Assembly: GCA_016869975.1 (NCBI GenBank)
Contig: VGCZ01000020.1
Coordinates: forward strand, 1-64,000
Length of the DNA stretch: 64,000 bases
Source of the DNA: Alphaproteobacteria bacterium
GTDB lineage: Bacteria; Pseudomonadota; Alphaproteobacteria; Reyranellales; Reyranellaceae
Direction: 5' to 3'
The translations under genes were made by a program, and so were the position numbers. The notes beneath the pieces are model-generated. The model worked only from the letters and a program-made list of their open reading frames with translations, was not told the DNA's origin and made no database searches. Shown in pieces: positions 1 to 64,000 of the stretch (position 1 is its first letter; every line of letters begins with the position of its first letter).

Positions 1-132
1 AGACGCCCAATCAGATCAGGGCCGAACATAAGGCTCTTGCATCCGAAGCCGCCACGGAGTTCAAATTGGCAGCGTAACCGGCGCAGCGAACTGTCTCATA
101 ACCGTGCCCCGGTACAAGGGGAGAAAACGAAC

Positions 133-1014
133 GTGGTCGCACAGGGCATCATTCCACCGATGACGACTCCGTTCACGGCGAACGGCGACATCGCGCTGAA
201 CAAGATCGCGGCGCAGGTCGATTGGCTGATCGGCGCTGGCGTGCACGGGCTGGCGGCCTGTGGCAGTACTGGCGAGGGCCACGCGCTCGATGGCGGCGAA
301 TACAAGGACGTGATGGCCGCGACAGTCGCGGCGGCGAAGGGCAGAGCGCCGGTGATCGCCGGCATCATCGTCGACAGCACCCGCGAGGCGATCGCCCGCG
401 GCAAGGCGGTGCGCGACATGAAGGTGGCGGCGCTGCAGGTCACGCCGGTGCACTACCTGTTCCGCCCCGACGACGACGCCATGGTCGAGCACTTCCGCGC
501 CGTGGCGGGTGAGACCGGCGTGCCGGTGATCATCTACAACGTCGTGCCCTGGACCTACCTGTTGCCGGCGCTGCTCTGCCGTATCTTCCGCGAGGTGCCC
601 GGCGTGGTCGGCGTCAAGCAGAGCGCCGGTGACCTGAAGCTGTTCGCCGACCTGATGATCGACGCGCCCAAGGATCGGTTGATCCTGAGCGCCGTCGACG
701 CGCTGCTCTATCCGTCTTTCGTGCTGGGCGCGCACGGCTCGGTGGCCGCTATTCTCACAGCCGCGCCCAAGGCAACCGTGGCGCTGTGGAACGCGGTGAA
801 GGCCGGCGACCATGCGCGCGCCCATGCGCTGCATCGTGCGCTACTGCCGTTGTGGAACGCCATGGTCGGCGACAACCTGCCCGCCTGCACGCGCTTCGTG
901 CAGTCGCTGCAGGGCATCGACCCCGGTGTGCCGCGCGCGCCGATGCCGCCAGCCTCGGCCGAACAACGCGCTCGCATCGAGCCGGCGCTGAAGGCGGTGT
1001 TGGCGCTCGGCTGA
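133..1014 (+). CDS. Dihydrodipicolinate synthase (DapA) family aldolase/lyase
   Basis: This is a class I aldolase of the DapA/N-acetylneuraminate lyase family, a 293-residue TIM barrel of normal family length. The GSTGE motif at residues 44-48 binds the keto-acid carboxylate. Tyr135 (IIYNVVP) and the Schiff-base Lys162 (VGVKQS) are both in their expected places. I chose the GTG at 133 because AAGGGGAG lies 10 bases upstream and family homology begins there; an ATG at 37 would add 32 unrelated residues. True DapA is usually not found with molybdenum hydroxylase genes, so a catabolic lyase acting on a 2-keto acid is likelier than lysine synthesis. A second, diverged DapA-family gene lies at 16595. 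The substrate cannot be told from the sequence. Confidence 0.85.
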   Translation: MVAQGIIPPMTTPFTANGDIALNKIAAQVDWLIGAGVHGLAACGSTGEGHALDGGEYKDVMAATVAAAKGRAPVIAGIIVDSTREAIARGKAVRDMKVAALQVTPVHYLFRPDDDAMVEHFRAVAGETGVPVIIYNVVPWTYLLPALLCRIFREVPGVVGVKQSAGDLKLFADLMIDAPKDRLILSAVDALLYPSFVLGAHGSVAAILTAAPKATVALWNAVKAGDHARAHALHRALLPLWNAMVGDNLPACTRFVQSLQGIDPGVPRAPMPPASAEQRARIEPALKAVLALG

Positions 1015-1344
1015 CTCCAGACACTGGGCATGTCGAACAGTACGTCTGAGGTGCGACGGTCACTGACCAGGCGTCAAGCTGGACGATGCCACGCCGTGTC
1101 GTGGCCAAGCGGCGGATCGATGGATCAAAGCTCGTCTTGAACGTTGAGCATTGCGGGAGCGGCGGGGCAGGTTCACACCGTTCCACGGGCTCAATTGGGG
1201 AATGTTACATAAGGTTGAATAAAGGTCTCGCGCACACGTTTCGAATCGCTTCGCTGCGACGGCAGGCGTAGGCTCGACGCAGGCATAGGCTCCTCGGGTA
1301 GCGCGACGGCCTGCCTCTTGTTCCAGCCGGAAAGCGAGGGAACG
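1015..1344. other. Intergenic region, 330 bp
   Basis: I see no convincing gene here. An AT-richer patch at about 1195-1225 (TTGGGG, then 17 bases, then AATAAA) could be a weak promoter for the molybdenum hydroxylase genes downstream. A GAGGG ribosome-binding site lies at 1336-1340 before the ATG at 1345. Confidence 0.35.
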
Positions 1345-1806
1345 ATGGCGTTCAAGATCAAGCTCAACGGTCAGGACCGCAGCGTGGATGTCGATGGCGA
1401 CATGCCGCTGCTGTGGTTGCTGCGCGACGTGCTGGGCATGACCGGCACGAAGTACGGCTGCGGCGTGGCGCAATGCGGCGCTTGCACCGTGCATGTTGAT
1501 GGCGTCGCGGTGCGTGCCTGTTAGACCACAGTGTCGGCCGCCGCCGACCGCGCGGTCACCACGATCGAGGGTCTGTCGCCCGACGGCATGCATCCGGTGC
1601 AGGTGGCGTGGCGAGATCTCAACGTCGCGCAATGTGGCTACTGCCAGGTCGGCCAGATCATGTCTGCCGCCGCGCTGTTGGCGCAGAAGGCCAAGCCGAG
1701 TGACGACGATATCGACGCCGCGATGAGCGGCAACATCTGTCGCTGCGGCACCTATCAGCGCATCCGCGCCGCGATCCACCGCGTTGCCACGGGAGGCCGG
1801 CGATGA
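1345..1806 (+). pseudogene. (2Fe-2S)-binding subunit of molybdenum hydroxylase (IorA-like), interrupted by an amber codon
   Basis: This encodes the small iron-sulfur subunit of a xanthine dehydrogenase-family hydroxylase, which passes electrons from the molybdenum site. Four Cys of the plant-type cluster ([11 protein letters not shown]...RAC) come first, and the second cluster follows in the same frame (QCGYC ... ICRCG). Total length of about 153 codons matches IorA. Codon 60, at 1522-1524, is TAG. It follows the fourth cluster Cys directly, where family members usually have Gln, so a single CAG-to-TAG transition explains it. Reading continues in frame to the TGA at 1804-1806, which overlaps the ATG of the large subunit. 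Without readthrough the product is a 59-residue fragment lacking the second cluster. A sequencing error is possible, since nothing else in the frame is damaged. Confidence 0.85.
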
Positions 1807-4088
1807 CCCACCATCGATCCCTCCGTCCGGCGATTCGCAATGTCAGTCGCCGGGCGTTCCTCGCCGGCGCAGGCGCCGGCAGCCTGGTGCTGTCGGTCGG
1901 TCTGCCCGCCTGGTCGCAGGAGAAGAAGTTCGCTGCCGCCGGCATGCCCAACGGCCTGCGCGAGGACGTCAAGCTGTTCGTCGCCATCGCCGACGACGGC
2001 ACCGTGACCGTGGTGTGCCATCGCTCCGAGATGGGGCAGGGCATCCGCACCAGCCTGCCGCTGGTGGTGGCCGACGAGCTCGAGGCCGACTGGGCCAAGG
2101 TGAAGGTGGCGCAGGCACCGGGCGACGAGACGCGCTTCGGCAACCAGGACACCGACGGCTCGCGCAGCATGCGCCATCATTTCATGACATTGAGGCGCAT
2201 GGGCGCGGCGGCGCGGGCCATGCTGGTCCAGGCGGCGGCGACCGGCTGGGGCGTGCCAGCTGATCAGGTCGAGGCGGTCAACCACGAGTTGGTCCATCGC
2301 GCGTCGAACCGCAAGATCGGCTACGGCGCGGTCGCCAAGGCCGCCGCGGCGCTGCCGGTGCCCGCATCGGTCAAGCTGAAGGACCCGGCGCAGTTCCGTT
2401 ACATCGGCAAGGGCCAGATCGGCCTGATCGACGGCATGGATATCACGACCGGCCGCGCCGGCTTCGGCATCGACGCGCGGCGCGACGGCATGCTCTACGC
2501 CGTGGTGGCGCGGCCGCCGGTCTATGGGGGAAAGGTCGCGTCGTTCGACGCGGCCGAGGCGATGAAGGTCAAGGGCGTGCTCAAGGTCGTGACGCTCGAT
2601 AGCACACCGCCGCCTTCGGAGTTCGGGCCGCTGGGCGGCGTCGCCGTCGTGGCGTCCAACACCTGGGCCGCGATCAAGGGCCGCGAGGCGCTGAAGATCA
2701 CCTGGGATAACGGCGGTAACGCCAAGTACAGCTCCGACAGCTACAAGGCGATGCTGGAGGCAGCGGTGCGCAAGCCGGGCAAGGTGGTGCGCGACCAGGG
2801 CAACGTCGACGCCGCGATGGCGTCGGCGGCAAGGCGCATCGAGGCCGAGTACTACGTGCCGCACCTGGCGCATGCGACGATCGAGCCGGCCGCCGCGGTT
2901 GTGCAGATCCGCGATGGTGCCTGCGAGGCCTGGGCCTGCGTGCAGTCGCCGGAGGCGGCCAAGGTGCGGCTGTTCAAATTCCTCGGCATCCCGGCCGACA
3001 AGGTGACGGTCAACGTCACCCTGCTGGGCGGCGGCTTCGGGCGCAAGTCGAAGCCCGATTTCGTGGTCGAGGCCGGCCTGCTGTCCAAGGCGATGAATGG
3101 CGCGCCCGTGAAAGTGACATGGACGCGCGAGGACGACCTGCAGAACAGCCCCCTGCATACCGTCACCATGCAGCGGCTCGAAGCTGGCCTCGATGCGTCA
3201 GGCAAGGTCGTGGCCTGGCGGCATCGCAGCGCCTTCCCGTCGATCCTGTCGCTCTTCGCGCCCAACGTTAAGTTGCCGTTCGCGATCGAGCTGGGCATGG
3301 GGCTGGTGAACCTGCCGTTCGACATCCCCAACATCCGGGCGGAGACGCCCGAGGCCGAGGCGCACGCGCGCATCGGCTGGTTCCGCGCAGTGGCCAACAT
3401 CCAGCACGCCTTCGCGATCCAGTCCTTCGTGACCGAGATCGCGCAGGCGCTGGGCAAGGACCCCAAGGACTACCTGCTCGAGCTGATCGGCCCGCCACGC
3501 AAGATCAACCCGACGTCGGTCGGCGACGGCTGGAACCACGGCGAGGATCCGGCGCTCTATCCGATCGACACCGGCCGGCTGCGCGGCGTAGTCGAGGCGG
3601 TGGCCAGGGGCGCCAACTGGGGCCGCACGCTGCCGAAAGGCCGCGGGCTCGGCATCGCGGCGCATTACAGCTTCGTGAGCTATCTCGCCGTGGTGGCCGA
3701 AGTGCAGGCCGATGACAGGGGTGGCATCAGCGTCCCGCGCATCGACATCGCGATCGACTGTGGGCCGCAGATCAACCCCGAGCGCATCCGCTCGCAGCTG
3801 GAGGGCGCGGTGATCATGGGGATGAGCAACGCCATGCTGAGCGAGATCACGTTCAAGGACGGCCGCGTCGTGCAGTCCAACTTCGACGGCTACGAAGTGG
3901 CTCGCATGGACTCTGCGCCGCGCGAGGTGCACGTGCACCTCGTGCCCGCGACCGACTACACGCTGCCGCTCGGCGGTGTCGGCGAGCCTGGCGTGCCGCC
4001 CGTGGCACCGGCACTGGCCAACGCCATCGCCGCCGCGACCGGAAAGCGCATCCGTCAACTGCCCATGCGTCGGCAGCTGGCGGGGTAA
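1803..4088 (+). CDS. Molybdopterin-binding large subunit, isoquinoline 1-oxidoreductase beta-like (IorB type)
   Basis: This is the molybdenum cofactor-binding catalytic subunit of a xanthine dehydrogenase/aldehyde oxidase-family enzyme that hydroxylates aldehydes or N-heterocycles using water. At 761 residues and with no FAD subunit beside it, it fits the two-subunit IorAB type. A twin-arginine signal (SRRAFL, residues 15-20, followed by a hydrophobic stretch) indicates periplasmic export already folded with cofactor. GGGFGRK (near residue 405) and GVGEPG, with the catalytic Glu at about residue 728, are the expected cofactor and active-site motifs. Its ATG overlaps the stop of the iron-sulfur gene, so translation is probably coupled. 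The amber codon in that partner should leave this subunit without its electron acceptor. The substrate is unknown. Confidence 0.88.
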
Positions 4089-4101
4089 CGTGTCCCGGGT
4101 G

Positions 4102-4131
4102 CCCTATCTCCGTCTAAGGACGGGGATAGGG
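4102..4131 (+). terminator. Hairpin after the molybdenum hydroxylase genes
   Basis: A 13-bp stem (CCCTATCTCCGTC / GACGGGGATAGGG, one mismatch) with a 4-base loop begins 14 bases after the stop codon. The bases after it (TTGGGG) are not a clean T-tract, so it is either a weak terminator or a copy of a dispersed palindrome. Confidence 0.5.
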
Positions 4132-4614
4132 TTGGGGCAGGGGCTGCGAGCGGGCGCCGTTGTCGTATGACGGTCGCCCAACATCCGTATGGCGACGGCG
4201 AATCTGCCACCAATGTCGCCGCGCCCTCGCGTATGTTGCCCGCCCGCGTATCCGACGTTCTCGGGAGGGCCAGCCTGGCCGCCTGTTCCTACCGAACACT
4301 CCTACCGCGGCGACGTGGTGGTCGAGTAGGGCGTTCCGCCATGTCCGCTTCGGGTCATGAACTGAACTGACGGCGCGTCGGCCTCATGTCCGGTTCACCT
4401 CCAACAGCAGGCGTGGCCCGCTCCCGGATTCCGACCTTCGGAGTGCGCCAATAGGCGACATCGGCGCTTCACGTCGGCCGCATTGTTGCCCGGCCGGCTG
4501 GTCTAGCTGACGGGCGACGGGGTACTGGCTGTGCCATCATTGCCCTCAATCCAATGAAACGATATGCGGGCAATGCGGTAGCTTAGTCCCGCCGTTGACC
4601 CGAAAGACACCGCG
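4132..4614. other. Intergenic region, about 480 bp, no gene seen
   Basis: No reading frame here looks like a protein. The region contains one copy of the ATGTCCGCTTCGGGTCA dispersed repeat (4341-4357). It otherwise looks like degraded intergenic sequence up to the TTG start of the transporter. Confidence 0.5.
4341..4357. repeat. Dispersed ATGTCCGCTTCGGGTCA repeat, copy 1
   Basis: These 17 bases recur exactly at 5943-5959, on the other side of the MFS gene. Similar short intergenic sequences are widespread in Rhizobiales genomes; that comparison is from memory. Confidence 0.6.
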
Positions 4615-5790
4615 TTGCCCACCACCCCGGCCGACTACTGGCGCCTTTGGTACGTCGGCATGGTCGTCACGACTGTGCGCTGGCTGGAGACGGTGGCAAT
4701 GGGCGTCGTGGTTTACGGGCAGACCGACTCGGCGCTGGCTGTCGCCACCATCACCATGCTGCGGCTGCTGCCGATGGGGCTGTTCGGAGCCTTCGTCGGC
4801 GCCTTCGCCGAGCGCTTCGACCGGCGGCTGACGCTGGCGGGCGTGGTTGGGCTGCTGATGGCGACCTCGGCCATCCTTGCCCTCGTGGCCTGGCAGGATG
4901 CGCTCGAAGTCTGGCATCTCATGGCGGCGAGCTTCATCAATGGAATCGGCTGGGCGACCGACAATCCGCTGCGCCGCATGATGATGGGCGAAGTGATGGG
5001 GCGCGAGCGCATGGCGACGGCGATGGCGCTCGATGTCGGCGCCGCCAACGCGAGCCGCATGGTCGGCCCGGCGGTGGGCGGCCTGCTGCTGGCGGGGATT
5101 GGCATCGAGGGCGCGTTTGCGCTCAGCGTCACGCTCTATGCGACAGCGATCGCTGCGACGCTCACGGTCCGCGCCCGCATCGCCGCCGCACCTGGCGCCG
5201 GCGCGGTGCTGGCGCGCGCCCGGGAGAGCATCGCGATCGTCGCCCGGGACCGGAGGCTGACGGCGATCATGACGGTGACGATCCTCTACAACGTGTTCGG
5301 CTGGCCGTTCACCAGCATGATCCCGGTGATCGGACGCGACCAGCTCGCGCTCGGGCCCGAGGGCGTGGGGATCCTGACCAGCGTCGACGGCGTCGGAGCC
5401 TTTGCGGGCGCGATCCTGCTCGCCCTATGGCTGACGCCGGGCTGGTACGCGCGCGCCTATGTCGGCGGCGTCGCGGTCTACATGGCCGGCCTGATCGCCT
5501 TCGCGCAGGCGCCGACGCCGCTCGCCGCCGGTGCGGCGTTGCTCATCACCGGACTCGCCGGCGCGGCCTTCGCCACGCTGCAGGCAACGATTGTCTACCT
5601 CGCCGCGCCCGTCGACATGCGCTCGCGGATCCTCGGCGTGCTCTCGGCGTGCATCGGCACGGGACCGGTCGGTTTCCTGTGGCTGGGCTGGCTCGCCGAT
5701 CGCATCGGCGCGCCGCAGGCGACGGCGATCACCGGTGCGATGGGACTGGTGGCGCTAGCGGCGACATGGCCGATATGGCGGCGGATCTGA
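4615..5790 (+). CDS. MFS transporter
   Basis: This is an inner-membrane major facilitator superfamily carrier of 391 residues with about 12 hydrophobic segments. FAERFDRR after the second segment is a typical cytoplasmic loop 2-3 motif. It belongs to the group of MFS proteins annotated as putative drug or metabolite exporters (MFS_3/enterobactin-exporter-like). The start is a TTG at 4615, with homology beginning at once (YWRLWYVGM); no strong ribosome-binding site is visible. It stands alone, flanked by two copies of the same 17-base repeat, so the context does not show its substrate. Confidence 0.85.
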   Translation: MPTTPADYWRLWYVGMVVTTVRWLETVAMGVVVYGQTDSALAVATITMLRLLPMGLFGAFVGAFAERFDRRLTLAGVVGLLMATSAILALVAWQDALEVWHLMAASFINGIGWATDNPLRRMMMGEVMGRERMATAMALDVGAANASRMVGPAVGGLLLAGIGIEGAFALSVTLYATAIAATLTVRARIAAAPGAGAVLARARESIAIVARDRRLTAIMTVTILYNVFGWPFTSMIPVIGRDQLALGPEGVGILTSVDGVGAFAGAILLALWLTPGWYARAYVGGVAVYMAGLIAFAQAPTPLAAGAALLITGLAGAAFATLQATIVYLAAPVDMRSRILGVLSACIGTGPVGFLWLGWLADRIGAPQATAITGAMGLVALAATWPIWRRI

Positions 5791-5942
5791 AATGGGCGCC
5801 CGCCCCCCCGGGAGTTTCGCCGGCACGATGCGTGCGCGCCATCGCGCTCGCGCTCGGAGCGATAGTGCGGTCGGCGATTCGATTCCGTCTCGTAGCACCA
5901 AACGCCTCTATTGGTCTGTCGAAGGCATGAGGCAGGCACTGC

Positions 5943-5959
5943 ATGTCCGCTTCGGGTCA
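5943..5959. repeat. Dispersed ATGTCCGCTTCGGGTCA repeat, copy 2
   Basis: Exact match over 17 bases to 4341-4357. It lies in the 258-bp gap between the MFS gene and mepA. I see no gene in the rest of that gap. Confidence 0.6.
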
Positions 5960-6048
5960 GACTCAGACGAACCGTCTAACGTGTCCAATGTCTCGAGTCA
6001 GCCCGTAAGCGGAAGTCGACGAACGCGCCTGTTGGGTCTTGCCCCAGG

Positions 6049-6873
6049 CTAACGCGCGCCGAGCACCGCCAGGCAAGCGGCCGGCGGCTTTGGTGGCTTG
6101 GGTGGCGGACCGCGCGGGATGGTGTCGGGGTCGGGCAGGGCGAACCAGTCGTCGAGCGCCTTGCCGCAGCCATCACCCGGCGGCACCGGCGCCTGCGCCT
6201 GGCAACCAGGATCGCCCGGCGGGCAGTGCAGCCGCACGTGGAAATGGGCGTCGTGGTAGAACCACGGCACGATCTTGCGCAGCCAGGTCCGATCGCCGGC
6301 GGTCGTCTGGCATAACCGCTGCTTGATGAGCTTGTTGACGAAGATGCGGTCGACCTCGGCGAAGCTCGCGGAAGTCTGCAGCAGGCTGGCGTGCGCCGGC
6401 TGCCACACCGCCTCGTCGATGCCGGCTTCGCCCTTGAGCACCAGCGAGCGCAGCAGCGGCTCCTCGCGCTGCGCGGCGGGGCGGCGTGGGCGTTTCGACT
6501 GCTCGAACCAGATGTCGATGTCCAGGCCGACCTGATGGCTGGTATGGCCGAAGCTCATGCGCCCGCCGCGCGGCTGGGAGATGTCGCCGATGTGAACGTG
6601 CTGCAGCTTCTGCGCCTCGATGCGGCGGCCGAATTCCTGCACGAAGCGGATGGCGCGGTCGTGGCCCCAGAAGCGGTTGCGGCTGACGCGGATCACCTCG
6701 TAGCCCGGCCCCTCCAGCGGCAGCGCGCTGGCGCCGGCGATGCAGCCGTTCATGTAGATGCCGTAGATACGCTGTGGCCCCGGTGCCGGCGTCGAGGCCG
6801 GCGCGTCTTGCGCGACGGCAGTGGAGCCGGGAAAGAGGAGGGCGAGACAGGCCAGCAGGACGCGCGGACGCAT
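6049..6873 (-). CDS. mepA: Penicillin-insensitive murein endopeptidase MepA
   Basis: This periplasmic LAS-type zinc peptidase (M74) cuts the D-Ala-meso-DAP crosslinks of peptidoglycan and is not inhibited by penicillin. The 274-residue product starts with a signal peptide (hydrophobic LLACLALLF, cleavage near AVAQD). His110, His113 and Asp120 in FGHTSHQVGLDID match the E. coli MepA zinc and active-site positions. The C-terminal YHDAHFHVRL provides the remaining histidines. Pairs of Cys (CPPGDPGC) fit the disulfide-bonded family. It is a single gene, divergent from the enoyl-CoA hydratase with 76 bp between starts. The identification is secure. Confidence 0.93.
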   Translation of the reverse strand: MRPRVLLACLALLFPGSTAVAQDAPASTPAPGPQRIYGIYMNGCIAGASALPLEGPGYEVIRVSRNRFWGHDRAIRFVQEFGRRIEAQKLQHVHIGDISQPRGGRMSFGHTSHQVGLDIDIWFEQSKRPRRPAAQREEPLLRSLVLKGEAGIDEAVWQPAHASLLQTSASFAEVDRIFVNKLIKQRLCQTTAGDRTWLRKIVPWFYHDAHFHVRLHCPPGDPGCQAQAPVPPGDGCGKALDDWFALPDPDTIPRGPPPKPPKPPAACLAVLGAR

Positions 6874-6949
6874 GTCGGTATCATGCCGCAGGATTGCGTC
6901 GCGCGCACGGACTTCCGTGTACGGCAGGCGTTGTCTAGTCTCGGTGGCG

Positions 6950-7774
6950 ATGCTGACCTTTCCCGACTACCGCAGCCTGCTGGCGCGCCGCGATGGCGAT
7001 GTCGCGTCCCTGACATTCAATCGTCCGGAGCGGCGCAACGCGCTGACCCACGAGATGATGAGCGAGCTGTCGGACGCCTTCGCGCGCGTCACGGCGGAGG
7101 TCGCGCGCGATCCCGTCAGTCTGCGCGCCCTGGTGCTGCGCGGCGCCGGCGGCTTCTTTTGCGCCGGCGGCGATATCGGCTTCATGAAGGAGCTGCCGCC
7201 GGCGCCACCCGATGGTCAGCGTGACCCGCTGGTCGCGCCCTACCGCGCCTTCGGTGACACGTTGCTGGAGCTCAATCGCCTGCCGCTGCCGGTGATCGCG
7301 ATCGTCGATGGCCCGGCGGCGGGCGGCGGCTTCGGCATGGCCTGCGCCTCCGATGTGGTGATCATGCACGAGAGCGCGCGATTCGGCATTCCCGAGCCGC
7401 GCGCCGGCTTCATCCCCTCGCAGGTCCTGCCGATGATCGTGCGGCGTATCGGCGAGGGCCTCGCCCGCGAGCTGGCGGTGACGGCGCGCATGATGGATTC
7501 GCGCGAGGCGCTCGCCGCCGGTGTCGGCCAACATTTGTGCGCCGACGAGACGGCGATCCAGGCGGTGCTGACGCGCACGCTGAATGACATCAGGCGCGGC
7601 GAGCCAGGCGCGGTGGCGACGGTGAAGCGGCTGGTGCTGATGTGCGCCACCGAGAGCGATGCGGCGGTGCTCGACGCCGCCGCGCTCGACCTGATCCGCC
7701 TGCTGCGCGGCGCGCCGGCAAGGGCCGGGATGAAGGCGTTCCTGGAGAAGAAGCCACCGCCTTGGGCGCCGTGA
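6950..7774 (+). CDS. Enoyl-CoA hydratase/isomerase family protein
   Basis: This 274-residue crotonase-fold enzyme adds water to, or isomerises, an enoyl-CoA. The first oxyanion-hole loop is clear (FFCAGGDI near residue 67), as is the second (DGPAAGGGFGMACASD near residue 120). The loop carrying the catalytic acid reads FGIPEPRAGFIPS, with Glu followed by Pro. The start chosen is the ATG at 6950; the frame is open further upstream but without homology. It is not in an operon, so the pathway is unknown. A second, more diverged crotonase lies at 50742. Confidence 0.85.
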   Translation: MLTFPDYRSLLARRDGDVASLTFNRPERRNALTHEMMSELSDAFARVTAEVARDPVSLRALVLRGAGGFFCAGGDIGFMKELPPAPPDGQRDPLVAPYRAFGDTLLELNRLPLPVIAIVDGPAAGGGFGMACASDVVIMHESARFGIPEPRAGFIPSQVLPMIVRRIGEGLARELAVTARMMDSREALAAGVGQHLCADETAIQAVLTRTLNDIRRGEPGAVATVKRLVLMCATESDAAVLDAAALDLIRLLRGAPARAGMKAFLEKKPPPWAP

Positions 7775-8082
7775 GCCTTCCTTCTCCCCGCGTATGCGGT
7801 GAGAACGTGCCGAGCGCCAGCGAGGCTGATGAGAGGCTTCGCGGAACCTCTACAGCGACGACGTTGGTCGTTGCCCGAGAAGCCCCTTGTGTACTGGCGA
7901 AGGAGTAGGGTTCGCGAGCGGACGGCCGTTAGCATCGGCCGCCCGCCGCAAGCAGAGGCCATCATCCCTTCAACGCTGATGGCGGGGCCACTGTCGGAAC
8001 TTGTGCGCGCCATCGCCGAGCATGAGCCTTTCGCCGTGCTGGCGCGTCGTCTCGCCAACGTGCCCGGCCTGGGGCTGGTGGC
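7775..8082. other. Intergenic region with degraded sequence
   Basis: The first 100 bases look like a degenerate copy of a CTTCTCCCCGC-type intergenic repeat. At about 7980-8085 a plus-strand frame reads LSELVRAIAEHEPFAVLA and on to GLGLVAMA, which looks like once-coding sequence that I do not recognise. It ends where the minus-strand sensor remnant begins, so this may be a rearrangement junction. Confidence 0.4.
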
Positions 8083-8370
8083 GATGGCTGGCAACTGGCG
8101 CTGCAGGCGCACGTAGTCGAAGCGCCGCTGCCTCTCGTCGAGCAGCACCGACTGTGGATGCGCCACCCAGCCGATCTGGTGCTCGATCTCGCGCACGAAG
8201 GACTCGATGCGCTGGGCTGCGGCCTCGGCCTTCTCGCGCTACACCTCGATCGCCGCGCGCCGATTGCCCTCGTAGGTTAAATGGAGGTCGAGCCCGGCGT
8301 TGATAGTCAGGACGAGCGTTACCAGCCCGACGAGCAGCACGACGCAGTTGGTGAAAAGACCGCGCCTCAC
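8083..8370 (-). pseudogene. N-terminal remnant of a membrane sensor protein (histidine kinase or cyclase type)
   Basis: Read on the minus strand from a GTG at 8370, this encodes a transmembrane segment (CVVLLVGLVTLVLTINAG), then a helix and an extracytoplasmic sensor start resembling QREKA...IESFVREIEHQIGW...RRFDYVRLQRQLPAI. That pattern is familiar from the N-termini of alphaproteobacterial sensor kinases and adenylate cyclases. Codon 44 (8239-8241) is TAG where relatives have Gln, and homology stops after about 95 codons. No kinase or cyclase domain remains. It is therefore a dead fragment, with the exact parent family uncertain. Confidence 0.7.
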
Positions 8371-8548
8371 TTGATCACCTCGTCGGCGCGGGTAGCGCCA
8401 GGAGTTGCCATCGCGTCATCGATGCCCCCATAACCCCGGCACGGCTTCCAGGACCCTGCGGCCCTGTGCAATCCAGCATATTGCGGCTGTGGATTGTTGT
8501 CGCCCCGGCGCGCCTGCTCTAATGAGCGCCGGAACGAGGGATGCGACG

Positions 8549-9391
8549 ATGGAACGACGTAACTACAGGCATATCGAGGTGCAGCGCGTGGCCGGCGCGC
8601 TGGGCGCGGAGCTGCGGGGCGTCGACTTGGCCAAAGATCTGCCCGACGACGTGGTCGGCGAGATCCGCCGGGCCTGGCTCGACCATCTCGTGCTCTTCTT
8701 CCGCGACCAGAAGATCACGCCGGCGCAACAGCTCGCCTTCGCGAGCCGGCTGGGCGAGCCGATGGCCTATCCCCAGCTCAAGGGCCTGGACGCCTATCCG
8801 ATGATCACGCCGGTGGTGAAGCTCGAGAACGAGCGCAACAATTTCGGCGGCGTCTGGCACTCCGACACGACCTATCTGCAGGTCCCGCCGATGGCCAGTA
8901 TGCTCTATGCCATCGAGCTGCCGCCAGTCGGTGGCGACACCGAATTCGCCAACCAGTATCTGGCCTACGAGACGCTCTCACCGGGCCTGCGCGCGATGCT
9001 CGATAGCCTGGTCGGCGTCAGCTCCTCGATGAAGGCCGAGGCCTCGAAGACACGCGAGGATCGGCTGAAAGCGGCCGGCCAAGAGGTCAAGCCGCTCGAG
9101 GCCGAGCACCCGATCGTGCGCACCCATCCTGAGACCGGGCGCAAGGCGCTCTACCTCAACATCGGCCACACCGCGCGGATCAAGGGCTGGACCGAGAAGG
9201 AGAGCGCCGGCTTGCTGGCGTTCCTGTTCGAGCACCAGATCCGGCCCGAATTCACCTGTCGTTTCCGCTGGCAGCCGGGTTCGCTGGCGCTGTGGGACAA
9301 CCGCTCAGCCATGCACAACGCGATCAACGACTACCATGGCCATCGCCGCATCCTGCACCGCATCACCTTAGCCGGCGATCGGCCGGCGTAG
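8549..9391 (+). CDS. TauD/TfdA family Fe(II)/2-oxoglutarate dioxygenase
   Basis: This is a non-heme iron dioxygenase that couples decarboxylation of 2-oxoglutarate to oxidation of a substrate such as a sulfonate, aryloxyacid or betaine. Length of 280 residues is standard. Iron ligands are His104 and Asp106 (VWHSD) and distal His256 (SAMHNAINDY). Arg271 (LHRITL) should bind the 2-oxoglutarate carboxylate. I chose the ATG at 8549, preceded by GAGGG at suitable spacing and by the family's usual start. The next gene, an LLM flavin oxidoreductase, follows after 30 bp on the same strand, so the two may act together on a xenobiotic or sulfur compound. The substrate is inference only. Confidence 0.9.
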   Translation: MERRNYRHIEVQRVAGALGAELRGVDLAKDLPDDVVGEIRRAWLDHLVLFFRDQKITPAQQLAFASRLGEPMAYPQLKGLDAYPMITPVVKLENERNNFGGVWHSDTTYLQVPPMASMLYAIELPPVGGDTEFANQYLAYETLSPGLRAMLDSLVGVSSSMKAEASKTREDRLKAAGQEVKPLEAEHPIVRTHPETGRKALYLNIGHTARIKGWTEKESAGLLAFLFEHQIRPEFTCRFRWQPGSLALWDNRSAMHNAINDYHGHRRILHRITLAGDRPA

Positions 9392-9421
9392 AGGCCGCAT
9401 CGCTTTGCTCTGGAGTCACGC

Positions 9422-10279
9422 ATGCTGCTGAACGCTCTTTTCCCAACCCGTGACATCGGCACCGACCCGGCGAAAATCCGGGACTGGGCGCAGGCCGCCG
9501 AAGCGCTGGGCTACAACTGCATCGAGGTGGCGGACCATGTCTTCGGCGCGGCGCCACGCGGCGACTGGAAGCCGATATACAGCGAGAAGGACCCGTTCCA
9601 CGAGACCTTCACTACCTTGGCCTTTATCGCGGCCGTCACCACGACGATCAAGCTGTGCAGCGGCGTGCTCATCCTTCCCCAGCGGCAGACCGGCGTGGTC
9701 GCCAAGCAGGCCGCCGAGGTCGATATCCTGAGTGGCGGACGGCTGCGGCTCGGCGTCGGCGTGGGATGGAACCATGTCGAATACGAAGCCCTGGGCATGG
9801 ACTGGAGAACGCGGGGCGCGCGCCAGGCCGAGCAGATCGCGGTGATGCGCAGGCTGTGGACCGAGGATCTCGTGAGCTTCGAAGGCCGCTTCCATAAGCT
9901 CGAGGCGGTAAACCTGTTGCCGGTACCAGTGCAGCGCCCGATCCCGATCTGGTTCGGCGGCTCGTCCGACGCGGTGATCAAACGCGCCGCGCGCATCGGC
10001 GACGGCTATATGCCGATCATGACGCCCGAGGTGGCCGAGCCGAAGATCGCCCTATTGCGCGAGCACATGAAAGCCTTCGGGCGCGATCCCGCCGGTTTCG
10101 GACTGGAAGGCTGGCTGCGCTTTGATGACGCGGACCCCGAGGCTTGGGCCAGGTCGGCGCTGGGCTGGAAGAAGCTCGGCGCGCAGATGGTCATGCTGTA
10201 TCCGATGTACCGGATGGCGAGGTTCGACGATCAGATCGACACGCTGCGCCGTTTCAAGGATGTCGCCGGAAACATCTGA
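9422..10279 (+). CDS. LLM class flavin-dependent oxidoreductase
   Basis: This luciferase-like monooxygenase family protein of 285 residues is a TIM barrel that uses FMN or F420. Visible family features are ADHVF at about residues 37-41, the core LRLGVGVGWNHVEYEALG near residue 105, and IPIWFGGSSDAVIKRAARIGDGY near residue 177. The GVGVGWN signature resembles the TIGR03619 F420-type subgroup, but the cofactor cannot be decided here. GGAGTC precedes the ATG. It probably shares a transcript with the TauD-like gene. Its last 228 bases are overlapped antisense by the M23 peptidase frame. Confidence 0.87.
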   Translation: MLLNALFPTRDIGTDPAKIRDWAQAAEALGYNCIEVADHVFGAAPRGDWKPIYSEKDPFHETFTTLAFIAAVTTTIKLCSGVLILPQRQTGVVAKQAAEVDILSGGRLRLGVGVGWNHVEYEALGMDWRTRGARQAEQIAVMRRLWTEDLVSFEGRFHKLEAVNLLPVPVQRPIPIWFGGSSDAVIKRAARIGDGYMPIMTPEVAEPKIALLREHMKAFGRDPAGFGLEGWLRFDDADPEAWARSALGWKKLGAQMVMLYPMYRMARFDDQIDTLRRFKDVAGNI

Positions 10280-11053
10280 CCCCGCGCGCGTGATCACGCC
10301 GATGGTCAACGCGCCGATCTCGGGCGCGTCGCGCTGGAACTCCGCCGTCCAGGCGAAGTCCATGGCGCCGTGGCTGTCGCCGCCTGGGGGGACGCCGAAC
10401 GGCACCGCGAGCGGGCCGGTATAGGTGCGCGACAGCGGCACGGCGGCGTTCGGGCCGACCTGGGCGGCGGCCGGGGCGCCGGCGTTGTCGCCCTTCTCGA
10501 GGGCGAGCAGGAATTCGCGCGGATCGAGGATGTCGTCGCGGCGAGCCATGTCGGGGTCGTACCCCGCCGTGATGATCGCCTGGCGCTCGAGGTCGGTGAG
10601 TTCGCTGGGCTTCTTGCCCTTGCCCTTCTCATTCTTGGGCCACTTGTTCTTGGGCACGCTCAGCAACCCGGATCGATCGCCACGATAGAGCTCGAAGTGC
10701 AGCATGCTCATGGTGCCGGCGATCTGGACGATGCCGAGGAACTGCCCCTCGGCGACCGTCGAGCCGACCTTCAAGGACTCGGGGATTTCGTTGATCTCGG
10801 TGTAGCGGGCAACGAAGCCAGCGTCGTGCTTGATCGCGATCGCCCAGAGCGGCAGGCCTTCCATGAAGGGCTTGGCGCCACGCTCGACGACCTTTCCGCC
10901 AGCGATGGCGACGACACGCATGTCGTGTGGCGCGCCGATATCGCAACCCGCGTGCAGGCGACCGAAGTCGCGGTCGGCGCCGAAGCTGGCGGTGGAGTCG
11001 GGGTTGTGCCACTTCTTACGGTAGGTGCCGCCGGCGGCGATTGGGAACAGCAT
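10052..11053 (-). CDS. M23-type peptidoglycan DD-metalloendopeptidase-like protein
   Basis: The product has a lysostaphin/LytM fold for cutting peptidoglycan bridges. HAGCD (residues about 34-38) is the HxxxD zinc motif, with GAPHDMRVVAIAGGKV following as expected. The usual HxH motif reads MLHFELY, so the first, catalytic His is replaced by Met, a variant I recall from an M23 subgroup. No signal peptide or LysM domain is visible. GGAGG precedes the ATG at 11053. The last 76 or so codons lie antisense to the LLM gene and do not look like natural protein, so the original stop may have been lost. Activity is uncertain. Confidence 0.72.
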   Translation of the reverse strand: MLFPIAAGGTYRKKWHNPDSTASFGADRDFGRLHAGCDIGAPHDMRVVAIAGGKVVERGAKPFMEGLPLWAIAIKHDAGFVARYTEINEIPESLKVGSTVAEGQFLGIVQIAGTMSMLHFELYRGDRSGLLSVPKNKWPKNEKGKGKKPSELTDLERQAIITAGYDPDMARRDDILDPREFLLALEKGDNAGAPAAAQVGPNAAVPLSRTYTGPLAVPFGVPPGGDSHGAMDFAWTAEFQRDAPEIGALTIGVITRAGSDVSGDILETAQRVDLIVEPRHPVHRIQHDHLRAELLPAQRRPGPSLGVRVIKAQPAFQSETGGIAPEGFHVLAQ

Positions 11054-11195
11054 GAGGGCCTCCTTCTCCGAGGCCTTCAGGCTGCGCCCGAGCTGTATTG
11101 AGCGTGTGTCGCGGGTCAGCTATTTCGTATCGTCTGTATCGCCTCGCCGCCGGCCCTCGGTATATCGTCCACCGGACGGCCCGGGGAGGTAAGCC

Positions 11196-12881
11196 ATGTA
11201 CGATCTCGTGATCCGTGACGCGACCATCTTTGACGGCGCCGGCTCCGCGCCGCTTCAGGGCGACCTCGCCGTCAGCGACGGCAAGGTCGTGGCCGTCGGC
11301 GGCAAGCTCGGCCCGGCGACGCAGACGCTCGACGCCGCCGGCTTGGCGCTGGCGCCCGGCATCATCGACGGCCACACCCACTACGACGCACAGATCACCT
11401 GGGATCCCTTCGTCGATCCCTCGCCATCGCTGGGCGTGACCTCGGTCGTGATCGGTAATTGCGGCTTCACGATTGCGCCTTGCAAGCCGGCCGACCGCGA
11501 TCTCACCATGCGCCACCTGACGCATGTCGAGGGCATGTCGCTCGACGCGCTACGCGCCGGCATTCGCTGGGACTTCGAAAGCTTCCCGCAGTACATGGAC
11601 ATGCTGGTGAAGAACGGCGTCGGCCCCAACGTGGCGGCCTTCGCCGGCCATTCGGCGATCCGCACCTTCGTGCTGGGCGAGGATGCCACGCAGCGCACCG
11701 CCACCGAAGCGGAGGTCGCGAAGATGGCGGACCTCGTGCGCGAGGCGATGAAGGCAGGCGCCGTCGGCTTCGCCTCGAGCACGGCCGAGGCGCATAACGG
11801 CGAGGGCGGCCTGCCGATGCCCTCGCGCCTGGCCGACGATCGCGAGCTGCGCACCCTGGTCAAGGCGATGGGCGAGGGCGGCAAGGGCGTCTACATGCTG
11901 ACGCGCGGGCGCACGACATCGATCCCCTATCTGGAGGAGATCGCCGCGGAGTCCGGCCGACCGGTGGTGATCGCAGCCCTGTTCCACTCCAACACCAATC
12001 CCGAGGGCGCCTTCAAGACCTTGGAGCAGGTCAATGCGGCGCGCGCCCGCGGCCACCGGCTGACGGCGCAGACCTCGGCCTGTCCGCTCAGCATGGATTT
12101 CACCTTCCGCAGCCCCTACGTGTTCGAGAGCATGCAGGCCTGGAAGCCGGCGATGGCGGTGCATGGCGACGAGGCGCTCAAGCGCATCTACGCCGATGCG
12201 AGCTGGCGCCAGTCGGTGAAGGACGAGATGCGCGCCGCCCAGGGGCAGCGCCTGTTCAACAGCGAATGGGACAAGCTGTTCGTCGTCGAGACCGGCCGGC
12301 CGGAAAACCGCGCCAAGGAGGGCGCCGATCTCGCATCCCTGGCCAAGGCGGCGGGCAAGGACCCGTTCGACTACATCCTGGATTTCGCGCTGTCGGAGAA
12401 CCTCGACACATATTTCGTGGCGCAGCTGCTGCACAACGACGAGAAGTCGGTCGGCCGCATCCTCGCCGATCCGGCGACGCATATTTCCTTGAGCGACGCG
12501 GGCGCGCATCTGACCTTCTTCTGCGACGCCGGATTCGGCCTGCACCTGATGGGCCACTGGAGCCGCGACCGGGGCGTGATGAGCCTGGAGCAGGCGGTGC
12601 ATCGCCTGAGTGGTCAGCCGGCGCAGCTGTTCGGCATCCAGGATCGCGGCTTCCTGCGCGCAGGCCAGGCCGCCGACCTGCTGCTGTTCGATCCGAAGAC
12701 CGTGAGCCGCGGCCCGAAGAAGCGCGTCTTCGACCTGCCCTCAGGCGCCGCGCGCCTGACCGCCGGCGGCGTCGGCGTGCATGGCGTCTGGGTCAACGGC
12801 ACCCGCGTGGCCGATGCCAAAGGCCTCTGCGTCGACCGCACCGCGCGGCCCGGCAAGGTGCTGCGCGACTTCGCGGCCTAG
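11196..12881 (+). CDS. D-aminoacylase-type amidohydrolase (N-acyl-D-amino-acid deacylase family)
   Basis: This 561-residue metal-dependent hydrolase of the amidohydrolase superfamily typically removes the acyl group from N-acyl-D-amino acids. The start MYDLVIRDATIFDG is the family's N-terminal beta-sandwich. Metal ligands are His60 and His62 (GHTHYD) and the bridging Cys89 (IGNCGF), a hallmark of D-aminoacylases. FESFPQYM and GAVGFASS are shared with two paralogues at 45949 and 47791. GGGGAGG precedes the ATG. The adjacent convergent amidase at 12937 suggests a common theme of amide hydrolysis, but the substrate is unknown. Confidence 0.87.
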   Translation: MYDLVIRDATIFDGAGSAPLQGDLAVSDGKVVAVGGKLGPATQTLDAAGLALAPGIIDGHTHYDAQITWDPFVDPSPSLGVTSVVIGNCGFTIAPCKPADRDLTMRHLTHVEGMSLDALRAGIRWDFESFPQYMDMLVKNGVGPNVAAFAGHSAIRTFVLGEDATQRTATEAEVAKMADLVREAMKAGAVGFASSTAEAHNGEGGLPMPSRLADDRELRTLVKAMGEGGKGVYMLTRGRTTSIPYLEEIAAESGRPVVIAALFHSNTNPEGAFKTLEQVNAARARGHRLTAQTSACPLSMDFTFRSPYVFESMQAWKPAMAVHGDEALKRIYADASWRQSVKDEMRAAQGQRLFNSEWDKLFVVETGRPENRAKEGADLASLAKAAGKDPFDYILDFALSENLDTYFVAQLLHNDEKSVGRILADPATHISLSDAGAHLTFFCDAGFGLHLMGHWSRDRGVMSLEQAVHRLSGQPAQLFGIQDRGFLRAGQAADLLLFDPKTVSRGPKKRVFDLPSGAARLTAGGVGVHGVWVNGTRVADAKGLCVDRTARPGKVLRDFAA

Positions 12882-12882
12882 G

Positions 12883-12912
12883 CCCTCCCTTCCCCGCCAG
12901 CGGGGGAGGAGG
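12883..12912. repeat. CCCTTCCCCGC-type palindromic repeat
   Basis: This is a short copy of the dispersed palindrome (CTTCCCCGCCAGCGGGGGAG) starting two bases after the stop of the amidohydrolase gene. Larger relatives are at 30971-31128. It may act as a transcription end between the two convergent genes. Confidence 0.6.
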
Positions 12913-12936
12913 TGGCGACGACTCAATGGGCTCGGA

Positions 12937-14361
12937 TCATAAGGCCGGCCAACGCCGATGCCAGTCGGTGCTAGCCTCGTAAAGCGCGCCCAAGCGCAGC
13001 ACCGAGGCCTCGTCGCGGAAGCGGCCGACGAGTTGCAGGCCGATCGGCAGGCCATCCGATGCGAAGCCGCAATTCACGCTCATCGCCGGGTGGCCAGTGA
13101 TGTTGAACGGCATGGTGTAGGGGAACAGGTTCTGGCGCAGCTCGCCCACGACCTGGCCGTCGATCTCGATCGGATCGAACAGGTCGTGGTCGACGGGTAG
13201 CGCGGTGCGCGACATAGTCGGCGTGACGAAGTAGTCGTAGCACTCGAACCAGCCCTGGATATGGCGGAACAGATCCCCGCGGGCGAACATCGCCTTCTGG
13301 TAGTCGGCCGCGCTCCAATCGGCGGCCATCTGCACCTGGCGTACCAGCGAGGGCGTCATGCGGTTGCCGTCGCGCGCCACCATGTCGGCGAAGCGGGCGC
13401 GCCAGGTGCTGTGGTTGATGATCTGCCAGACCTCGTAGTTGGCCGGCGGCATCTCCTTCAGCTCCTCGACGATCGCGCCGAGCGACTCCAGCCGTAGGAT
13501 CGCGGCGCGAAATGCCGACTCGACATCGCGCGCCACCACCGTGTTGCCCAGGCGCGCGGTGAAAAGGACGCGCTTTCCCCGGAGATCGCCCTCGGGCCGC
13601 GCGGCGGCGATGTAGTCCTGCACCGGCACGCCGATCGACCACGGATCGCTGGCGTGTTCGCCGGCCATGGCTTGCAGCATCAACGCCGTGTCCATCACCG
13701 TGCGCGTCATCGGCGTGACATAGGTGTAGTTGCCGAAGGCGTCGGCCGCCTGGCTGTGCGGGATCACGCCGTTGCTCTGCTTCAGGCCGACCATGCCGTT
13801 GCACGCCGCCGGGATGCGCGTCGAGCCGCCGCCGTCGGTGGCGATGCCGATCGGCGCCAGGCCGGCGGCGACGGCCACCGCCGCGCCACCGCTCGAACCC
13901 CCTGATGTCCGGCGCTGGTCCCAGGCATTGTGGCACTTGCCGAACAGCGGCCCGTCGCTGAGCGACTTGTGACCGAACTCCGGCGTCGTCGTCTTGCCGA
14001 CAAGGATGCCGCCGGCCGCCTTCATGCGCGCCGCCGAGACCGCGTCGGTCTTGGGCACGTTGTCCTCGTGCAGCAGCGAGCCGAAGGTGGTCCGCACGCC
14101 CGCCGTGTTGACCAGATCTTTCACGTGATAGGGCACACCGTGCAGCGAGCCGAGCGCGTTGCCGCGCATCACGGTTTCTTCGGCCCAGCGGGCCTGCGCG
14201 AGCGCATGGTCATGGCAGACGGTGATGAAACAGTTGAGCTTGGGCTGCAACGCGTCGATGCGCGCCAGCACGGCCTGGGTGACCTCGACCGGTGAGATCT
14301 GTTTGCGCACGATCATGCCGCCGAGGGTCTCGGCCGTGAGTTGCCAGAGTTCCGTGGTCAT
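12937..14361 (-). CDS. Amidase (amidase signature family)
   Basis: This 474-residue serine hydrolase cleaves a C-N amide bond by the Ser-cisSer-Lys mechanism. The triad is visible: Lys81 (YHVKDL), cis-Ser156 (TSGGSSGG) and nucleophile Ser180 (TDGGGSTRIPA). The order DGGGS rather than the common DTGGS is a mild variation. It is not GatA, since gatB and gatC are absent nearby. The gene is convergent with the D-aminoacylase-type gene and lies two bases downstream of the GNAT gene on the same strand. A second amidase with the standard motif lies at 41942. Confidence 0.9.
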   Translation of the reverse strand: MTTELWQLTAETLGGMIVRKQISPVEVTQAVLARIDALQPKLNCFITVCHDHALAQARWAEETVMRGNALGSLHGVPYHVKDLVNTAGVRTTFGSLLHEDNVPKTDAVSAARMKAAGGILVGKTTTPEFGHKSLSDGPLFGKCHNAWDQRRTSGGSSGGAAVAVAAGLAPIGIATDGGGSTRIPAACNGMVGLKQSNGVIPHSQAADAFGNYTYVTPMTRTVMDTALMLQAMAGEHASDPWSIGVPVQDYIAAARPEGDLRGKRVLFTARLGNTVVARDVESAFRAAILRLESLGAIVEELKEMPPANYEVWQIINHSTWRARFADMVARDGNRMTPSLVRQVQMAADWSAADYQKAMFARGDLFRHIQGWFECYDYFVTPTMSRTALPVDHDLFDPIEIDGQVVGELRQNLFPYTMPFNITGHPAMSVNCGFASDGLPIGLQLVGRFRDEASVLRLGALYEASTDWHRRWPAL

Positions 14362-14363
14362 GG

Positions 14364-15197
14364 TCAGGCCGCTCCCGGCCTATAGAGGAAATGCGTGATC
14401 TCAAGGAACCGCGTCAGGCCGATCGACTCGGCCAGGCGGATCGAAGGGATGTTGTCGTCGTGCACCTGATAGCGCGGCGATAGCCCACGCGTGCCCAACT
14501 CGGCCAAGGCAGTGCGTACGACACGGGCAGCGTAACCTCGGCCGCGCGACTCCGGCGGCGTGTACAGGCCACCGATCTCCCAGACCTTGCGGTAGTTCTC
14601 GAAGGCGAAGCAGACGGCGTGCGGCTGTTCGTCCGGACCGGTGACGCAGACGAAGGCACGGTTCGACCGGAGAAGGGGCTCGAGCCAGTCGCGGCCATGC
14701 TTCTGCGACTCGAAGTAGACGAAGGCCGCCTCCGGCGGCATCGTGGTGACACGCACGGCGCCGTCGTGCGCGAAATCCGGGCCGCCGGTGAAGGACAGAA
14801 CGGCTGTCGTGCGCCGCAGTTGAGGGAAGTCGATCGCCACCGCGTCACGATCGGCGTCACTGGTGAGCTTGAACACCACGCCCTCCCGACGCGGCACTGC
14901 CCGGACCAGCTCGCGCGTCAGATCGGCTGAGTCGCTGGAGATCAACGCCGCGTAGCGCGCCGTAGGATAGGTCCGCCGATCATAGGCGCTGGCCGCGACC
15001 TCCAGCAGCACCATCGTCGCGGCGGCACCGCCGCGTTCCACGCGATGCACCGTCGTGTGATCGGGAAACGCCTCCAGATGCTTCAGCAGCACGATGTTGC
15101 GTAGCTTGTCGCGCTCCAACGCTTCGACGACGGTGGCGTTATCCTCCCTCGCCCCGCAATCGGGGCGAGGGAGCCACGAGATGGCCGCGCCTGTCAC
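14364..15197 (-). CDS. GNAT family N-acetyltransferase
   Basis: This acetyl-CoA-dependent acyltransferase has its GNAT domain in the C-terminal third: YTPPESRGRGYAARVV is motif A, which binds the pyrophosphate, and VHDDNIPSIRLAESIGL is motif B. The N-terminal half (LRNIVLLKHL...) is typical of the two-domain group. The frame opens at GTG 15197, which overlaps the stop of the FAH gene, but the first 26 codons include a perfect 13-bp hairpin at 15144-15173. The natural start may be the TTG at 15119 or may have been displaced by that insertion. It is probably co-transcribed with the FAH-family gene. Its substrate is unknown. Confidence 0.8.
   Translation of the reverse strand: MTGAAISWLPRPDCGAREDNATVVEALERDKLRNIVLLKHLEAFPDHTTVHRVERGGAAATMVLLEVAASAYDRRTYPTARYAALISSDSADLTRELVRAVPRREGVVFKLTSDADRDAVAIDFPQLRRTTAVLSFTGGPDFAHDGAVRVTTMPPEAAFVYFESQKHGRDWLEPLLRSNRAFVCVTGPDEQPHAVCFAFENYRKVWEIGGLYTPPESRGRGYAARVVRTALAELGTRGLSPRYQVHDDNIPSIRLAESIGLTRFLEITHFLYRPGAA
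15144..15173. repeat. Perfect 13-bp palindrome inside the GNAT N-terminus
   Basis: CTCCCTCGCCCCG, a CAAT loop and CGGGGCGAGGGAG form a perfect hairpin 20 bp beyond the FAH stop. It belongs to the same class as 47716-47745. It lies inside the open frame of the next gene, where it encodes LPRPDCGARE. Confidence 0.75.
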
Positions 15198-16387
15198 AGC
15201 AAGCCACGGGCGGCAAGATTGCGCATCAGGTCGCGGGCGCCGAAGGTCCAGGGCGGGATCGCCTTGCAGAGGTTCACGCGGTTGACCAGCGCGCCGAGCT
15301 TGGGCGAGCGGATCAGCACGATATCGCCGATCGCGTGGGTGAAGCCCTTGCCGCCCGCGCCACGCTGCTGCGTCGGCGCGAAGAGGGTGCCGGTGTAGAG
15401 CACCACACCGTCGGGATACTGATGGTTGGCGCCGATGGTCTGCGCCACCAGCTCGGTGGGATCGCGGCTGATCTGGGTGAGGTCGCTACGGCCGGTGAGG
15501 CGGAACTGGTCGGTGCCGGTGATCTCCAGCGACACCTCCGCTTTGCGCACGTCGTCGAGCGAATAGGTCGCGTCGAACAGACGGATGAACGGGCCGATCG
15601 CCGAGGAACCGTTGTTGTCCTTGGCCTTGCCCAGCAGCAGCGCGCTGCGGCCCTCGATGTCCCTCAGGTTCACGTCGTTGCCCAAGGTGGCGCCGACGAT
15701 GCGGCCATCGGGCGTCACCACCAGCACGATTTCCGGCTCGGGGTTGGTCCACTCGGCGTCGTCGCGCAGGCCGACCTCCGCGCCATAGCCGACCGAGGCC
15801 ATCGGCGGCGCCTTGGTAAAGATCTCGGCGTGCGGGCCGATGCCGACCTCCAGGTATTGCGACCACATGCCCTTGGCGATCAGCGCCTGCTTCAGCTTCT
15901 CCGCGTCATCAGAGCCCGGCTTCACTCGAGCGATGTCGCCGCCGATCGCCGTGCCGAGATCGGCGCGCACCTGGGCGGCGCGCGAGGGATCGCCCTTGGC
16001 CTGTTCCTCGATCAGCCGCTCCAGCAGGCTGACTGCGAAGGTCACGCCAGCGGCTTTCACGGCCTGCAGGTCGACCGGCGCCAGCAGGGTGGGGAACTCG
16101 GGCGAGGGCTGCTCCGCCACGGTGTTGGCGACGATCTCCTCCAGCGCGCCGATGCGATCGCCGGTGGCATATGCCACGACCTCCGCCGGGTTCGCCTGCG
16201 CCAGCAGATCGGCGATGGTCGGCACGGTGCGCGAAATGTCGAACACGCCGCGCGCGCGGATCGCCACCACGCTGGGACCCGCCGGCCACGCGCCATGCGC
16301 CGGCCGCCACACGCGGCCCACCAGCGTCCCCGCGGTGCCGTCGTCGGGCAGGATCGGATGGCCGGCGAGGCTGAGCTTCTGGGTCAT
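15194..16387 (-). CDS. Fumarylacetoacetate hydrolase family protein (XylX-like)
   Basis: The FAH fold acts on 2-keto acids and related diketones using a divalent metal. At 397 residues it has the long N-terminal part seen in the XylX-type sugar-acid dehydratases rather than the short hydratase form. The metal-binding region reads EVGLRDDAEWTNPEPEIVLVV near residue 200. GNDVNLRDIEG and QYLEVGIGPHAEIF are also typical. I chose the ATG at 16387; the longer frame would read through the repeat at 16411. It is divergent from a DapA-family gene at 16595, and the pair suggests breakdown of a deoxy-keto sugar acid. That assignment is inference. Confidence 0.8.
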   Translation of the reverse strand: MTQKLSLAGHPILPDDGTAGTLVGRVWRPAHGAWPAGPSVVAIRARGVFDISRTVPTIADLLAQANPAEVVAYATGDRIGALEEIVANTVAEQPSPEFPTLLAPVDLQAVKAAGVTFAVSLLERLIEEQAKGDPSRAAQVRADLGTAIGGDIARVKPGSDDAEKLKQALIAKGMWSQYLEVGIGPHAEIFTKAPPMASVGYGAEVGLRDDAEWTNPEPEIVLVVTPDGRIVGATLGNDVNLRDIEGRSALLLGKAKDNNGSSAIGPFIRLFDATYSLDDVRKAEVSLEITGTDQFRLTGRSDLTQISRDPTELVAQTIGANHQYPDGVVLYTGTLFAPTQQRGAGGKGFTHAIGDIVLIRSPKLGALVNRVNLCKAIPPWTFGARDLMRNLAARGLL

Positions 16388-16410
16388 GGACGATGTCTCC
16401 CTCGACGCTC

Positions 16411-16492
16411 CGTCATCCCGAGCGCAGCGAGGGATCTCCAGCAAGAGGGGACCCGGTCGCGGGAGATTCCTCGCTGCGCTCGGAATGACGGG
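16411..16492. repeat. Inverted GTCATCCCGAGCGCAGCGAGG repeat pair
   Basis: The arm TCATCCCGAGCGCAGCGAGG (16413-16432) recurs inverted, with small changes, at about 16469-16488. It fills much of the 207-bp divergent promoter region between the FAH and DapA-family genes. Related elements are at 26520, 36728 and 61975. Confidence 0.8.
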
Positions 16493-16594
16493 AAACAGAG
16501 TTGATCGTGTCGTCTGACCGGCCCGCCCGCAAGCGCTCTGGACGGCGCGCGGCGGGCGTGGCAATGCAGCCGTGACCTTGCTCAGGAGTTTGCC

Positions 16595-17536
16595 ATGGCC
16601 CAGGCCCGCATCAAGGGCGTGCTGTCGCCCGTCGTCACGCCGTTCAAAGCCGATCTCAGCCCCGACACGCGGCGCTTCATCGCCCATTGCAAGTGGCTGG
16701 TCAGCCAGAATTGTGGTCTGGCGGTGTTCGGCACCAACAGCGAGGCCAACTCGATGGCCGCTGAGGAGCGCATGGCGCTGCTCGACGCGCTGGTAGCGTC
16801 GGGCGTCGATCCCCAGCGCATGATGCCGGGCACCGGCGCCTGTTCATTGACCGAGACGGTGAAGGTCACGGCGCACGCCACCAAGCATGGCGTGGCGGGC
16901 GTGCTGATGCTGCCGCCCTTCTACTACAAGGGTGTGAGCGACGAGGGGCTGTTCCGGCACTTCTCGGAAGTCGTGCAGCGCGTCGGCGACGCGCGGCTGC
17001 GGATCTATCTCTATCACATCCCGCCGGTCGCCCAGGTGCCGATCACCCACGCTTTGGTCGAGCGTCTGCTGAAGGCCTATCCGGGGCAGATCGCCGGCAT
17101 GAAGGACAGCTCCGACGACTGGCCGCACACCAAGAGCATGATCGACGCCTTCGCCAAGGCGGGCTTCGACGTGTTCTCGGGCAACGAGAAGCCGCTGGTC
17201 GAGAACGTGAAGTCGGGCGGCGCCGGCTGCATCAGCGCCACCGCCAACATCAACCCCGGCGCGATCGCCGAGACCTACACCAAGGTCGGCGCACCCGAGG
17301 GCGATCAGCTGCAGAAGAAGATCAACGACGTGCGCGGCGTGATGCAGGGCTACGTCATGATCCCGGCGATGAAGCACCTGATCGCGCATTACGGCCAGGA
17401 TCCGGGCTGGACGGTCGTACGCCCGCCGCTGGTCGAGGTTACCGCCGAGCAGGGCCGCGAGTCGATCGCCAAGCTCGAGGCGCTGGGCTTTGCCATGCCC
17501 GGCCTACGCCAGGCGATGCAGCAGGCGGCGGAGTAG
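16595..17536 (+). CDS. DapA-family lyase/dehydratase
   Basis: This class I aldolase-family TIM barrel has 313 residues. The carboxylate-binding motif is altered to FGTNSEANS, and Tyr140 (LYHIPP) and Schiff-base Lys170 (AGMKDSS) are conserved. AGGAG lies eight bases before the ATG. The divergence from true DapA, together with the neighbouring FAH-family gene, points to a 2-keto-3-deoxy acid dehydratase or aldolase rather than lysine biosynthesis. Both genes of the pair probably share control from the region between them. The exact substrate cannot be read from the sequence. Confidence 0.85.
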   Translation: MAQARIKGVLSPVVTPFKADLSPDTRRFIAHCKWLVSQNCGLAVFGTNSEANSMAAEERMALLDALVASGVDPQRMMPGTGACSLTETVKVTAHATKHGVAGVLMLPPFYYKGVSDEGLFRHFSEVVQRVGDARLRIYLYHIPPVAQVPITHALVERLLKAYPGQIAGMKDSSDDWPHTKSMIDAFAKAGFDVFSGNEKPLVENVKSGGAGCISATANINPGAIAETYTKVGAPEGDQLQKKINDVRGVMQGYVMIPAMKHLIAHYGQDPGWTVVRPPLVEVTAEQGRESIAKLEALGFAMPGLRQAMQQAAE

Positions 17537-17548
17537 GGCGCGCCTGTC

Positions 17549-18058
17549 TTGGACCGCGTCGTCGATCTTTGGGCGGCGTGGTACGCCGCGACGATGATGT
17601 TCGTCGGCGTGTTCCTGCTCGGCCTGCTGCTGTCGGTCGTGTCGGGGGCCGCCGGCGCCTACGTGACGTCTTACGTGCTGGGCATCGCCTGCTTGATCGG
17701 CGCCGGGCTGGGCTACGTGGTCTTTCGTAAGGTGGCCGAGGGGCTGGTGTTCGACCCGTCCGACAACACGATCGAGATCCCGGCCTCGCGACCCTACGAG
17801 TCGATCCTCGACCTGCTGTCCTTCGCCAAGTACCGGCAGCTCATGCGGCGCGAACGCATCGCCCTGGCCTCGATCCATGCGCTGGGCGAGCGAGACGTCG
17901 CGCTGCGCGATTCGCGGCGCAAGATCGCGGGATACGCCTACTACCTCGAGGTCGAGGGCTCGTTCGGCACGCACGCCATCCATTTCCGTAGCGAGGAGAA
18001 ACGCACCGAGGCGCGTGCGTTCATCGAGCGCCTGCGGCGGTCGAGGACCCCATCATAG
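17549..18058 (+). CDS. Small inner-membrane protein, unknown function
   Basis: I do not recognise this 169-residue protein. It has two strongly hydrophobic segments (residues about 15-35 and 38-60), then a soluble domain rich in charged residues resembling a PH-like cytoplasmic domain (IEIPASRPYESILDLLSFAKYRQL). The start is a TTG 12 bases after the stop of the DapA-family gene; the ATG pair 14-15 codons further in is an alternative. Co-transcription with the lyase gene is likely. The gene overlaps the convergent patatin gene by six bases. Confidence 0.65.
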   Translation: MDRVVDLWAAWYAATMMFVGVFLLGLLLSVVSGAAGAYVTSYVLGIACLIGAGLGYVVFRKVAEGLVFDPSDNTIEIPASRPYESILDLLSFAKYRQLMRRERIALASIHALGERDVALRDSRRKIAGYAYYLEVEGSFGTHAIHFRSEEKRTEARAFIERLRRSRTPS

Positions 18059-19078
18059 GAACGCGGCGCGGATGTCGACGCTGGATTTGTTGCCGAGATC
18101 ATCGAACGTCGCGGCCAGCCACCGGTCGGCGGCCTTGCGGCCGGCGTCGCGCAAGTGCTTGAGGAACTCCGGCTCGACGTTGAACTTGCTGACCGCGCCC
18201 AGCGGCAGCATCGCAGCCTCATCGGCGACGATGTGGATCAGCATGCGCTTCAGGCGGTCGATCGAGGGGCCGGTGGCACCGTCGTCCTCGATCAGCTTCT
18301 GGGCGAAGGCGATGGCGCGCATCTCGCCAATCAGCGCGCCATTGAAGGTGATCTCGTTCAGCCGGTTGTCGATCTCGGCGAGCGACTTCGGCACGCCCAC
18401 GCGGGTCAGCGGGTTGATCTGCACCAGCACAACGTCGCGGCTGTCGCAGTTGTAGATGAATGGCCAGATCGCCGGATTGCCCATGTAGCCGCCGTCCCAA
18501 TAGGGCTGACCGTCGATCATGACCGCCTCGAACAGGCTGGGCAGGCAGGCCGAGGCGAGCAGGGCGTCGTGACTGATCTCGGCGTTGCGGAAGACGCGCG
18601 CCTCGCCGGACTCGACATTGGTCGCGGTGATGAACAGCTTGACCCGCGTGCAGGCGCGCACCGCCTCGACACGTAGCCGGTTGCGCAGCACGGTGGAGAG
18701 CGCGTTGAGCCGCAGCGGATTGCGCAGCGCCGGCGAGGCCAGGCGCTGCGCCATCTCGACGATGGCGGCGCCGGGCGAGCGATCGAGGTTCCAGTTGCCC
18801 GCGAGTCGATCCAGCGGTGTGGTGCGTACCAGCGAGAACGGCGCGTAGGTGCCTATCTCCTCCCAGAATTCGGCCAGCCCCTGGCGCGCACCCTCGCGGC
18901 CGCCCTCGTGCAGGCCTTGCGCCAGCACGGCGGCGTTCATCGCTCCGGCGCTGGTGCCGCTGATGCCCTCGAGCTCCAGCCGGCCGTCCTCGAGCAGGCG
19001 ATCGAGCACGCCCCAGGTGAAAGCGCCGTGCGAGCCGCCGCCCTGCAAGGCGAGGTTGACGCGCTTGGTCCCGGCCAT
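18053..19078 (-). CDS. Patatin-like phospholipase
   Basis: This serine lipid acyl hydrolase uses a Ser-Asp dyad. The oxyanion loop GGGSHG is at residues 13-18, the nucleophile Ser43 sits in GTSAG, and catalytic Asp195 sits in WDGGY. At 341 residues with no signal peptide or outer-membrane domain, it is a cytoplasmic RssA-type family member. It begins MAGTKRVNLALQGGG, directly at the fold. It is a single gene, divergent from the ASCH-domain gene at 19126. The natural substrate is unknown. Confidence 0.9.
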   Translation of the reverse strand: MAGTKRVNLALQGGGSHGAFTWGVLDRLLEDGRLELEGISGTSAGAMNAAVLAQGLHEGGREGARQGLAEFWEEIGTYAPFSLVRTTPLDRLAGNWNLDRSPGAAIVEMAQRLASPALRNPLRLNALSTVLRNRLRVEAVRACTRVKLFITATNVESGEARVFRNAEISHDALLASACLPSLFEAVMIDGQPYWDGGYMGNPAIWPFIYNCDSRDVVLVQINPLTRVGVPKSLAEIDNRLNEITFNGALIGEMRAIAFAQKLIEDDGATGPSIDRLKRMLIHIVADEAAMLPLGAVSKFNVEPEFLKHLRDAGRKAADRWLAATFDDLGNKSSVDIRAAFL

Positions 19079-19125
19079 GGCGGTCTCCGTCGCTGCATCT
19101 GAGACCTAGCATGGTATGCTCGCCT

Positions 19126-19698
19126 ATGCTCATCAAACGTTCGATCCTGCAGCGTCTTGTCGACGGTTCCGCGACGCTCGCGTTCCGGCGCTGGCGCAAG
19201 CCGACGGTGCGCGCCGGCGGCAGGCTGGCGACGGAACTGGGCGTGCTGGCGATCGACGCGATCGATCGGGTCGACGACGACGCGCTGAGCGAGGAGTCGG
19301 CACGGCAAGCAGGCTTCGAGTCGCTGGCCGAGCTGCAGGGCCTGCTGCGCGCGGATGGCGATCTCTATCGCATCCGACTGCGTTATGTCGGGCCCGACCC
19401 GCGCGTCAGCCTGCGCGACAGCGATCAGCTCGACGCAGTCGACCTGCAAGGTGTTGTCGAACGGCTCGACGCCATGGACCGGCACGGGGCCTGGGTGCGC
19501 CCGACCTTGGCGCTGATCGAGGGCTATCCCGGCCGCCCGGCACCTGATCTCGCCGCCGAACTAGGGCGGGAGGCCAAGCAGTTCAAGGCCAATGTGCGCC
19601 GGCTCAAGGCGCTGGGCCTGACCGAGAGCCTGGAGGTCGGCTACCGATTGTCGCCGCGCGGCGGGGTGGTGCTGGCGGCCCTGAAGCAACGGCCTTGA
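19126..19698 (+). CDS. ASCH (PUA-like) domain protein with C-terminal helical domain
   Basis: The N-terminal 90 residues start MLIKRSILQRLVDGSATLAF and run through RRWRKPTVRAGGRL to LYRIRLRYVGPDPR. This is the small beta-barrel pattern of ASCH domains, which are thought to bind RNA or nucleic-acid bases. The C-terminal part (KANVRRLKALGLTESLEVGY) resembles a small winged helix. I chose the ATG at 19126; an in-frame start at 19111 is possible. The length is 190 residues. It stands alone upstream of a hairpin, and the function is a guess from the fold. Confidence 0.6.
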   Translation: MLIKRSILQRLVDGSATLAFRRWRKPTVRAGGRLATELGVLAIDAIDRVDDDALSEESARQAGFESLAELQGLLRADGDLYRIRLRYVGPDPRVSLRDSDQLDAVDLQGVVERLDAMDRHGAWVRPTLALIEGYPGRPAPDLAAELGREAKQFKANVRRLKALGLTESLEVGYRLSPRGGVVLAALKQRP

Positions 19699-19706
19699 AA
19701 CGACAA

Positions 19707-19727
19707 CGGCCGCCCTTGGGGCGGCCG
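19707..19727 (+). terminator. Hairpin between the ASCH gene and rpmG
   Basis: CGGCCGCCC, a TTG loop and GGGCGGCCG form a perfect 9-bp stem eight bases after the stop codon of the ASCH-domain gene. It also lies just beyond rpmG on the opposite strand. It is probably a bidirectional end of transcription, though the T-tract is poor. Confidence 0.6.
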
Positions 19728-19752
19728 CTTGAGTGAAACGGGCGGGGCCCGC

Positions 19753-19920
19753 TCACTTCATCTTCGATTCCTTGAACGCCACGTGCTTGCGCGCGACCGG
19801 GTCGTACTTCTTGAGTTCCATCTTCTCGGTCTTGGTCTTGGCGTTCTTCTTGGTGACGTAGAAGAAGCCGGTGTCGGCGGTCGACACCATCTTCACCAGC
19901 GAAATGTTGGACTTGGCCAT
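19753..19920 (-). CDS. rpmG: 50S ribosomal protein L33
   Basis: This 55-residue large-subunit ribosomal protein begins [20 protein letters not shown] and ends [11 protein letters not shown]. It is the zinc-free form, without CxxC pairs. I chose the ATG at 19920, where family homology begins; the open frame continues upstream without meaning. As in many alphaproteobacteria it stands alone rather than beside rpmB. Confidence 0.95.
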
Positions 19921-20013
19921 GGCGGATCCTCTAGGGGGCCGGCTAGGCCCGAAAGCTTTGAAGGGACGGGAAAATAGCGACCAAAGCCGCGATGTCAAGG
20001 CGCCGCGGGCGGG

Positions 20014-23000
20014 TTATTCGGCCGGTTTGGTCTGGGCCTGGGCCCGCTCGTCGGCGCTTCTGCCGCCGAAGCGGCGCTTCGACCAGGTGGTCATGCGGTC
20101 GATGTAGACCAGCACGACCGGCACCACGACCAAGGTCAGGATGGTCGAGCTGATCAGCCCGCCGATCACCGCGTGCGCCATTGGCGAGCGCTGGCTGCCG
20201 CCTTCGCCCAGGCCGAGCGCCAGCGGCACCATGCCGAAGATCATAGCAATGGTGGTCATCAGGATCGGCCGCAGGCGGATGGTGCCGGCCTCGATCAGCG
20301 CCTCCCTGATGGGCAGACCACGGCCGCGCGCCTGGTTGGTGAAGTCAACCAGCAGGATGGCGTTCTTGGTCACCAGGCCCATCAGCATGATGAAGCCGAT
20401 GATGCTGAAAATGTTGAGCGTCGTGCCCGCGATAAGCAGGCCGAGGAAGACGCCGATCAGCGACAGCGGCAGCGACATCATGATGGCGATCGGCTGCAGG
20501 AAGGAGCCGAACTGCGAGGCGAGGATCAGGTAGATCAGGATGATCGCCAGCGCCAGCGCCTGGACGGCGTAGCCGCCGCTCTCGGCGATGTCCTTGCTCG
20601 AGCCGCCGATGACGAAGCGGTAGCCCGGCGGCAGTTGCATGGTCGCCAGCATCTTGTTGAGCTCGGTACCGACGTCGCCCGAGGATCGGCCCGAGGCGTT
20701 GGCGGTGATCTGCACCTCGCGCGACAGGTCGCGGCGGTTGATCTGCGAGGCGCCGATGATCGCCTCGATGTCGGCGATCTGGCTGAGCTGCACCATGCGC
20801 GGCGCGCCGTCGGCGGCCATCTGCGATGTCGCGAGCCAGATGCGGTCGAGGTCGTGCCTGCCGGTGCGATCGGAGGGCGCCAGGCGGACGACGACGTTGT
20901 AGTTCTCGTCGTCGGGCGCCTTCCACAGGCTGGTGTCGTCGCCGGCGAAGAGCGGGCGCAAGGTGCTGGCGACCAGCAGGGTGCCGACGCCGAGGTCGGA
21001 GGCGACGTCGCGTTTGACGCGCACGTTGAACATCGGCTTGGCGGCCTTGAGGTTGCGGTCGATGTCGACCGCGCCCGGGATCTGCGCCAGCTTGGCCATC
21101 ACCTCCTGCGAGATGCGATCGAGCGTCGCGGTGTCCGGCCCCTGCAGCGAGATCTGCAGCTGCTTCTGCGCGCCGCCGCCCGGGCCACCCGGCACGTTGA
21201 TCGAGTAGGTGATGCCGGGGATCGCGGCCAGTCGATCACGGATCGGTTGGGCCATCTGTGTCGGCGAGCGCTTGCGCTGCTTCAGTGGCTTGTAACGGAC
21301 GTAGACGAAGCCCTGGTTTTTGCCCGGCGCGCCGCCGGTGTTGATCGTGCCGTAGGTGTAGTCGACCTCCGGGAATTCGCGCAACGCGGCGTCGATCTGG
21401 CGCAGTTTGGCGGTGGTGTACTCCAGCGACGAGCCGACCGGCGTCTCGAAGTTCACGGCGTGCTCGCCGAGATCGGCCTCGGGCACGAATTCTACGCCGA
21501 TGAACTTCACCAGGCCGAAGCTGCCGAAGAAGCTGACGAAGGCGATGGCGAGCGTCGTCTTGCGATGGTCTACCGCCCAGCCGACGACGCGGCGATAGCC
21601 CGCGTTGAGCCGGTCCTGCGCCTTCTCCATCAGGCGCGCGAAGCGGCCGCCGCCGCCATGCGCCTGCGGGTCGTACCACACGCTCGACAGCATGGGATCG
21701 AGCGTGAAGGAGACGAACAGCGAGATCAGCACCGCGGCGGCCACGGTGATGCCGAACTGGAAGAAGAAGCGGCCGATGATGCCGCCCATGAAGGCCACCG
21801 GCAGGAACACCGCGAGGATGGTGAAGGTGGTCGCCAGCACCGCCAGGCCGATCTCCTCCGTGCCCTTGATCGCCGCCTCGCGATGCGAGGCGCCGGCGGC
21901 GAGGTGGCGGGTGATGTTCTCGCGCACGACGATGGCGTCATCGATCAGGATGCCGATCGACAGGCTGAGCGCCATCAAGGTGAGCACGTTCAGGGTGAAG
22001 CCGAAGGCGGCCAGCGCCATGAAGGCGCCGAGCACCGAGACCGGTAGCGCCAGACCGGTGATCACGGTGCTGCGCCAGGAATGCAGGAAAAGAAAGACGA
22101 TCAGGATGGTCAGCACGCCGCCCTCGATCAGCGTGCTCTGCACGTTGTCGACCGAGTTGCGGATGCCGCGCGACGTGTCGCGCACGATGTCGAGCGTCAT
22201 GTCGGCGGGAATGCCGCTCTTGCGCAGTTCTTCGACCGCGCGGCGCACGCCGTTGGCGACGTCGATGGTGTTGGCGCCCTGCACCTTGACCACGTCGATC
22301 GCCATGGCGCGCTGGCCGTTGAGCAGCGCGGTGGTCTCGAGCTCCTGCTCACCGTCGACGATGCTCGCGACCTGGCCGAGATAGACCGGCGCGCCACCGC
22401 GACGCGCCACGATGATGTCGGCGAAACGCTGCGGGTCGACGACGCGGCCGTCGATCTGGATCACGCGATCGTTGTTGCCGCGGGTGACGTTGCCGGCCGG
22501 GAAGTTCTGGTTCTCGTTGCGGATCGCGGCCTGCACCTCGTTGACGCCGATGCGCAGCGCCTGCATGCGTTCGGGATTGAGGTAGATATTGATCTGCCGC
22601 TTGACGCCGCCGACGATGGTTGCACGGCCGACGCCGCGCACGTTCTCGATGCGCTTGAGGATGGTGCGATCGGTAATGGTGGTCAGGTCGCGCAGGCTGC
22701 GCACGTCGGAGCGCACGGCGATGGAGACGATCGGCTGGTCGTCGGGATTGAAGCGCTGGATCAGCGGCTCCTTGACCTCCTCGCGGAAGCCGGCGCGCAC
22801 CTGCTGCACCTTCTCGCGCACGTCTTGCGCCGCCTGCACGACCGACACCGACAGCTCGAACTCGGCGATCACCAGCGAGCGGCCCTCGAAGGACCTGGAG
22901 GTCAGCGTCTTCAGGCCGGCGATCGCGTTGACCGCCTCCTCGATCTTCCGTGTGATCTCGCTTTCGACCGTCTCCGGCGCGGCGCCGGGATAGTCGATGC

Positions 23001-23142
23001 TGACGACGACGATCGGGAACTCGACATTGGGGAACTGGTCGATGCCGAGCTGGCGGTATGAAAACAGGCCGAGCACCATCAGCGCCACCATCATCATGGT
23101 GGCGAAGACCGGATTGTCGACGGCGATGCGCGTCAGGCGCAT
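20014..23142 (-). CDS. RND family multidrug efflux permease (AcrB/MdtB type)
   Basis: This is the inner-membrane proton-driven pump of a tripartite export system, with 1042 residues and the usual 12 transmembrane segments and two large periplasmic loops. The N-terminus (RIAVDNPVFATMMMVALMVLG) is standard. The proton-relay residues are present: the Asp-Asp pair in GILIDDAIVV (TM4) and Lys in MGLVTKNAILL (TM10). It belongs to the HAE1 drug and hydrophobe exporters rather than the metal exporters. It is the third gene of the tetR-adaptor-pump unit; no outer-membrane factor gene is present, so a TolC-like protein encoded elsewhere must complete it. Confidence 0.95.
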   Translation of the reverse strand: MRLTRIAVDNPVFATMMMVALMVLGLFSYRQLGIDQFPNVEFPIVVVSIDYPGAAPETVESEITRKIEEAVNAIAGLKTLTSRSFEGRSLVIAEFELSVSVVQAAQDVREKVQQVRAGFREEVKEPLIQRFNPDDQPIVSIAVRSDVRSLRDLTTITDRTILKRIENVRGVGRATIVGGVKRQINIYLNPERMQALRIGVNEVQAAIRNENQNFPAGNVTRGNNDRVIQIDGRVVDPQRFADIIVARRGGAPVYLGQVASIVDGEQELETTALLNGQRAMAIDVVKVQGANTIDVANGVRRAVEELRKSGIPADMTLDIVRDTSRGIRNSVDNVQSTLIEGGVLTILIVFLFLHSWRSTVITGLALPVSVLGAFMALAAFGFTLNVLTLMALSLSIGILIDDAIVVRENITRHLAAGASHREAAIKGTEEIGLAVLATTFTILAVFLPVAFMGGIIGRFFFQFGITVAAAVLISLFVSFTLDPMLSSVWYDPQAHGGGGRFARLMEKAQDRLNAGYRRVVGWAVDHRKTTLAIAFVSFFGSFGLVKFIGVEFVPEADLGEHAVNFETPVGSSLEYTTAKLRQIDAALREFPEVDYTYGTINTGGAPGKNQGFVYVRYKPLKQRKRSPTQMAQPIRDRLAAIPGITYSINVPGGPGGGAQKQLQISLQGPDTATLDRISQEVMAKLAQIPGAVDIDRNLKAAKPMFNVRVKRDVASDLGVGTLLVASTLRPLFAGDDTSLWKAPDDENYNVVVRLAPSDRTGRHDLDRIWLATSQMAADGAPRMVQLSQIADIEAIIGASQINRRDLSREVQITANASGRSSGDVGTELNKMLATMQLPPGYRFVIGGSSKDIAESGGYAVQALALAIILIYLILASQFGSFLQPIAIMMSLPLSLIGVFLGLLIAGTTLNIFSIIGFIMLMGLVTKNAILLVDFTNQARGRGLPIREALIEAGTIRLRPILMTTIAMIFGMVPLALGLGEGGSQRSPMAHAVIGGLISSTILTLVVVPVVLVYIDRMTTWSKRRFGGRSADERAQAQTKPAE

Positions 23143-23153
23143 GGTGACCTCGA

Positions 23154-23211
23154 CTGGGACCGCCGGTATCTCGCCGGCTCATAAATGCCGGCGAGACGCC
23201 GGCGATCCCAG
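23154..23211. repeat. Palindrome of the CTGGGA-CGCCGGC-TCTCGCCGGC family
   Basis: The left arm starts CTGGGACCGCCGG and the right arm ends CGCCGGCGATCCCAG, around a short ATAAAT centre. It fills the gap between the adaptor and pump genes. A partial relative is at 45542-45590. It may form an mRNA hairpin within the operon and so alter the adaptor-to-pump ratio. Confidence 0.75.
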
Positions 23212-23221
23212 AAAACGGGAA

Positions 23222-24343
23222 TCATGGCGCCTGCACCTTCACCACCTGGCCGGGCTTCAGGCCGGGCAGGGGGGCGACGACGATTTGCGTGCCTGGCGCG
23301 ACGCCGCCGACCTCCACAAGATCCGAGCGCGGCCAGGCGCGGCCCGGCGTCACGGCCTGGCGCGTCAGCACGCCGTCGCGCACAATGAGCACGAAGTCGC
23401 CGGCCTCATCCTTGCGCAGTGCCGTGGGCGGCACGGCCAGCGCCTGGGCGGCTTCGGCGACAACGACGCGGCCCGAGGTGAACAGGCCGCCGCGCAGCGC
23501 CTCGTCGCGATCGAGAATCTCGACGAAGACCAGCACCGAGCGTGAGCCGCTTTGCGTCGCCGGGCTGATACGCGCGATGCGCGCCCGGAAGTCGCGCTCG
23601 CCGAAGCCCTCGACCTGCACGCGCGCCGCCATGTCGACTCGCAGGCGCACGACATCGGCGGCCGGCACCTGCGCGGCGACTTCCATGTGCGACGTGTCGA
23701 GCAAGGTCAGGATCCGGCCGTCGACCGGCAGCGACTCGCCAGGGTTGGCCAGGCGTTCGCCGATCACGCCGGCGAAGGGCGCCACGACCACCGCGTCGGT
23801 GAGCGCCTTGCGCGCCAGCTCGAGCTGGGCTTCGCCAACAGCGATCTGCGCCTTCTTGGCGTCGGCGACGGCGTTGGCCTGATCCAGCGCCGCGCGCGAT
23901 ACGACGCGCTGCTGCGCCAGCGCCGTCTTGTTGGCGCGATCCTGCTCGGCCCATTCGGCGTCGGCGCGCGCCGCCTCCAGCGCGGCCACGCGCTCGCGCA
24001 CGCGCGCCTCGAGCTCGATGGTCTCGAACCTCGCCAACGCCTGGCCCGCCGTCACGCGATCGCCCTCGCGCACGAGCACCTCGGCCAGGCGCGCGGAAAT
24101 TCGGGACTTCACGATGGTCTGATCGACCGGCTGGGTCGAGCCGGTGAAGCGTAGCGTCTCGCGCAGGCGCTGCGGCTGCAGGGTGGCGACCTCGGCGGCG
24201 GCCAGCTCGATCGGCCGCGTCGCCGGCGGCATCTTGGCCGAGGTCTGCGAACTGGCGTTGGGCGGCCGCGCGACCATGAATGCGCCGGCGCCGGCCACGA
24301 GCACGCCGGCGGCGATCAGGACGATGACGCGAAGGGTCTTCAT
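23222..24343 (-). CDS. RND efflux periplasmic adaptor (membrane fusion protein)
   Basis: The adaptor links the pump to the outer-membrane channel. Its 373 residues begin with an N-terminal membrane anchor or signal (VIVLIAAGVLVAGAGAFMV). Then come a lipoyl half (SRISARLAEVLVREGDRVTAG), a helical hairpin rich in Ala/Glu/Arg at about residues 100-165, the second lipoyl half (VVAPFAGVIGERLANPGESL), and beta-barrel and membrane-proximal domains. No lipoprotein Cys is seen. Its ATG overlaps the stop of the tetR gene, so the regulator and adaptor are translationally coupled. Confidence 0.93.
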   Translation of the reverse strand: MKTLRVIVLIAAGVLVAGAGAFMVARPPNASSQTSAKMPPATRPIELAAAEVATLQPQRLRETLRFTGSTQPVDQTIVKSRISARLAEVLVREGDRVTAGQALARFETIELEARVRERVAALEAARADAEWAEQDRANKTALAQQRVVSRAALDQANAVADAKKAQIAVGEAQLELARKALTDAVVVAPFAGVIGERLANPGESLPVDGRILTLLDTSHMEVAAQVPAADVVRLRVDMAARVQVEGFGERDFRARIARISPATQSGSRSVLVFVEILDRDEALRGGLFTSGRVVVAEAAQALAVPPTALRKDEAGDFVLIVRDGVLTRQAVTPGRAWPRSDLVEVGGVAPGTQIVVAPLPGLKPGQVVKVQAP

Positions 24344-24981
24344 GGGCGTAACCCCGCGAGGACAAGATCGAGATGGGCGTCGTGGAATGCGTTGGGGGTA
24401 GGGCAGGTCGCGTCGTAGGGCGCCAACGAGCGATGCCAGATCGCGAACATCGACAGCGGACTCACCAGCGCGATCACGGTGGCGGGGATATCGGCGAGCG
24501 GCCGGAACTCGCCGCGCTCGACGCCGCGACGCAGTACCGTCTCGAATAGACGGCGGCCGCGATGGTCGATCTCCTCGATGAAGTAGCGCGCCACGTCGGG
24601 GAAGTTGCCGGCCTCGCCGATGACCAGCTTGGTCACGCCGCCCGACGGGCTGTCGTTGAAGGCGCGAACGCGCGCGAACAGGGTGCGCAACAACTCGGCA
24701 CTGTGGCCTTCGAAGCCGGCGACGTACTGCTCACCAAGCGACAGCGGCTCGAGGATCGCCTCGGCGATCACTGCCTTAAAGAGGTCCTCCTTGCTGCGGA
24801 AGTACAGATAGGGGAGGCCCTTGCTGACGCCCGCCTCGCGCGCGACATCTTCGAGCTTCGTGGCGGCGAAGCCGCGCTCGACGAACAGCTTGAGCGCCGC
24901 CTGCACAACCTCACGGGATCGGTCCTGGGGCCGTCGGATCCGGTTCGGCGGCGCGATAATGACTGACTGGTCAGTATGCAT
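24340..24981 (-). CDS. TetR family transcriptional regulator of the efflux operon
   Basis: This 213-residue repressor has an N-terminal helix-turn-helix (residues about 18-65: FVERGFAATKLEDVAREAG, then VSKGLPYLYFRSKEDLF) and a ligand-binding C-terminal half. It is the first gene of the tetR-adaptor-pump operon. The ATG at 24981 is the only good start near the homology. A perfect ACTGAC-TG-GTCAGT palindrome covers codons 3-7, which suggests the protein represses its own operon by binding across its start. The inducer is unknown. Confidence 0.92.
   Translation of the reverse strand: MHTDQSVIIAPPNRIRRPQDRSREVVQAALKLFVERGFAATKLEDVAREAGVSKGLPYLYFRSKEDLFKAVIAEAILEPLSLGEQYVAGFEGHSAELLRTLFARVRAFNDSPSGGVTKLVIGEAGNFPDVARYFIEEIDHRGRRLFETVLRRGVERGEFRPLADIPATVIALVSPLSMFAIWHRSLAPYDATCPTPNAFHDAHLDLVLAGLRP
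24962..24975. promoter_or_regulatory. Likely TetR operator overlapping the tetR start codons
   Basis: ACTGAC-TG-GTCAGT is a perfect inverted repeat with 6-bp arms, a shape common for TetR operators. It lies within the first codons of the regulator gene and about 85 bp from the divergent permease gene, so it could control both. Confidence 0.65.
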
Positions 24982-25058
24982 GACGTTACCATAGACCCAT
25001 CTCGGGCACAGGCAAGGCGCGGTTTGTATCGCTTGCCGACATCGGGCTATCAGGGGGG

Positions 25059-25814
25059 ATGCTCGCGCTGCTCGCCGAGGAATTGGCCCGGCCCGTCCTG
25101 TTTCTGGTCCTCGGCACGGCCCTGGTGGCCGGTGTCGTACGCGGCATGGCGGGGTTTGGCGCCGCGCTGATCCTGACACCGGTCTTCTCAGCATTTTACA
25201 CACCAGCCGTGGCAATTCCGGCTCTAGGCTTTGCCGACTGGCTCATGAGCATGCCGATGGTGCTGAAATCCTTCCGCCGCTGTGCCTGGCGCGAGGTTCT
25301 GCCGCTGGCGCTAGCGGCGGTCGCGACCGTGCCGCTGGGCAGCTACGTGCTGGCGGCGGCCAGCCCCGACGTCCTGCGCATCGGCATCTCGATCTTCGTG
25401 CTGCTGGCGGTGGCGGCGCTGGCCTCGGGCTGGCGCTATCGCGGTACACCGACGATGCCGGTTACCCTGGGCGTCGGCGGTTTTGCCGGCCTGATGGGCG
25501 GCGCGATCGGCATGAGCGGCCCGCCCGTGGTGCTGTTCTGGTTGGGCGGGCAGGCGGACGCCGCTCAGGCGCGCACCAACACTCTGGCCTTCTTCGGCGT
25601 TTCGGCGCTCGCGACCATGGCGATGTACGTGGTCAACAACCTGCTAACGGCGCGCGTGATCGTGCTGGCGATCATCCTGATGCCGGTCTATGGGCTGGGC
25701 CTGTTTCTTGGCAGCCGCGCTTTCCGCCTGTTACCGGAGCGCGTCTTCCGCATCATCGCCTTCTCGCTGATTGCGGCGATCTCGGTGGCGACCCTGGCCG
25801 TGGCGGTGGTGTAA
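25059..25814 (+). CDS. TauE/SafE family permease (sulfite exporter-like)
   Basis: This 251-residue inner-membrane protein has about eight transmembrane segments. The two family repeats are visible: GVVRGMAGFGAALILTPVF near residue 27 and GFAGLMGGAIGMSGPPVVLF near residue 145. The family moves small anions such as sulfite, sulfonates or organic acids out of or into the cell. GGGGG precedes the ATG. It is divergent from the tetR efflux operon and followed after 11 bp by the TIGR02466 gene, with which it may be co-transcribed. Confidence 0.88.
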   Translation: MLALLAEELARPVLFLVLGTALVAGVVRGMAGFGAALILTPVFSAFYTPAVAIPALGFADWLMSMPMVLKSFRRCAWREVLPLALAAVATVPLGSYVLAAASPDVLRIGISIFVLLAVAALASGWRYRGTPTMPVTLGVGGFAGLMGGAIGMSGPPVVLFWLGGQADAAQARTNTLAFFGVSALATMAMYVVNNLLTARVIVLAIILMPVYGLGLFLGSRAFRLLPERVFRIIAFSLIAAISVATLAVAVV

Positions 25815-25825
25815 TCACTGGGACG

Positions 25826-26491
25826 ATGACCACGCACCGACTGTTCCCGACCCTGATCTATCGCGCGCCGCTCAAAGCGGGCTCGCTGGCGCGCTTCAAC
25901 CAGACGCTGCTCGACGAGGCGCACGCCATGGCGCTCGACGATCACGTCGGGCGCCGGTGGTCGGCCAAACACTATCTCGGCGGTTACACCAGCTACGGCT
26001 CGCTGGCGCAATTGCATCGCCTCTCCTCGACCTTCGCCGCGCTGGAGCGGGCGATGGCGCCGCACGTCAAGCGCTTCGCTCGCGAGCTGGCCTACGACAT
26101 GCGGGGACGCGCGCTCGAAATGACCGATTGCTGGGTCAACGTCATGCCGGCGCGCACCGTGCACAGCCTGCATCTGCATCCGCTGTCGTTCATCAGCGGT
26201 ACCTACTATGTGCGGACGCCCCCGGGCAGCCCTGCTCTGAAGTTCGAGGACCCGCGCCTGTCGAAGATGATGGCCGTGCCGCCGCGCCGGGCGAAGGCGG
26301 CGAAGGCGATGCGATCCTTTGTCGAGTTCCCGGTGGAGGCAGGTACGCTGATCCTGTTCGAGAGCTGGCTGCGTCACGAGGTGCCGCCGGGCGAGATCGA
26401 CGGCGAGCGCGTCTCGGTCAGTTTCAACTACGCCTGGCGTGACTTGTCTGCCGACAAGATCGCCATTGCCCGACGCAAGCGCCGGGCATAG
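25826..26491 (+). CDS. TIGR02466 family protein (putative 2OG-Fe(II) oxygenase)
   Basis: This 221-residue protein has the double-stranded beta-helix pattern of TIGR02466, whose members are predicted 2-oxoglutarate/iron oxygenases of unknown substrate. HLHPLSFISGTYYV near residue 117 carries candidate iron-binding His residues; LFESWLRHEVPPGE near residue 180 provides the distal His; and RVSVSFNYAW near residue 197 the Arg for 2-oxoglutarate. It lies just behind the TauE-type permease. Catalysis has not been shown for most members, so the role stays open. Confidence 0.83.
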   Translation: MTTHRLFPTLIYRAPLKAGSLARFNQTLLDEAHAMALDDHVGRRWSAKHYLGGYTSYGSLAQLHRLSSTFAALERAMAPHVKRFARELAYDMRGRALEMTDCWVNVMPARTVHSLHLHPLSFISGTYYVRTPPGSPALKFEDPRLSKMMAVPPRRAKAAKAMRSFVEFPVEAGTLILFESWLRHEVPPGEIDGERVSVSFNYAWRDLSADKIAIARRKRRA

Positions 26492-26519
26492 AGCGACGAC
26501 CGTTCGATTGAACATCATT

Positions 26520-26582
26520 GTCATCCCGAGCGTAGCGAGGTCTAGGAGGAAGCCTGGCCCTCTCGCTACGCTCGGGATGACA
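26520..26582. repeat. Inverted GTCATCCCGAGCG-type repeat
   Basis: TCATCCCGAGCGTAGCGAG (26521-26539) recurs inverted as CTCGCTACGCTCGGGATGA, with about 24 bases between, giving a long stem. It lies 28 bp after the stop of the TIGR02466 gene and may end its transcript. Confidence 0.85.
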
Positions 26583-26641
26583 GCGTGATGTGACCGTCGC
26601 GAGGCCTGCCGTTGTCGCCTCGCGCCACAGGAGGCGAGACG

Positions 26642-27517
26642 ATGCCGCTGACGTTCAAGCAGGTCGACGTGTTCACCGCGACGCCGTTCAAGGGCAATCC
26701 GGTCGCCGTGGTTTTCGGCGCCGATGGCCTGGATGCGGCGCAGATGCAGCGCATCGCCAACTGGACCAACCTCTCCGAGACGACCTTCCTGCTCAAGCCA
26801 ACGCAGGCTGGCGCGACACACCGCGTGCGCATCTTCACGCCTCGATCGGAGCTGCCCTTCGCCGGCCATCCGACGCTCGGCACGGCGCACGCCGCGATCG
26901 AAGGCGGCGTGGTGACGCCGACGAACGGCAAGCTCGTACAAGAATGCAAGGTGGGATTGGTCGGCCTGACCGTGACGGGCGAGGGGGCGCGGCGCACCAT
27001 CACGCTCGACTTGCCGAGCACGAAGTCGCGCGTCCTGGACGCCGGGGAGATCGCCGAGATGGAGGCTGTGCTGGGCGCGCCGGTCGAGCACGATCCGGCG
27101 CCGCGCGTGATCGATGTCGGGCCGAAATGGATCACGGCGCTGATGAAGGACGCCGCCACAGTGCGCGCAGTGAAGCCGGACCTCACGCGCATGTCGGCGT
27201 TCGAGAAGAAAGTCGGCGGCACCGGCGTGGTCATCTTCGGCCGTCACGCCGACGGCGGCTCGGCGGCCGTCGAAGTCCGCGCCTTCGCGCCATCCGACGG
27301 TGTGCCGGAGGATCCGGTGTGCGGCAGCGGCAATGGCTGCGTCGCCGTGTTCATCCGCGACAGCGGGCTGATCGACGCGATCGGCCGCAGCTACGCCGCC
27401 TCGCAAGGCTTCTGCGTCGGCCGCGACGGACGCATATCGATCGACATCGCCGCCGACGGCGCGGTGAAGCTCGGCGGCCAGTGCGTCACGGTAGTCGACG
27501 GCTCGATTGCCGCCTGA
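26642..27517 (+). CDS. PhzF family isomerase/epimerase-like protein
   Basis: This 291-residue protein has the two-domain diaminopimelate-epimerase-like fold. PhzF members isomerise small molecules without metal, using a conserved Glu. That Glu is in NLSETTFLL at about residue 45, FAGHPTLGTAHA is at about 75, and the second-domain motif EDPVCGSGNGC is at about 222. CAGGAGG precedes the ATG at 26642. No phenazine genes are nearby, so a housekeeping or detoxifying isomerase is more likely than phenazine synthesis. Confidence 0.9.
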   Translation: MPLTFKQVDVFTATPFKGNPVAVVFGADGLDAAQMQRIANWTNLSETTFLLKPTQAGATHRVRIFTPRSELPFAGHPTLGTAHAAIEGGVVTPTNGKLVQECKVGLVGLTVTGEGARRTITLDLPSTKSRVLDAGEIAEMEAVLGAPVEHDPAPRVIDVGPKWITALMKDAATVRAVKPDLTRMSAFEKKVGGTGVVIFGRHADGGSAAVEVRAFAPSDGVPEDPVCGSGNGCVAVFIRDSGLIDAIGRSYAASQGFCVGRDGRISIDIAADGAVKLGGQCVTVVDGSIAA

Positions 27518-27545
27518 ATTCTACCTTCCCCCGCCAGTGGGGAAG

Positions 27546-27579
27546 GAAAAATGAAAAGCCCCGGTCTCGCGACCGGGGC
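27546..27579 (-). terminator. Rho-independent terminator of the rpsF-rpsR-rplI operon
   Basis: On the minus strand GCCCCGGTC, a GCGA loop and GACCGGGGC form a perfect 9-bp stem, followed by TTTTCATTTTT. It starts 34 bp after the rplI stop. This is the clearest intrinsic terminator in the window. Confidence 0.88.
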
Positions 27580-27612
27580 CTTTCACGTGTCGTCCGCGTC
27601 GATCGCGAGCGG

Positions 27613-28251
27613 CTACTTCTTGTCGTCCTCGGCTTCCGGCGTCGCCGCCTCAGCGGCGTCGGCCGGCTTGTCGAACAGCGCCTGGGCCGCGGCCTCGGCG
27701 GCCTGCTGGGCCAGCGCCGCTTCCTGCGCGGCGCGATCGGTCTCGGCCATGATCACGCCACCCTTGGCCTGGAACTCGGCCTCGTCGGCAGAGCGTGCCA
27801 CGTTGACGCCGACTTCGACGATCACCTCGGGATGAAGGTGGACCTGGACCTTGTGCATGCCCAGCGCCTTGATCGGCTTGGGCAGCTCGACCTGCGCGCG
27901 TTCGATCTTCACCGACTTGCCGCCGGCGCCGGCTGCCGCCGCGTCGGCGATGTCGCGCGCGGTGACGGAGCCATAGAGCTGCAGGCTCTCCGACGCTTGG
28001 CGGATCAGCACGACCTGGAAGCCGGTCATCTGCCCGGCGACCGCCTCGGCCTCCTGCTTGCGCTTGAGGTTGTTGGCCTCGAGCTCCTTGCGGCGGCTGT
28101 CGAAGTACTTCTTGTTTTCGTCGGTGGCGCGTAGCGCCTTCTTCTGCGGTAGCAGGAAGTTGCGGGCGAAGCCGGGCTTCACCTTCACGACGTCGCCCAT
28201 CTGGCCGAGCTTGGGAACGCGCTCGAGCAGGATGACTTGCACGTTTGCCAT
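27613..28251 (-). CDS. rplI: 50S ribosomal protein L9
   Basis: L9 spans the large subunit near the L1 stalk and helps keep the reading frame. The N-terminal domain is standard ([21 protein letters not shown], then [15 protein letters not shown]). A long central helix follows, and then the C-terminal domain. The 212 residues include an alphaproteobacterial extension of about 60 residues rich in Ala, Glu and Asp ([20 protein letters not shown]). It is the last gene of the rpsF-rpsR-rplI operon, 13 bp behind rpsR. Confidence 0.97.
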
Positions 28252-28264
28252 GGTGCCTTCCCCC

Positions 28265-28522
28265 CTACCGCGTGATCACGTAGGGCAGCAGACCGAGGAA
28301 GCGGGCGCGCTTGATCGCGTTGGCGAGTTCGCGCTGCTTCTTGGTCGACACCGCCGTGATGCGGCTGGGCACGATCTTGCCGCGCTCGGAGATAAAGCGG
28401 CTGAGAAGGCGCACGTCCTTGTAGTCGATCTTCGGCGCGTTTGGGCCAGAGAACGGGCACGACTTGCGCCGGCGCACGAACGGACGACGGGCTCCGCCGC
28501 CGCCACCACCACCCATGCTCAT
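28265..28522 (-). CDS. rpsR: 30S ribosomal protein S18
   Basis: S18 binds 16S rRNA in the platform of the small subunit as a partner of S6. The 85-residue protein has a Gly-rich start ([16 protein letters not shown]) and the conserved core [20 protein letters not shown] with [20 protein letters not shown]. Its ATG overlaps the rpsF stop, coupling the partners' translation. Confidence 0.97.
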
Positions 28523-28965
28523 AGCGCCTCTCCTTCACCTTCGCCGGGCCCGCCTTCGCGCGCGAAGCGCGGCCGCTCGCCACGATCGCCGCGATCACCA
28601 CGATCGCCGAAGCGCTCGCCGCGGCCACGGCGCTCGCCGCCTTCGCTCTTGCGCATCATCGCCGAGGGACCTTCCTCAAGCTCGTCGACACGCACGGTGA
28701 TGTAGCGGATGATGTCCTCGTTGATCGACATCGTGCGCTCCAGCTCCTTCACGGCGGCCGCGGGCGCGTCGATGTTCATCAGGGAGTAGTGGCCCTTGCG
28801 GTTCTTCTTCATGCGGAAGGACAGCTGGCGCAGGCCCCAGTATTCCTTTTTGGTCACCTGGCCGCCAAGGCCGGTGACCAGGTCCGCGAACTGGGTGGTC
28901 AGGGCTTCAACCTGGGTCGTCGCGACGTCCTGACGTGCGACGAACACGTTTTCGTACAGAGGCAT
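28519..28965 (-). CDS. rpsF: 30S ribosomal protein S6
   Basis: S6 sits on the platform of the small subunit with S18. The ferredoxin-like domain runs from [13 protein letters not shown] to about residue 100 ([19 protein letters not shown]). The last 40 or so residues are a low-complexity Gly/Arg/Asp/Glu tail ([19 protein letters not shown]) found in many alphaproteobacteria. It is the first gene of the operon; a promoter and a strong 5' hairpin are visible upstream at 29081-29140. Confidence 0.97.
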
Positions 28966-29080
28966 GGAGCTCCTTATGGCTGTTCATGACCCGGAGTCAG
29001 GTGACCGGCCGGGTCTAGCCGACCAGCGCGCCCGCCTGCGCCTGTTGGGCGATGGAGGGTTGAAGCCGATCGGCAAGGAG

Positions 29081-29103
29081 CCGCCGGGCTTTGGTCCCGG
29101 CGG
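29081..29103 (-). promoter_or_regulatory. 5' leader hairpin of the rpsF operon
   Basis: CCGCCGGG, a 7-base loop (ACCAAAG on the minus strand) and CCCGGCGG form a perfect 8-bp stem. It begins about where the predicted transcript starts and lies 115-140 bp before the rpsF ATG. It may be a binding site for S6-S18 autoregulation or an RNA-stabilising 5' stem. Confidence 0.5.
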
Positions 29104-29112
29104 AAGCGCGGG

Positions 29113-29140
29113 CTTATACACGATGGGGCCGGCGGCGCAA
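29113..29140 (-). promoter_or_regulatory. Likely sigma-70 promoter of the rpsF operon
   Basis: On the minus strand TTGCGC (29140-29135) and TATAAG (29118-29113) are 16 bases apart, close to the housekeeping consensus. Transcription would start near 29106, giving a leader of about 140 bases. Confidence 0.6.
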
Positions 29141-29280
29141 CCCCGTCCCAGGCACACCTCCGGCGCTCGCTTGTGATTGCCGACTGCCCCAGGGCCGCGC
29201 GGCTCGAGTCGCTGTCATGCTGTGGACTGGATTAACGCATCTAAAGTCATTGAAAATACGGACTAATGTAGGAGGAATTC

Positions 29281-29349
29281 ATGTATGCGCTACGCGGTTG
29301 CCGGTCATTTCGGATGAGGCTCTATCAAATCCTCAAAAGTCGTGTATAA
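29281..29349 (+). CDS. Candidate small ORF in an AT-rich gap, 22 residues
   Basis: ATG at 29281 is preceded by AGGAGG at ideal spacing, the strongest ribosome-binding site in the window, and the frame closes at TAA 29347-29349. The predicted peptide MYALRGCRSFRMRLYQILKS (plus two residues) is basic. It lies in the unusually AT-rich stretch 29225-29400 upstream of the secreted protein gene. TAAAGTCAT occurs on either side of it (29242-29250 and 29347-29355). It could be a leader peptide, a small protein, or chance. No other gene is seen between 29141 and 29442. Confidence 0.3.
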   Translation: MYALRGCRSFRMRLYQILKSRV

Positions 29350-29442
29350 AGTCATCCCTATATTGGTGAATTGATTCTTCGACATTGATTTTGGGACGCG
29401 CCGGCTGGCGCAGAGACATTCCCGGGAAGGCTTGGGTACGCC

Positions 29443-29958
29443 ATGGCGAAGGGCGGTATTTTTGCGCGTATAGTGCCATTTGTTTTCGGTGGTATCCTGA
29501 TTGCGTCGGCGGCGATGGCCTCCGGATTGACGGCCGGCACCCAGCCGAGCATCGGGGGTCGATCGGGTCCCTATGGCGGTCCCGCGGGCCTGAGCATCCG
29601 CACCATGGACGGCCGTCTCCAGGCGACCACGATCGTCTGGGTCGGCACCAACCGTGAACTCACGGTGGTCAACCTGTCCGAAGTGGTCGAGCCGGGCGCG
29701 GAGCGCGATGTCTACGACACGATGCGGATGCTGCTGCAGCGCTGTACCGCGATCAACCTGGTGCCGACCGGCAAGGTGAATGGTCCCGGCGGCTGCTGCC
29801 CGACTGTGAGCGGATCGGGCCTGGGGTTCGCCGCCAACGTCAAGACCAAGTTGCAGATCGATCAGGCCTTCGAAGGCGGCCGCGTGCGCCAGACCGTGAC
29901 CATCTACGGCTACAGGGGCGCCTTCGACGCCTACAACGCCCGCCTGCTGTTCCAGTAG
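29443..29958 (+). CDS. Secreted protein of unknown function
   Basis: I do not recognise this 171-residue protein. It starts with a signal peptide (basic start, then IVPFVFGGILIASAAMASG, cleavage near AMA-SG). The mature part of about 145 residues has a beta-rich look (SIRTMDGRLQATTIVWVGTN, RVRQTVTIYGYRGAFDAYNA). One Cys lies in the middle (LQRCTAINL) and a Cys pair in GGCCPTV. GGAAGG lies before the ATG. It sits between the AT-rich patch and fabD, probably periplasmic and transcribed separately. Confidence 0.65.
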   Translation: MAKGGIFARIVPFVFGGILIASAAMASGLTAGTQPSIGGRSGPYGGPAGLSIRTMDGRLQATTIVWVGTNRELTVVNLSEVVEPGAERDVYDTMRMLLQRCTAINLVPTGKVNGPGGCCPTVSGSGLGFAANVKTKLQIDQAFEGGRVRQTVTIYGYRGAFDAYNARLLFQ

Positions 29959-30022
29959 TAGCGTCGCTCCCGGCGACTGGCTATGACTGCCCGCGACATG
30001 AAGCGGGAGAGGAACGCCGGGT

Positions 30023-30964
30023 ATGAGCAGGGCTTTCGTGTTTCCGGGCCAGGGATCCCAGGCCGTCGGCATGGGCGTCGATCTCGCCCAGGCGTTCCCC
30101 GTCGCGCGCGAGATCTTCCAGGAAGTCGACGAGGCGCTGAAGCAGAACCTGTCGAAGCTGATGCGCGAGGGGCCCGAGGGCGACCTCGTGCTGACCGAGA
30201 ACGCGCAGCCGGCGCTGATGGCGGTGAGCGTGGCTGCCGCGCGCGTGCTGGAGAAAGAGGGCGGCAAGGGCCTGCCTGAGATGGCGGCCTTCGTCGCCGG
30301 TCACTCTCTGGGCGAGTATTCGGCGCTGGCCGCCGCCGGCGCGCTCAGCCTCGCCGACGCCGCGCGGCTGCTGAAGCGGCGTGGTCTCGCGATGCAGAAG
30401 GCGGTGCCGGTGGGTGTCGGCGCCATGGCGGCGCTGCTGGGCATCGAGCTGGAGCCGGCACTGGAGGCTTGCGCGGAGGCGGCACAGGGCGAGGTCGTCG
30501 CCGTGGCTAACGACAATGGCGGCGGCCAGATCGTGGTGTCCGGCCATAAGGCCGCCGTCGAGCGCGCCGTCGAGGCCGCCAAGGCCAAGGGCTGCAAGCG
30601 CGGCATGCTGCTGCCGGTGAGCGCGCCCTTCCACTGCCCGCTAATGCGGCCGGCGGCCGACGAGATGGCCGAGGCGCTCGAGGGCGTCGCCATCGCGCCG
30701 CCGCGCGTGCCCGTGATCACCAACGTCTCCGCCGACGAAACCAGCGATCCCGCGACCATCAAGAAGCTGCTGATCGAGCAGGTTACGGGGCGCGTGCGCT
30801 GGCGCGAATGCGTGCTGGCGATGAAGGGCAAGGGCGTCAACACGCTGGTCGAGGTCGGCACCGGCAAGATCCTCACCGGCCTGGTCAAGCGCATCGACCG
30901 CGAGATGACCGGCCTGGCGGTGAACGCGCCGGCCGACGTCGAAACTTTCCTCAAGACCATCTGA
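30023..30964 (+). CDS. fabD: Malonyl-CoA:ACP transacylase
   Basis: FabD loads malonyl groups onto acyl carrier protein for fatty acid synthesis. The 313-residue cytoplasmic protein has the N-terminal FPGQGSQ motif (residues about 6-12), the nucleophile Ser in GHSLGEYSALAAAGA near residue 93, and the catalytic His in SAPFHCPLM near residue 205. It is followed by fabG after a 184-bp gap filled by a repeat. acpP and fabF, which usually come next in alphaproteobacteria, are not found in this window. Confidence 0.97.
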   Translation: MSRAFVFPGQGSQAVGMGVDLAQAFPVAREIFQEVDEALKQNLSKLMREGPEGDLVLTENAQPALMAVSVAAARVLEKEGGKGLPEMAAFVAGHSLGEYSALAAAGALSLADAARLLKRRGLAMQKAVPVGVGAMAALLGIELEPALEACAEAAQGEVVAVANDNGGGQIVVSGHKAAVERAVEAAKAKGCKRGMLLPVSAPFHCPLMRPAADEMAEALEGVAIAPPRVPVITNVSADETSDPATIKKLLIEQVTGRVRWRECVLAMKGKGVNTLVEVGTGKILTGLVKRIDREMTGLAVNAPADVETFLKTI

Positions 30965-30970
30965 CATTTA

Positions 30971-31128
30971 CCTTCCCTCGCTTGCGGGGGAAGGTGGCAG
31001 CGCGCAGCGCGGACGGATGGGGGTGGCTCTCGCGGCCAGACGTGGTCTGTGAAAGTCATCACCTTCGTCTTCGACAGCCAACCCCATCCGGCGCTTCGCG
31101 CCACCTTCCCCGCCAGCGGGGGAAGGGA
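30971..31128. repeat. Large inverted repeat between fabD and fabG
   Basis: Two oppositely oriented copies of a CCTTCCC-CGC...GGGGGAAGGTGG element are present, each ending in GGATGGGG or its complement. One spans about 30971-31026 and the other 31076-31128. They can pair into one long stem within the fabD-fabG transcript. Confidence 0.8.
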
Positions 31129-31148
31129 GAGTTCAGCAGGAGACCTCG

Positions 31149-31886
31149 ATGTTCGAATTGACCGGCAAGGGGGCGCTCGTGACCGGCGCTTCGGGTGGCA
31201 TCGGCGGTGCTATCGCCAAGGGACTGCATCGCCAGGGCGCCACGGTCGTGCTCTCGGGCACGCGCGCCGAAGCGCTGGAGGCGCTGAAGGCCGAGTTGGG
31301 CGAGCGGGCCCATGTCATCACCGCGAAGATGGATGACGCCGCCGACCTCGAGCGTCTGGTGAAGGAATCCGAGGCGGCGATGGGCAAGGTCGACATCCTG
31401 GTCAACAACGCCGGCATCACGCGCGACATGCTGGCGCTGCGCCTGAAGGACGAGGACTGGTCGAAGGTGCTGGAGATCAACCTCACCGGCGCCTTCCGCC
31501 TGTCGCGCGCCGTCATGCGCGGCATGATGCGCCGGCGATTCGGCCGCATCATCACCATCACCTCGGTGGTCGGCGTCACCGGCAATCCCGGCCAGGCGAA
31601 CTACGCCGCCTCCAAGGCCGGCCTGATCGGCATGTCGAAGTCGCTGGCGGCCGAGGTTGCCTCGCGCGGCATCACGGTGAATTGTCTGGCGCCGGGCTTC
31701 ATCGCAACGCCGATGACCAACAAGCTCACCGACGAGCAGAAGGCGATGATCCTCAATCGCGTGCCGGCCGAGCGCCTGGGCACGCCCGACGACATCGCGG
31801 CGGGCGTGGTCTATCTCGCGAGCGACGAGGCGTCCTACGTCACCGGCCAGACCCTGCACATCAATGGCGGCATGGCGATGATCTGA
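31149..31886 (+). CDS. fabG: 3-oxoacyl-ACP reductase
   Basis: FabG reduces 3-ketoacyl-ACP with NADPH in fatty acid elongation. The 245-residue short-chain dehydrogenase has the TGASGGIGGAIAKGL nucleotide motif (residues 13-27), NNAGIT near 85, a Ser in ITSVVGVTGNPGQ, and the YAASKAG catalytic Tyr/Lys near 152. The end, TLHINGGMAMI, is typical of true FabG. A GAGACC-type weak ribosome site lies before the ATG. Instead of acpP, a GNAT gene starts immediately after the stop. Confidence 0.95.
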   Translation: MFELTGKGALVTGASGGIGGAIAKGLHRQGATVVLSGTRAEALEALKAELGERAHVITAKMDDAADLERLVKESEAAMGKVDILVNNAGITRDMLALRLKDEDWSKVLEINLTGAFRLSRAVMRGMMRRRFGRIITITSVVGVTGNPGQANYAASKAGLIGMSKSLAAEVASRGITVNCLAPGFIATPMTNKLTDEQKAMILNRVPAERLGTPDDIAAGVVYLASDEASYVTGQTLHINGGMAMI

Positions 31887-32366
31887 ATGGCCAGAGCGCC
31901 GGTCACCTACAGGCTCAGCAAGCGCGGCGACGCCAAGATCGCGCGGGCCGCCGATCGCGGCCTGTCGGTGTACAACAAGCCGTATAGCGGCCCGGCGAAC
32001 TTCAACTACTTCACGATCTCGGCGCGCGACGAGAAGGGCAAACTGATCGGCGCCGTCGACGCGTTCGGCTATTATGGCTGGTTGTTCGTGCGCTACCTCT
32101 GGGTCGATGGCCGCTATCGCCGGGGCGAGCGGCGCGTCGGCACCGAATTGATGGACCGCGCCGAGGACTACGCCAGGAAATGCGGCTACCACGGCGTTTG
32201 GCTCGACACCTTCGAGTTCCAGGCGCGGCCGTTCTACGAGAAGCGCGGCTACAGCCTGTTCGGCGAGCTGAACGACAACCCGCCGGGCTACAGCCGCTAT
32301 TTCATGCGCAAGATGATCGGCAAGCCGCCTAAAGGTCCGCGCCGATCGCCTGCTCGACCGAGGTGA
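31887..32366 (+). CDS. GNAT family N-acetyltransferase
   Basis: This 159-residue acetyltransferase starts directly at the base after the fabG stop. The core DAFGYYGWLFVRYLWVDGRY resembles GNAT beta-4, and RRVGTELMDRAEDYARKCG is the acetyl-CoA-binding motif and helix. ARPFYEKRGYSLFGELND is the C-terminal Tyr motif. It resembles the group with a hydrophobic WLFV-LWV strand often annotated simply as GNAT. The end overlaps the convergent pyrD gene by 38 bp. Its substrate is unknown. Confidence 0.85.
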   Translation: MARAPVTYRLSKRGDAKIARAADRGLSVYNKPYSGPANFNYFTISARDEKGKLIGAVDAFGYYGWLFVRYLWVDGRYRRGERRVGTELMDRAEDYARKCGYHGVWLDTFEFQARPFYEKRGYSLFGELNDNPPGYSRYFMRKMIGKPPKGPRRSPARPR

Positions 32367-33372
32367 AGCCGTCGGCCTTCAGGAGCGCCGACAGCTCGTC
32401 CTTGATTCGCCGCACCAGGCCCGGGCCCTCATAGACCAGCGCGCTGTAGAGCTGCACCAGCGAGGCGCCGGCGCGGATCTTGTCGTAGGCGTCCCGGCCC
32501 GATGCGACGCCGCCGCAGCCGACCAGCGGGAAACGCCCCGCGACCTGCTTGGCGGCCATGCGCAGCGTGCCGGTCGACAGCGCCGTCAGCGGCGCACCCG
32601 ACAGTCCGCCGGCCTCGCTTCGTCGCGCGCTCCTGAGACTCGATGGCCGCGAGATCGTGGTGTTGCCGACGATCATGCCGTCGATCGCGGCCTCGACCGC
32701 GGCTGCGACGATGTCCTCGACATCGGCCTCGGTGAGATCGGGCGCGACCTTGACGGCGACGGGGATCTTGCGCGCGCCCAGCGTCGCCTTCACGCCCTTG
32801 AGCAGGCCAGCCAAGGCGTCGCGCGCCTGCAAGTCCCTCAAACCCGGCGTGTTGGGCGAGGAGACATTGCAGACGATGTAATCGGCATACGCCATCAGCG
32901 CCCGCGTGCAGGTGACGTAGTCCGCGGCACGATCGACGCTATCCTTGTTGGCTCCGACATTGATGCCGACGATGCGCACGCGATCGCGCGTCTTCAGCCG
33001 ATCGCGCGCCGCCTCCAGACCATCGCCGGGAAAGCCCATACGATTGATCAGGCCGCGATCCTCGGGCAGGCGAAACAGCCTCGGCTTCGGATTGCCAGCC
33101 TGCGGCTTGGGCGTGATCGTGCCGACCTCGACGAAGCCGAAGCCCATGCCGAGCGCCGCCGTCGCGACCTCGGCGTTCTTGTCGAATCCAGCGGCCAGCC
33201 CGATCGGGTTGCGGAAGCGGTGGCCCCAGACGGTGATCGCCAAGGCCGGATTCTCCGGCAGCACGTCCTTCGGCGCGAGCCCCGACTTCAACAATTGAAT
33301 CGTCAACCGATGCGCGGTCTCGCCACCCAGCAGGCTCAGTACCGGACTGACGACGGAACGATAGAGACTCAT
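32329..33372 (-). CDS. pyrD: Dihydroorotate dehydrogenase (quinone), class 2
   Basis: PyrD oxidises dihydroorotate to orotate in pyrimidine synthesis, passing electrons through FMN to membrane quinones. The 347-residue protein has an N-terminal amphipathic helix (ETAHRLTIQLLKSGL) that docks to the membrane, as in class 2. Motifs include NPIGLAAGFDKNAE near residue 55, VEVGTITPKPQ near 82, NVSSPNTPGLRDLQ near 170 with the catalytic Ser, and LVGCGGVASGRDA near the end. It starts at 33372. The remnant of a DUF559 gene ends at the same place upstream. Confidence 0.96.
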   Translation of the reverse strand: MSLYRSVVSPVLSLLGGETAHRLTIQLLKSGLAPKDVLPENPALAITVWGHRFRNPIGLAAGFDKNAEVATAALGMGFGFVEVGTITPKPQAGNPKPRLFRLPEDRGLINRMGFPGDGLEAARDRLKTRDRVRIVGINVGANKDSVDRAADYVTCTRALMAYADYIVCNVSSPNTPGLRDLQARDALAGLLKGVKATLGARKIPVAVKVAPDLTEADVEDIVAAAVEAAIDGMIVGNTTISRPSSLRSARRSEAGGLSGAPLTALSTGTLRMAAKQVAGRFPLVGCGGVASGRDAYDKIRAGASLVQLYSALVYEGPGLVRRIKDELSALLKADGFTSVEQAIGADL

Positions 33373-33375
33373 ACT

Positions 33376-33400
33376 CCCCTCTCCCCTTGCCGGAGAGGGG
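33376..33400. repeat. CCCCTCTCC palindrome upstream of pyrD
   Basis: CCCCTCTCC, a 7-base loop and GGAGAGGGG form a 9-bp stem four bases from the pyrD start, in the position of its ribosome-binding site. It could mask pyrD translation. Confidence 0.65.
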
Positions 33401-33419
33401 GCGGGGGTGAGGGGGCCTT

Positions 33420-33560
33420 GCCATCTGCTCGGCGATTCAAATCGATCATCGTCAACACGCCATCGAGATTCTGGAGCACCTCGTTATTCCAGAACCGCAG
33501 CACGCGAAAGCCACTCTTTTCCAGATGCGCGCTGTCTCTCGAGGCGTTCGGGCCGCGTCG
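33420..33560 (-). pseudogene. C-terminal remnant of a DUF559 (Vsr-like) endonuclease gene
   Basis: On the minus strand the frame reads RDSAHLEKSGFRVLRFWNNE, then VLQNLDGVLTMIDL. This is the last 35 or so residues of a DUF559 protein, with no N-terminal half upstream. The intact relative at 36363 has the matching segment FLERQGFSVLRFWANDVV. The fragment lies between pyrD and the nitroreductase gene. Confidence 0.7.
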
Positions 33561-33603
33561 CTCCAGCGACGCATCAAGAGCGGCGCGGCCCCAAGACCGC
33601 CGT

Positions 33604-34434
33604 TCAATCGAGCCTGAACCCCTGGCCGCGCACGTAGGCGCCGAAATCGGCGCGGTCGGGAGTGGCGTATTGGCGCGCCTTGTCCTCGGACCAGCCGTAG
33701 AATTCGGCGCGGCCGAAGCGCGCCTCGTCGCGTTGCTGGCGGTAGGGGAAGATGCCGTCACGGCGACGATCGTAGGCGTCGACCTTGTCGCGGATCGCGG
33801 TCTCGTCGAAGCGATCGACGTGCACGCGCGCGGCCATCGGCAGACGCGCGCTCATATAGCCGGGGTCGGCCGGCCAGCCGACGCCGAGCCCGGCGACGGG
33901 AAAGACATAGGCCGGCAGGCCACAGAGGTCGGAGACTGTTCGCGCGTGGTTGCGGATAGTGCTGATCGGGCAGCAGCCCAGGCCGGCGGCTTCGGCGGCG
34001 ACCACGAAGGTGGTCATGACGATCGCGCCGTCGACGGCGGCGTTGAAGAACGAGTCGAGATGGTCGTTGGGCCACGGCTTGGCGCGCCACTCCGCGATCT
34101 GGCGCTGGCGTCGATTGTTGCCGAGGAACAGCAGCAGGGCGGGGGCCTTGGCCATCCAGGGCTGGTCGGGCAACAGGCCGGCGATCTTGGCGCGCTTCTC
34201 GGCGTCGGCGACGATCAGCACGTCGCCCTGCTGCAGATCGCTCTTGGTCGGCGAGGAGAGCGCGGCGGCGCACAGCAGGCGCAGCATGGCCATGTCGACC
34301 GGCTTGTCGCTGAAACGCCGGATCACGCGGTGGTCGAGCAGGCCACGGATGGTCTCGACGCCCTTGGCGATGTCCTGGGGCGCCTCGAGTCGTTCGCCGA
34401 AGCGCTTTTCGATGAGATCGAGCAGGTCCTGCAC
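33604..34434 (-). CDS. Nitroreductase family protein
   Basis: This FMN-dependent oxidoreductase has 276 residues. RRFSDKPVDMAMLRLLCAAA near residue 35 is the family's N-terminal FMN region. DGAIVMTTFVVAAEAAGLGC near residue 135 is the central helix, and ARTVSDLCGLPAYVFPVAGL follows. I chose the GTG at 34434 because AAGGAGAA lies before it; the longer frame would run into the antiporter gene. It is divergent from the antiporter gene with only 46 bp between the starts, so the two promoters must overlap or lie inside the genes. The substrate is unknown. Confidence 0.87.
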   Translation of the reverse strand: MQDLLDLIEKRFGERLEAPQDIAKGVETIRGLLDHRVIRRFSDKPVDMAMLRLLCAAALSSPTKSDLQQGDVLIVADAEKRAKIAGLLPDQPWMAKAPALLLFLGNNRRQRQIAEWRAKPWPNDHLDSFFNAAVDGAIVMTTFVVAAEAAGLGCCPISTIRNHARTVSDLCGLPAYVFPVAGLGVGWPADPGYMSARLPMAARVHVDRFDETAIRDKVDAYDRRRDGIFPYRQQRDEARFGRAEFYGWSEDKARQYATPDRADFGAYVRGQGFRLD

Positions 34435-34480
34435 GCTGTTCTCCTTGTCGCGGGGGCGGCGCGACCGGCAGTATCGCCTC

Positions 34481-36268
34481 ATGGCGGGCGGCATTTCACC
34501 TGAAAGCTACAAGGAGGCGTTGGTTTTCCTCGCCACGGCCGGCGTGGTCGTGCCGGTGTTCCATCGCCTGCGCATCAGCCCGGTGATCGGCTTCCTCGCC
34601 GCCGGCGTCGCCATCGGGCCTTACGGCCTGTATCGCCTGTTTCCGCCCGACTCGTGGATCGGCGTCATCACCCTGTCGGAGGCCGACAGGGTGGCACCGC
34701 TGGCCGAACTTGGCGTCGTCTTCCTGCTGTTCATGATCGGGCTGGAACTGTCCTGGGAGCGCCTCAAGCTGATGCGCGAGCGCGTCTTCGGACTCGGTGG
34801 CCTGCAATTGTTTACGGCGATGGCGACCATCGCCGGCATCGCCTATGCGCTGGGCGAGTCGACGGTCTCGGCGATGATCATCGGCGGCGCGCTGGCGATG
34901 TCCTCGACCGCCATCGTGATCCCGACCTTGGCGGCACGGCGCAGGCTGGCGTCGCCCACCGGTCGCGCCAGCTTCGCCGTGCTGCTGTTCCAGGATCTCA
35001 TGGTGGCGCCGCTGCTGCTGATGGTGGCCGCGCTCGACGACCGCGCCGGTGGCGGATTGTGGACCGTGCTCTTCGCGCTGGGCCGCGCCGCGTTGGTCCT
35101 GCTGGTCCTAGTCGTGGGCGGTCGCCTGCTGCTGCGGCCGATGATGCGCTACGTCGCGGGCACGCGCAGCCCCGAGCTGTTCATGGCGGCCTGCCTGCTG
35201 GTGGTCGTCGGCACCGGCCTGCTGGCGGCGCTGGCCGGCCTGTCGATGGCGCTGGGCGCCTTCGTTGCTGGGCTTCTGCTAGCCGAGACCGAGTTCCGGC
35301 GCGAGATCGAGGTGATGATCGATCCGTTCAAGGGGCTGCTGCTGGGCCTGTTCTTCGTCACCATGGGCGCCGGCCTGAATGTGCCGTTGATCCTGGAGCG
35401 GCCGCTGATCGTGGGTGCGATCGCGCTGGGCCTGATCGCGCTGAAGGTCGCGCTGCTCTATCCGATCGGCCGCGCTCTCGGTCTGCCCGGCCGTGTCGCG
35501 CGCGACGTATCGTTGCTGTTGGGGCCGGCCGGCGAGTTCAGCTTCGTCCTGCTGCTGGCCGCGGTGGCCGCTGCGCTCGTGCCCGGCCCGGTGGCGCAGA
35601 TCGTGATCGCGGGTGCGACGATCAGCATGGTGTTTTTGCCGGCCATCGCCGGGATCTTGCTGTCGCGCCGTGTCGGCGCGCGTGCGCCGACGCCGGGCAC
35701 GATCGAGCCGCCGCCCGAGGATACGCAGGCCCGCGTGATCGTCGTCGGCTATGGCCGCGTCGGCGCGCTGATCGGCGACATGCTGACGCGCCACGAAATC
35801 CCGTACCTCGCCATCGACACCGACACCGAGGTCACGGCCAGGGCACGCGGCGAAAACAAGCCGATCTACTACGGCGACGCCTCGCGCATCGAGTTCCTGC
35901 GTCGCTGCGGCCTGGCCCATGCCCGCGCCCTGGTCGTGACCACCGACGATTCGGAGGCCGCGGAGCACATCGTGAGCGCGGTGCGCAAGGAGCGCCCCGA
36001 TCTGACTATCGTGGCGCGCGCGCGCGACGCGCGTCACGCGGCGAGACTCTACGCGCTGGGCGTGACCGACGCGGTGCCGGAGACCGTCGAGGCCAGCCTG
36101 CAGCTCTCGGAAGCCGTGCTGGTCGATATCGGCGTGCCGATGGGCCTCGTCATCGCCTCGATCCACGAGCGCCGCGACGAGTATCGCCAGGAACTCAGCA
36201 GGACCGGCGCGCCGCCGCCGCAGCGCCGCGCGGGCGGGCGATTCCATCGGCGGCGTGATGCGGAATGA
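34481..36268 (+). CDS. Monovalent cation:proton antiporter-2 (KefB/KefC type) with TrkA-N domain
   Basis: This 595-residue CPA2 transporter exchanges potassium or sodium for protons. The membrane part of about 12-13 segments starts ALVFLATAGVVVPVFHRLRI. The ion-binding region includes AMSSTAIVIPTLAARR, GRASFAVLLFQDLMVAPLLL and LLGPAGEFSFVL. A C-terminal RCK/TrkA-N domain follows at about residues 415-540 (RVIVVGYGRVGALIGDML), where nucleotide controls transport. The accessory KefF/KefG flavoprotein is absent, but a nitroreductase sits divergently next door. I chose the ATG at 34481; the longer frame upstream is antisense to the nitroreductase. Confidence 0.92.
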   Translation: MAGGISPESYKEALVFLATAGVVVPVFHRLRISPVIGFLAAGVAIGPYGLYRLFPPDSWIGVITLSEADRVAPLAELGVVFLLFMIGLELSWERLKLMRERVFGLGGLQLFTAMATIAGIAYALGESTVSAMIIGGALAMSSTAIVIPTLAARRRLASPTGRASFAVLLFQDLMVAPLLLMVAALDDRAGGGLWTVLFALGRAALVLLVLVVGGRLLLRPMMRYVAGTRSPELFMAACLLVVVGTGLLAALAGLSMALGAFVAGLLLAETEFRREIEVMIDPFKGLLLGLFFVTMGAGLNVPLILERPLIVGAIALGLIALKVALLYPIGRALGLPGRVARDVSLLLGPAGEFSFVLLLAAVAAALVPGPVAQIVIAGATISMVFLPAIAGILLSRRVGARAPTPGTIEPPPEDTQARVIVVGYGRVGALIGDMLTRHEIPYLAIDTDTEVTARARGENKPIYYGDASRIEFLRRCGLAHARALVVTTDDSEAAEHIVSAVRKERPDLTIVARARDARHAARLYALGVTDAVPETVEASLQLSEAVLVDIGVPMGLVIASIHERRDEYRQELSRTGAPPPQRRAGGRFHRRRDAE

Positions 36269-36270
36269 CA

Positions 36271-36290
36271 CACGTCGTTACGACGACGTG
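36271..36290 (+). terminator. Hairpin after the antiporter gene
   Basis: CACGTCGT, a TACG loop and ACGACGTG form a perfect 8-bp stem two bases after the stop. No T-tract follows, so this is a tentative terminator or RNA-stabilising stem. Confidence 0.45.
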
Positions 36291-36362
36291 AACATCCGCG
36301 CCATCATCTCGCCGCATCCGCCTCGGAAGCTTCGTGCATCTTGAGTAGTGACAGGTGAGACG

Positions 36363-36713
36363 ATGCGACCCGCGCCCAACGATCATCCATCGCCGACCAG
36401 CCGCGTCCGTCACGTCGATATTAGAGATGCCGAGCAGGCGTTGTGGGAATTGCTCGACCCGCGTCGGTCGGGCGATCGGCGCTTCCGCCGCCGCGTCGCC
36501 ATCGGCCCTTATGTCGTCGACTTCGCCTGCGTGGAGGCGCGTCTCGTCGTGGAGATCGATCGCGGGCTGCCGGCTGGCGAGCGCGACTACAAGAGCGTGC
36601 GCACGCGCTTCCTCGAGCGCCAGGGATTCAGCGTGCTGCGCTTCTGGGCCAACGACGTCGTCGCCCGCGCCCCCGCCGTGCGCGACACGATCCACGCGCG
36701 GCTGCTGCAGTAG
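36363..36713 (+). CDS. DUF559 domain protein (Vsr-like endonuclease fold)
   Basis: This 116-residue single-domain protein of the restriction-endonuclease-like fold is related to very-short-patch repair nucleases. The family pattern is clear: AEQALWELLDPRRSGDRRFR, RRVAIGPYVVDFACVEARLV, and RFLERQGFSVLRFWANDVV. The usual catalytic stretch VVELDGGQH reads VVEIDRGLP here, so Asp remains but the GQH is lost, which may weaken activity. GGTGAG precedes the ATG; a GTG at 36348 is an alternative. It lies alone between the antiporter and parE. Confidence 0.85.
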   Translation: MRPAPNDHPSPTSRVRHVDIRDAEQALWELLDPRRSGDRRFRRRVAIGPYVVDFACVEARLVVEIDRGLPAGERDYKSVRTRFLERQGFSVLRFWANDVVARAPAVRDTIHARLLQ

Positions 36714-36727
36714 CCCCTGCTAACAAC

Positions 36728-36758
36728 GTCATTCCGAGTGCAGCGAGGAATCTCCTCG
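36728..36758. repeat. Single arm of the GTCATTCCGAGTGCAGCGAGG repeat
   Basis: One arm of the same family as 16411 and 61975 lies 14 bp after the stop of the DUF559 gene. The inverted partner arm is not clear. Confidence 0.6.
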
Positions 36759-36796
36759 AAACGGGACGCCACGCCTATCGGGACGACGGGTAGAGC

Positions 36797-38827
36797 CTAA
36801 ACGTCCAGATCGCGCGCGAACTGCGCGTTCTGCTGAATAAAGGCGAAGCGCTTCTCCGGCTTGCGGCCCATCAGATCCTCGACCAGCGAGGAGGTGCGCA
36901 TCGCCTCGCGGCGCTCTTCCTCGCTAGCGGCGTGCGGCACGTCGACGCGCAACAGCGTGCGGCGCGTCGGATCCATGGTGGTCTCGCGCAGCTGTGACGC
37001 CGGCATCTCGCCCAGGCCCTTGAAGCGGCTGATCTCCACCTTGCCGTTGCCCGAGAACACCGTGGCCAGCAGCTCGTCTCGATGGGCGTCGTCGCGCGCA
37101 TACTCGATGCGCCCGCCGCGCGACAGGCGATAGAGCGGCGGCTGCGAGAGGAACAGGTGCCCCTTCTCGATCAGCTTCGGCATCTCGCGATAGAAGAACG
37201 TCATCAGGAGCGAGGCGATGTGCGCGCCGTCGACATCGGCGTCGGTCATGATGATCACGCGCTCGTAGCGCAGGCGCTCGTCGTCGTAGCCGGCGCCAGT
37301 GCCGCAGCCCAGCGCCTGGATCAGGTCGTTGATCTCCTGGTTCTCGCGCAGCTGCGCGGAGGAAGCGCTGGCGACATTCAGGATCTTGCCGCGCAGCGGC
37401 AGGATCGCCTGCGTCTCGCGATCGCGTGCCGATTTCGCCGAACCGCCGGCCGAGTCGCCCTCGACCAGGAAGATCTCGGTGTCCTCGCGCCGCGACGACG
37501 AGCAATCCGCCAGCTTGCCGGGCAGGCGCAGCTTGCGCGTCGCGGTCTTGCGCTGCTGCTCGCGATCCTGCTTGCGCCGCAGCCGCTCCTCGGCGCGCGC
37601 GATCACGGCCTCGAGCAGCACGTTGGCGGCTTCCTTGTCGCCGGTGAGGAAGTGATCGAAATTGTCGCCGACCAAACCCTCGACCAGGCGTTGCGCCTCG
37701 ACCGTGACCAGCTTCTCCTTGGTCTGGCCCTGGAATTGCGGCTCGGGGATGAAGATCGAGACCAAGCCGGCGGCGCCGTCCATCACGTCGTCGACGGTGA
37801 TCTGAGGGGCCTTGCGGTTGTTGACCAGCTCGCCATAGCGGCGCAAGCCACGGGCGAGCGCGTTGCGGAAACCTGCCTCGTGCGTGCCGCCCTCGGGCGT
37901 CGGCACGGTGTTGCAGTAGGAACGGATGAAACCGTCCTCGTCCTGCGGCCACCACACCGCCCACTCGACCTTGGCCTGCACGCCGTTCATCTCGGTCTGC
38001 GCCAGGCCGGCGAAGGGCGCGGGGATGATGGTCGGCCGCTGGCCGATCTCCGATTCGAGGTAGTCGCGCAGGCCGCCGGCGAAGTGGAAGGAGTCATCCG
38101 CCGGCACGCTGCCGTCCTTGGGCAGCAGCGAAGCATCGCAGCGCCAGCGGATCTCGACGCCGCGGAACAGATACGATTTCGAGCGCGCCATCCTGTAGAG
38201 GCGCTCCGGCACAAATTTGTGACCGCCGAAGATCTGCGGATCGGGATGGAAGGTCACGGTCGTGCCGCGCCTGTTGGGCGCGGCGCCGACATTCATCAGC
38301 TTGGTGACCGGCTTGCCGCGCGAGTAGCTCTGCTCCCAGGATTGCCGGTCGCGCGCGACCTCGACATGCAGCTCGTCGGAAAGGGCGTTAACCACCGAGA
38401 CGCCGACACCATGCAGGCCGCCCGACGTGGCGTAGGACTTGCCGTTGAACTTGCCACCCGAATGCAGCGTGGTGAGGATCACCTCCAGCGCCGACTGCTT
38501 GGGATACTTCGGGTGCGGATCGACCGGAATGCCGCGGCCATTGTCTCGGATCGTCACCTTGTTGCCGGCGAGCAGCTCGACGGTGATGGTATCGGCGTGG
38601 CCGGCCACGGCCTCGTCCATGGCGTTGTCGAGCACCTCGGCCACGAGGTGGTGCATGGCGCGCTCGTCGGTGCCGCCGACATACATGCCGGGCCGCTTGC
38701 GCACGGGTTCGAGGCCTTCGAGGACCTCGATGTCCTTGGCGGAATACTCCGAGCCGTTGCCCTTGCCGTTGCGCGGGCCGGCCCCGTCGAACAGGTCGCC
38801 GTTCTTGGCCATTGTCTTTGTGTCCAT
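36797..38827 (-). CDS. parE: DNA topoisomerase IV subunit B
   Basis: ParE is the ATPase subunit that, with ParC, unlinks daughter chromosomes. The 676-residue protein has the GHKL ATPase domain (VLDNAMDEAVAGHAD, RDNGRGIPVDPHPKYPKQSA, SGGLHGVGVSVVNALS), the transducer domain, and the TOPRIM domain (IFLVEGDSAGGSAKSARDRE; MTDADVDGAHI). KLADCSS and TEIFLVEGD are typical of ParE rather than GyrB, and length supports this. I chose the ATG at 38827; the ATG at 38812 (MAKNGDLFDG) is equally possible. parC is not in the window. Confidence 0.93.
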   Translation of the reverse strand: MDTKTMAKNGDLFDGAGPRNGKGNGSEYSAKDIEVLEGLEPVRKRPGMYVGGTDERAMHHLVAEVLDNAMDEAVAGHADTITVELLAGNKVTIRDNGRGIPVDPHPKYPKQSALEVILTTLHSGGKFNGKSYATSGGLHGVGVSVVNALSDELHVEVARDRQSWEQSYSRGKPVTKLMNVGAAPNRRGTTVTFHPDPQIFGGHKFVPERLYRMARSKSYLFRGVEIRWRCDASLLPKDGSVPADDSFHFAGGLRDYLESEIGQRPTIIPAPFAGLAQTEMNGVQAKVEWAVWWPQDEDGFIRSYCNTVPTPEGGTHEAGFRNALARGLRRYGELVNNRKAPQITVDDVMDGAAGLVSIFIPEPQFQGQTKEKLVTVEAQRLVEGLVGDNFDHFLTGDKEAANVLLEAVIARAEERLRRKQDREQQRKTATRKLRLPGKLADCSSSRREDTEIFLVEGDSAGGSAKSARDRETQAILPLRGKILNVASASSAQLRENQEINDLIQALGCGTGAGYDDERLRYERVIIMTDADVDGAHIASLLMTFFYREMPKLIEKGHLFLSQPPLYRLSRGGRIEYARDDAHRDELLATVFSGNGKVEISRFKGLGEMPASQLRETTMDPTRRTLLRVDVPHAASEEERREAMRTSSLVEDLMGRKPEKRFAFIQQNAQFARDLDV

Positions 38828-38923
38828 TCTCGGGCGGGCCGGTAAGGGGTTCCGGTTTGGCCGCCATGCCATCCGTATGGTACGAAACGCGCGCGAGGGC
38901 AACCGTCGGGCAAGGACTACGGA

Positions 38924-39325
38924 ATGACCGAAACCGCGACTCCCGGACGCGTTGTGGATTTCACCCGCGAACCCATCCTGCGCATGGTGCCGCAACCCGC
39001 CGACATGAACGGCAACGGCGATATCTTCGGCGGCTGGGTGCTGGCGCAGATGGATATCGCCGGCGGCACGGTGGCCTCGCGCGCCGCGCTGGGGCGGGTG
39101 GCCACGGTGGCGATCACCGCCATGACCTTTGTGCAGCCGATCAAGGTGGGTGACCTGGTGAGCATCTACGGCGAGGTCCGCAAGGTCGGCAACACCTCGG
39201 TGACGGTGTGGCTGGAGACCGTGGTCGAGCGCCGGCTGGATCCGACGCCGATCCGCGTCACCGAGGGCACTTTCGTCTTTGTCGCCATCGACCAGAACGG
39301 CAAGCCCCGGTCGGTGCCGAAATGA
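38924..39325 (+). CDS. Acyl-CoA thioesterase, YciA family
   Basis: This hotdog-fold thioesterase of 133 residues releases CoA from short and medium acyl-CoAs. The active-site segment MNGNGDIFGGWVLAQMDIAG at residues about 28-47 has the conserved Asn and Asp. FVQPIKVGDLVSIYGEVRKV is the next strand pair. Divergent from parE with 96 bp between starts. Its stop overlaps the ATG of the DUF1007 gene, which puts it first in a run with two metal-transport genes, although their functions have no obvious link. Confidence 0.9.
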   Translation: MTETATPGRVVDFTREPILRMVPQPADMNGNGDIFGGWVLAQMDIAGGTVASRAALGRVATVAITAMTFVQPIKVGDLVSIYGEVRKVGNTSVTVWLETVVERRLDPTPIRVTEGTFVFVAIDQNGKPRSVPK

Positions 39326-40020
39326 AGCGTCTCGCCTACGTACTGGCCGCCCTGCTGGCGTCGGTGGCGCCAGCGCTGGCGCATCCGCACATCTTGATCA
39401 GCTCGGTGATCCGCTTCATCGAGAAGGACGGCCAGTTCACCCATGTCGAGATCGAGTGGCGATTCGATCCCATGGCGAGTTCGATGGAGATCGTCGCCGC
39501 AGACGCCGACCGCGACGGCAAGCTCTCGCCCAAGGAGGTCAAGGCGCTGGCCGACATCGCGCTGCCGGAGCTGAAGAGCTTCGGCTACCTCGCCTGGTTC
39601 TCGACCGGCGCGAAGGAGTTCCGGCCGCCCCGGGCGCCGACCTTCAATGCGCGCATCGCGGATCCGGCGCTGTTCGTGCCCGAGGACTGGGCGCCCACGC
39701 CCGATCCGCCCGGCGGACCGATGGCCAAGCCCGCCGCGCCGCCCAAACCGGACGTCAAGGCCGAGCCCAAGGCGCGGCGCTTCCGCAACCTGGTCTATAT
39801 CTTCCGCTATCCCCTGGCCGCGCCGACCAAGACGCTCGCCGTGACGGCGCTCGACCCCGAGGATTTCATCCGCATCGAGGCCGACCCCAAGACGCCGCAC
39901 GAGATTCTGGGCAAGGCCGAAGGCGCGAAATGCACGCTCGACAAGCACCCCACCTTGAAGAGCGAGTACTGGCCGGGCAATCCGGTCTTCGCCGATCGCG
40001 TTACCTGCACGTTGCCTTGA
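39322..40020 (+). CDS. DUF1007 family periplasmic protein
   Basis: This 232-residue protein has a signal peptide (RLAYVLAALLASVAPALA, then HPHILI at the mature N-terminus with two His that could bind metal). The domain is recognised by HPHI, the VEIEWRFDPMASSMEI strand and the FRYPLAAPTKTLAV segment. DADRDGKLSPKEVKAL is an EF-hand-like calcium site. DUF1007 proteins are usually encoded beside NicO-type nickel/cobalt transporters and are thought to work with them in the periplasm, and such a gene follows here after nine bases. Confidence 0.85.
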   Translation: MKRLAYVLAALLASVAPALAHPHILISSVIRFIEKDGQFTHVEIEWRFDPMASSMEIVAADADRDGKLSPKEVKALADIALPELKSFGYLAWFSTGAKEFRPPRAPTFNARIADPALFVPEDWAPTPDPPGGPMAKPAAPPKPDVKAEPKARRFRNLVYIFRYPLAAPTKTLAVTALDPEDFIRIEADPKTPHEILGKAEGAKCTLDKHPTLKSEYWPGNPVFADRVTCTLP

Positions 40021-40029
40021 GGTGAGTTG

Positions 40030-40989
40030 GTGTCGTTGAGCATTCTTGAGAGACGTTTGTCGTCGCGAACCGCTTGGCTGACCATCGGCGGCCTGCTGCT
40101 GCTCGCCGCCCTGGGCCTGGTGCTGTTCGCCGATATCGCCGGTGGCCTGGGCCGGGTCGCGGCCGATGTGCAGTTTCGACTGAACCGCGAGGTCACGATG
40201 CGCCTGCGCGATCTCGGTGACGGCGCCGGCATCGGCACGCTATGGGCGCTGCTGGTCGTAGGCTTCAGCTACGGCGTTGCGCACACGCTGGGGCCGGGCC
40301 ACGGCAAGGCCGTGGTGGTGGCGTATTTCCTCGACGGCAAGAGGCGCGCCTGGGTCGACGGCATCCTCGCCGGAACCTGGGTGTCGATCACCCACACCGC
40401 GTCGGCGCTGGTGCTGGCCGGCGTACTGGCGTTGATCGGGTTGCTCAGCCCGCTGGCGGCGCAGGGCAGGATGAAGCTGGTCGAGCTGGTGTCCTACGGC
40501 CTGATCTTCGCCATCGGTCTGTGGCGCCTGCATGCCGGGCTCACCGGCCGGCTGCACGATCATGATCACGGCGATGGCCACGGACACGACCATCACGGTC
40601 ACGGGCATCATCATCACCATCACCACGACCACCACCACCACCACGAGGCGGTCCCGCGCTGGCGCCGCTTCCTGCGACTCGATTCCGGCCTCGGCCTGTT
40701 AACCGCCGCCGGCGTGGCGCCGTGCGCCGGTGCCGTCGTGATGGTGCTGATCAGCGCCGCGCTGGGTGTGCTGTGGGCCGGGCTGCTGGGCGTAGTGGCC
40801 ATCGCATTGGGCATGGCGCTGACCCTGGCGGTGATCGGCATCGGCTCGATGCTGGCCCATCGTTTGCTTGTCGGCGACCGCACCTCGAACGCGGTCGGGC
40901 GCATCACCACGGTGCTGGCCGCGCTGCTCGTCGTCGGCACAAGCGGATTTCTCCTGTTCGGCGCCGTCGCGCGCCTGATGGGCGACTGA
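40030..40989 (+). CDS. NicO/RcnA-type nickel/cobalt transporter
   Basis: This inner-membrane divalent metal transporter of about 319 residues and six or seven segments has the family motif HTLGPGHGKAVVVAYFLDGK near residue 80 and a second His/Thr motif at SITHTASALVLAGV. Between the two halves is a cytoplasmic loop with about 25 His in 34 residues (positions about 175-208), which should bind metal. A second half starts LDSGLGLLTAAGVAPCAGAV. I chose the GTG at 40030, preceded by GAGGTGAG. Whether it takes in or expels nickel or cobalt is not decided by the sequence. Confidence 0.9.
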   Translation: MSLSILERRLSSRTAWLTIGGLLLLAALGLVLFADIAGGLGRVAADVQFRLNREVTMRLRDLGDGAGIGTLWALLVVGFSYGVAHTLGPGHGKAVVVAYFLDGKRRAWVDGILAGTWVSITHTASALVLAGVLALIGLLSPLAAQGRMKLVELVSYGLIFAIGLWRLHAGLTGRLHDHDHGDGHGHDHHGHGHHHHHHHDHHHHHEAVPRWRRFLRLDSGLGLLTAAGVAPCAGAVVMVLISAALGVLWAGLLGVVAIALGMALTLAVIGIGSMLAHRLLVGDRTSNAVGRITTVLAALLVVGTSGFLLFGAVARLMGD

Positions 40990-41042
40990 CGCATGGATTG
41001 AATCGTTGAGCGCGAGGGCGTGACGGTCTAATTCCGCCCGTC

Positions 41043-41945
41043 ATGTCCTCTGCGGCTCCTCCCGCGCGCGAACGGCGCATTCTGCTCGGCATCCTCTTCA
41101 TCTGCCTCTCGGGCGCGATCTTCCCGGTCATGAACGGCCTGGTGAAGCTGCTGGGCGCCAGTTACGAATCGACCCAGATCGTCTGGGCGCGCACCCTGGG
41201 CCATCTGATCTTCATGGTGGCGCTGTTCGCGCCGACAAGCGGGCTGACGGGCCTTCTGCGCACGACGAAGCTGCCCTGGCAGATCGGCCGCGGTGCCTTG
41301 CTGCTGCTATCCACCCTGTGCTTCTTCTCCGCCGTGCAGTTCGTGCCACTGGCCAAAGCGGCGTCGATCAGCTTCACCTCGCCGCTGATCGTCACCATCC
41401 TCGCCGTGCCGCTGCTGGGCGAACGCATCGGCCTGCATCGACTGCTCGCCGTGCTGGTGGGACTAGTCGGCGTGCTGATCGTGATCCGGCCTGGCAGCGA
41501 GGTCTTCCAGTGGGCGTCGCTGCTGATCCTGTGCAGCTCGGCCTGCTACGGCCTCTATCAGATCCTCACGCGACAGGTGGCGGGGCACGACTCGCCGGAG
41601 ACTTCCGTGGTCTACAGCGCGCTGGTCGGCACGATCATGACGAGCCTGGCCGTGCCGTTCTTCTGGACCACGCCAGCCTCGCTCCAGGACATCGCGATCC
41701 TCGCCAGCCTCGGCATCTTCGGCGGGCTGGGCCACTACTGCGTGGCGCGGGCCATGACCTACGGGCCGGCCAACGTGCTCTCGCCGTTCCAGTACTTTCA
41801 GCTGATCGGCTCTGTGATCGTCGGGTATTTGATGTTCTCGGAGATGCCCGATTTCTTCACCTGGCTGGGTTCGGCGGTCATCATCGCCAGCGGCCTGTTC
41901 ATCGGCTGGCTCGAATCGCGCCGGCGCCCCGCCGCCGCGATCTAG
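41043..41945 (+). CDS. EamA/DMT family transporter
   Basis: This 300-residue inner-membrane carrier has ten hydrophobic segments in two EamA repeats. The first repeat contains ARTLGHLIFMVALFAPTSGL and SAVQFVPLAKAASISFTSPL; the second starts VFQWASLLILCSSACYGLYQ and includes the ending LSPFQYFQLIGSVIVGYLMF. Such carriers mostly export amino acids, purines or other metabolites. The gene overlaps the convergent amidase gene by four bases. Two other EamA carriers occur in the window (54852, 58740). Confidence 0.88.
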   Translation: MSSAAPPARERRILLGILFICLSGAIFPVMNGLVKLLGASYESTQIVWARTLGHLIFMVALFAPTSGLTGLLRTTKLPWQIGRGALLLLSTLCFFSAVQFVPLAKAASISFTSPLIVTILAVPLLGERIGLHRLLAVLVGLVGVLIVIRPGSEVFQWASLLILCSSACYGLYQILTRQVAGHDSPETSVVYSALVGTIMTSLAVPFFWTTPASLQDIAILASLGIFGGLGHYCVARAMTYGPANVLSPFQYFQLIGSVIVGYLMFSEMPDFFTWLGSAVIIASGLFIGWLESRRRPAAAI

Positions 41946-43354
41946 AGCCCGAGCGCCGACAGATCCGGCTTCGCCTTGTGGAAGTCGGTCGCGTCCTCGA
42001 ACGCCTTGCCGGCGCGCAGCACCGTCGTCTCGGCATAGGGTTTGCCGAGAATCTGCACGCCGGTGGGCAGGCCAGCCGAGAAGCCTGATGGCATCGACAG
42101 GCCGCACAAGCCAAGATAGTTGCCGGGCCGCGTAAGGAAGCCGGGGATCGGCCCCATCTCGTCGTGGGTGGTGATGTCGAGCGCCGGCACTGCCACCGCC
42201 GGCAGCAGCAGCGCGTCATACGGCGCGAACCAGTGCGTGAACTCGGCGCGGCGCCTGGCCAGCCGGCGCAGCTCCTCGGCGTACTGGCCGGTCGGGTAGC
42301 CTTTCGCGGTCCGTACGCGCTCGCGCACATGCGGGCCGATCGCCGTGGACTCGTCCTCGATATAGGCGCGGTGCAGCGAGTAGGCCTCGGCGCTGACGAT
42401 CGAGCCAGCGGCCATCGCCAGGTCGAAGAAGCCATCGGGCAGGCGCACCGGCTCGATGCGCGCGCCCAGCGACTCCAACGTGCGCGCGCTCCTCTGCCAG
42501 TTGGCGACGACATCGGCGTGCATGAAGTTGGGCAACTGCGACGCGTCGGGCAGCGCGATGCGCATGCCCTTGATGCCCGCCATTGAGTTGCCGGCGGCGA
42601 CGAAATCGTCGAGCGGCTGGCCGAGCGTCGTCGGATCGCGCGGATCGGGGCCGACCAGCGCCTGGGTGAGCAGCGCGCAATCCTCGACCGAGCGCGCCAT
42701 CGGCCCGATCGAGTCGAGGGTCCAGCTCAGCAACATCGTGCCGTGCAGGGAGATACGGCCGAAGGTGACCTTCAGCCCGACCAGTCCGTTGAAGGCGCAG
42801 GGGATGCGCACCGAACCGCCGGTGTCGCTGCCGATGCCCGCCGGCGCCAACCGCGCCGCCACCGCCACGCCGGTGCCGCTCGAGGAGCCACCGGGCGTGC
42901 GATGGGTCTTGAGATCCCACGGATTCCAAGGCGCGCCCATCAGCGGATTGGTGCCCCAGCCACCGAAGGCGAACTCGACCATGTGCGTCTTGCCCAGCGG
43001 CACCATGCCCGCCGTCAGCAGCCGCTCGACCGTCGCCGCGGTCTCCGTGGCGACGCGCTTCTCCAGCATCTTCGAGCCGCCGGTGCCGACGCGGCCGGCG
43101 ATGTCGCAGAGGTCCTTGATGGCGATCGGCAGGCCGTGCAGATCGGGCAGCGGCAGGCCGGCGCCGCGCGCGAGGTCGGCGGCATCGGCGAAGGCGCGCG
43201 CTTCCTTGGCATAGACCTCGACATAGCTGTGCAGCTTGCCGTCGGCCTTGGCGATACGGGCGAGGAAGGTGTCGGCGACTTCGCGGCTGGAGAAGCGCCT
43301 GGCCTTCAGACCGGCGGCCAACTCGGTGAGCGTCATCTCGGCGATGTCGGACAT
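41942..43354 (-). CDS. Amidase (amidase signature family)
   Basis: This 470-residue amide hydrolase has a complete Ser-cisSer-Lys triad: Lys80 (IAIKDL), cis-Ser157 (TPGGSSSG) and nucleophile Ser181 (DTGGSVRIP). The arrangement resembles GatA-like amidases of catabolism; gatB and gatC are absent. I chose the ATG at 43354, with GAGGGGG before it. It is divergent from the AraC-GyrI regulator with 85 bp between starts, so that regulator might control it. The substrate is unknown. Confidence 0.9.
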   Translation of the reverse strand: MSDIAEMTLTELAAGLKARRFSSREVADTFLARIAKADGKLHSYVEVYAKEARAFADAADLARGAGLPLPDLHGLPIAIKDLCDIAGRVGTGGSKMLEKRVATETAATVERLLTAGMVPLGKTHMVEFAFGGWGTNPLMGAPWNPWDLKTHRTPGGSSSGTGVAVAARLAPAGIGSDTGGSVRIPCAFNGLVGLKVTFGRISLHGTMLLSWTLDSIGPMARSVEDCALLTQALVGPDPRDPTTLGQPLDDFVAAGNSMAGIKGMRIALPDASQLPNFMHADVVANWQRSARTLESLGARIEPVRLPDGFFDLAMAAGSIVSAEAYSLHRAYIEDESTAIGPHVRERVRTAKGYPTGQYAEELRRLARRRAEFTHWFAPYDALLLPAVAVPALDITTHDEMGPIPGFLTRPGNYLGLCGLSMPSGFSAGLPTGVQILGKPYAETTVLRAGKAFEDATDFHKAKPDLSALGL

Positions 43355-43439
43355 CGGTATCCCCCTCGGCGGCATGCCGCCGCGAGACTACCGCAAGATT
43401 TGTCAATCGCCAGCGCGCTAGGCTTTTATCTGCCCAGCG

Positions 43440-44318
43440 ATGGAGAGGGTGGTGCTGGAGAACTTCGGTAGCAGGACGAACTACGCCAAGCGGCTGGCGC
43501 GCGTGACGGCCTACATCTACGAGCATCTCGACGAGGATATCGATCTCGCGGTGCTCGCCGAGGTGGCGGCCCTGTCGCCCTGGCACTGGCATCGTATCTA
43601 CCATGCGCTCTACGGCGAGACGGTCGCCGCAACCGTGCGCCGGTTGCGCCTGCAGCGCGCCAGTGGGGACCTGGTCAACACCACCATGATCGTCGAACAG
43701 ATCGCCCGCCGAGCCGGTTACGAGACCGTACCGGCGTTCAGTCGGGCCTTCCGTGCTGCCTATGGAATGCCGCCGGTGCGATATCGAGAGCAGGGCGGCC
43801 ACGCGCGTTTCAGCGACCCGACCCACGAAGGAGATTCCGCGATGTTTTCAGTCGAGATCCGGCGGCTGCCCGAGCTTAGTCTGGCCGCGATCAACCACAT
43901 CGGCCCCTACATGGAGATCGGGCGTGCCTTCGATCAGCTGTATGGCACCCTTGCGGCGCGTGGGCAGATCACGCCCGGCATGCGCTCCATCGGAGTTTAT
44001 CTCGACGATCCCAGCGCCGTGGCGGAGGATCGCCTGCGTGCGCAAGCCGCGATCGTGATCGACGACGGCTTTACCCTGGCGCCGCCGCTGGAACCGGCTG
44101 TCATACATGGCGGTATCTATGCCGTGTTAAGCTACAAGGGGCCGTATTCGGACATGCGCGCGGCCTACAATTGGCTGTTTGGCGAGTGGCTGGTGCGCGC
44201 TGGCCACGAGGCCGATGATGCGCCGGCGTTTGAGGAATACCTCAACAACCCGCGCGATACGCCACCGACGGAGTTGCGCACCGACATCCACCTCAAGCTG
44301 CGCGAGGCCCCGCGATGA
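43440..44318 (+). CDS. AraC family regulator with GyrI-like effector domain
   Basis: This 292-residue protein combines an N-terminal AraC double helix-turn-helix (residues about 15-115: VTAYIYEHLDEDIDLAVLAE, and GYETVPAFSRAFRAAYGMPP) with a C-terminal GyrI-like/SOUL ligand-binding domain (residues about 140-290: VEIRRLPELSLAAINHIGPY). Such fusions of the Rob/SbmC type sense hydrophobic or cationic drugs. The gene overlaps the next one by four bases. It may regulate the divergent amidase, itself, or the small coupled gene. Confidence 0.9.
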   Translation: MERVVLENFGSRTNYAKRLARVTAYIYEHLDEDIDLAVLAEVAALSPWHWHRIYHALYGETVAATVRRLRLQRASGDLVNTTMIVEQIARRAGYETVPAFSRAFRAAYGMPPVRYREQGGHARFSDPTHEGDSAMFSVEIRRLPELSLAAINHIGPYMEIGRAFDQLYGTLAARGQITPGMRSIGVYLDDPSAVAEDRLRAQAAIVIDDGFTLAPPLEPAVIHGGIYAVLSYKGPYSDMRAAYNWLFGEWLVRAGHEADDAPAFEEYLNNPRDTPPTELRTDIHLKLREAPR

Positions 44319-44722
44319 AGAGCTGGAGTGAGAAGCTTAACGATCCACGGCCGCACCAGGTGAAGCCGGTGCCGGTAGACATCGCCGGTATGAAGAAGGG
44401 CGAGATCATGCTGATACCGACGGCGAAGATCGTCGACACCTTCATTCGCACGATCGGCAAAGGCCGGTCGATGGATGTGCCGACGCTGAGGGCGAAGCTC
44501 GCGCGGCGGTACAAGGCCGAAGTGACGTGTCCGATCACCACGGGGATTTTTCTGCGCATTGTCGCGGAAGCGGCGTGGGAGGATCATCGGAAGGGCGTGC
44601 CGCTGTCGCGCATCACGCCGTTCTGGCGCGTGCTCGACGGGAAGACGCCGACAACGGCGAAGTTGTCCTTCGGCGCCGCCGTGGTGAAAGCGCGCCGCGC
44701 CGCGGAGGGGTTGCCAGCCTAA
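44315..44722 (+). CDS. Small conserved protein, perhaps MGMT/alkyltransferase-like fold
   Basis: This 135-residue protein starts MKSWSEKLNDPRPHQVKPVP and has the conserved-looking segments GEIMLIPTAKIVDTFIRTI, AEVTCPITTGIFLRIVAEAA and ITPFWRVLDGKTPTTAKLS. I have seen this arrangement in a family described as MGMT-like, but the PCHR alkyl-acceptor motif is missing; the only Cys is in TCPITTG. If related, it would be a DNA-damage-recognising rather than a repair protein. Translation is coupled to the AraC-GyrI gene by an ATGA overlap, suggesting a joint role. Function is uncertain. Confidence 0.6.
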   Translation: MKSWSEKLNDPRPHQVKPVPVDIAGMKKGEIMLIPTAKIVDTFIRTIGKGRSMDVPTLRAKLARRYKAEVTCPITTGIFLRIVAEAAWEDHRKGVPLSRITPFWRVLDGKTPTTAKLSFGAAVVKARRAAEGLPA

Positions 44723-44742
44723 GCGACCTAGCCGGCCTTACG

Positions 44743-45531
44743 TCAGTCGTCGAGGATCGCCACCGCGCGGGTCCAACCTGCCGACGCGCGATGAATCTTC
44801 ACCGGGAAGCAGGCGACCGTGAAGCCGAACGGTGGCAGCTGCTCGAGGTTGCAGAGTTTCTCCATCTGCCAGTAGGGCAGCTCGCGGCCCGCCTTGTGTC
44901 CCTCCCACAGGAGCGAGGCGTCACCCGTCTCTTTGTAGCGCTGCGCCACCGACTTGAACGCGGGATCCCACGAATAGGAGTCAGTACCGACCACTTTCAC
45001 ACCCTGCTCGAGCAGATGCAGCGTGGCGGCGCGGCCCAGGCCGCAGGCGGTGTCGGCGTAGTCCATGTCCTTGTGCCGCGTACCGGCGCGCGTGTTGACC
45101 AGCACGATGTCGTAGGGCTTCAGCGTGTAGCCGACGCGCCGGAGTTCAGCGTCGATATCGCCGGGAGTCGCGACATAGCCCGGATCGAACGCGCGGAAGT
45201 CGAGCTTCACGCCGGGGCGGAAGCAGTAGTCGAGCGGTACCTGGTCGATGGTCGCGGCCGGCTCACCCCCGGGGTTGTTCCGGTGGTTGGTGGTGGGGTG
45301 GTAGTGCCAGGGCGCATCCATGTGCGTGCCGGCATGGGTGCTGAGCGTGACACGCTCGACCGCCCAGGCCTTGCCCTCCGGCAGGTCTTCCTTGCGTACG
45401 CCGCCGAAGGCGCGGCTGAAGCTGTCGAACGACGCCTCGTGGTCGGTGTACTCGATCTTCGGCTGATGATGCGGCGGCGACATCGGCCGGTCCTCGAAGG
45501 ACACCGAGAGGTCGATGAAGCGGCGGGGCAT
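44743..45531 (-). CDS. Cyclase family protein (kynurenine formamidase-like metal hydrolase)
   Basis: This 262-residue metal-dependent hydrolase of the KynB/cyclase superfamily has the signature HAGTHMDAPWHY at about residues 66-77, which binds the metal ion. MPRRFIDLSVSFEDRP is the usual start. GTDSYSWDP and VACFPVKIHRASAGWTRAVA are found in the larger, 260-residue group annotated as cyclase or isatin-hydrolase-like. It is the last gene of the minus-strand run 44.7-49.5 kb, which is rich in hydrolases. The substrate is an amide or lactone-type bond; which one is not clear. Confidence 0.87.
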   Translation of the reverse strand: MPRRFIDLSVSFEDRPMSPPHHQPKIEYTDHEASFDSFSRAFGGVRKEDLPEGKAWAVERVTLSTHAGTHMDAPWHYHPTTNHRNNPGGEPAATIDQVPLDYCFRPGVKLDFRAFDPGYVATPGDIDAELRRVGYTLKPYDIVLVNTRAGTRHKDMDYADTACGLGRAATLHLLEQGVKVVGTDSYSWDPAFKSVAQRYKETGDASLLWEGHKAGRELPYWQMEKLCNLEQLPPFGFTVACFPVKIHRASAGWTRAVAILDD

Positions 45532-45541
45532 GGCGGGCTCC

Positions 45542-45590
45542 TTGGGAGCGCCGGCGTCCCGCCGGCATCATAGGACGGTCCGGCGAGACG
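45542..45590. repeat. Partial copy of the GCCGGCG-CTCGCCGGC repeat
   Basis: GCGCCGGCGTCCCGCCGGC followed by a degenerate inverse arm (TCCGGCGAGACGC) resembles the palindrome at 23154-23211. It lies between the cyclase and ABM genes. Confidence 0.6.
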
Positions 45591-45604
45591 CTTGCGCCCC
45601 TTGG

Positions 45605-45913
45605 TCAGATGGCCGATGTCAGCACATGAACGGCACGGTTGGCGATGAGCTCGCGGGTCTTCTCGGCATAGGCCTTCATGTGCGGCGCAACTGAATGGGC
45701 CTTGAGCGCGTCGAGGCTTTCCCACTTCTCGACCACAATGAAGGTGTCCGGTCCCAGTGGCTTGCCGGCGGCGAACCCGTCGGTGTCGATTACCGGAGTG
45801 TACTCGATGCAGCCTTTCTCGGCGCGAACCGCAGGCACGTTGGCGCGCGAATGGCCGAGGACGGTATCACGCATTCCGGGCTTGGCGGTGATGACGGCAA
45901 TTACATGGATCAT
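45605..45913 (-). CDS. Antibiotic biosynthesis monooxygenase (ABM) domain protein
   Basis: This is a small dimeric ferredoxin-like protein of 102 residues. MIHVIAVITAKPGMRDTVLG and GCIEYTPVIDTDG, then TFIVVEKWESLDALKAHSVA, are the ABM/YgiN pattern. Relatives act as quinol or small-molecule monooxygenases without a cofactor, or only as stress proteins. GGGAG precedes the ATG at 45913; the open frame upstream overlaps the next gene. It lies 35 bp behind the D-aminoacylase-type gene and is probably in the same transcript. Confidence 0.88.
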   Translation of the reverse strand: MIHVIAVITAKPGMRDTVLGHSRANVPAVRAEKGCIEYTPVIDTDGFAAGKPLGPDTFIVVEKWESLDALKAHSVAPHMKAYAEKTRELIANRAVHVLTSAI

Positions 45914-45948
45914 GGCGTTTGTCTCCCTTTGGATATCAGGTCGCTCAG

Positions 45949-47682
45949 TTATGTAGCCGAGGCGCGCGCGCCGCGCACCAACCGGCCGGGGCGGGGACCC
46001 TGCAGGACGCCGTCGCGATAGGTGACGACGCCCGAGACCACGGTGGCCTCGTAGCCGCGGGCGGGTTGGCGCAGGCGACGTGCGCCGCCGGGCAGGTCGT
46101 AGACCGGTGCCGGCGCGGCGCAAGCCAGCCGGTCGTGGTCGATGACGTTGAGGTCGCCCCTCAGTCCGGGCAGCAGCGCGCCGCGATCGCCCAGCCCGAC
46201 TGCGAGCGCGGGATCACGGGCGAGCCGGCGCACGATCCACGGCAGCTCGAGTTTCTCGCCCGCCCGGTCGCGCGTCCAATAGGTCAGCGCGTGCGTCGGA
46301 TAGCTGGCGTCGCAGATCATGCCGTAATGCGCGCCGCCGTCGCCCAGCGCGACGATGGTCTGCGGGTGGCGCAACATCTCTTCCATCGCCGCATCTGAGC
46401 AATCGGTGAAGTTGGCGGCGGGCTGGTAGAGGATGGTGCGGCCGTCGCCCTGGACCAGCAGGTCGTAGGCCAGCTCCAGCGGTGTGACGCCCAGTGCCTT
46501 GGCGCGTACGTCGACGCGCCGCTCGCGCGGCGGCGTGTAGTCTGGCGGATCGCCGAGCTCGAACATCGCCTCGACGTTGCGCATGAAGGCGAGCAGGCGC
46601 GGGTTGGCATAGACCGGATCCTCCACCAGCAAGCGCGCGCGCATCGCCGGATCGCGCAGCGCCGCCACCTTCTGGTCGAGCGGCAGCGCCGCGATCGGCG
46701 CGTAGCTCGGGCAGGTCGAGAACGGGTGATAGGAGAGGTCGAGGCCGTAAAGCACCGAGGCCGGACGGCCGGCGACCTGGCCGCGCATCGGCAGGCCGTC
46801 GCGATGGGCGCGTTCGATCTGGCGCAGCAGGGAGCGCCAGCGGCTGCCCAGCGAGGTGATGTCGAGCAGGGTGAACGACAGCGGCCGGCCCGATGCCTCG
46901 ACGACGCGGCGTAGCATAGCGAATTCGCTGGCGCCGTCGTCGTCGCAATCGGCGAAGTCGTCGATCAGCTGGATCACGCCCTTGCCGGCGGCGCCCATCG
47001 CCTTGGCGATGGCGCGCAGCTCGTCTTCGGCCGCCGTGCTGGTGGGGATCAACTCGCCACTGATCAGACGGTGGAACAAGGTGCGCGAGGTGGTGAAGCC
47101 CAGCGCGCCGGCCTCGACGCCCTCGCGCACGATACTGGCCATCGCGGCCATGTCCTCAGCGGTCGACGGCTCGCGTCGCGCGCCGCGCTCGCCCATGACA
47201 TAGACCCGCACCGGCGCGTGCGGCACCTGGGTGGCGAAGTCGATATCGGCGTGGCGCGTGGACAGCGCGTTGAGATATTGCGGGAAGGTCTCCCAGTTCC
47301 ACGGGATCCCTTCGGCCATGACGATCTCAGGGATGTCCTCGACGCCTTCCATCACCTTGATCAGCATGTCGCGATCGGCGGGACGGCAGGGCGCGAAGCC
47401 GACGCCGCAATTGCCCATCAGCACCGTCGTCACGCCGTGGGTCGAGGAAGGCGCGAAAGTGTCCTCCCAGGTGATCTGGCCGTCGTAGTGAGTGTGGACG
47501 TCGACGAAGCCAGGCGTCACCAGCTTGTCGCGCGCGTCGATCTCCTCGCGGCCAACGCCGTCGAAGCGGCCGATCGCGGCGACCTTGCCATCGAGGATCG
47601 CGACATCACCCGCAATCGCCGGGCCACCCGTGCCGTCGAGCACCGTGCCGCCCCGGACAACGAGATCGAATCGCGCCACCAT
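45949..47682 (-). CDS. D-aminoacylase-type amidohydrolase, paralogue 2
   Basis: This 577-residue metal hydrolase has the same plan as 11196. Metal ligands are in VDVHTHYDGQI (near residue 58) and the bridging Cys in MGNCGVGFAP. WETFPQYLNAL and GALGFTTSRT are shared family segments. The specificity loop differs from the other two copies (DFATQVPHAPVRVYVMGERG). I chose the ATG at 47682, preceded by GAGGGCG, rather than the GTG/ATG codons further up. It forms a tandem pair with 47791, 108 bp apart, with a palindrome between them. The substrates are likely N-acylated D-amino acids or related cyclic amides. Confidence 0.88.
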   Translation of the reverse strand: MVARFDLVVRGGTVLDGTGGPAIAGDVAILDGKVAAIGRFDGVGREEIDARDKLVTPGFVDVHTHYDGQITWEDTFAPSSTHGVTTVLMGNCGVGFAPCRPADRDMLIKVMEGVEDIPEIVMAEGIPWNWETFPQYLNALSTRHADIDFATQVPHAPVRVYVMGERGARREPSTAEDMAAMASIVREGVEAGALGFTTSRTLFHRLISGELIPTSTAAEDELRAIAKAMGAAGKGVIQLIDDFADCDDDGASEFAMLRRVVEASGRPLSFTLLDITSLGSRWRSLLRQIERAHRDGLPMRGQVAGRPASVLYGLDLSYHPFSTCPSYAPIAALPLDQKVAALRDPAMRARLLVEDPVYANPRLLAFMRNVEAMFELGDPPDYTPPRERRVDVRAKALGVTPLELAYDLLVQGDGRTILYQPAANFTDCSDAAMEEMLRHPQTIVALGDGGAHYGMICDASYPTHALTYWTRDRAGEKLELPWIVRRLARDPALAVGLGDRGALLPGLRGDLNVIDHDRLACAAPAPVYDLPGGARRLRQPARGYEATVVSGVVTYRDGVLQGPRPGRLVRGARASAT

Positions 47683-47715
47683 GACGCCCTCCCTCAACGC
47701 TCGCTCTTCCTTTGC

Positions 47716-47745
47716 CTCCCTCTCCCCGCAAGCGGGGAGAGGGAG
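47716..47745. repeat. Perfect 14-bp palindrome between the two amidohydrolase genes
   Basis: CTCCCTCTCCCCGC and GCGGGGAGAGGGAG, separated by two bases, form a perfect stem with AAAA after it on the plus strand. It is of the same class as 15144-15173 and could process or stabilise the shared transcript. Confidence 0.8.
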
Positions 47746-47790
47746 AAAAACGCTACAAGTGATCCCCTTCGTGGGGAGGGAGAATCATTG

Positions 47791-49476
47791 TCACGCCGCG
47801 CGGCCGTGCCGCAGCACGCGGCCGGGCAGACGGTCGTTGGCGCCGAGCACGTCCTTGTCGTGCTGGCGGATCAGCGCGCCGTTGACCACCACGGCATCGA
47901 TACCGATGGCGTCGGCCACCAGGCGGTCGGCGCCGCCGGGCAGGTCGTAGACGCGACGCAGCGGCGTCGGTGCCACCGTGGTCGGATCGAAGACGACGAT
48001 GTCGGCCGGCCGGCCGAGCGCGAGCAGGCCACGATCCTTGATGCCGAACAGCTCGGCCGGACGCTGCGTCAGCATGTGCACGCCCTGCTCGAGGCCGAAG
48101 ACGCGCTTCTCGCGCACCCACTTGGCGAGGAAATAGGTTGAGTAGCAAGCGTCGCAGAGCTGGCTGGCGTGTGCGCCGGCGTCGGACAGGGCGACGACGG
48201 TGTTGCCATCCTTCAGCAATTCCTCGACCTCGGCCTCGTCGTGGTTGATCAGCGCGATGCGCAGGCGCGGCTCGAGGTTGGCGTCGAGGGCCAGGTCGAG
48301 CGCGAAGTCGAGCGGGCTCTTGCCGGCCTTGCGCGCCGCGGCGAGCAACGGTTGCTCCTCCAGGCTGCGATCCTTGGGCGACCAGGTGATGGTCGAGCGC
48401 TCCGCCCACGTCCGCAGGAACGGCAGGAGCTGCTCGTTGACACTGTTGCGGAACGCCGGGTCGCGATAGGCGCGGATGCGCGCGCCCGGGCTCTTGGCCT
48501 CCTCGGCGGCGAGCTGGTTGAACAGCTTCATCGACTCGAACGGGAAGGGGCTCGCCCAGTTGAACTCGAAGAACAAAGGCCGGCAGCTCACTTGCGGGAT
48601 CACGTCGGCGCCGGATTTCTTGTGCTCCCAGGTCTTGTCGAGATACTTGCGGTGCGAGCCCGGTCCGGTGAGGCCGGCCAGCAGCGCGGTCCAGGTGACG
48701 CGGATGCCGCGCTCGCGCGACAGCTTCGACATCTCCTCGATGAAGAACTCCTTGCCGAAGGTGACCTGCATCAGCGGCGCGCCGCCTTCCTTGGCGGCGC
48801 TCGCCAGGGTCTCGATCTCCTCGTAGCTCGCCTGCCGGCTGGGCACGGGCCGGCCCGCGTAGCCGTTGTGGGTGATCGCCTTGGAGGTGGCGAAGCCCAG
48901 CGCGCCCGCCTTCACGGCCTCGAGCACCGTGCGGCGCATGGTGTCGATTTCCTCGGCCGTCGCGGCGCGCTCGGTCGAGGCCTCGCCCATGGTGTGCAGG
49001 CGCAGCGGCGTGTGGCCGACGAAGACGCCGAGGTTGATGGCGCTGCCGCTTCTCTCCAGCGTATCGAGATATTGCGGGAAGCTCTCGAAGCCCCAGTCGT
49101 CGCCCAACCCGGCTTCGAGCGCCGCGAGACTCATGCCCTCGACGTTCTCCAGGGTCTGCATGATGCGCTTGCGGTCGGCCGGCCGCGTGGGCGCAACGCC
49201 GAAGCCGCAATTGCCCATGACGGCGCTGGTCACGCCGTGCCACGGCGAGATACTGGCGCCGCGGTCCCACAGGATCTGCGCGTCGTAGTGAGTGTGGACG
49301 TCGACGAAGCCTGGTGCCACGACGCGGCCCTTGGCGTCGACGGTGCGGGCGGCCTGGCCCTCGGCCTTGCCCAGGGCGACAACCTTGCCGTCCTTGACGC
49401 CAACATCGCCTTTGAAGGCCGCCTTGCCGCTGCCGTCGACGATCTCGCCGCCGACGATCTTGAGGTCGTAATCCAT
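47791..49476 (-). CDS. D-aminoacylase-type amidohydrolase, paralogue 3
   Basis: This 561-residue metal hydrolase has MDYDLKIVGGEIVDGSGKAA at its start, HTHYDAQILWD near residue 60 for two metal ligands, and the bridging Cys in VMGNCGFGVAP. It is closer to 11196 than to its neighbour in the motif ENVEGMSLAALEAG and in its FESFPQYLDTL. GGAG lies before the ATG at 49476. It is the first gene of the minus-strand operon that continues with 45949 and the ABM gene, and it is divergent from the dehydrogenase at 49669. The palindrome at 49505 could be its operator. Confidence 0.88.
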   Translation of the reverse strand: MDYDLKIVGGEIVDGSGKAAFKGDVGVKDGKVVALGKAEGQAARTVDAKGRVVAPGFVDVHTHYDAQILWDRGASISPWHGVTSAVMGNCGFGVAPTRPADRKRIMQTLENVEGMSLAALEAGLGDDWGFESFPQYLDTLERSGSAINLGVFVGHTPLRLHTMGEASTERAATAEEIDTMRRTVLEAVKAGALGFATSKAITHNGYAGRPVPSRQASYEEIETLASAAKEGGAPLMQVTFGKEFFIEEMSKLSRERGIRVTWTALLAGLTGPGSHRKYLDKTWEHKKSGADVIPQVSCRPLFFEFNWASPFPFESMKLFNQLAAEEAKSPGARIRAYRDPAFRNSVNEQLLPFLRTWAERSTITWSPKDRSLEEQPLLAAARKAGKSPLDFALDLALDANLEPRLRIALINHDEAEVEELLKDGNTVVALSDAGAHASQLCDACYSTYFLAKWVREKRVFGLEQGVHMLTQRPAELFGIKDRGLLALGRPADIVVFDPTTVAPTPLRRVYDLPGGADRLVADAIGIDAVVVNGALIRQHDKDVLGANDRLPGRVLRHGRAA

Positions 49477-49504
49477 GGCGTTCTCCCGAGCGGCCGGTGG
49501 AAGC

Positions 49505-49518
49505 TGAATGCCCATTCA
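49505..49518. promoter_or_regulatory. Palindromic operator candidate in a divergent promoter
   Basis: TGAATG-CC-CATTCA is a perfect 6-bp inverted repeat with a 2-bp centre, of the kind bound by TetR-family dimers. It lies 28 bp upstream of the amidohydrolase ATG and 150 bp from the divergent dehydrogenase gene. No tetR gene is nearby. Confidence 0.5.
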
Positions 49519-49668
49519 TCATGGACGGCCGGGTGGATGGGGGCAACCATACAGCGCTGCGTCGAGGTCAAGCGTCCTATGCGCGCCGAACCGCCAAGCG
49601 GCAATGCGCCGTCGCGTCGGCGCGGGAAATTGGCTAAGCCTGCGCGCAACGGAATGTGGGAGCGGGAT

Positions 49669-50739
49669 ATGGCGTCGAAGCACAGAATCGCGGTGATCGC
49701 CGGCGATGGTATCGGCAAGGAAGTGGTGCCGGCGGGCATCGAGGTGGTCGAGGCCGCTGGCCGGCGCTTCGGTGTCGAGTTCCAATGGACCGAATTCGAC
49801 TGGAGCTGCGAGCGCTACAGCAAGACTGGGGAAATGATGCCGAAGGATGGGCTCGACCAGCTCAAGCCCTTCGAGTCGATCTTCCTCGGCGCCGTGGGCT
49901 GGCCTGGTGTGCCGGATCACATTTCGCTTTGGGGGCTTCTGATTCCGATCCGCCGCGGCTTCGATCAATACGCCAACGTGCGGCCGGTGCGCCTGTTCGA
50001 GGGCGTCTCGTGCCCGCTGGCGGGCCGCAAGCCGGGCGAGATCGACTTCTACGTCGTGCGCGAGAACACCGAGGGCGAGTACTCCTCGATCGGCGGCCGC
50101 ATGCTCGAGGGCACCGATCGCGAGTTCGTGGTGCAGGAGGCGGTCTTCACCCGCATCGGCACCGACCGCATCATGAAGTACGCCTTCGAGATGGCGACCA
50201 GGCGCAAGCGCAAGCACGTCACCTCCGCCACCAAGTCCAACGGCATCATCTTCTCGATGCCCTACTGGGACGAGCGCTTCGCGGCGATGGCCAAGAACTA
50301 CCCGGGCGTGACCACCGACGTCTTCCACATCGATATCCTCACCGCGCACTTCGTGCGCAACCCGCACTGGTTCGACGTCGTGGTCGGCAGCAACCTGTTC
50401 GGCGACATCCTTTCCGACCTCGGGCCAGCGGTGGTCGGCTCGATCGGCATCGCGCCCAGCGGCAACATCAACCCGGAGCGCCTGTTCCCCTCGATGTTCG
50501 AGCCGGTGCACGGCTCGGCCCCCGACATCGCCGGGAAGGGCATCTGCAATCCGATCGGCCAGGTCTGGTCGGGCGCGATGATGCTGGAGCATCTCGGCCA
50601 CAAGGACGCCGCCGACGCCATCGTGCGCGCGATCGAGACCGTGCTCGCCGGCGGCGGTCCCAAGACGCCCGACCTCGGCGGCAACGGCGGCACCAAGGAC
50701 CTGACGCGCGCGCTGGTCGAGGCGGTGAAGACGGCCTGA
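49669..50739 (+). CDS. Tartrate dehydrogenase/isopropylmalate dehydrogenase-family enzyme
   Basis: This NAD-dependent beta-hydroxyacid oxidative decarboxylase has 356 residues. The start IAVIAGDGIGKEVVPAGIEV, the segment RPVRLFEGVSCPLAGRKPGE, VVRENTEGEYSSIGGRML, and the metal site NLFGDILSDLGPAVVGSIGI are all typical. PEAVRENTEGEY-type and LHIR-absent features favour the tartrate/D-malate (TtuC/DmlA) group over leuB. I chose the ATG at 49669; an in-frame ATG at 49654 is also possible. It opens a plus-strand run with an enoyl-CoA hydratase and a dehalogenase, so it may process a hydroxy-dicarboxylate made by that pathway. Confidence 0.88.
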   Translation: MASKHRIAVIAGDGIGKEVVPAGIEVVEAAGRRFGVEFQWTEFDWSCERYSKTGEMMPKDGLDQLKPFESIFLGAVGWPGVPDHISLWGLLIPIRRGFDQYANVRPVRLFEGVSCPLAGRKPGEIDFYVVRENTEGEYSSIGGRMLEGTDREFVVQEAVFTRIGTDRIMKYAFEMATRRKRKHVTSATKSNGIIFSMPYWDERFAAMAKNYPGVTTDVFHIDILTAHFVRNPHWFDVVVGSNLFGDILSDLGPAVVGSIGIAPSGNINPERLFPSMFEPVHGSAPDIAGKGICNPIGQVWSGAMMLEHLGHKDAADAIVRAIETVLAGGGPKTPDLGGNGGTKDLTRALVEAVKTA

Positions 50740-50741
50740 CC

Positions 50742-51440
50742 ATGCCGGTCAGCCTCGACATCAGCGATGGCCTGGCGACGCTGACTTTCGATGCGCCGCC
50801 GGCCAACGCGGTCGACATCGACTTCACCGAGGCGCTGATCGCGCGGCTCGACACGCTGCGGGCGATGAGCGGCGTCGGCGCGGCCATCGTCACCGGTGCC
50901 GGCCGCGCCTTCTGCGCCGGGGTGAATCTCAAGGTGGTGCCGGGCTACGACGCCGAGGCCAAGCGCGTCATGGTCGGTAACATCAACCGGATGGCCTCGG
51001 CGCTCTATGCCTTGCCGTTCCCGGTCGTCGCCGCAGTCAACGGCCCGGCGATCGGTGGCGGCATGGTGCTGGCGATGGCCTGCGATTTCCGTGTCGCGGC
51101 GCGCGAGCACGCCCGTTTCGCGCTGGCCGAGGTAGCGGCGAACATTCCCTATCCAGCAGTGCCGCTGATCGTGCTGGAGGATTCGCTCGATCCATCGGTG
51201 CGCCGCGATCTGATGCTGACCGGCCGCATCCTAGACGCCAATGGCGCGACAGCGATGCGGATTGTGGATCACGTCGTCGAGGTCGGCGCGCTTCTCGACG
51301 CCGCCCGCATGATGGCCACTACGCTCGCCAAGGCACCGGGCTACGCACGCGTAAAGGCCCAGTTGCGTGCGCCGGCGCTAACACGCATGCGCGCGGTCAT
51401 AGAGAGGGGCGACGACCCGATGCTCGAGGAGTGGATCTGA
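50742..51440 (+). CDS. Enoyl-CoA hydratase/isomerase family protein (short, diverged)
   Basis: This is a crotonase-fold protein of 232 residues, shorter than usual. The oxyanion-hole segments are AFCAGVNLKVVPGYD near residue 57 and GPAIGGGMVLAMACDFRVAA near residue 95. The acidic residue position reads FALAEVAANIPYPAVPL, with Glu in ALAEV retained. It starts two bases after the dehydrogenase stop and ends just before the dehalogenase-like gene, so all three are co-transcribed. The reaction is unknown; hydration, isomerisation and dehalogenation are all known in this fold. Confidence 0.85.
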   Translation: MPVSLDISDGLATLTFDAPPANAVDIDFTEALIARLDTLRAMSGVGAAIVTGAGRAFCAGVNLKVVPGYDAEAKRVMVGNINRMASALYALPFPVVAAVNGPAIGGGMVLAMACDFRVAAREHARFALAEVAANIPYPAVPLIVLEDSLDPSVRRDLMLTGRILDANGATAMRIVDHVVEVGALLDAARMMATTLAKAPGYARVKAQLRAPALTRMRAVIERGDDPMLEEWI

Positions 51441-51442
51441 CG

Positions 51443-52333
51443 ATGTTCCCGGGATTCGAGCGGCGCCGTGCCCGCGTGCCCATGGCAGGCGGGCAGGGCG
51501 AGATCCACTACGTGATGGGCGGCAAGGGGCCGCCTGTGCTGATGCTGCACGGCCATCCGCAGACGTTGTTCATGTGGCACAAGGTGGCGCCCGTGCTGGC
51601 CGAGCGCTTTACGATCGTCTGCGCCGATCTGCGCGGCTATGGCGACAGCGACAAGCCCGAAGGCGACGACAAGCACGAGACGTACTGCAAGCGCGCCATG
51701 GCGGCCGACATGGTGGCGCTGATGCGCGCGCTTGGCTTCGAGCGCTTCGCGCTGGTCGGGCACGATCGCGGTGGCCGGGTGGGACATAGGCTGTGCCTCG
51801 ACCATCCCGACGCCGTGCGCCTCTTCGTGCCGATCGACATTTCACCCACGCTGACGATCTACGAGGCGACCAACCGCGAACTGGCGACGCGCTACTTCCA
51901 TTGGTTCTTCCTGATTCAGCCCTATCCATTCCCGGAGAAGCTGATCGAGCACGACATTGACTTCTACATGCCCTGGATGCTGGGCCAGCGCTGGCGCGCG
52001 CCGATCGTGCACGAGCCGGCGGCGATCGCCGAGTATATCCGCTGCGCCAAGCTGCCCGGCACGATCCACGCCATGTGCGAGGACTACCGCGCCGCCGACA
52101 GCATCGACCTCGAGCACGATCGCGCTGATCTCGCGCCCGATGGAAAGCGCACGCGCTGCCCGATCCACGCGCTGTGGGCCGAGAACGGCATGATCGCCAA
52201 GATGTTCAATCCGATCGTCGATTTCGCGCCCTGGGCGGCGGCGGCGATCACAGGCAAGGCGCTGCCCGGCGGCCACTACCTGCCCGAGGAGTCCTCACGC
52301 CAGGTGATTGACGAACTGCACCGCATCCTCTAG
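51443..52333 (+). CDS. Haloacetate (fluoroacetate) dehalogenase-like alpha/beta hydrolase
   Basis: This 296-residue alpha/beta hydrolase has an Asp nucleophile: Asp108 in GHDRGGR, not the Ser of esterases. Arg109 and Arg112 in the same motif bind the substrate carboxylate. Asp132 and His278 (GGHYLPEE) complete the triad. His153-Trp154 in YFHWFFL and Tyr215 in MCEDYRA match the halide-pocket residues of the Rhodopseudomonas fluoroacetate dehalogenase RPA1163. That enzyme hydrolyses fluoroacetate or chloroacetate to glycolate. Epoxide hydrolases share the fold, but the DRGGR, HW and CEDYRA set argues for the dehalogenase. It lies in the dehydrogenase-hydratase run; activity is inferred from residues only. 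Confidence 0.82.
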   Translation: MFPGFERRRARVPMAGGQGEIHYVMGGKGPPVLMLHGHPQTLFMWHKVAPVLAERFTIVCADLRGYGDSDKPEGDDKHETYCKRAMAADMVALMRALGFERFALVGHDRGGRVGHRLCLDHPDAVRLFVPIDISPTLTIYEATNRELATRYFHWFFLIQPYPFPEKLIEHDIDFYMPWMLGQRWRAPIVHEPAAIAEYIRCAKLPGTIHAMCEDYRAADSIDLEHDRADLAPDGKRTRCPIHALWAENGMIAKMFNPIVDFAPWAAAAITGKALPGGHYLPEESSRQVIDELHRIL

Positions 52334-52371
52334 GCCCGCGCCCGCAGCTGCTCCGTCTCAGGAGGAAACCC

Positions 52372-53358
52372 ATGATCTCGCGCCGTCTCATCGCCGCCGC
52401 CACGGCCGCCGTTGTCCTAGGCCTCTCGGGCCAGGCCTTGGCCCAGGCCAACTATCCCGCCAAGACCATCACCGTGGTCGTGCCCTTCGCGGCGGGCGGC
52501 CCGACCGACGCGCTGGCGCGTATCCTCAGCGCCAAGATGTCCGAGAAGCTCGGCCAGCAGATCATCGTCGACAATGTCGGCGGCGCCGGCGGCACCATCG
52601 GCGTCGCCAAGGCCGCGCGCGCGGCCCCCGACGGCTACACGCTGGCCTTTACCCACATGGGCACGCTGGCGGTCAACATCGCGCTCTACAAGTCGCTACC
52701 CTACGACAGCGTGAAGGATTTCGAGCCGATCGGGCTGGGCGGCACCAACCCGATGGTGCTGGTGGCCAAGAAGGGCCTGCCGGTGAAGGACTTCAAGGAA
52801 TTTGCCGCCTATGTGAAGGCCAACGAAGCCAAGGTGCAGTACGGCATGGCCGGTATCGGCGCGGCCTCGCATCTGGGCGGTCTGATGCTCAACAGCATGA
52901 TGAAGGTCAACGTGCTGGAGATCCCCTACAGGGGCACCGCACCGGCGCTGAACGATCTCGTCGCCGGCCAGTTCGATTACATGGTCGACCAGGCAGTCAA
53001 CGTACTGGCGCAGATCAAGGGCGGCAACATCATGGCGCTGGGCGTGTCGACCAAGAAGCGGCTCGACGTGCTACCCGACGTGCCGACGATCGACGAGGCC
53101 GGCCTGCCGGGCTACGAGGTTGAGATCTGGAACGGCTTCTTTGCGCCCAAGGGCACGCCCAAGGCGATCATCGACAAGCTCAACGCCGTGCTGACCGAGA
53201 CCCTGGCCGATCCGGCGATCAGCAAACGCCTGGCCGAGCTCGCCGTCGTCGTCCCGGGCAAGGCCGAGTCGACGCCCGAGGCGTTGGCCGCGACGCTCAA
53301 GGCCTCAATCGACAAGTGGGTGCCGGCAGTGCGGGCCGCCGGCGTGAAACCGGAATGA
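52372..53358 (+). CDS. Tripartite tricarboxylate transporter substrate-binding protein (TctC/Bug family)
   Basis: This periplasmic solute-binding protein of 328 residues has a signal peptide (AAATAAVVLGLSGQALA, cleaved before QANYP). The mature start YPAKTITVVVPFAAGGPTDA is the carboxylate-binding Bug signature, followed by VDNVGGAGGTIGVAKAARAA and GYTLAFTHMGT. These proteins bind dicarboxylates, amino acids or aromatic acids for TctAB uptake or serve as sensors. No tctA or tctB is nearby, as is usual for the many orphan Bug proteins. Position after the dehalogenase-like gene suggests it delivers that pathway's acid substrate. AGGAGG precedes the ATG. Confidence 0.93.
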   Translation: MISRRLIAAATAAVVLGLSGQALAQANYPAKTITVVVPFAAGGPTDALARILSAKMSEKLGQQIIVDNVGGAGGTIGVAKAARAAPDGYTLAFTHMGTLAVNIALYKSLPYDSVKDFEPIGLGGTNPMVLVAKKGLPVKDFKEFAAYVKANEAKVQYGMAGIGAASHLGGLMLNSMMKVNVLEIPYRGTAPALNDLVAGQFDYMVDQAVNVLAQIKGGNIMALGVSTKKRLDVLPDVPTIDEAGLPGYEVEIWNGFFAPKGTPKAIIDKLNAVLTETLADPAISKRLAELAVVVPGKAESTPEALAATLKASIDKWVPAVRAAGVKPE

Positions 53359-53370
53359 TCTGTTGAACTC

Positions 53371-54141
53371 ATGAGTGTCCTCAAACGCCTGATCGAAGGC
53401 TTCGTCGATTTTCGCGCCGGCTACTGGCGCGAAAATCAACCGTTGTTCGAGCGCTTGGCGCGCGAGGGGCAGCAGCCCAAGGTCCTGATCGTCGCCTGCG
53501 TCGATTCCCGGGTGGACCCTGGCATCCTCACCAGCACGAAACCGGGCGACATCTTCACCATTCGCAATGTCGCCGCGATCGTGCCGCCCTACGAGCCGGA
53601 CGGCCGCCACCACGGCACCAGCGCGGCGTTGGAGTTCGGCGTGCGTGCGCTGGGCGTCGAGCACATCGTCGTGCTGGGCCACGCGCTGTGCGGCGGCATG
53701 CGCGCACTTCTGGCCGAAGACGACGCGACGCTGGCGCAGTTCGAGTTCCTCAAGCCATGGACCGAGATTGTTCGCCGCGCCGCCGACACGGTGCGACTGG
53801 GCGCGCCCGAGCTCGATGCGGTGGCGACTCAGAAGGCGGTCGAGCAGGCCGGTGTGGTCGTCTCCATGGGTAACGTACTGACGTTCCCCTGGGTGCGCGA
53901 GAAGGTCCAAGCGGGAACCATCGCCATCCATGGCTGGCACTTCGATTTTCGCAACGGCGAGCTGTCAGCCTTCGATCCCCGCGAGGCGCGTTTCGTGCCG
54001 ATTGCCGCCGCCAGCGATCCAGAGCGGTCGATCACGTCGGGCAACGCCGAGCAGCTCGACACCGATCGTCTGCTGTCACATCTGGTAAACAATTTCCGCA
54101 CCCGCAAGCCCGGCATGATCACGGCCAGCGGCACGCTGTAG
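53371..54141 (+). CDS. Beta-class carbonic anhydrase
   Basis: This zinc enzyme interconverts carbon dioxide and bicarbonate. Ligands are Cys43 with the Asp45-Arg47 dyad (VACVDSRVDP), and His104 and Cys107 (VLGHALCGG). RNVAAIVPPYEPDG and GTSAALEFGVRALGV are the family's dimer and core segments. At 256 residues it has a C-terminal extension after GWHFDFRNGELSAFD, as in the proteobacterial type. It lies 12 bp behind the binding protein gene, so bicarbonate supply may be linked to growth on the imported acid. A hairpin ends the run at 54150. Confidence 0.95.
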   Translation: MSVLKRLIEGFVDFRAGYWRENQPLFERLAREGQQPKVLIVACVDSRVDPGILTSTKPGDIFTIRNVAAIVPPYEPDGRHHGTSAALEFGVRALGVEHIVVLGHALCGGMRALLAEDDATLAQFEFLKPWTEIVRRAADTVRLGAPELDAVATQKAVEQAGVVVSMGNVLTFPWVREKVQAGTIAIHGWHFDFRNGELSAFDPREARFVPIAAASDPERSITSGNAEQLDTDRLLSHLVNNFRTRKPGMITASGTL

Positions 54142-54149
54142 GCGTGAAA

Positions 54150-54175
54150 CGGGCGGGACCGTGTGGTCCCGCCCG
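54150..54175. terminator. Bidirectional hairpin between the carbonic anhydrase and repeat-protein genes
   Basis: CGGGCGGGACC, a GTGT loop and GGTCCCGCCCG form a perfect 11-bp stem nine bases after the carbonic anhydrase stop. A short TTTC follows on each side. Both convergent genes probably end here. Confidence 0.7.
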
Positions 54176-54182
54176 CTTTCAC

Positions 54183-54641
54183 TCAGCGCCAGCCGCGCCG
54201 GTTGGGCGAGGTGCCCGGGCCGCCGCGCGGGCCCGGCGGGTTTTCCCAGTTGGTGCCGCGACCGCCGAGCGGGCCAGGCGGATTGTTGTCACGGTCGCGG
54301 AAGTAACCGTAGCGCCGGTCGGGCGAGGCGCCGGGGCCACCACGCGGGCCGGGCGGGTTTTCCCAGTTGGTGCCGCGGCCACCAAGCGGGCCAGGCGGAT
54401 TGTTGTCACGGTCGCGGAAGTAACCGTAGCGCCGGTCGGGTGAGGCACCCGGACCACCGCGCGGGCCCGGCGGGTTTTCCCAGTTGGTACCGGGACCGCC
54501 GCGCCAGCCGGGCGGGTTGTTGTCGCGGTCGTGGAAGTAGCCCCAGCGCCGGTCGGGCGAGGCACCCGGACCACCGCGCGGGCCGGGCGGGTTCTCCCAG
54601 TTGGTGCCCGGGCCGCCACGCCAGCCCGGCGGGTTGTTGTC
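54183..54641 (-). repeat. Four direct DNA repeats of 117 bp
   Basis: Four in-frame copies encode the 39-residue units, the last being shortened to 35 codons. A marker sequence, GGGTTTTCCCAGTTGGT on the plus strand, recurs every 117 bases (54239, 54356, and onwards with small changes). Copy number may vary between strains by slippage. Confidence 0.85.
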
Positions 54642-54731
54642 GAAATCGCGGGCGACGGCCGGAGCCGTCGCGATCAGGGCGACCAGGATCGCCGAGGCAG
54701 CGGCGAGGGCGCCATTTTTGCCGAATCGCAT
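54183..54731 (-). CDS. Secreted protein of four 39-residue tandem repeats
   Basis: I do not recognise a function. After a signal peptide (ALAAASAILVALIATAPAVA, cleavage near AVA-RD), the mature 154 residues consist only of four units: residues 31-69, 70-108, 109-147 and 148-182. Each reads about DNNPPG(W/P)(R/L)GG, then (P/R)GTNWENPPGPRGGPG, then (A/T)SP(D/N)RR(W/Y)GYF. Units 1-2 have PPGWRGGPG and units 3-4 have PPGPLGGRG, suggesting duplication in pairs. Gly, Pro, Arg, Asn and Asp dominate and Cys is absent, so an unstructured or extended surface or periplasmic protein is likely. AAGGAG before the ATG at 54731 decides the start. Confidence 0.8.
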   Translation of the reverse strand: MRFGKNGALAAASAILVALIATAPAVARDFDNNPPGWRGGPGTNWENPPGPRGGPGASPDRRWGYFHDRDNNPPGWRGGPGTNWENPPGPRGGPGASPDRRYGYFRDRDNNPPGPLGGRGTNWENPPGPRGGPGASPDRRYGYFRDRDNNPPGPLGGRGTNWENPPGPRGGPGTSPNRRGWR

Positions 54732-54851
54732 GGTCCTGAACTCCTTCATGACCGCCGGAAATTCGGCTGGTCTGACAGGAGGTACGGATTGCTCAACGCG
54801 CCGATCCCCGGCGGCCAGGCGAAATTTCTCCCGGGGATGTTCAGGCGCCTC

Positions 54852-55760
54852 CTAGCGTACTAGTGGCGGCCGGCCGCCGGGCAGTCGCAGCAGGTCGGTC
54901 GCCAGCGCCGTGCCGGCGAGGATCAGCGGGCCGCCCAGCAGCAGGCCGGGGCGGATGCGCTCGTCGAGCAACAGGACCGCCCACAGCGCGCCGAACAGCG
55001 GGATGAGGTAGGTGACGGTCATCGCCCGGGTCGGGCCGATATCGGCGATCAGGCGGAAGTTCAGCAGGTAGGCGGCGCCGGTGCACAGCACGCCCAGCGC
55101 GCCAGCGGCGAGCCAGATGGCGGGTGGCGGGAAGGCTGTCGGCGGCGACAGCGGCACCAGAGGCGCGGCCACGAGCGACGCCGCGATCATAGCCCCCAAC
55201 GCGTTGTCGAAAGCATCGGTGCGGATCGTGCGTGCCTTCAGGTAGACGCCGACCACGCCATAGAGAAATGGGGCGACCAGCGCCGCGGCCAGGGCGCTGG
55301 CGATGCGCGTGACGTCGCCCACGACCCGCGACTCCAGGATGGCTTCAGCCGACAGGATCGCCACACCGGCGAACCCGAGCATCAGCCCAAGGGCGACCGA
55401 GCGCGCGATCGGCGTGCGCAGCCACAGCGCGGCCAGCCCGGCGGTGAAGGCGGGTGCCAGCGCGTTGAACAACGCCAGCAGCGAGGCGGGCAGGGTCAGC
55501 GCGGCGTAGGCGAACAGCAGGAAGGGCAACGCGGAGTTCAGGGTGCCGACCAGCAGGAAATGGCCGGCGTCGCGCCGCGTGTTGAGCTGTCGACGCAGGA
55601 CAACGGCGACCAAGGCGAGGAACAGCGCGGCCAATCCTAGGCGCAGCGCGATCAGGGCCACGGGTCCGAGATACGGCACGGCCATGGCGACCAGCGCGAA
55701 GGAGCCGCCCCACAGTGCGCCCAAGGTCAGCAGGCGCGATGCGCTCGCGGCGTCGATCAA
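54852..55760 (-). CDS. EamA/DMT family transporter
   Basis: This 302-residue inner-membrane carrier has ten predicted segments in two repeats (LLTLGALWGGSFALVAMAVP; FLLVGTLNSALPFLLFAYAA; GALGVLCTGAAYLLNFRLIA; LLLDERIRPGLLLGGPLILA). RhtA/YdcZ-like EamA carriers mainly export amino acids and related compounds. The start is a TTG at 55760 whose last bases overlap the stop of the GST gene, so translation is coupled. Longer in-frame extensions are antisense to or overlap the GST gene and are not used. Confidence 0.85.
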   Translation of the reverse strand: MIDAASASRLLTLGALWGGSFALVAMAVPYLGPVALIALRLGLAALFLALVAVVLRRQLNTRRDAGHFLLVGTLNSALPFLLFAYAALTLPASLLALFNALAPAFTAGLAALWLRTPIARSVALGLMLGFAGVAILSAEAILESRVVGDVTRIASALAAALVAPFLYGVVGVYLKARTIRTDAFDNALGAMIAASLVAAPLVPLSPPTAFPPPAIWLAAGALGVLCTGAAYLLNFRLIADIGPTRAMTVTYLIPLFGALWAVLLLDERIRPGLLLGGPLILAGTALATDLLRLPGGRPPLVR

Positions 55761-56446
55761 TCCCGTGTCTCGTACAGCGAGTCGATCGGCGCTCGCGAGA
55801 AGCGCACGACCGGTTCGGCGAGAACGCGCGTTTCCCAGTCGCGGAATGCCGCGTCGGCGAAAGCCGTCTCGCAATACGCTTGCGCCGCCTTCGAGAGCGC
55901 GACGGCGTAAGTACGAAAGCGCGTCGCCACCGGCAGGTAGAAGGCGTCGGCCATGGAGCGGGCGCCGAACAGCCATGGTCCATCGGTGGCGTTGGCGGCG
56001 CGCAACGCCGACCACAGGCGCTCGACGCGCTCGATGTCGCGCCACGTATCCTCGGGCAGATCGGTCGCCACGCAGCGGCGGCGGATGTTCATCGGCAGGT
56101 CGCGGCGCAGGGCCGGGAAGCCGGAATGCATCTCGGCGCAGGCCGCCCGGATCACGGCGCGGCGTTCGCGATCGACGGGCAGCAACGCCCCGGGGGTTCC
56201 GCCCTCGGCCGCCCATTCGGCGATGGCGAGGCTGTCCCAGATGGTCGTGGCGCCGACCCGTAGGGCGGGCACCTTGCCGCTGGGCGAGACGGCGCGCACC
56301 GCGGTGATTCCCTCGGCGCCGTAACCCGGCTGGTCGAGCTCGATCAGCTTCTCGTCGAACGCGATGCCGGCCCAGCGCAGGCAAAGCCAGGGGCGCAGCG
56401 ACCAGCTGGAGTAGTTGCGATTGCCGATGTGGAGATGGGGTGTCAT
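55757..56446 (-). CDS. Glutathione S-transferase family protein
   Basis: This 229-residue protein has the thioredoxin-like N-terminal domain (LHIGNRNYSSWSLRPWLCLR, with Ser in the YSSWSLRPW motif). GITAVRAVSPSGKVPALRVG is the cis-Pro segment, and TTIWDSLAIAEWAAE contains the Ser that binds gamma-glutamyl. An all-helical C-terminal domain follows. It resembles the YibF/stringent-starvation-like GST group. I chose the ATG at 56446. It is the first gene of a two-gene unit with an EamA exporter, suggesting conjugation and export, which is inference. Confidence 0.9.
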   Translation of the reverse strand: MTPHLHIGNRNYSSWSLRPWLCLRWAGIAFDEKLIELDQPGYGAEGITAVRAVSPSGKVPALRVGATTIWDSLAIAEWAAEGGTPGALLPVDRERRAVIRAACAEMHSGFPALRRDLPMNIRRRCVATDLPEDTWRDIERVERLWSALRAANATDGPWLFGARSMADAFYLPVATRFRTYAVALSKAAQAYCETAFADAAFRDWETRVLAEPVVRFSRAPIDSLYETRD

Positions 56447-56586
56447 GGCGCGGCGAGCGTAGACGTGGCGCCGCTTCCATCGCAGATCGCCTGGCGCCAA
56501 TATCCGGTGGATTCGCGCCAAGTTCCGCCGCGCCGCGCGTGGCGTCCAACCTATCGACGACCGACGACAATCGATCCGGAACAGCC

Positions 56587-57600
56587 ATGCCCTTCGATCA
56601 CAGTTCCGCCCAGGCGATTCGAACGCGCCGCGATGCGCACCAGACGCGACCGCTGGCCGCCATCCTCGCCTATGACGGCCTGTGTACGTTCGAGTACGGC
56701 ATCGCGCTCGAGCTCTTCGCCTTGCCGCGACCGGAGCTCGACGTGCCGTGGTACGTCAGCCGCGTCGTCGGCGTCGACGGGCGGCGCTTGCGCGGCTCGG
56801 GTGGCGTGACAGTGGCGGCCGAGACGGACCTTGCCGGCCTGCGCGACGCGTCCCTCATCGTCTTGCCGGGCTGGCGCGATCATCGTGAACCGCCGCCGCG
56901 ACGGCTGCTCGCGGCGCTATGCGATGCGGCCGACGCCGGTACGCGGTTCTTGACGATCTGCTCCGGCGCTTTCGTGCTCGGCCATGCCGGGCTGCTCGAT
57001 GGGCGGCGCGCCACCACGCATTGGCGATACATCGACGAGCTCGAGCGGGCGTTTCCCAGGGTCAGCGTCGATCGCGCGGCGCTCTACGTCGAGGACGGCG
57101 CGATCACGACCTCGGCGGGCAGCGCCGCCGGCATCGACGCCGGTCTGGCCGTGATCCGGAATGATTTCGGCGCGCGTGTCGCGGCGATGGTCGCGCGCCG
57201 CCTGGTGATGTCACCGCATCGCGCGGGTGATCAGCCGCAATTGGTAGAGGCGCCGGTCAGCGTGCGTTCGGGCCGCACGATTTCCGCCACGCTCGATTGG
57301 GCGCGGCGCAACCTGCATCGACGGATCGGCGTGGGCGCGTTGGCCGCGCAGTCGGCGATGAGCGGCCGGTCGTTCTTCCGGCACTTCGAGGCGGCGACCG
57401 GCACGTCGCCGCTCGCCTGGCTGCGCCAGGCGCGCCTCGTGCGGGCGCGCGAACTGCTGGAGGGCACGATGCTGTCGATGGTCGAGGTGGCCCGGCAATG
57501 CGGCTTCGGCTCGCCGGAGACCTTCCGCGCCAGCTTCCGCCGCGCGCTCGGCGTCTCGCCTGCCGCCTACCGCCGCCGGTTTAGCCCGTCGCGGCCTTGA
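56587..57600 (+). CDS. GlxA/FtrA-type AraC family regulator with DJ-1/PfpI domain
   Basis: This 337-residue regulator has an N-terminal DJ-1/PfpI amidotransferase-like ligand domain (LAAILAYDGLCTFEYGIALE; the nucleophile-elbow segment FLTICSGAFVLGHAGLLDG with Cys near residue 125). The C-terminal AraC helix-turn-helix pair runs from about residue 235 (RTISATLDWARRNLHRRIGV; FRASFRRALGVSPAAYRRRF). The GlxA group regulates nitrogen-compound or glyoxylate/arginine-related metabolism. The ATG at 56587 is 140 bp from the divergent GST gene start, which it may control. Its end overlaps the convergent CoA-transferase gene by 20 bp. Confidence 0.9.
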   Translation: MPFDHSSAQAIRTRRDAHQTRPLAAILAYDGLCTFEYGIALELFALPRPELDVPWYVSRVVGVDGRRLRGSGGVTVAAETDLAGLRDASLIVLPGWRDHREPPPRRLLAALCDAADAGTRFLTICSGAFVLGHAGLLDGRRATTHWRYIDELERAFPRVSVDRAALYVEDGAITTSAGSAAGIDAGLAVIRNDFGARVAAMVARRLVMSPHRAGDQPQLVEAPVSVRSGRTISATLDWARRNLHRRIGVGALAAQSAMSGRSFFRHFEAATGTSPLAWLRQARLVRARELLEGTMLSMVEVARQCGFGSPETFRASFRRALGVSPAAYRRRFSPSRP

Positions 57601-58735
57601 TCTCGCCGTCGCTCAGGCCGAAGGAGCGCAGCACGTCCTTGGTGTTCTGGCCGAGGTCGGCGCAGAAGTTCTTCACCGAGGTGTCGGCTTCGGACATCCG
57701 GAAGGGTGCGGCCACGACCTGCAGCGTGCCACCGGCGTCGGCGACCGGCTGCAGGACACGGCGATGGGCGGTCTGCGGGTCGGCCATCACCTCGGGCACG
57801 CTGCGATAACGCGAGGCCGGCACGCCATTGGCCTCGAAGGCCGCCATGACCTCCTCGACGCTGTGCCGGGTCGACCACTTCTCCAACTCGTCGACATACT
57901 CGCCCCAATTGTTGCGGCGATCGGTGTACTTGGCGAAGCGCGGATCGGTGATCCAGTCGGGGCGGCCGGCGGCATGGCACAGGCCCTGGAATGTCTTCTC
58001 GCTCGCCACAGCCGGCATGACGTAGCCGGTCTTGGTACGCACCGGCCCGAACATCGGCCGGCTCGGCGGATCGATATGCACCTGCGTGCGCATGACCTCG
58101 CCCATCAGCACGCCGAGCATGGTCTCGACCATCGATACGTCGATCATCTGGCCGATTCCGGTGGTCTTGCGCTGATAGAGCGCCGCCATGATCGCGCCGA
58201 AGCAATAGGAGCCGCTGTTGAAGTCGGCAAAGAACACGCCGCAATTGTCGGGACGATCGCGGTCCTGCTGGTAGCTCATATGGGCGATCTCATAGCCCGA
58301 GGCGGCGTGGATCATCGGCGCGTAGGCCGGCAGTTCGGCAGACGGGCCGGTCTGGCCGTAGCCCGAGATCGCGGCGTAGATCAGATCGGGCTTGATCGCT
58401 TTCAGCTGCTCGTAGTCGAGGCCCAGCCGCTTCATCACGCCGGGGCGGAAGTTCTCGACCAGGATGTCAGCGCCGGCGACCATGCGCTTGACCGCCGCGA
58501 TCGCCGATTTGTTCTTCAGGTCGAGCACCACCGATCGTTTGCCGGCGTTGAGGTAGGTGAAGACGCCCGACGCGCCGTTCCGCAGAGGCGGGCGCGTGCG
58601 CATCATGTCGCCCTCGGGCGCTTCGATCTTGATCACTTCGGCGCCGAGATCGGCGAGCAGCCGCGTACAATGCGGCCCGGCGATCGTCGTGGTGAAATCG
58701 AGGACGCGGATACCTTGGAGCGCGTTGGTTTTCAT
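57581..58735 (-). CDS. CaiB/BaiF family (class III) CoA-transferase
   Basis: This 384-residue enzyme moves CoA between carboxylic acids through an aspartyl-CoA ester. The start GIRVLDFTTTIAGPHCTRLL and LGAEVIKIEAPEGD are the family's N-terminal Rossmann part. Catalytic Asp171 lies in CGVFFADFNSGSY, and PDLIYAAISGYGQTGPS is also typical. The interlocked dimer family includes carnitine, oxalate and succinyl-CoA:mesaconate transferases; which substrate applies here cannot be told. It follows the DMT transporter gene (58740) by four bases and is probably co-transcribed. Confidence 0.92.
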   Translation of the reverse strand: MKTNALQGIRVLDFTTTIAGPHCTRLLADLGAEVIKIEAPEGDMMRTRPPLRNGASGVFTYLNAGKRSVVLDLKNKSAIAAVKRMVAGADILVENFRPGVMKRLGLDYEQLKAIKPDLIYAAISGYGQTGPSAELPAYAPMIHAASGYEIAHMSYQQDRDRPDNCGVFFADFNSGSYCFGAIMAALYQRKTTGIGQMIDVSMVETMLGVLMGEVMRTQVHIDPPSRPMFGPVRTKTGYVMPAVASEKTFQGLCHAAGRPDWITDPRFAKYTDRRNNWGEYVDELEKWSTRHSVEEVMAAFEANGVPASRYRSVPEVMADPQTAHRRVLQPVADAGGTLQVVAAPFRMSEADTSVKNFCADLGQNTKDVLRSFGLSDGEIKAATG

Positions 58736-58739
58736 CTGT

Positions 58740-59645
58740 CTACCGTCCCAACAGAACCATCACCACGCCGCCGACCACGAGGATCGCGCCGCTGAACTCG
58801 CCCAGGCTCGGGCGCTCGTGCAGCATGTAGCGACTGGCGAGAAAGGTGAAGACCAGCTCGACCTGGCCCACGGCGCGTACCAGGGCCGGGTTCTGCAGGG
58901 CGAAGCCCAGCGCCCAGCCGGCCGAGCCCATGACGCTGGTGAAGCCGACGATGCTCGAGGTGCGCCAGCTCTTGATCACGCGGCTGACCTCGCCGGGTTC
59001 GCGCGCCAGCAGCCAGGCGCCCATTACCACGGTCTGGATGGTGTTCATCAGCGCCAGGGTGAAGATCGCCTTGATCATGAAGTCGCCGGAGGGCAGCGCC
59101 TCGATGGCCTGACGGATTCCCAGCGCGGCGACGCTGAAGAAGGTACCGGCGGCGACGCCGACCAGCGCCGCCTTCTGTGTCCAGCCCATGATGATCGAGC
59201 GCAGGCCCTTGGTATCGCCCTTTACCGACAGCACCAGCACGCCCACCAGGCAGATGGCGATGCCGACCCAGGCTAGCCAGCCGAGATGGGCGTTCAGGAA
59301 AAGCGTGCCGAACAGCGCGATCTGGATGGTCTCGGTCTTGGAGTAGGCGGTGCCGACCGTGAAGTTGCGCAGCTCGAAGGTGTAGATCAGCAGCGAGGTG
59401 GCGATGATCTGCCCCATGCCGCCCAGCGCCGCCCAGGCGACGAAGCGCCAGTCCCAGTCCGGCAGCACGCGGTTGCCCAGAGTCAGCAGCAGCACGAGCA
59501 TCAGGATCGACAACGGCGCGCCATAGACGTAGCGCACGAAGTTCGCGCCGTTGGTGCTGAGCTGGGCCTTGAGCTTCTGCTGCAGCGCGGTGCGGATGGT
59601 CTGAAACAGCGCCGCGCCGATGGTGATCGGTATCCAGAGTTCCAC
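58740..59645 (-). CDS. DMT/EamA family transporter
   Basis: This 301-residue inner-membrane protein has ten hydrophobic segments (LWIPITIGAALFQTIRTALQ; IIATSLLIYTFELRNFTVGT; RPSLGEFSGAILVVGGVVMV). The charged loop SVKGDTKGLRSIIMGWTQKA lies between the two halves. It is of the long-stem group related to sugar or metabolite carriers. It is the first gene of a pair with the CoA-transferase and may move that enzyme's acid substrate. A weak ribosome-binding site is seen. Confidence 0.83.
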   Translation of the reverse strand: MELWIPITIGAALFQTIRTALQQKLKAQLSTNGANFVRYVYGAPLSILMLVLLLTLGNRVLPDWDWRFVAWAALGGMGQIIATSLLIYTFELRNFTVGTAYSKTETIQIALFGTLFLNAHLGWLAWVGIAICLVGVLVLSVKGDTKGLRSIIMGWTQKAALVGVAAGTFFSVAALGIRQAIEALPSGDFMIKAIFTLALMNTIQTVVMGAWLLAREPGEVSRVIKSWRTSSIVGFTSVMGSAGWALGFALQNPALVRAVGQVELVFTFLASRYMLHERPSLGEFSGAILVVGGVVMVLLGR

Positions 59646-59755
59646 GCGATTCTTTCTGTCGGTCCCCTGTCGGCACTCTAGCGGGCGATCCGCCGCGCGG
59701 CGAGCCGTGCGGTCGGGCGGCTGTCATGCTAGATCGCGGGGCAGTCGGAGGACGG

Positions 59756-60112
59756 ATGAGATCGGCGCTTGCACTCGTTGTCGGTTTGCTGACGGCGCTG
59801 TCCGTCGGTGGCGCCCATGGGCAGGCCGGCGGCTGGGTCGCGGTCGCCGCCGACTCCGCCGGATCGGCGATCACCACGGCTACAGGCCCATCTAAAGCAG
59901 AAGCCGGCCGCCGCGCTAAGACAGCCTGCGGCCGGGCGACCTGCGACGTGGTCGCCGACCGCCAGGGCGGCTGCGCCGGCGCCCTGCGCCTGGTGCTGAT
60001 GGGGCCCGTCCAGAAATGGACGGGCCAGCGGGAATCCGAATGGCGCACCCACTTCCAGCGCACCTGCCCGTCCGGCCAGTGCGCCAAGGCGATGGCCTGC
60101 GTCACGCCGTGA
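59756..60112 (+). CDS. Small secreted protein, DUF4189-like
   Basis: This 118-residue protein has a signal peptide ([19 protein letters not shown], cleaved before QAGGW). The mature part has [20 protein letters not shown], then [20 protein letters not shown], a Cys spacing and Ala/Gly-rich look like DUF4189 domains, whose function is unknown. Five Cys suggest disulfides outside the cytoplasm. GGAGG precedes the ATG at 59756. It lies 85 bp upstream of ilvD and is unlikely to be related to it. Confidence 0.6.
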
Positions 60113-60197
60113 CGCCGGACACCGTTCTGGATTTGCCCGCGGTGGCGCGGGTATGGTGCGTGCCGACCCAGCCCATGTACGTCCAGGAGTTCACGCG

Positions 60198-61964
60198 ATG
60201 AAGAAGCCGGCCAAGGCCAAGGCGAAGAAGCCCACGCTGCATCCCAACCCGACGCTCGATAAGTCGAAGATGCCCAGCCGCTACACCACGGTCGGGCCGG
60301 AGCGCGCACCGCACCGCTCGTACCTGTACGCCATGGGGTTGAACGAGAAGCAGATCGGCCAGCCGCTGGTCGGCGTCGCGACCTGCTGGAACGAAGCGGC
60401 GCCCTGCAACATCGCGCTCAATCGTCAGGCACAGGCGGTGAAGATCGGCGTCGACCGTTCCGGCGGTACGCCGCGCGAGTTCACCACCATCACGGTGACC
60501 GACGGTATCGCTATGGGCCACCAGGGCATGAAATCGTCGCTCGCCAGCCGCGACCTGATCGCCGACTCGGTCGAGCTCACCATGCGCGGCCATTGTTACG
60601 ACGCGATGGTGACCCTGGCCGGCTGCGACAAGTCGCTGCCCGGCATGATGATGTCGATGCTCAGGCTCAACGTGCCGTCGGTGTTCATGTATGGCGGCTC
60701 GATCCTGCCCGGCAAGTTCCGCGGCAAGGATATCACCGTGGTCGATGTCTTCGAGGGCGTCGGCATGCACGCCGCCGGCAAGTTCACCGACGCCGACCTG
60801 CACGAGATGGAGTGCGCAGCCTGCCCGTCGGCCGGCTCCTGCGGCGGTCAGTTCACCGCCAACACCATGGCCTGTGTCTCCGAGGCGATCGGCCTGGCGC
60901 TGCCCGGCTCGGCCGGCTCGCCGGCGCCCTACGAGTCGCGCGACGAGTACGCGACGGCGTCGGGCGAGGCGGTGATGAACCTGCTGCGCCTGGGCATCCG
61001 CCCGCGCGACATCTGCACCCGCGAGGCGTTCGAGAACGCCGCGACCGTCGTCGCCGCCACCGGCGGCTCGACCAACGCCGCGCTGCACCTGCCGGCGATG
61101 GCGCATGAATGCGGCATCAAGTTCGACCTGCACGACGTGGCGAAGATCTTCAAGAAGACGCCGTACATCGCCGACCTCAAGCCGGGCGGCAAGTACGTCG
61201 CGCTCGACATGTACCGCATCGGCGGCATCCCCGTGGTGATCAAGGAACTGCTCGACAACGGCCTGCTGCATGGCGAGTGCCTCACCGTCACCGGCAAGAC
61301 CTTGGCGGAGAACCACAAGGACGTGAAGTTCCCCGAGGACCAGGATGTCGTCTATCGCGTGAAGAACTGCATCACGCCGACCGGCGGCGTGGTCGGCCTC
61401 AAGGGCACCTTGGCCCCTGACGGTGCGATCGTGAAGGTCGCGGGCATGCAGCGTCTCGTCTTCCGCGGACCGGCGCGCTGCTTCGACAGCGAGGAAGAGG
61501 CGTTCAACGCGGTGGTGAAGGGCAAGTTCAAGGAAGGCGAGGTCATCGTCATCCGCTACGAAGGCCCCAAGGGCGGGCCGGGCATGCGCGAGATGCTGTC
61601 GACCACGGCGGCGCTCTACGGCCTTGGCGTCGGCGAGAAGGTGGCGCTGATCACCGACGGCCGCTTCTCCGGCGGTACGCGCGGCTTCTGTGTCGGCCAT
61701 GTCGGGCCGGAGGCGCAGGTCGGCGGCCCGATCGGTCTCCTGAAGAACGGCGACATCATCGTCATCGACGCGATCAAGGGCCGCCTCGACGTCGAGCTTT
61801 CGGCCAAGGAACTCAAGGCGCGCGCCAAGAAGTGGAAGCCAAAGAAGAACGGTTACACGGCGGGCGCGCTGTGGAAGTACGCGCAGCTCGTCGGCCCGGC
61901 GGTCGACGGCGCGCTGACGCATCCCGGCGCGAAGAAAGAAAGCCACGTCTTCGCCGATATCTGA
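60198..61964 (+). CDS. ilvD: Dihydroxy-acid dehydratase
   Basis: IlvD makes 2-keto acids from 2,3-dihydroxy acids in valine, leucine and isoleucine synthesis, with an Fe-S cluster. The 588-residue protein has the cluster Cys motifs [11 protein letters not shown] and [15 protein letters not shown], the magnesium site region [10 protein letters not shown], and the C-terminal [20 protein letters not shown] with the catalytic Ser. These sequences favour true IlvD over sugar-acid dehydratases, although the paralogy makes this less than certain. A Lys/Ala-rich start ([11 protein letters not shown]) precedes the fold. AGGAG lies nine bases before the ATG at 60198. Confidence 0.92.
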
Positions 61965-61974
61965 TTGCTATCTG

Positions 61975-62037
61975 TCATCCCGAGCGACGCGAGGGATCTA
62001 GGGTTGGTCTAGATCCCTCACTGCGCTCGGGATGACA
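61975..62037. repeat. Inverted GTCATCCCGAGCG repeat between ilvD and the NMO gene
   Basis: GTCATCCCGAGCG at 61975 and CGCTCGGGATGAC ending at 62037 enclose further pairing around AGATCCCTC. It occupies nearly the whole convergent gap and probably ends both transcripts. Confidence 0.88.
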
Positions 62038-62040
62038 GCA

Positions 62041-63177
62041 TCACTCCGCTACCGTCCCCGACAGCCGCTCCACCGCCTCGGCGTAGTCCTGCATGAAGTC
62101 GTAGACCACGCTGCGCGCCGATTGCTCGGTGTTCATCAAACCGACGGCCTGGCCGACATAGTAGGTGGCCAGCGCCTTGGCGCCGGGGTGACCGCTTTCC
62201 GCGAGCTGATCGATGCGCGCGAAAGCGCGGCGCACGGCGAGACCCTGCAGCGGCATGGGCAGTGGATCAGGCGCGCCCTCGGCTTGCCAGGCGTCCGTCC
62301 AGGGCGAGCGCAGTTGGCGTGTGTACTTTCCGGTGCGACTGCGCGAGCGCACGGTGTCGCGCGACGTCGCCGCCAGCATCTTCTGCTTCACCGTTGGGCT
62401 GGTCTCGGCCTCGGCGGTCGTCAGCCACACCGACGCAGTCCACGCGCCATGCGCGCCCATGGCCATGCACGCGGCCATCTGGCGGCCGGTGGCGATGCCG
62501 CCGGCGGCCAGCACGCGCACATTGGGGTAGGGTTCGACCGCCTGCAGCACCTCGGGGATCAGCACCAGGGTCGAGATCTCGCCGCAATGGCCACCGGCCT
62601 CGGTGCCGGCGACGACGAGGATATCGACGCCCGCCTGCGCGTGGCGCAGCGCGTGTTCCTTGGAGCCGGTCAGCGCGCCAACAGGTACGCCCTTGGCGCG
62701 GGCGTGCTCGAACATCGTCGGTGGCGGCACGCCCAGCGCGTTGACCACCAACCCGATCGGATGCGTAAAGGCGACGTCGAGCAGAGCCGCGGCGCCCGAC
62801 TCCCGAAGGTTCTCACCGTAGGAGCCGGGCGGGGCCGCGTCCCACAGGCCGGTCGTATCGATGCCATGGCGTTCGAGCAGGCCGCTGATGTGCTTGCGAT
62901 GCTCCGGCGGTATGCGCGCCTCGAGTTCGGCCGCGGTGACGCCACCGTCCTTGGCTTCCATCTTGTTGGGCACGAGCAGATCGACGCCGTAGGGCCTGCC
63001 CTTCACTTTCTCGTCGATCCAGCGCAGCTCGATGTCGAGGGATTGCGGCGTGTGGCCGACGGCACCCAGCACGCCCATGCCGCCGGCGTTGGTCACGGCC
63101 GCCACCACGTCGCGGCAATGGCTGAAAGCGAAGAGGGGAAACTCGATACCGAGATCCTTGCACAGCGCCGACTTCAT
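62041..63177 (-). CDS. Nitronate monooxygenase family protein
   Basis: This FMN-dependent TIM-barrel enzyme oxidises nitronates, or reduces enoyl groups in related members, and has 378 residues. DVVAAVTNAGGMGVLGAVGH near residue 24 is the family's opening loop. GVDILVVAGTEAGGHCGEIS near residue 180 includes the catalytic His. VRVLAAGGIATGRQMAACMA binds the FMN phosphate. I chose the ATG at 63177; the frame extends upstream without homology. It is convergent with ilvD and divergent from the binding-protein gene at 63293. Confidence 0.9.
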   Translation of the reverse strand: MKSALCKDLGIEFPLFAFSHCRDVVAAVTNAGGMGVLGAVGHTPQSLDIELRWIDEKVKGRPYGVDLLVPNKMEAKDGGVTAAELEARIPPEHRKHISGLLERHGIDTTGLWDAAPPGSYGENLRESGAAALLDVAFTHPIGLVVNALGVPPPTMFEHARAKGVPVGALTGSKEHALRHAQAGVDILVVAGTEAGGHCGEISTLVLIPEVLQAVEPYPNVRVLAAGGIATGRQMAACMAMGAHGAWTASVWLTTAEAETSPTVKQKMLAATSRDTVRSRSRTGKYTRQLRSPWTDAWQAEGAPDPLPMPLQGLAVRRAFARIDQLAESGHPGAKALATYYVGQAVGLMNTEQSARSVVYDFMQDYAEAVERLSGTVAE

Positions 63178-63292
63178 GGCGTCGCTCCCTTGCTGTCCGG
63201 TCCTCACTATAGATCGCCGTCGTCGTCCCGGCTTGCCTAGTTGACGCGCCATTCCGCGCGGGGGAACGTGGTCCGAGGATGGGAGGAACACG

Positions 63293-64000
63293 ATGAAGGC
63301 GATCAGTCGCCGTACGATACTGGGCGCCACCTTGGTAGCCGGTGCGCTTCCCGCCCGGGCGCAGGACGCGTGGCCGTCCAAACCCGTGCGTATCGTCGTG
63401 CCGTTCAACGCCGGTGGCGCGATCGATGCGCTGGCGCGGGTGATCGCCGAGCCGGTGGCGGCGAAGCTCGGCCAGCAGGTTCTGGTCGATCCCAAGCCCG
63501 GCGCCAACACCATCGTCGGCTCGGAGATCGTCGCCAAGGCGGCACCGGATGGCTACACCTTGCTGATCACGACTAACTCCACGCACACCAACAATCCCGC
63601 GCTCTACGCCAAGCTACCGTTTGATCCGGCCAAGGACCTCGTGCCGATCTCCCTGGTGTCGCTGGGTTCGATCCTGGTCTGCGCCAAGTCGGACGCGCCG
63701 TTCGGCGATCTCAAGGGCATGGCCAGCTGGGCCAAGGGGCTGGGCCGGCCGGTGACTTATGGCAGCTGGGGCATCGGCTCCTCGGGCCATCTCTATGGCC
63801 TGCTGTTCGAGAAGATGCTGGGCGGACAGTGGAGCCACGTGCCCTATCGCGGCGACGTGCCGGCGCTGCAGGACGTCGGCAACGGCACGCTCGATATCAC
63901 TTGGGCCAGCCCGACCAGCGCCAAGACGCAGATCGCGGCCAACCGCGTGAAGCCGATCGCGGCGGTCGGCGCGGCGCGTGGTGCGGCGATGCCCGATCTC
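63293..64000 (+). CDS. Tripartite tricarboxylate transporter substrate-binding protein, truncated by the window end
   Basis: This is the N-terminal 236 residues of a Bug/TctC-type periplasmic binding protein; the gene continues past the end of the window. GGGAGG lies before the ATG. The leader ISRRTILGATLVAGALPARA looks like a Tat-type signal. WPSKPVRIVVPFNAGGAIDA is the ligand-binding motif, followed by GQQVLVDPKPGANTIVGSEI and GYTLLITTNSTHTNNPAL. It is the second such orphan in the window, next to a nitronate monooxygenase gene. No tctAB is visible. Confidence 0.88.
   Translation, partial: MKAISRRTILGATLVAGALPARAQDAWPSKPVRIVVPFNAGGAIDALARVIAEPVAAKLGQQVLVDPKPGANTIVGSEIVAKAAPDGYTLLITTNSTHTNNPALYAKLPFDPAKDLVPISLVSLGSILVCAKSDAPFGDLKGMASWAKGLGRPVTYGSWGIGSSGHLYGLLFEKMLGGQWSHVPYRGDVPALQDVGNGTLDITWASPTSAKTQIAANRVKPIAAVGAARGAAMPDL

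What the first reader, a model, noticed from the sequence alone, without database searches (positions are those of the whole stretch)
54183..54731. Secreted protein built only of four 39-residue Gly/Pro/Arg repeats
Apart from the signal peptide the protein is entirely tandem repeats with DNNPPG, GTNWENPPG and SPDRR elements, 117 bp per unit. Pairwise similarity of units 1-2 and 3-4 suggests recent duplication. A role as an extended surface, matrix or polysaccharide-binding protein is possible, but no function is known to me.
Basis: seen in the sequence. Interest (0 to 1): 0.5.

Follow-up and report, generated by a model that had tools for sequence, protein, structure and literature searches.

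The report
Stress-regulated secreted ultra-conserved repeat protein
This small bacterial gene makes a secreted protein built from a 33-residue unit that changes very little between distant bacteria, and its promoter places it in a self-controlled envelope-response gene set together with a calcium-binding protein and two widespread protein families of unknown function.

Summary
In detail: 54183-54731 (minus strand) encodes a 182-aa protein with a Sec-type signal and four near-identical units, each with a 33-aa core D-x-D-x-NPPGxxGGxGTNWENPPGxxGGPGASPDR. Pfam, NCBIfam, PHROGs and PDB sequences give no significant match to the window protein, but relatives with 1-5 units occur in several phyla. 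Over 14 genomes units are on average more alike (0.81) than ribosomal protein S12 (0.75).

New here: the gene carries GGGGAT-N17-CGTA ending 51 nt before its start. In the same genome this element also precedes an ECF sigma gene, its anti-sigma gene, a secreted EF-hand protein and nine small secreted proteins. All 21 sigma loci found carry it (28 sites; reversed pattern 0). The sigma operon continues with Metal_resist, DUF1800 and DUF1501. EF-hands, and in two loci DUF1800/DUF1501, are also fused or adjacent to the motif gene in unrelated bacteria. Most likely it is a secreted, disordered, multivalent effector of an ECF-controlled, cation-linked envelope response. The regulon is well supported by sequence; what a unit binds is inferred.

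The parts
54183..54731 (-). CDS of the repeat protein, 182 aa, stop codon included
   Evidence: dN/dS 0.12 against L016
54651..54731 (-). Sec-type signal peptide, about 27 residues ending AVA
   Evidence: sequence, by my reading; the AlphaFold model is confident only in this helix
54549..54647 (-). unit 1, 33-aa core
   Evidence: unit profile A1, E 2.4e-16
54432..54530 (-). unit 2, 33-aa core
   Evidence: unit profile A1, E 1.7e-16
54315..54413 (-). unit 3, 33-aa core
   Evidence: unit profile A1, E 1.5e-17
54198..54296 (-). unit 4, 33-aa core
   Evidence: unit profile A1, E 2.2e-16
54741..54746 (-). ribosome-binding site AAGGAG, 9 nt before ATG 54731
   Evidence: AGGAG kept in L016
54783..54809 (-). 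ECF-type promoter element GGGGAT-N17-CGTA
   Evidence: 10 of 103 upstream regions of motif genes, 0.02 expected; genome scan; kept in L016
54833..54859 (+). second exact copy of the element in the opposite orientation; role unknown
   Evidence: also present at the same place in G001
54150..54175 (.). perfect 11-bp inverted repeat between this gene and the convergent beta-carbonic-anhydrase-like gene; possible shared terminator
   Evidence: sequence; NOT called a terminator by the scan

Best explanation
The gene is a target of an autoregulated ECF sigma factor whose operon is sigma - zf-HC2 anti-sigma - Metal_resist protein - DUF1800 - DUF1501. When a cue in the envelope (probably a cation or envelope stress) releases the sigma factor, it transcribes from GGGGAT-N17-CGTA its own operon, a secreted EF-hand protein, about nine small secreted low-complexity proteins and this repeat protein. 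The repeat protein is exported by Sec and stays unfolded. Each 33-aa core, itself two 14-residue NPPGxxGGxG halves around an invariant Trp, acts as an independent binding bead on flexible linkers, so 1-5 copies give multivalent binding in the periplasm or on the cell surface, most likely Ca2+-linked and part of an envelope coat or matrix. SHOWN by sequence: anatomy, conservation, the shared promoter element, the sigma operon, the association with EF-hands, and with DUF1800/DUF1501 in two loci and in the sigma operon. INFERRED: that this sigma factor uses this element, the cue, the location after export, Ca2+ dependence and the ligand.
For: Element upstream of 10 of 103 motif-gene regions (8 distinct genomes) against 0.02 expected. 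G000 has 20 exact sites against 5 of the reversed pattern, G001 22 against 7, G007 6 against 2. In G000 the sites precede the ECF gene, its anti-sigma gene, an EF-hand protein and nine small secreted proteins; 14 of 20 sites precede a signal-peptide ORF by script (one of these, inside the ECF gene, is not credible, so 13), background 14%. All 21 ECF loci found carry the exact element, 28 sites, reversed pattern 0 in 73.5 kb; anti-sigma in 21, Metal_resist in 20, DUF1800 in 20 of 21. Of 18 motif-bearing genomes examined for both, 8 have ECF and element, 1 ECF only, 9 neither, 0 element only. EF-hand pattern in 15 of 101 motif proteins against 7 of 702 other ORFs, 4 of those 7 lying just downstream of a motif gene; Pfam EF-hand in 9 of 57 members scanned. 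DUF1800-DUF1501 directly downstream in L050 and L065. No fold predicted; core of fixed length with start-to-start spacing of 34 to 135.
Against: No expression or binding data. The single-unit genes of G001, G002 and G003 lack the element although G001 and G003 have the ECF. Nine motif-bearing genomes show neither ECF nor element, so the control is lineage-specific. DUF1800/DUF1501 adjoin the gene in only 2 of 84 loci. Most motif proteins, the window's included, have no EF-hand, and against small signal-peptide proteins the excess is weaker (15 of 101 against 3 of 101, p 0.005). The acidic residues at positions 1, 3 and 18 are lost in some diverged units (L167, L168). About 5 of the 20 G000 sites are expected by the reversed-pattern control.
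Confidence: 0.55

Rival explanations
1. Matrix or polysaccharide-binding secreted protein: units bind exopolysaccharide or cell-wall glycan through the invariant Trp and the Pro/Gly turns, without a Ca2+ role.
For: Secretion signal, repeats, one Trp per core invariant in 187 distinct units (whose expression fixes it); DUF1800/DUF1501 share operons with bacterial chitin synthases (PMC5122149, passages).
Against: No carbohydrate-binding domain found; does not explain the EF-hand association. It is compatible with the ECF regulon.
Confidence: 0.25
2. Passive elastomer-like or spacer protein: a hydrated Pro/Gly chain in which composition, not sequence, matters.
For: 44% Pro+Gly in the mature window protein; no fold predicted.
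Against: The sequence itself is held almost fixed (A1 mean column identity 82%; more alike than S12 in 79 of 91 genome pairs).
Confidence: 0.08
3. Multi-copy peptide precursor: a secreted chain cut at basic linkers into nearly identical peptides that act as signals, as in eukaryotic prohormones.
For: Signal peptide, conserved cores, variable linkers; a pair of basic residues within 4 residues after the core's SP in 98 of 219 units.
Against: More than half of the units lack such a pair; many relatives carry EF-hands, helices or an aromatic domain in the same chain; no processing enzyme noticed nearby.
Confidence: 0.08
4. Modified peptide (RiPP) of the MNIO/bufferin type.
For: A weak NCBIfam match to an MNIO-class peptide model in 1 of 37 members (E 0.18); an MNIO-family enzyme about 2.5 kb from the gene in L036.
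Against: The L036 enzyme has a Cys-rich precursor-like ORF of its own beside it and no relative among the other ORFs compared; the mature window protein has no Cys.
Confidence: 0.02

Closest known systems
CaBP-SigV circuit of Caulobacter vibrioides (PMC13171946; abstract, section 32 and passages read)
   Same: ECF sigma factor coupled to a Sec-exported periplasmic EF-hand protein; autoregulation; the paper links it to Ca2+ limitation, acid and extracellular matrix.
   Different: Its -35 consensus is given as GGAAG/CC, not GGGGAT; the passages read mention no repeat protein, and the word DUF does not occur in the text. The ECF found here has no match at 1e-12 in the Caulobacter genome searched, G691. 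Homology of the two sigma factors was not otherwise tested.
CnrYXH metal-sensing ECF system (recalled; not read)
   Same: Order of ECF, anti-sigma and a Metal_resist (PF13801) protein.
   Different: The next genes are DUF1800 and DUF1501 instead of a metal efflux pump; metal ligands not examined.
DUF1800-DUF1501 gene pairs (PMC5122149; passages read)
   Same: The same pair occurs in the sigma operon and next to the motif gene in L050 and L065.
   Different: There they accompany chitin synthase genes; I noticed none here but did not search for one.
Collagen-like, elastin-like and RTX repeat proteins (recalled)
   Same: Gly-rich, repetitive, extracytoplasmic.
   Different: Longest Gly-X-Y run in the window protein is 3; a run of 4 or more in 7 of 101 proteins; RTX nonapeptide in 0 of 101.

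Membership tests
Regulon of the GGGGAT-N17-CGTA ECF sigma factor | The exact element upstream of the gene and of the sigma or anti-sigma gene itself | tested here: met
   window 54783-54809; 21 of 21 ECF loci
Regulon of the GGGGAT-N17-CGTA ECF sigma factor | Element at the motif gene only in genomes that hold the sigma factor | tested here: met
   8 with both, 1 with ECF only, 9 with neither, 0 with the element only, of 18 motif-bearing genomes
Regulon of the GGGGAT-N17-CGTA ECF sigma factor | Sigma-dependent transcription | not testable with these tools
   needs a mutant and RNA data
EF-hand calcium-binding proteins | EF-hand domain in the window protein | tested here: not met
   no Pfam EF-hand match; present in some relatives (9 of 57)
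Collagen-like proteins | Long uninterrupted Gly-X-Y run | tested here: not met
   longest run 3 in the window protein
RTX repeat proteins | Nonapeptide GGxGxDxUx | tested here: not met
   0 of 101 motif proteins
MNIO-modified RiPPs | Dedicated modification enzyme beside the gene | tested here: not met
   in 1 of 84 loci, with its own precursor-like ORF; not in the window's neighbourhood
CnrYXH-type metal ECF system | ECF, anti-sigma and Metal_resist protein in one operon | tested here: met
   (20 of 21 loci with all three)
CnrYXH-type metal ECF system | Metal efflux pump as the next output genes | tested here: not met
   the next genes are DUF1800 and DUF1501
CnrYXH-type metal ECF system | Metal binding by the periplasmic sensor | not tested
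   ligand residues not compared

The most novel reading that the evidence does not exclude
A previously undescribed envelope-response system: a regulator (ECF in some alphaproteobacteria, two-component in some beta- and gammaproteobacteria) plus Metal_resist/LTXXQ protein, DUF1800, DUF1501, secreted EF-hand protein and a set of small disordered secreted proteins, in which a nearly invariant, unfolded 33-residue module is the conserved effector across several bacterial phyla. It would give DUF1800/DUF1501 a first functional setting and define a new calcium-linked recognition motif.
Probability: 0.4. Interest if true: 0.85.

Novelty: new variant of a known kind. Interest (0 to 1): 0.7.

Why it matters
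A short module with no predicted fold that is kept at least as strictly as ribosomal protein S12 between distant bacteria has no entry in Pfam or NCBIfam, so it is invisible to standard annotation. The shared promoter element defines a concrete, testable regulon in which DUF1800 and DUF1501, two unexplained families, stand together with EF-hand and metal-sensor-like proteins. Deleting or overexpressing a single sigma factor would make the function of all of them approachable.

Tried and rejected
Plasmid and phage collections: no match. Viral contigs: no match to the exact peptide patterns. PHROGs: nothing relevant to the window protein. PDB sequences: no match for the protein or the unit profile. 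AlphaFold of the window protein and of the Stenotrophomonas homologue: mean pLDDT 51.6 and 43.0, so I ran no fold search; matches would be meaningless.

Other stress promoters upstream of 97 motif genes: RpoE 1, RpoH 0, CpxR 0, RpoN 0, strict EcfG 1, all near chance. The loose EcfG pattern appeared in 9 with 3.15 expected, but 7 of the 9 come from one syntenic Hyphomonadaceae-type group. The sigma-70 and terminator scan of 54050-54950 found none of either.

MNIO/RiPP reading: one locus only, with its own precursor-like ORF. DUF1800 papers on coccolithophores, marine metagenomes and type VI secretion gave no function (passages only). Motif strings in the paper library: 0 papers for NWENPPG and 1 for six shorter strings, a frog foam protein paper, which I take to be chance (listing only).

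Recent horizontal transfer as the cause of conservation: synonymous GC (GC4) of the gene follows the GC of its locus (r = 0.91 over 101 genes), so the genes look long resident.

Limits of selection: the 80 loci were found through exact 8-residue patterns, which favours conserved units; the 13 genomes set against G000 come from them, and a 14th (G692) was dropped because its S12 gene is in two pieces. Units that did not fit my regular expressions were not counted. In the 28 units taken from profile-found Omnitrophota loci, N5, P6, P7, G8, G11, G14, W17, N19 and G26 are at 100%, but the expression used fixes N5, P6, G11, G14 and W17. The promoter test used plain shuffles (mononucleotide), and the L033 site lies 228 nt from the assumed start, further than the others (32-87).

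Full report
What is there. The ORF 54183-54731 (minus strand) encodes 182 aa: a signal peptide and four units. The 154 residues from residue 29 on are 44% Pro+Gly, with 22 Arg, no Lys and no Cys. The 33-aa core is D-x-D-x-NPPG-xx-GG-x-G-TNWENPPG-xx-GGPG-ASPDR. It is itself two 14-residue halves, NPPGxxGGxGTNWE and NPPGxxGGPGASPD, which share 8.1 of 14 residues on average over 226 pairs of halves. Lone half-units occur too (23 in 15 of 101 proteins; 10 of these 15 are Omnitrophota loci). Start codon, ribosome site and constraint are supported by the relative L016.

Where it lives. The window's genome G000 is of the same genus as G001. The G001 protein equals that of L016, from a record titled Reyranellaceae bacterium with a contig of the same length (198,211 bases). 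So I take the host to be a Reyranellaceae alphaproteobacterium. G000 has one such gene. By protein query the gene is in 8 of 61 relatives and 5 of 289 of a class sample. By unit profile: 8 of 75 genomes of the family, including all 4 of the genus; 3 of 398 of a phylum sample; 13 of 198 in the family of the Stenotrophomonas genome G689 (one weak, E 0.009); 12 of 149 in the family of the Caulobacter genome G691 (one weak, E 0.009); 26 of 193 in the phylum of the Omnitrophota genome G690 (six weak, E 5e-6 to 0.01, and one at 8e-10). Outside the Omnitrophota sample the best E per genome is 2.4e-15 or better, apart from those two weak ones. In genome contigs 171 of 215 candidate stretches encode a relative and the best 80 were kept, with titles from alpha-, beta-, gamma- and deltaproteobacteria, Omnitrophota, Nitrospira, Planctomycetota, Myxococcota and a cyanobacterium; many are MAGs, but isolates such as Stenotrophomonas maltophilia D457 and several Pseudoxanthomonas are among them.

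How conserved. Among 14 genomes, mean unit identity is 0.81 against 0.75 for ribosomal protein S12, higher in 79 of 91 pairs (the choice of genomes favours conserved units). The gene's synonymous GC follows its locus (r = 0.91 over 101 genes), which argues against recent spread. AlphaFold gives no fold for the repeats. In the units counted the core has no length variation, while start-to-start spacing runs from 34 to 135 residues, which suits independent binding beads better than a solenoid (inference).

Architectures and neighbours. Relatives combine the unit with EF-hand loops (15 of 101 by pattern, against 7 of 702 other ORFs, and 3 of 101 small signal-peptide ORFs; Pfam EF-hand in 9 of 57), with LTPEQR-type helices, or, in Xanthomonadaceae- and Caulobacter-type members, with a short aromatic stretch between two units. 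An EF-hand gene lies within about 1 kb downstream in L021, L027, L031, L050, L072 and L079 (confirmed by Pfam for all but L021). In L018, L027, L031 and L050 a two-component system stands divergent to the gene; its kinase has a RisS-type sensor domain by Pfam in L050 and L031, and those of L018, L027 and L031 are 46-48% identical to that of L050. L065 has a different two-component pair. In L050 and L065 DUF1800 and DUF1501 follow the gene; these are 2 of 84 loci, so synteny alone is weak evidence.

The promoter. Comparing upstream regions showed GGGGAT-N17-CGTA in the Reyranellaceae members. It stands within 300 nt upstream of 10 of 103 motif-gene regions (8 distinct genomes), with 0.02 expected. 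G000 holds 20 exact sites against 5 for the reversed pattern, G001 22 against 7, G007 6 against 2. In G000 their downstream genes include an ECF sigma gene (Sigma70_r2 and r4), its zf-HC2 anti-sigma gene, a secreted protein with EF-hands, nine small secreted proteins of about 74-103 aa rich in Lys, Pro and Gly, and two larger secreted proteins. One of the small proteins contains NPPG and has only a sub-threshold Pfam match; three others searched have none. The sigma operon goes on with Metal_resist, DUF1800 and DUF1501. By script 14 of 20 sites precede a signal-peptide ORF, background 14%; one of the 14, inside the ECF gene, is not credible, which leaves 13. Six sites have no such target, and by the control about five of 20 may be chance.

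Test of the regulon. The ECF was sought in 30 genomes and found in 21 at E 1e-12. All 21 loci carry the exact element before the sigma gene, the anti-sigma gene or both: 28 sites in 73.5 kb, none of the reversed pattern. The operon is kept: anti-sigma in 21, Metal_resist in 20, DUF1800 in 20 of 21. Among 18 motif-bearing genomes examined for both, 8 have ECF and element (G000, G001, G006, G007, G013, G1104, G037, G220), 1 has the ECF only (G003), 9 have neither (G002, 67% complete, G076, G266, G545, G584, G689, G691, G696, G700) and none has the element only. By hand this gives a one-sided hypergeometric p of 2e-4, which ignores kinship; one search gave 4e-4 for the table without G1104. Two of the eight, G037 and G220, lie outside the window's family. 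The single-unit genes of G001, G002 and G003 lack the element. The ECF is also present in 12 of 12 family members searched that lack the unit, so the unit is one variable output of a broader system.

Reading. The repeat protein is most likely a secreted disordered effector of an ECF-controlled envelope response linked to cations: EF-hands turn up fused to it, next to it and co-regulated with it; DUF1800/DUF1501 stand next to it in two unrelated lineages and inside the sigma operon. A precedent for an ECF sigma factor tied to a periplasmic EF-hand protein is the CaBP-SigV circuit of Caulobacter, whose cabp mutant makes more extracellular matrix (PMC13171946; abstract, section 32 and passages read). 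DUF1800/DUF1501 share operons with bacterial chitin synthases (PMC5122149; passages read). What a unit binds is unknown: Ca2+ directly, a Ca2+-loaded partner or a glycan are all open.

Literature. Searches for the motif strings, DUF1800 and DUF1501, ECF with EF-hand, DUF1501 or CnrX and related terms in the open library showed no description of this protein family or regulon in their listings; most subscription journals and all preprints are outside that library.

Noticed in passing
54833-54859 (+): A second exact GGGGAT-N17-CGTA in the opposite orientation forms an inverted repeat with the gene's own element around GAAATTTC; kept in G001 (45683-45709). No signal-peptide ORF lies within 130 nt downstream of it.
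   Followed up: partly
L250, L254, L255, L256, L258, L262, L263 (G000); L271, L275, L280, L283 (G001): Small secreted Lys/Pro/Gly-rich proteins behind the same promoter element, several with VT-x-KG motifs; L254 encodes NPPG. Four searched: no Pfam family above cut-off.
   Followed up: partly
L253/L277 and L260/L287: A secreted esterase- or depolymerase-like gene and a membrane desaturase-like gene (names recalled, no family search) follow the element in both G000 and G001.
   Followed up: no
L007, L008, L009: A second, single-unit form of the protein in the same genus (G003, G002, G001), with a Tyr/Trp/Arg-rich N-terminal part and without the promoter element.
   Followed up: partly
L021, L079: In two Omnitrophota loci the gene stands in a conserved run: phosphoglycerate-mutase-like gene, motif gene, PEBP-like gene, EF-hand gene, ABC ATPase-like gene (names other than EF-hand recalled).
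   Followed up: no
L020, L025, L029: In betaproteobacterial loci the motif gene follows a DinG-like helicase gene; in L020 and L025 a HIRAN-like gene comes next (names recalled).
   Followed up: no
L036:866-3099: MNIO-family enzyme (PF05114) and DUF2063 genes with a Cys-rich secreted precursor-like ORF, a bufferin-like cluster near a motif gene.
   Followed up: partly
54861-57600: Three genes (EamA-like transporter, glutathione-transferase-like, AraC-like; names recalled) stand between the repeat gene and the CaiB-like gene in the window; in L016 the repeat gene directly follows the CaiB-like gene.
   Followed up: no
L065:4980-5405: In the Stenotrophomonas/Caulobacter-type members a Cys before unit 2 and a Cys near the C-terminus are conserved and could close the second unit by a disulfide.
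   Followed up: no
54732-54787: The 5' leader next to the start codon is nearly identical between the window and L016 although dS in the gene is 0.35, so it may hold a further regulatory element.
   Followed up: no
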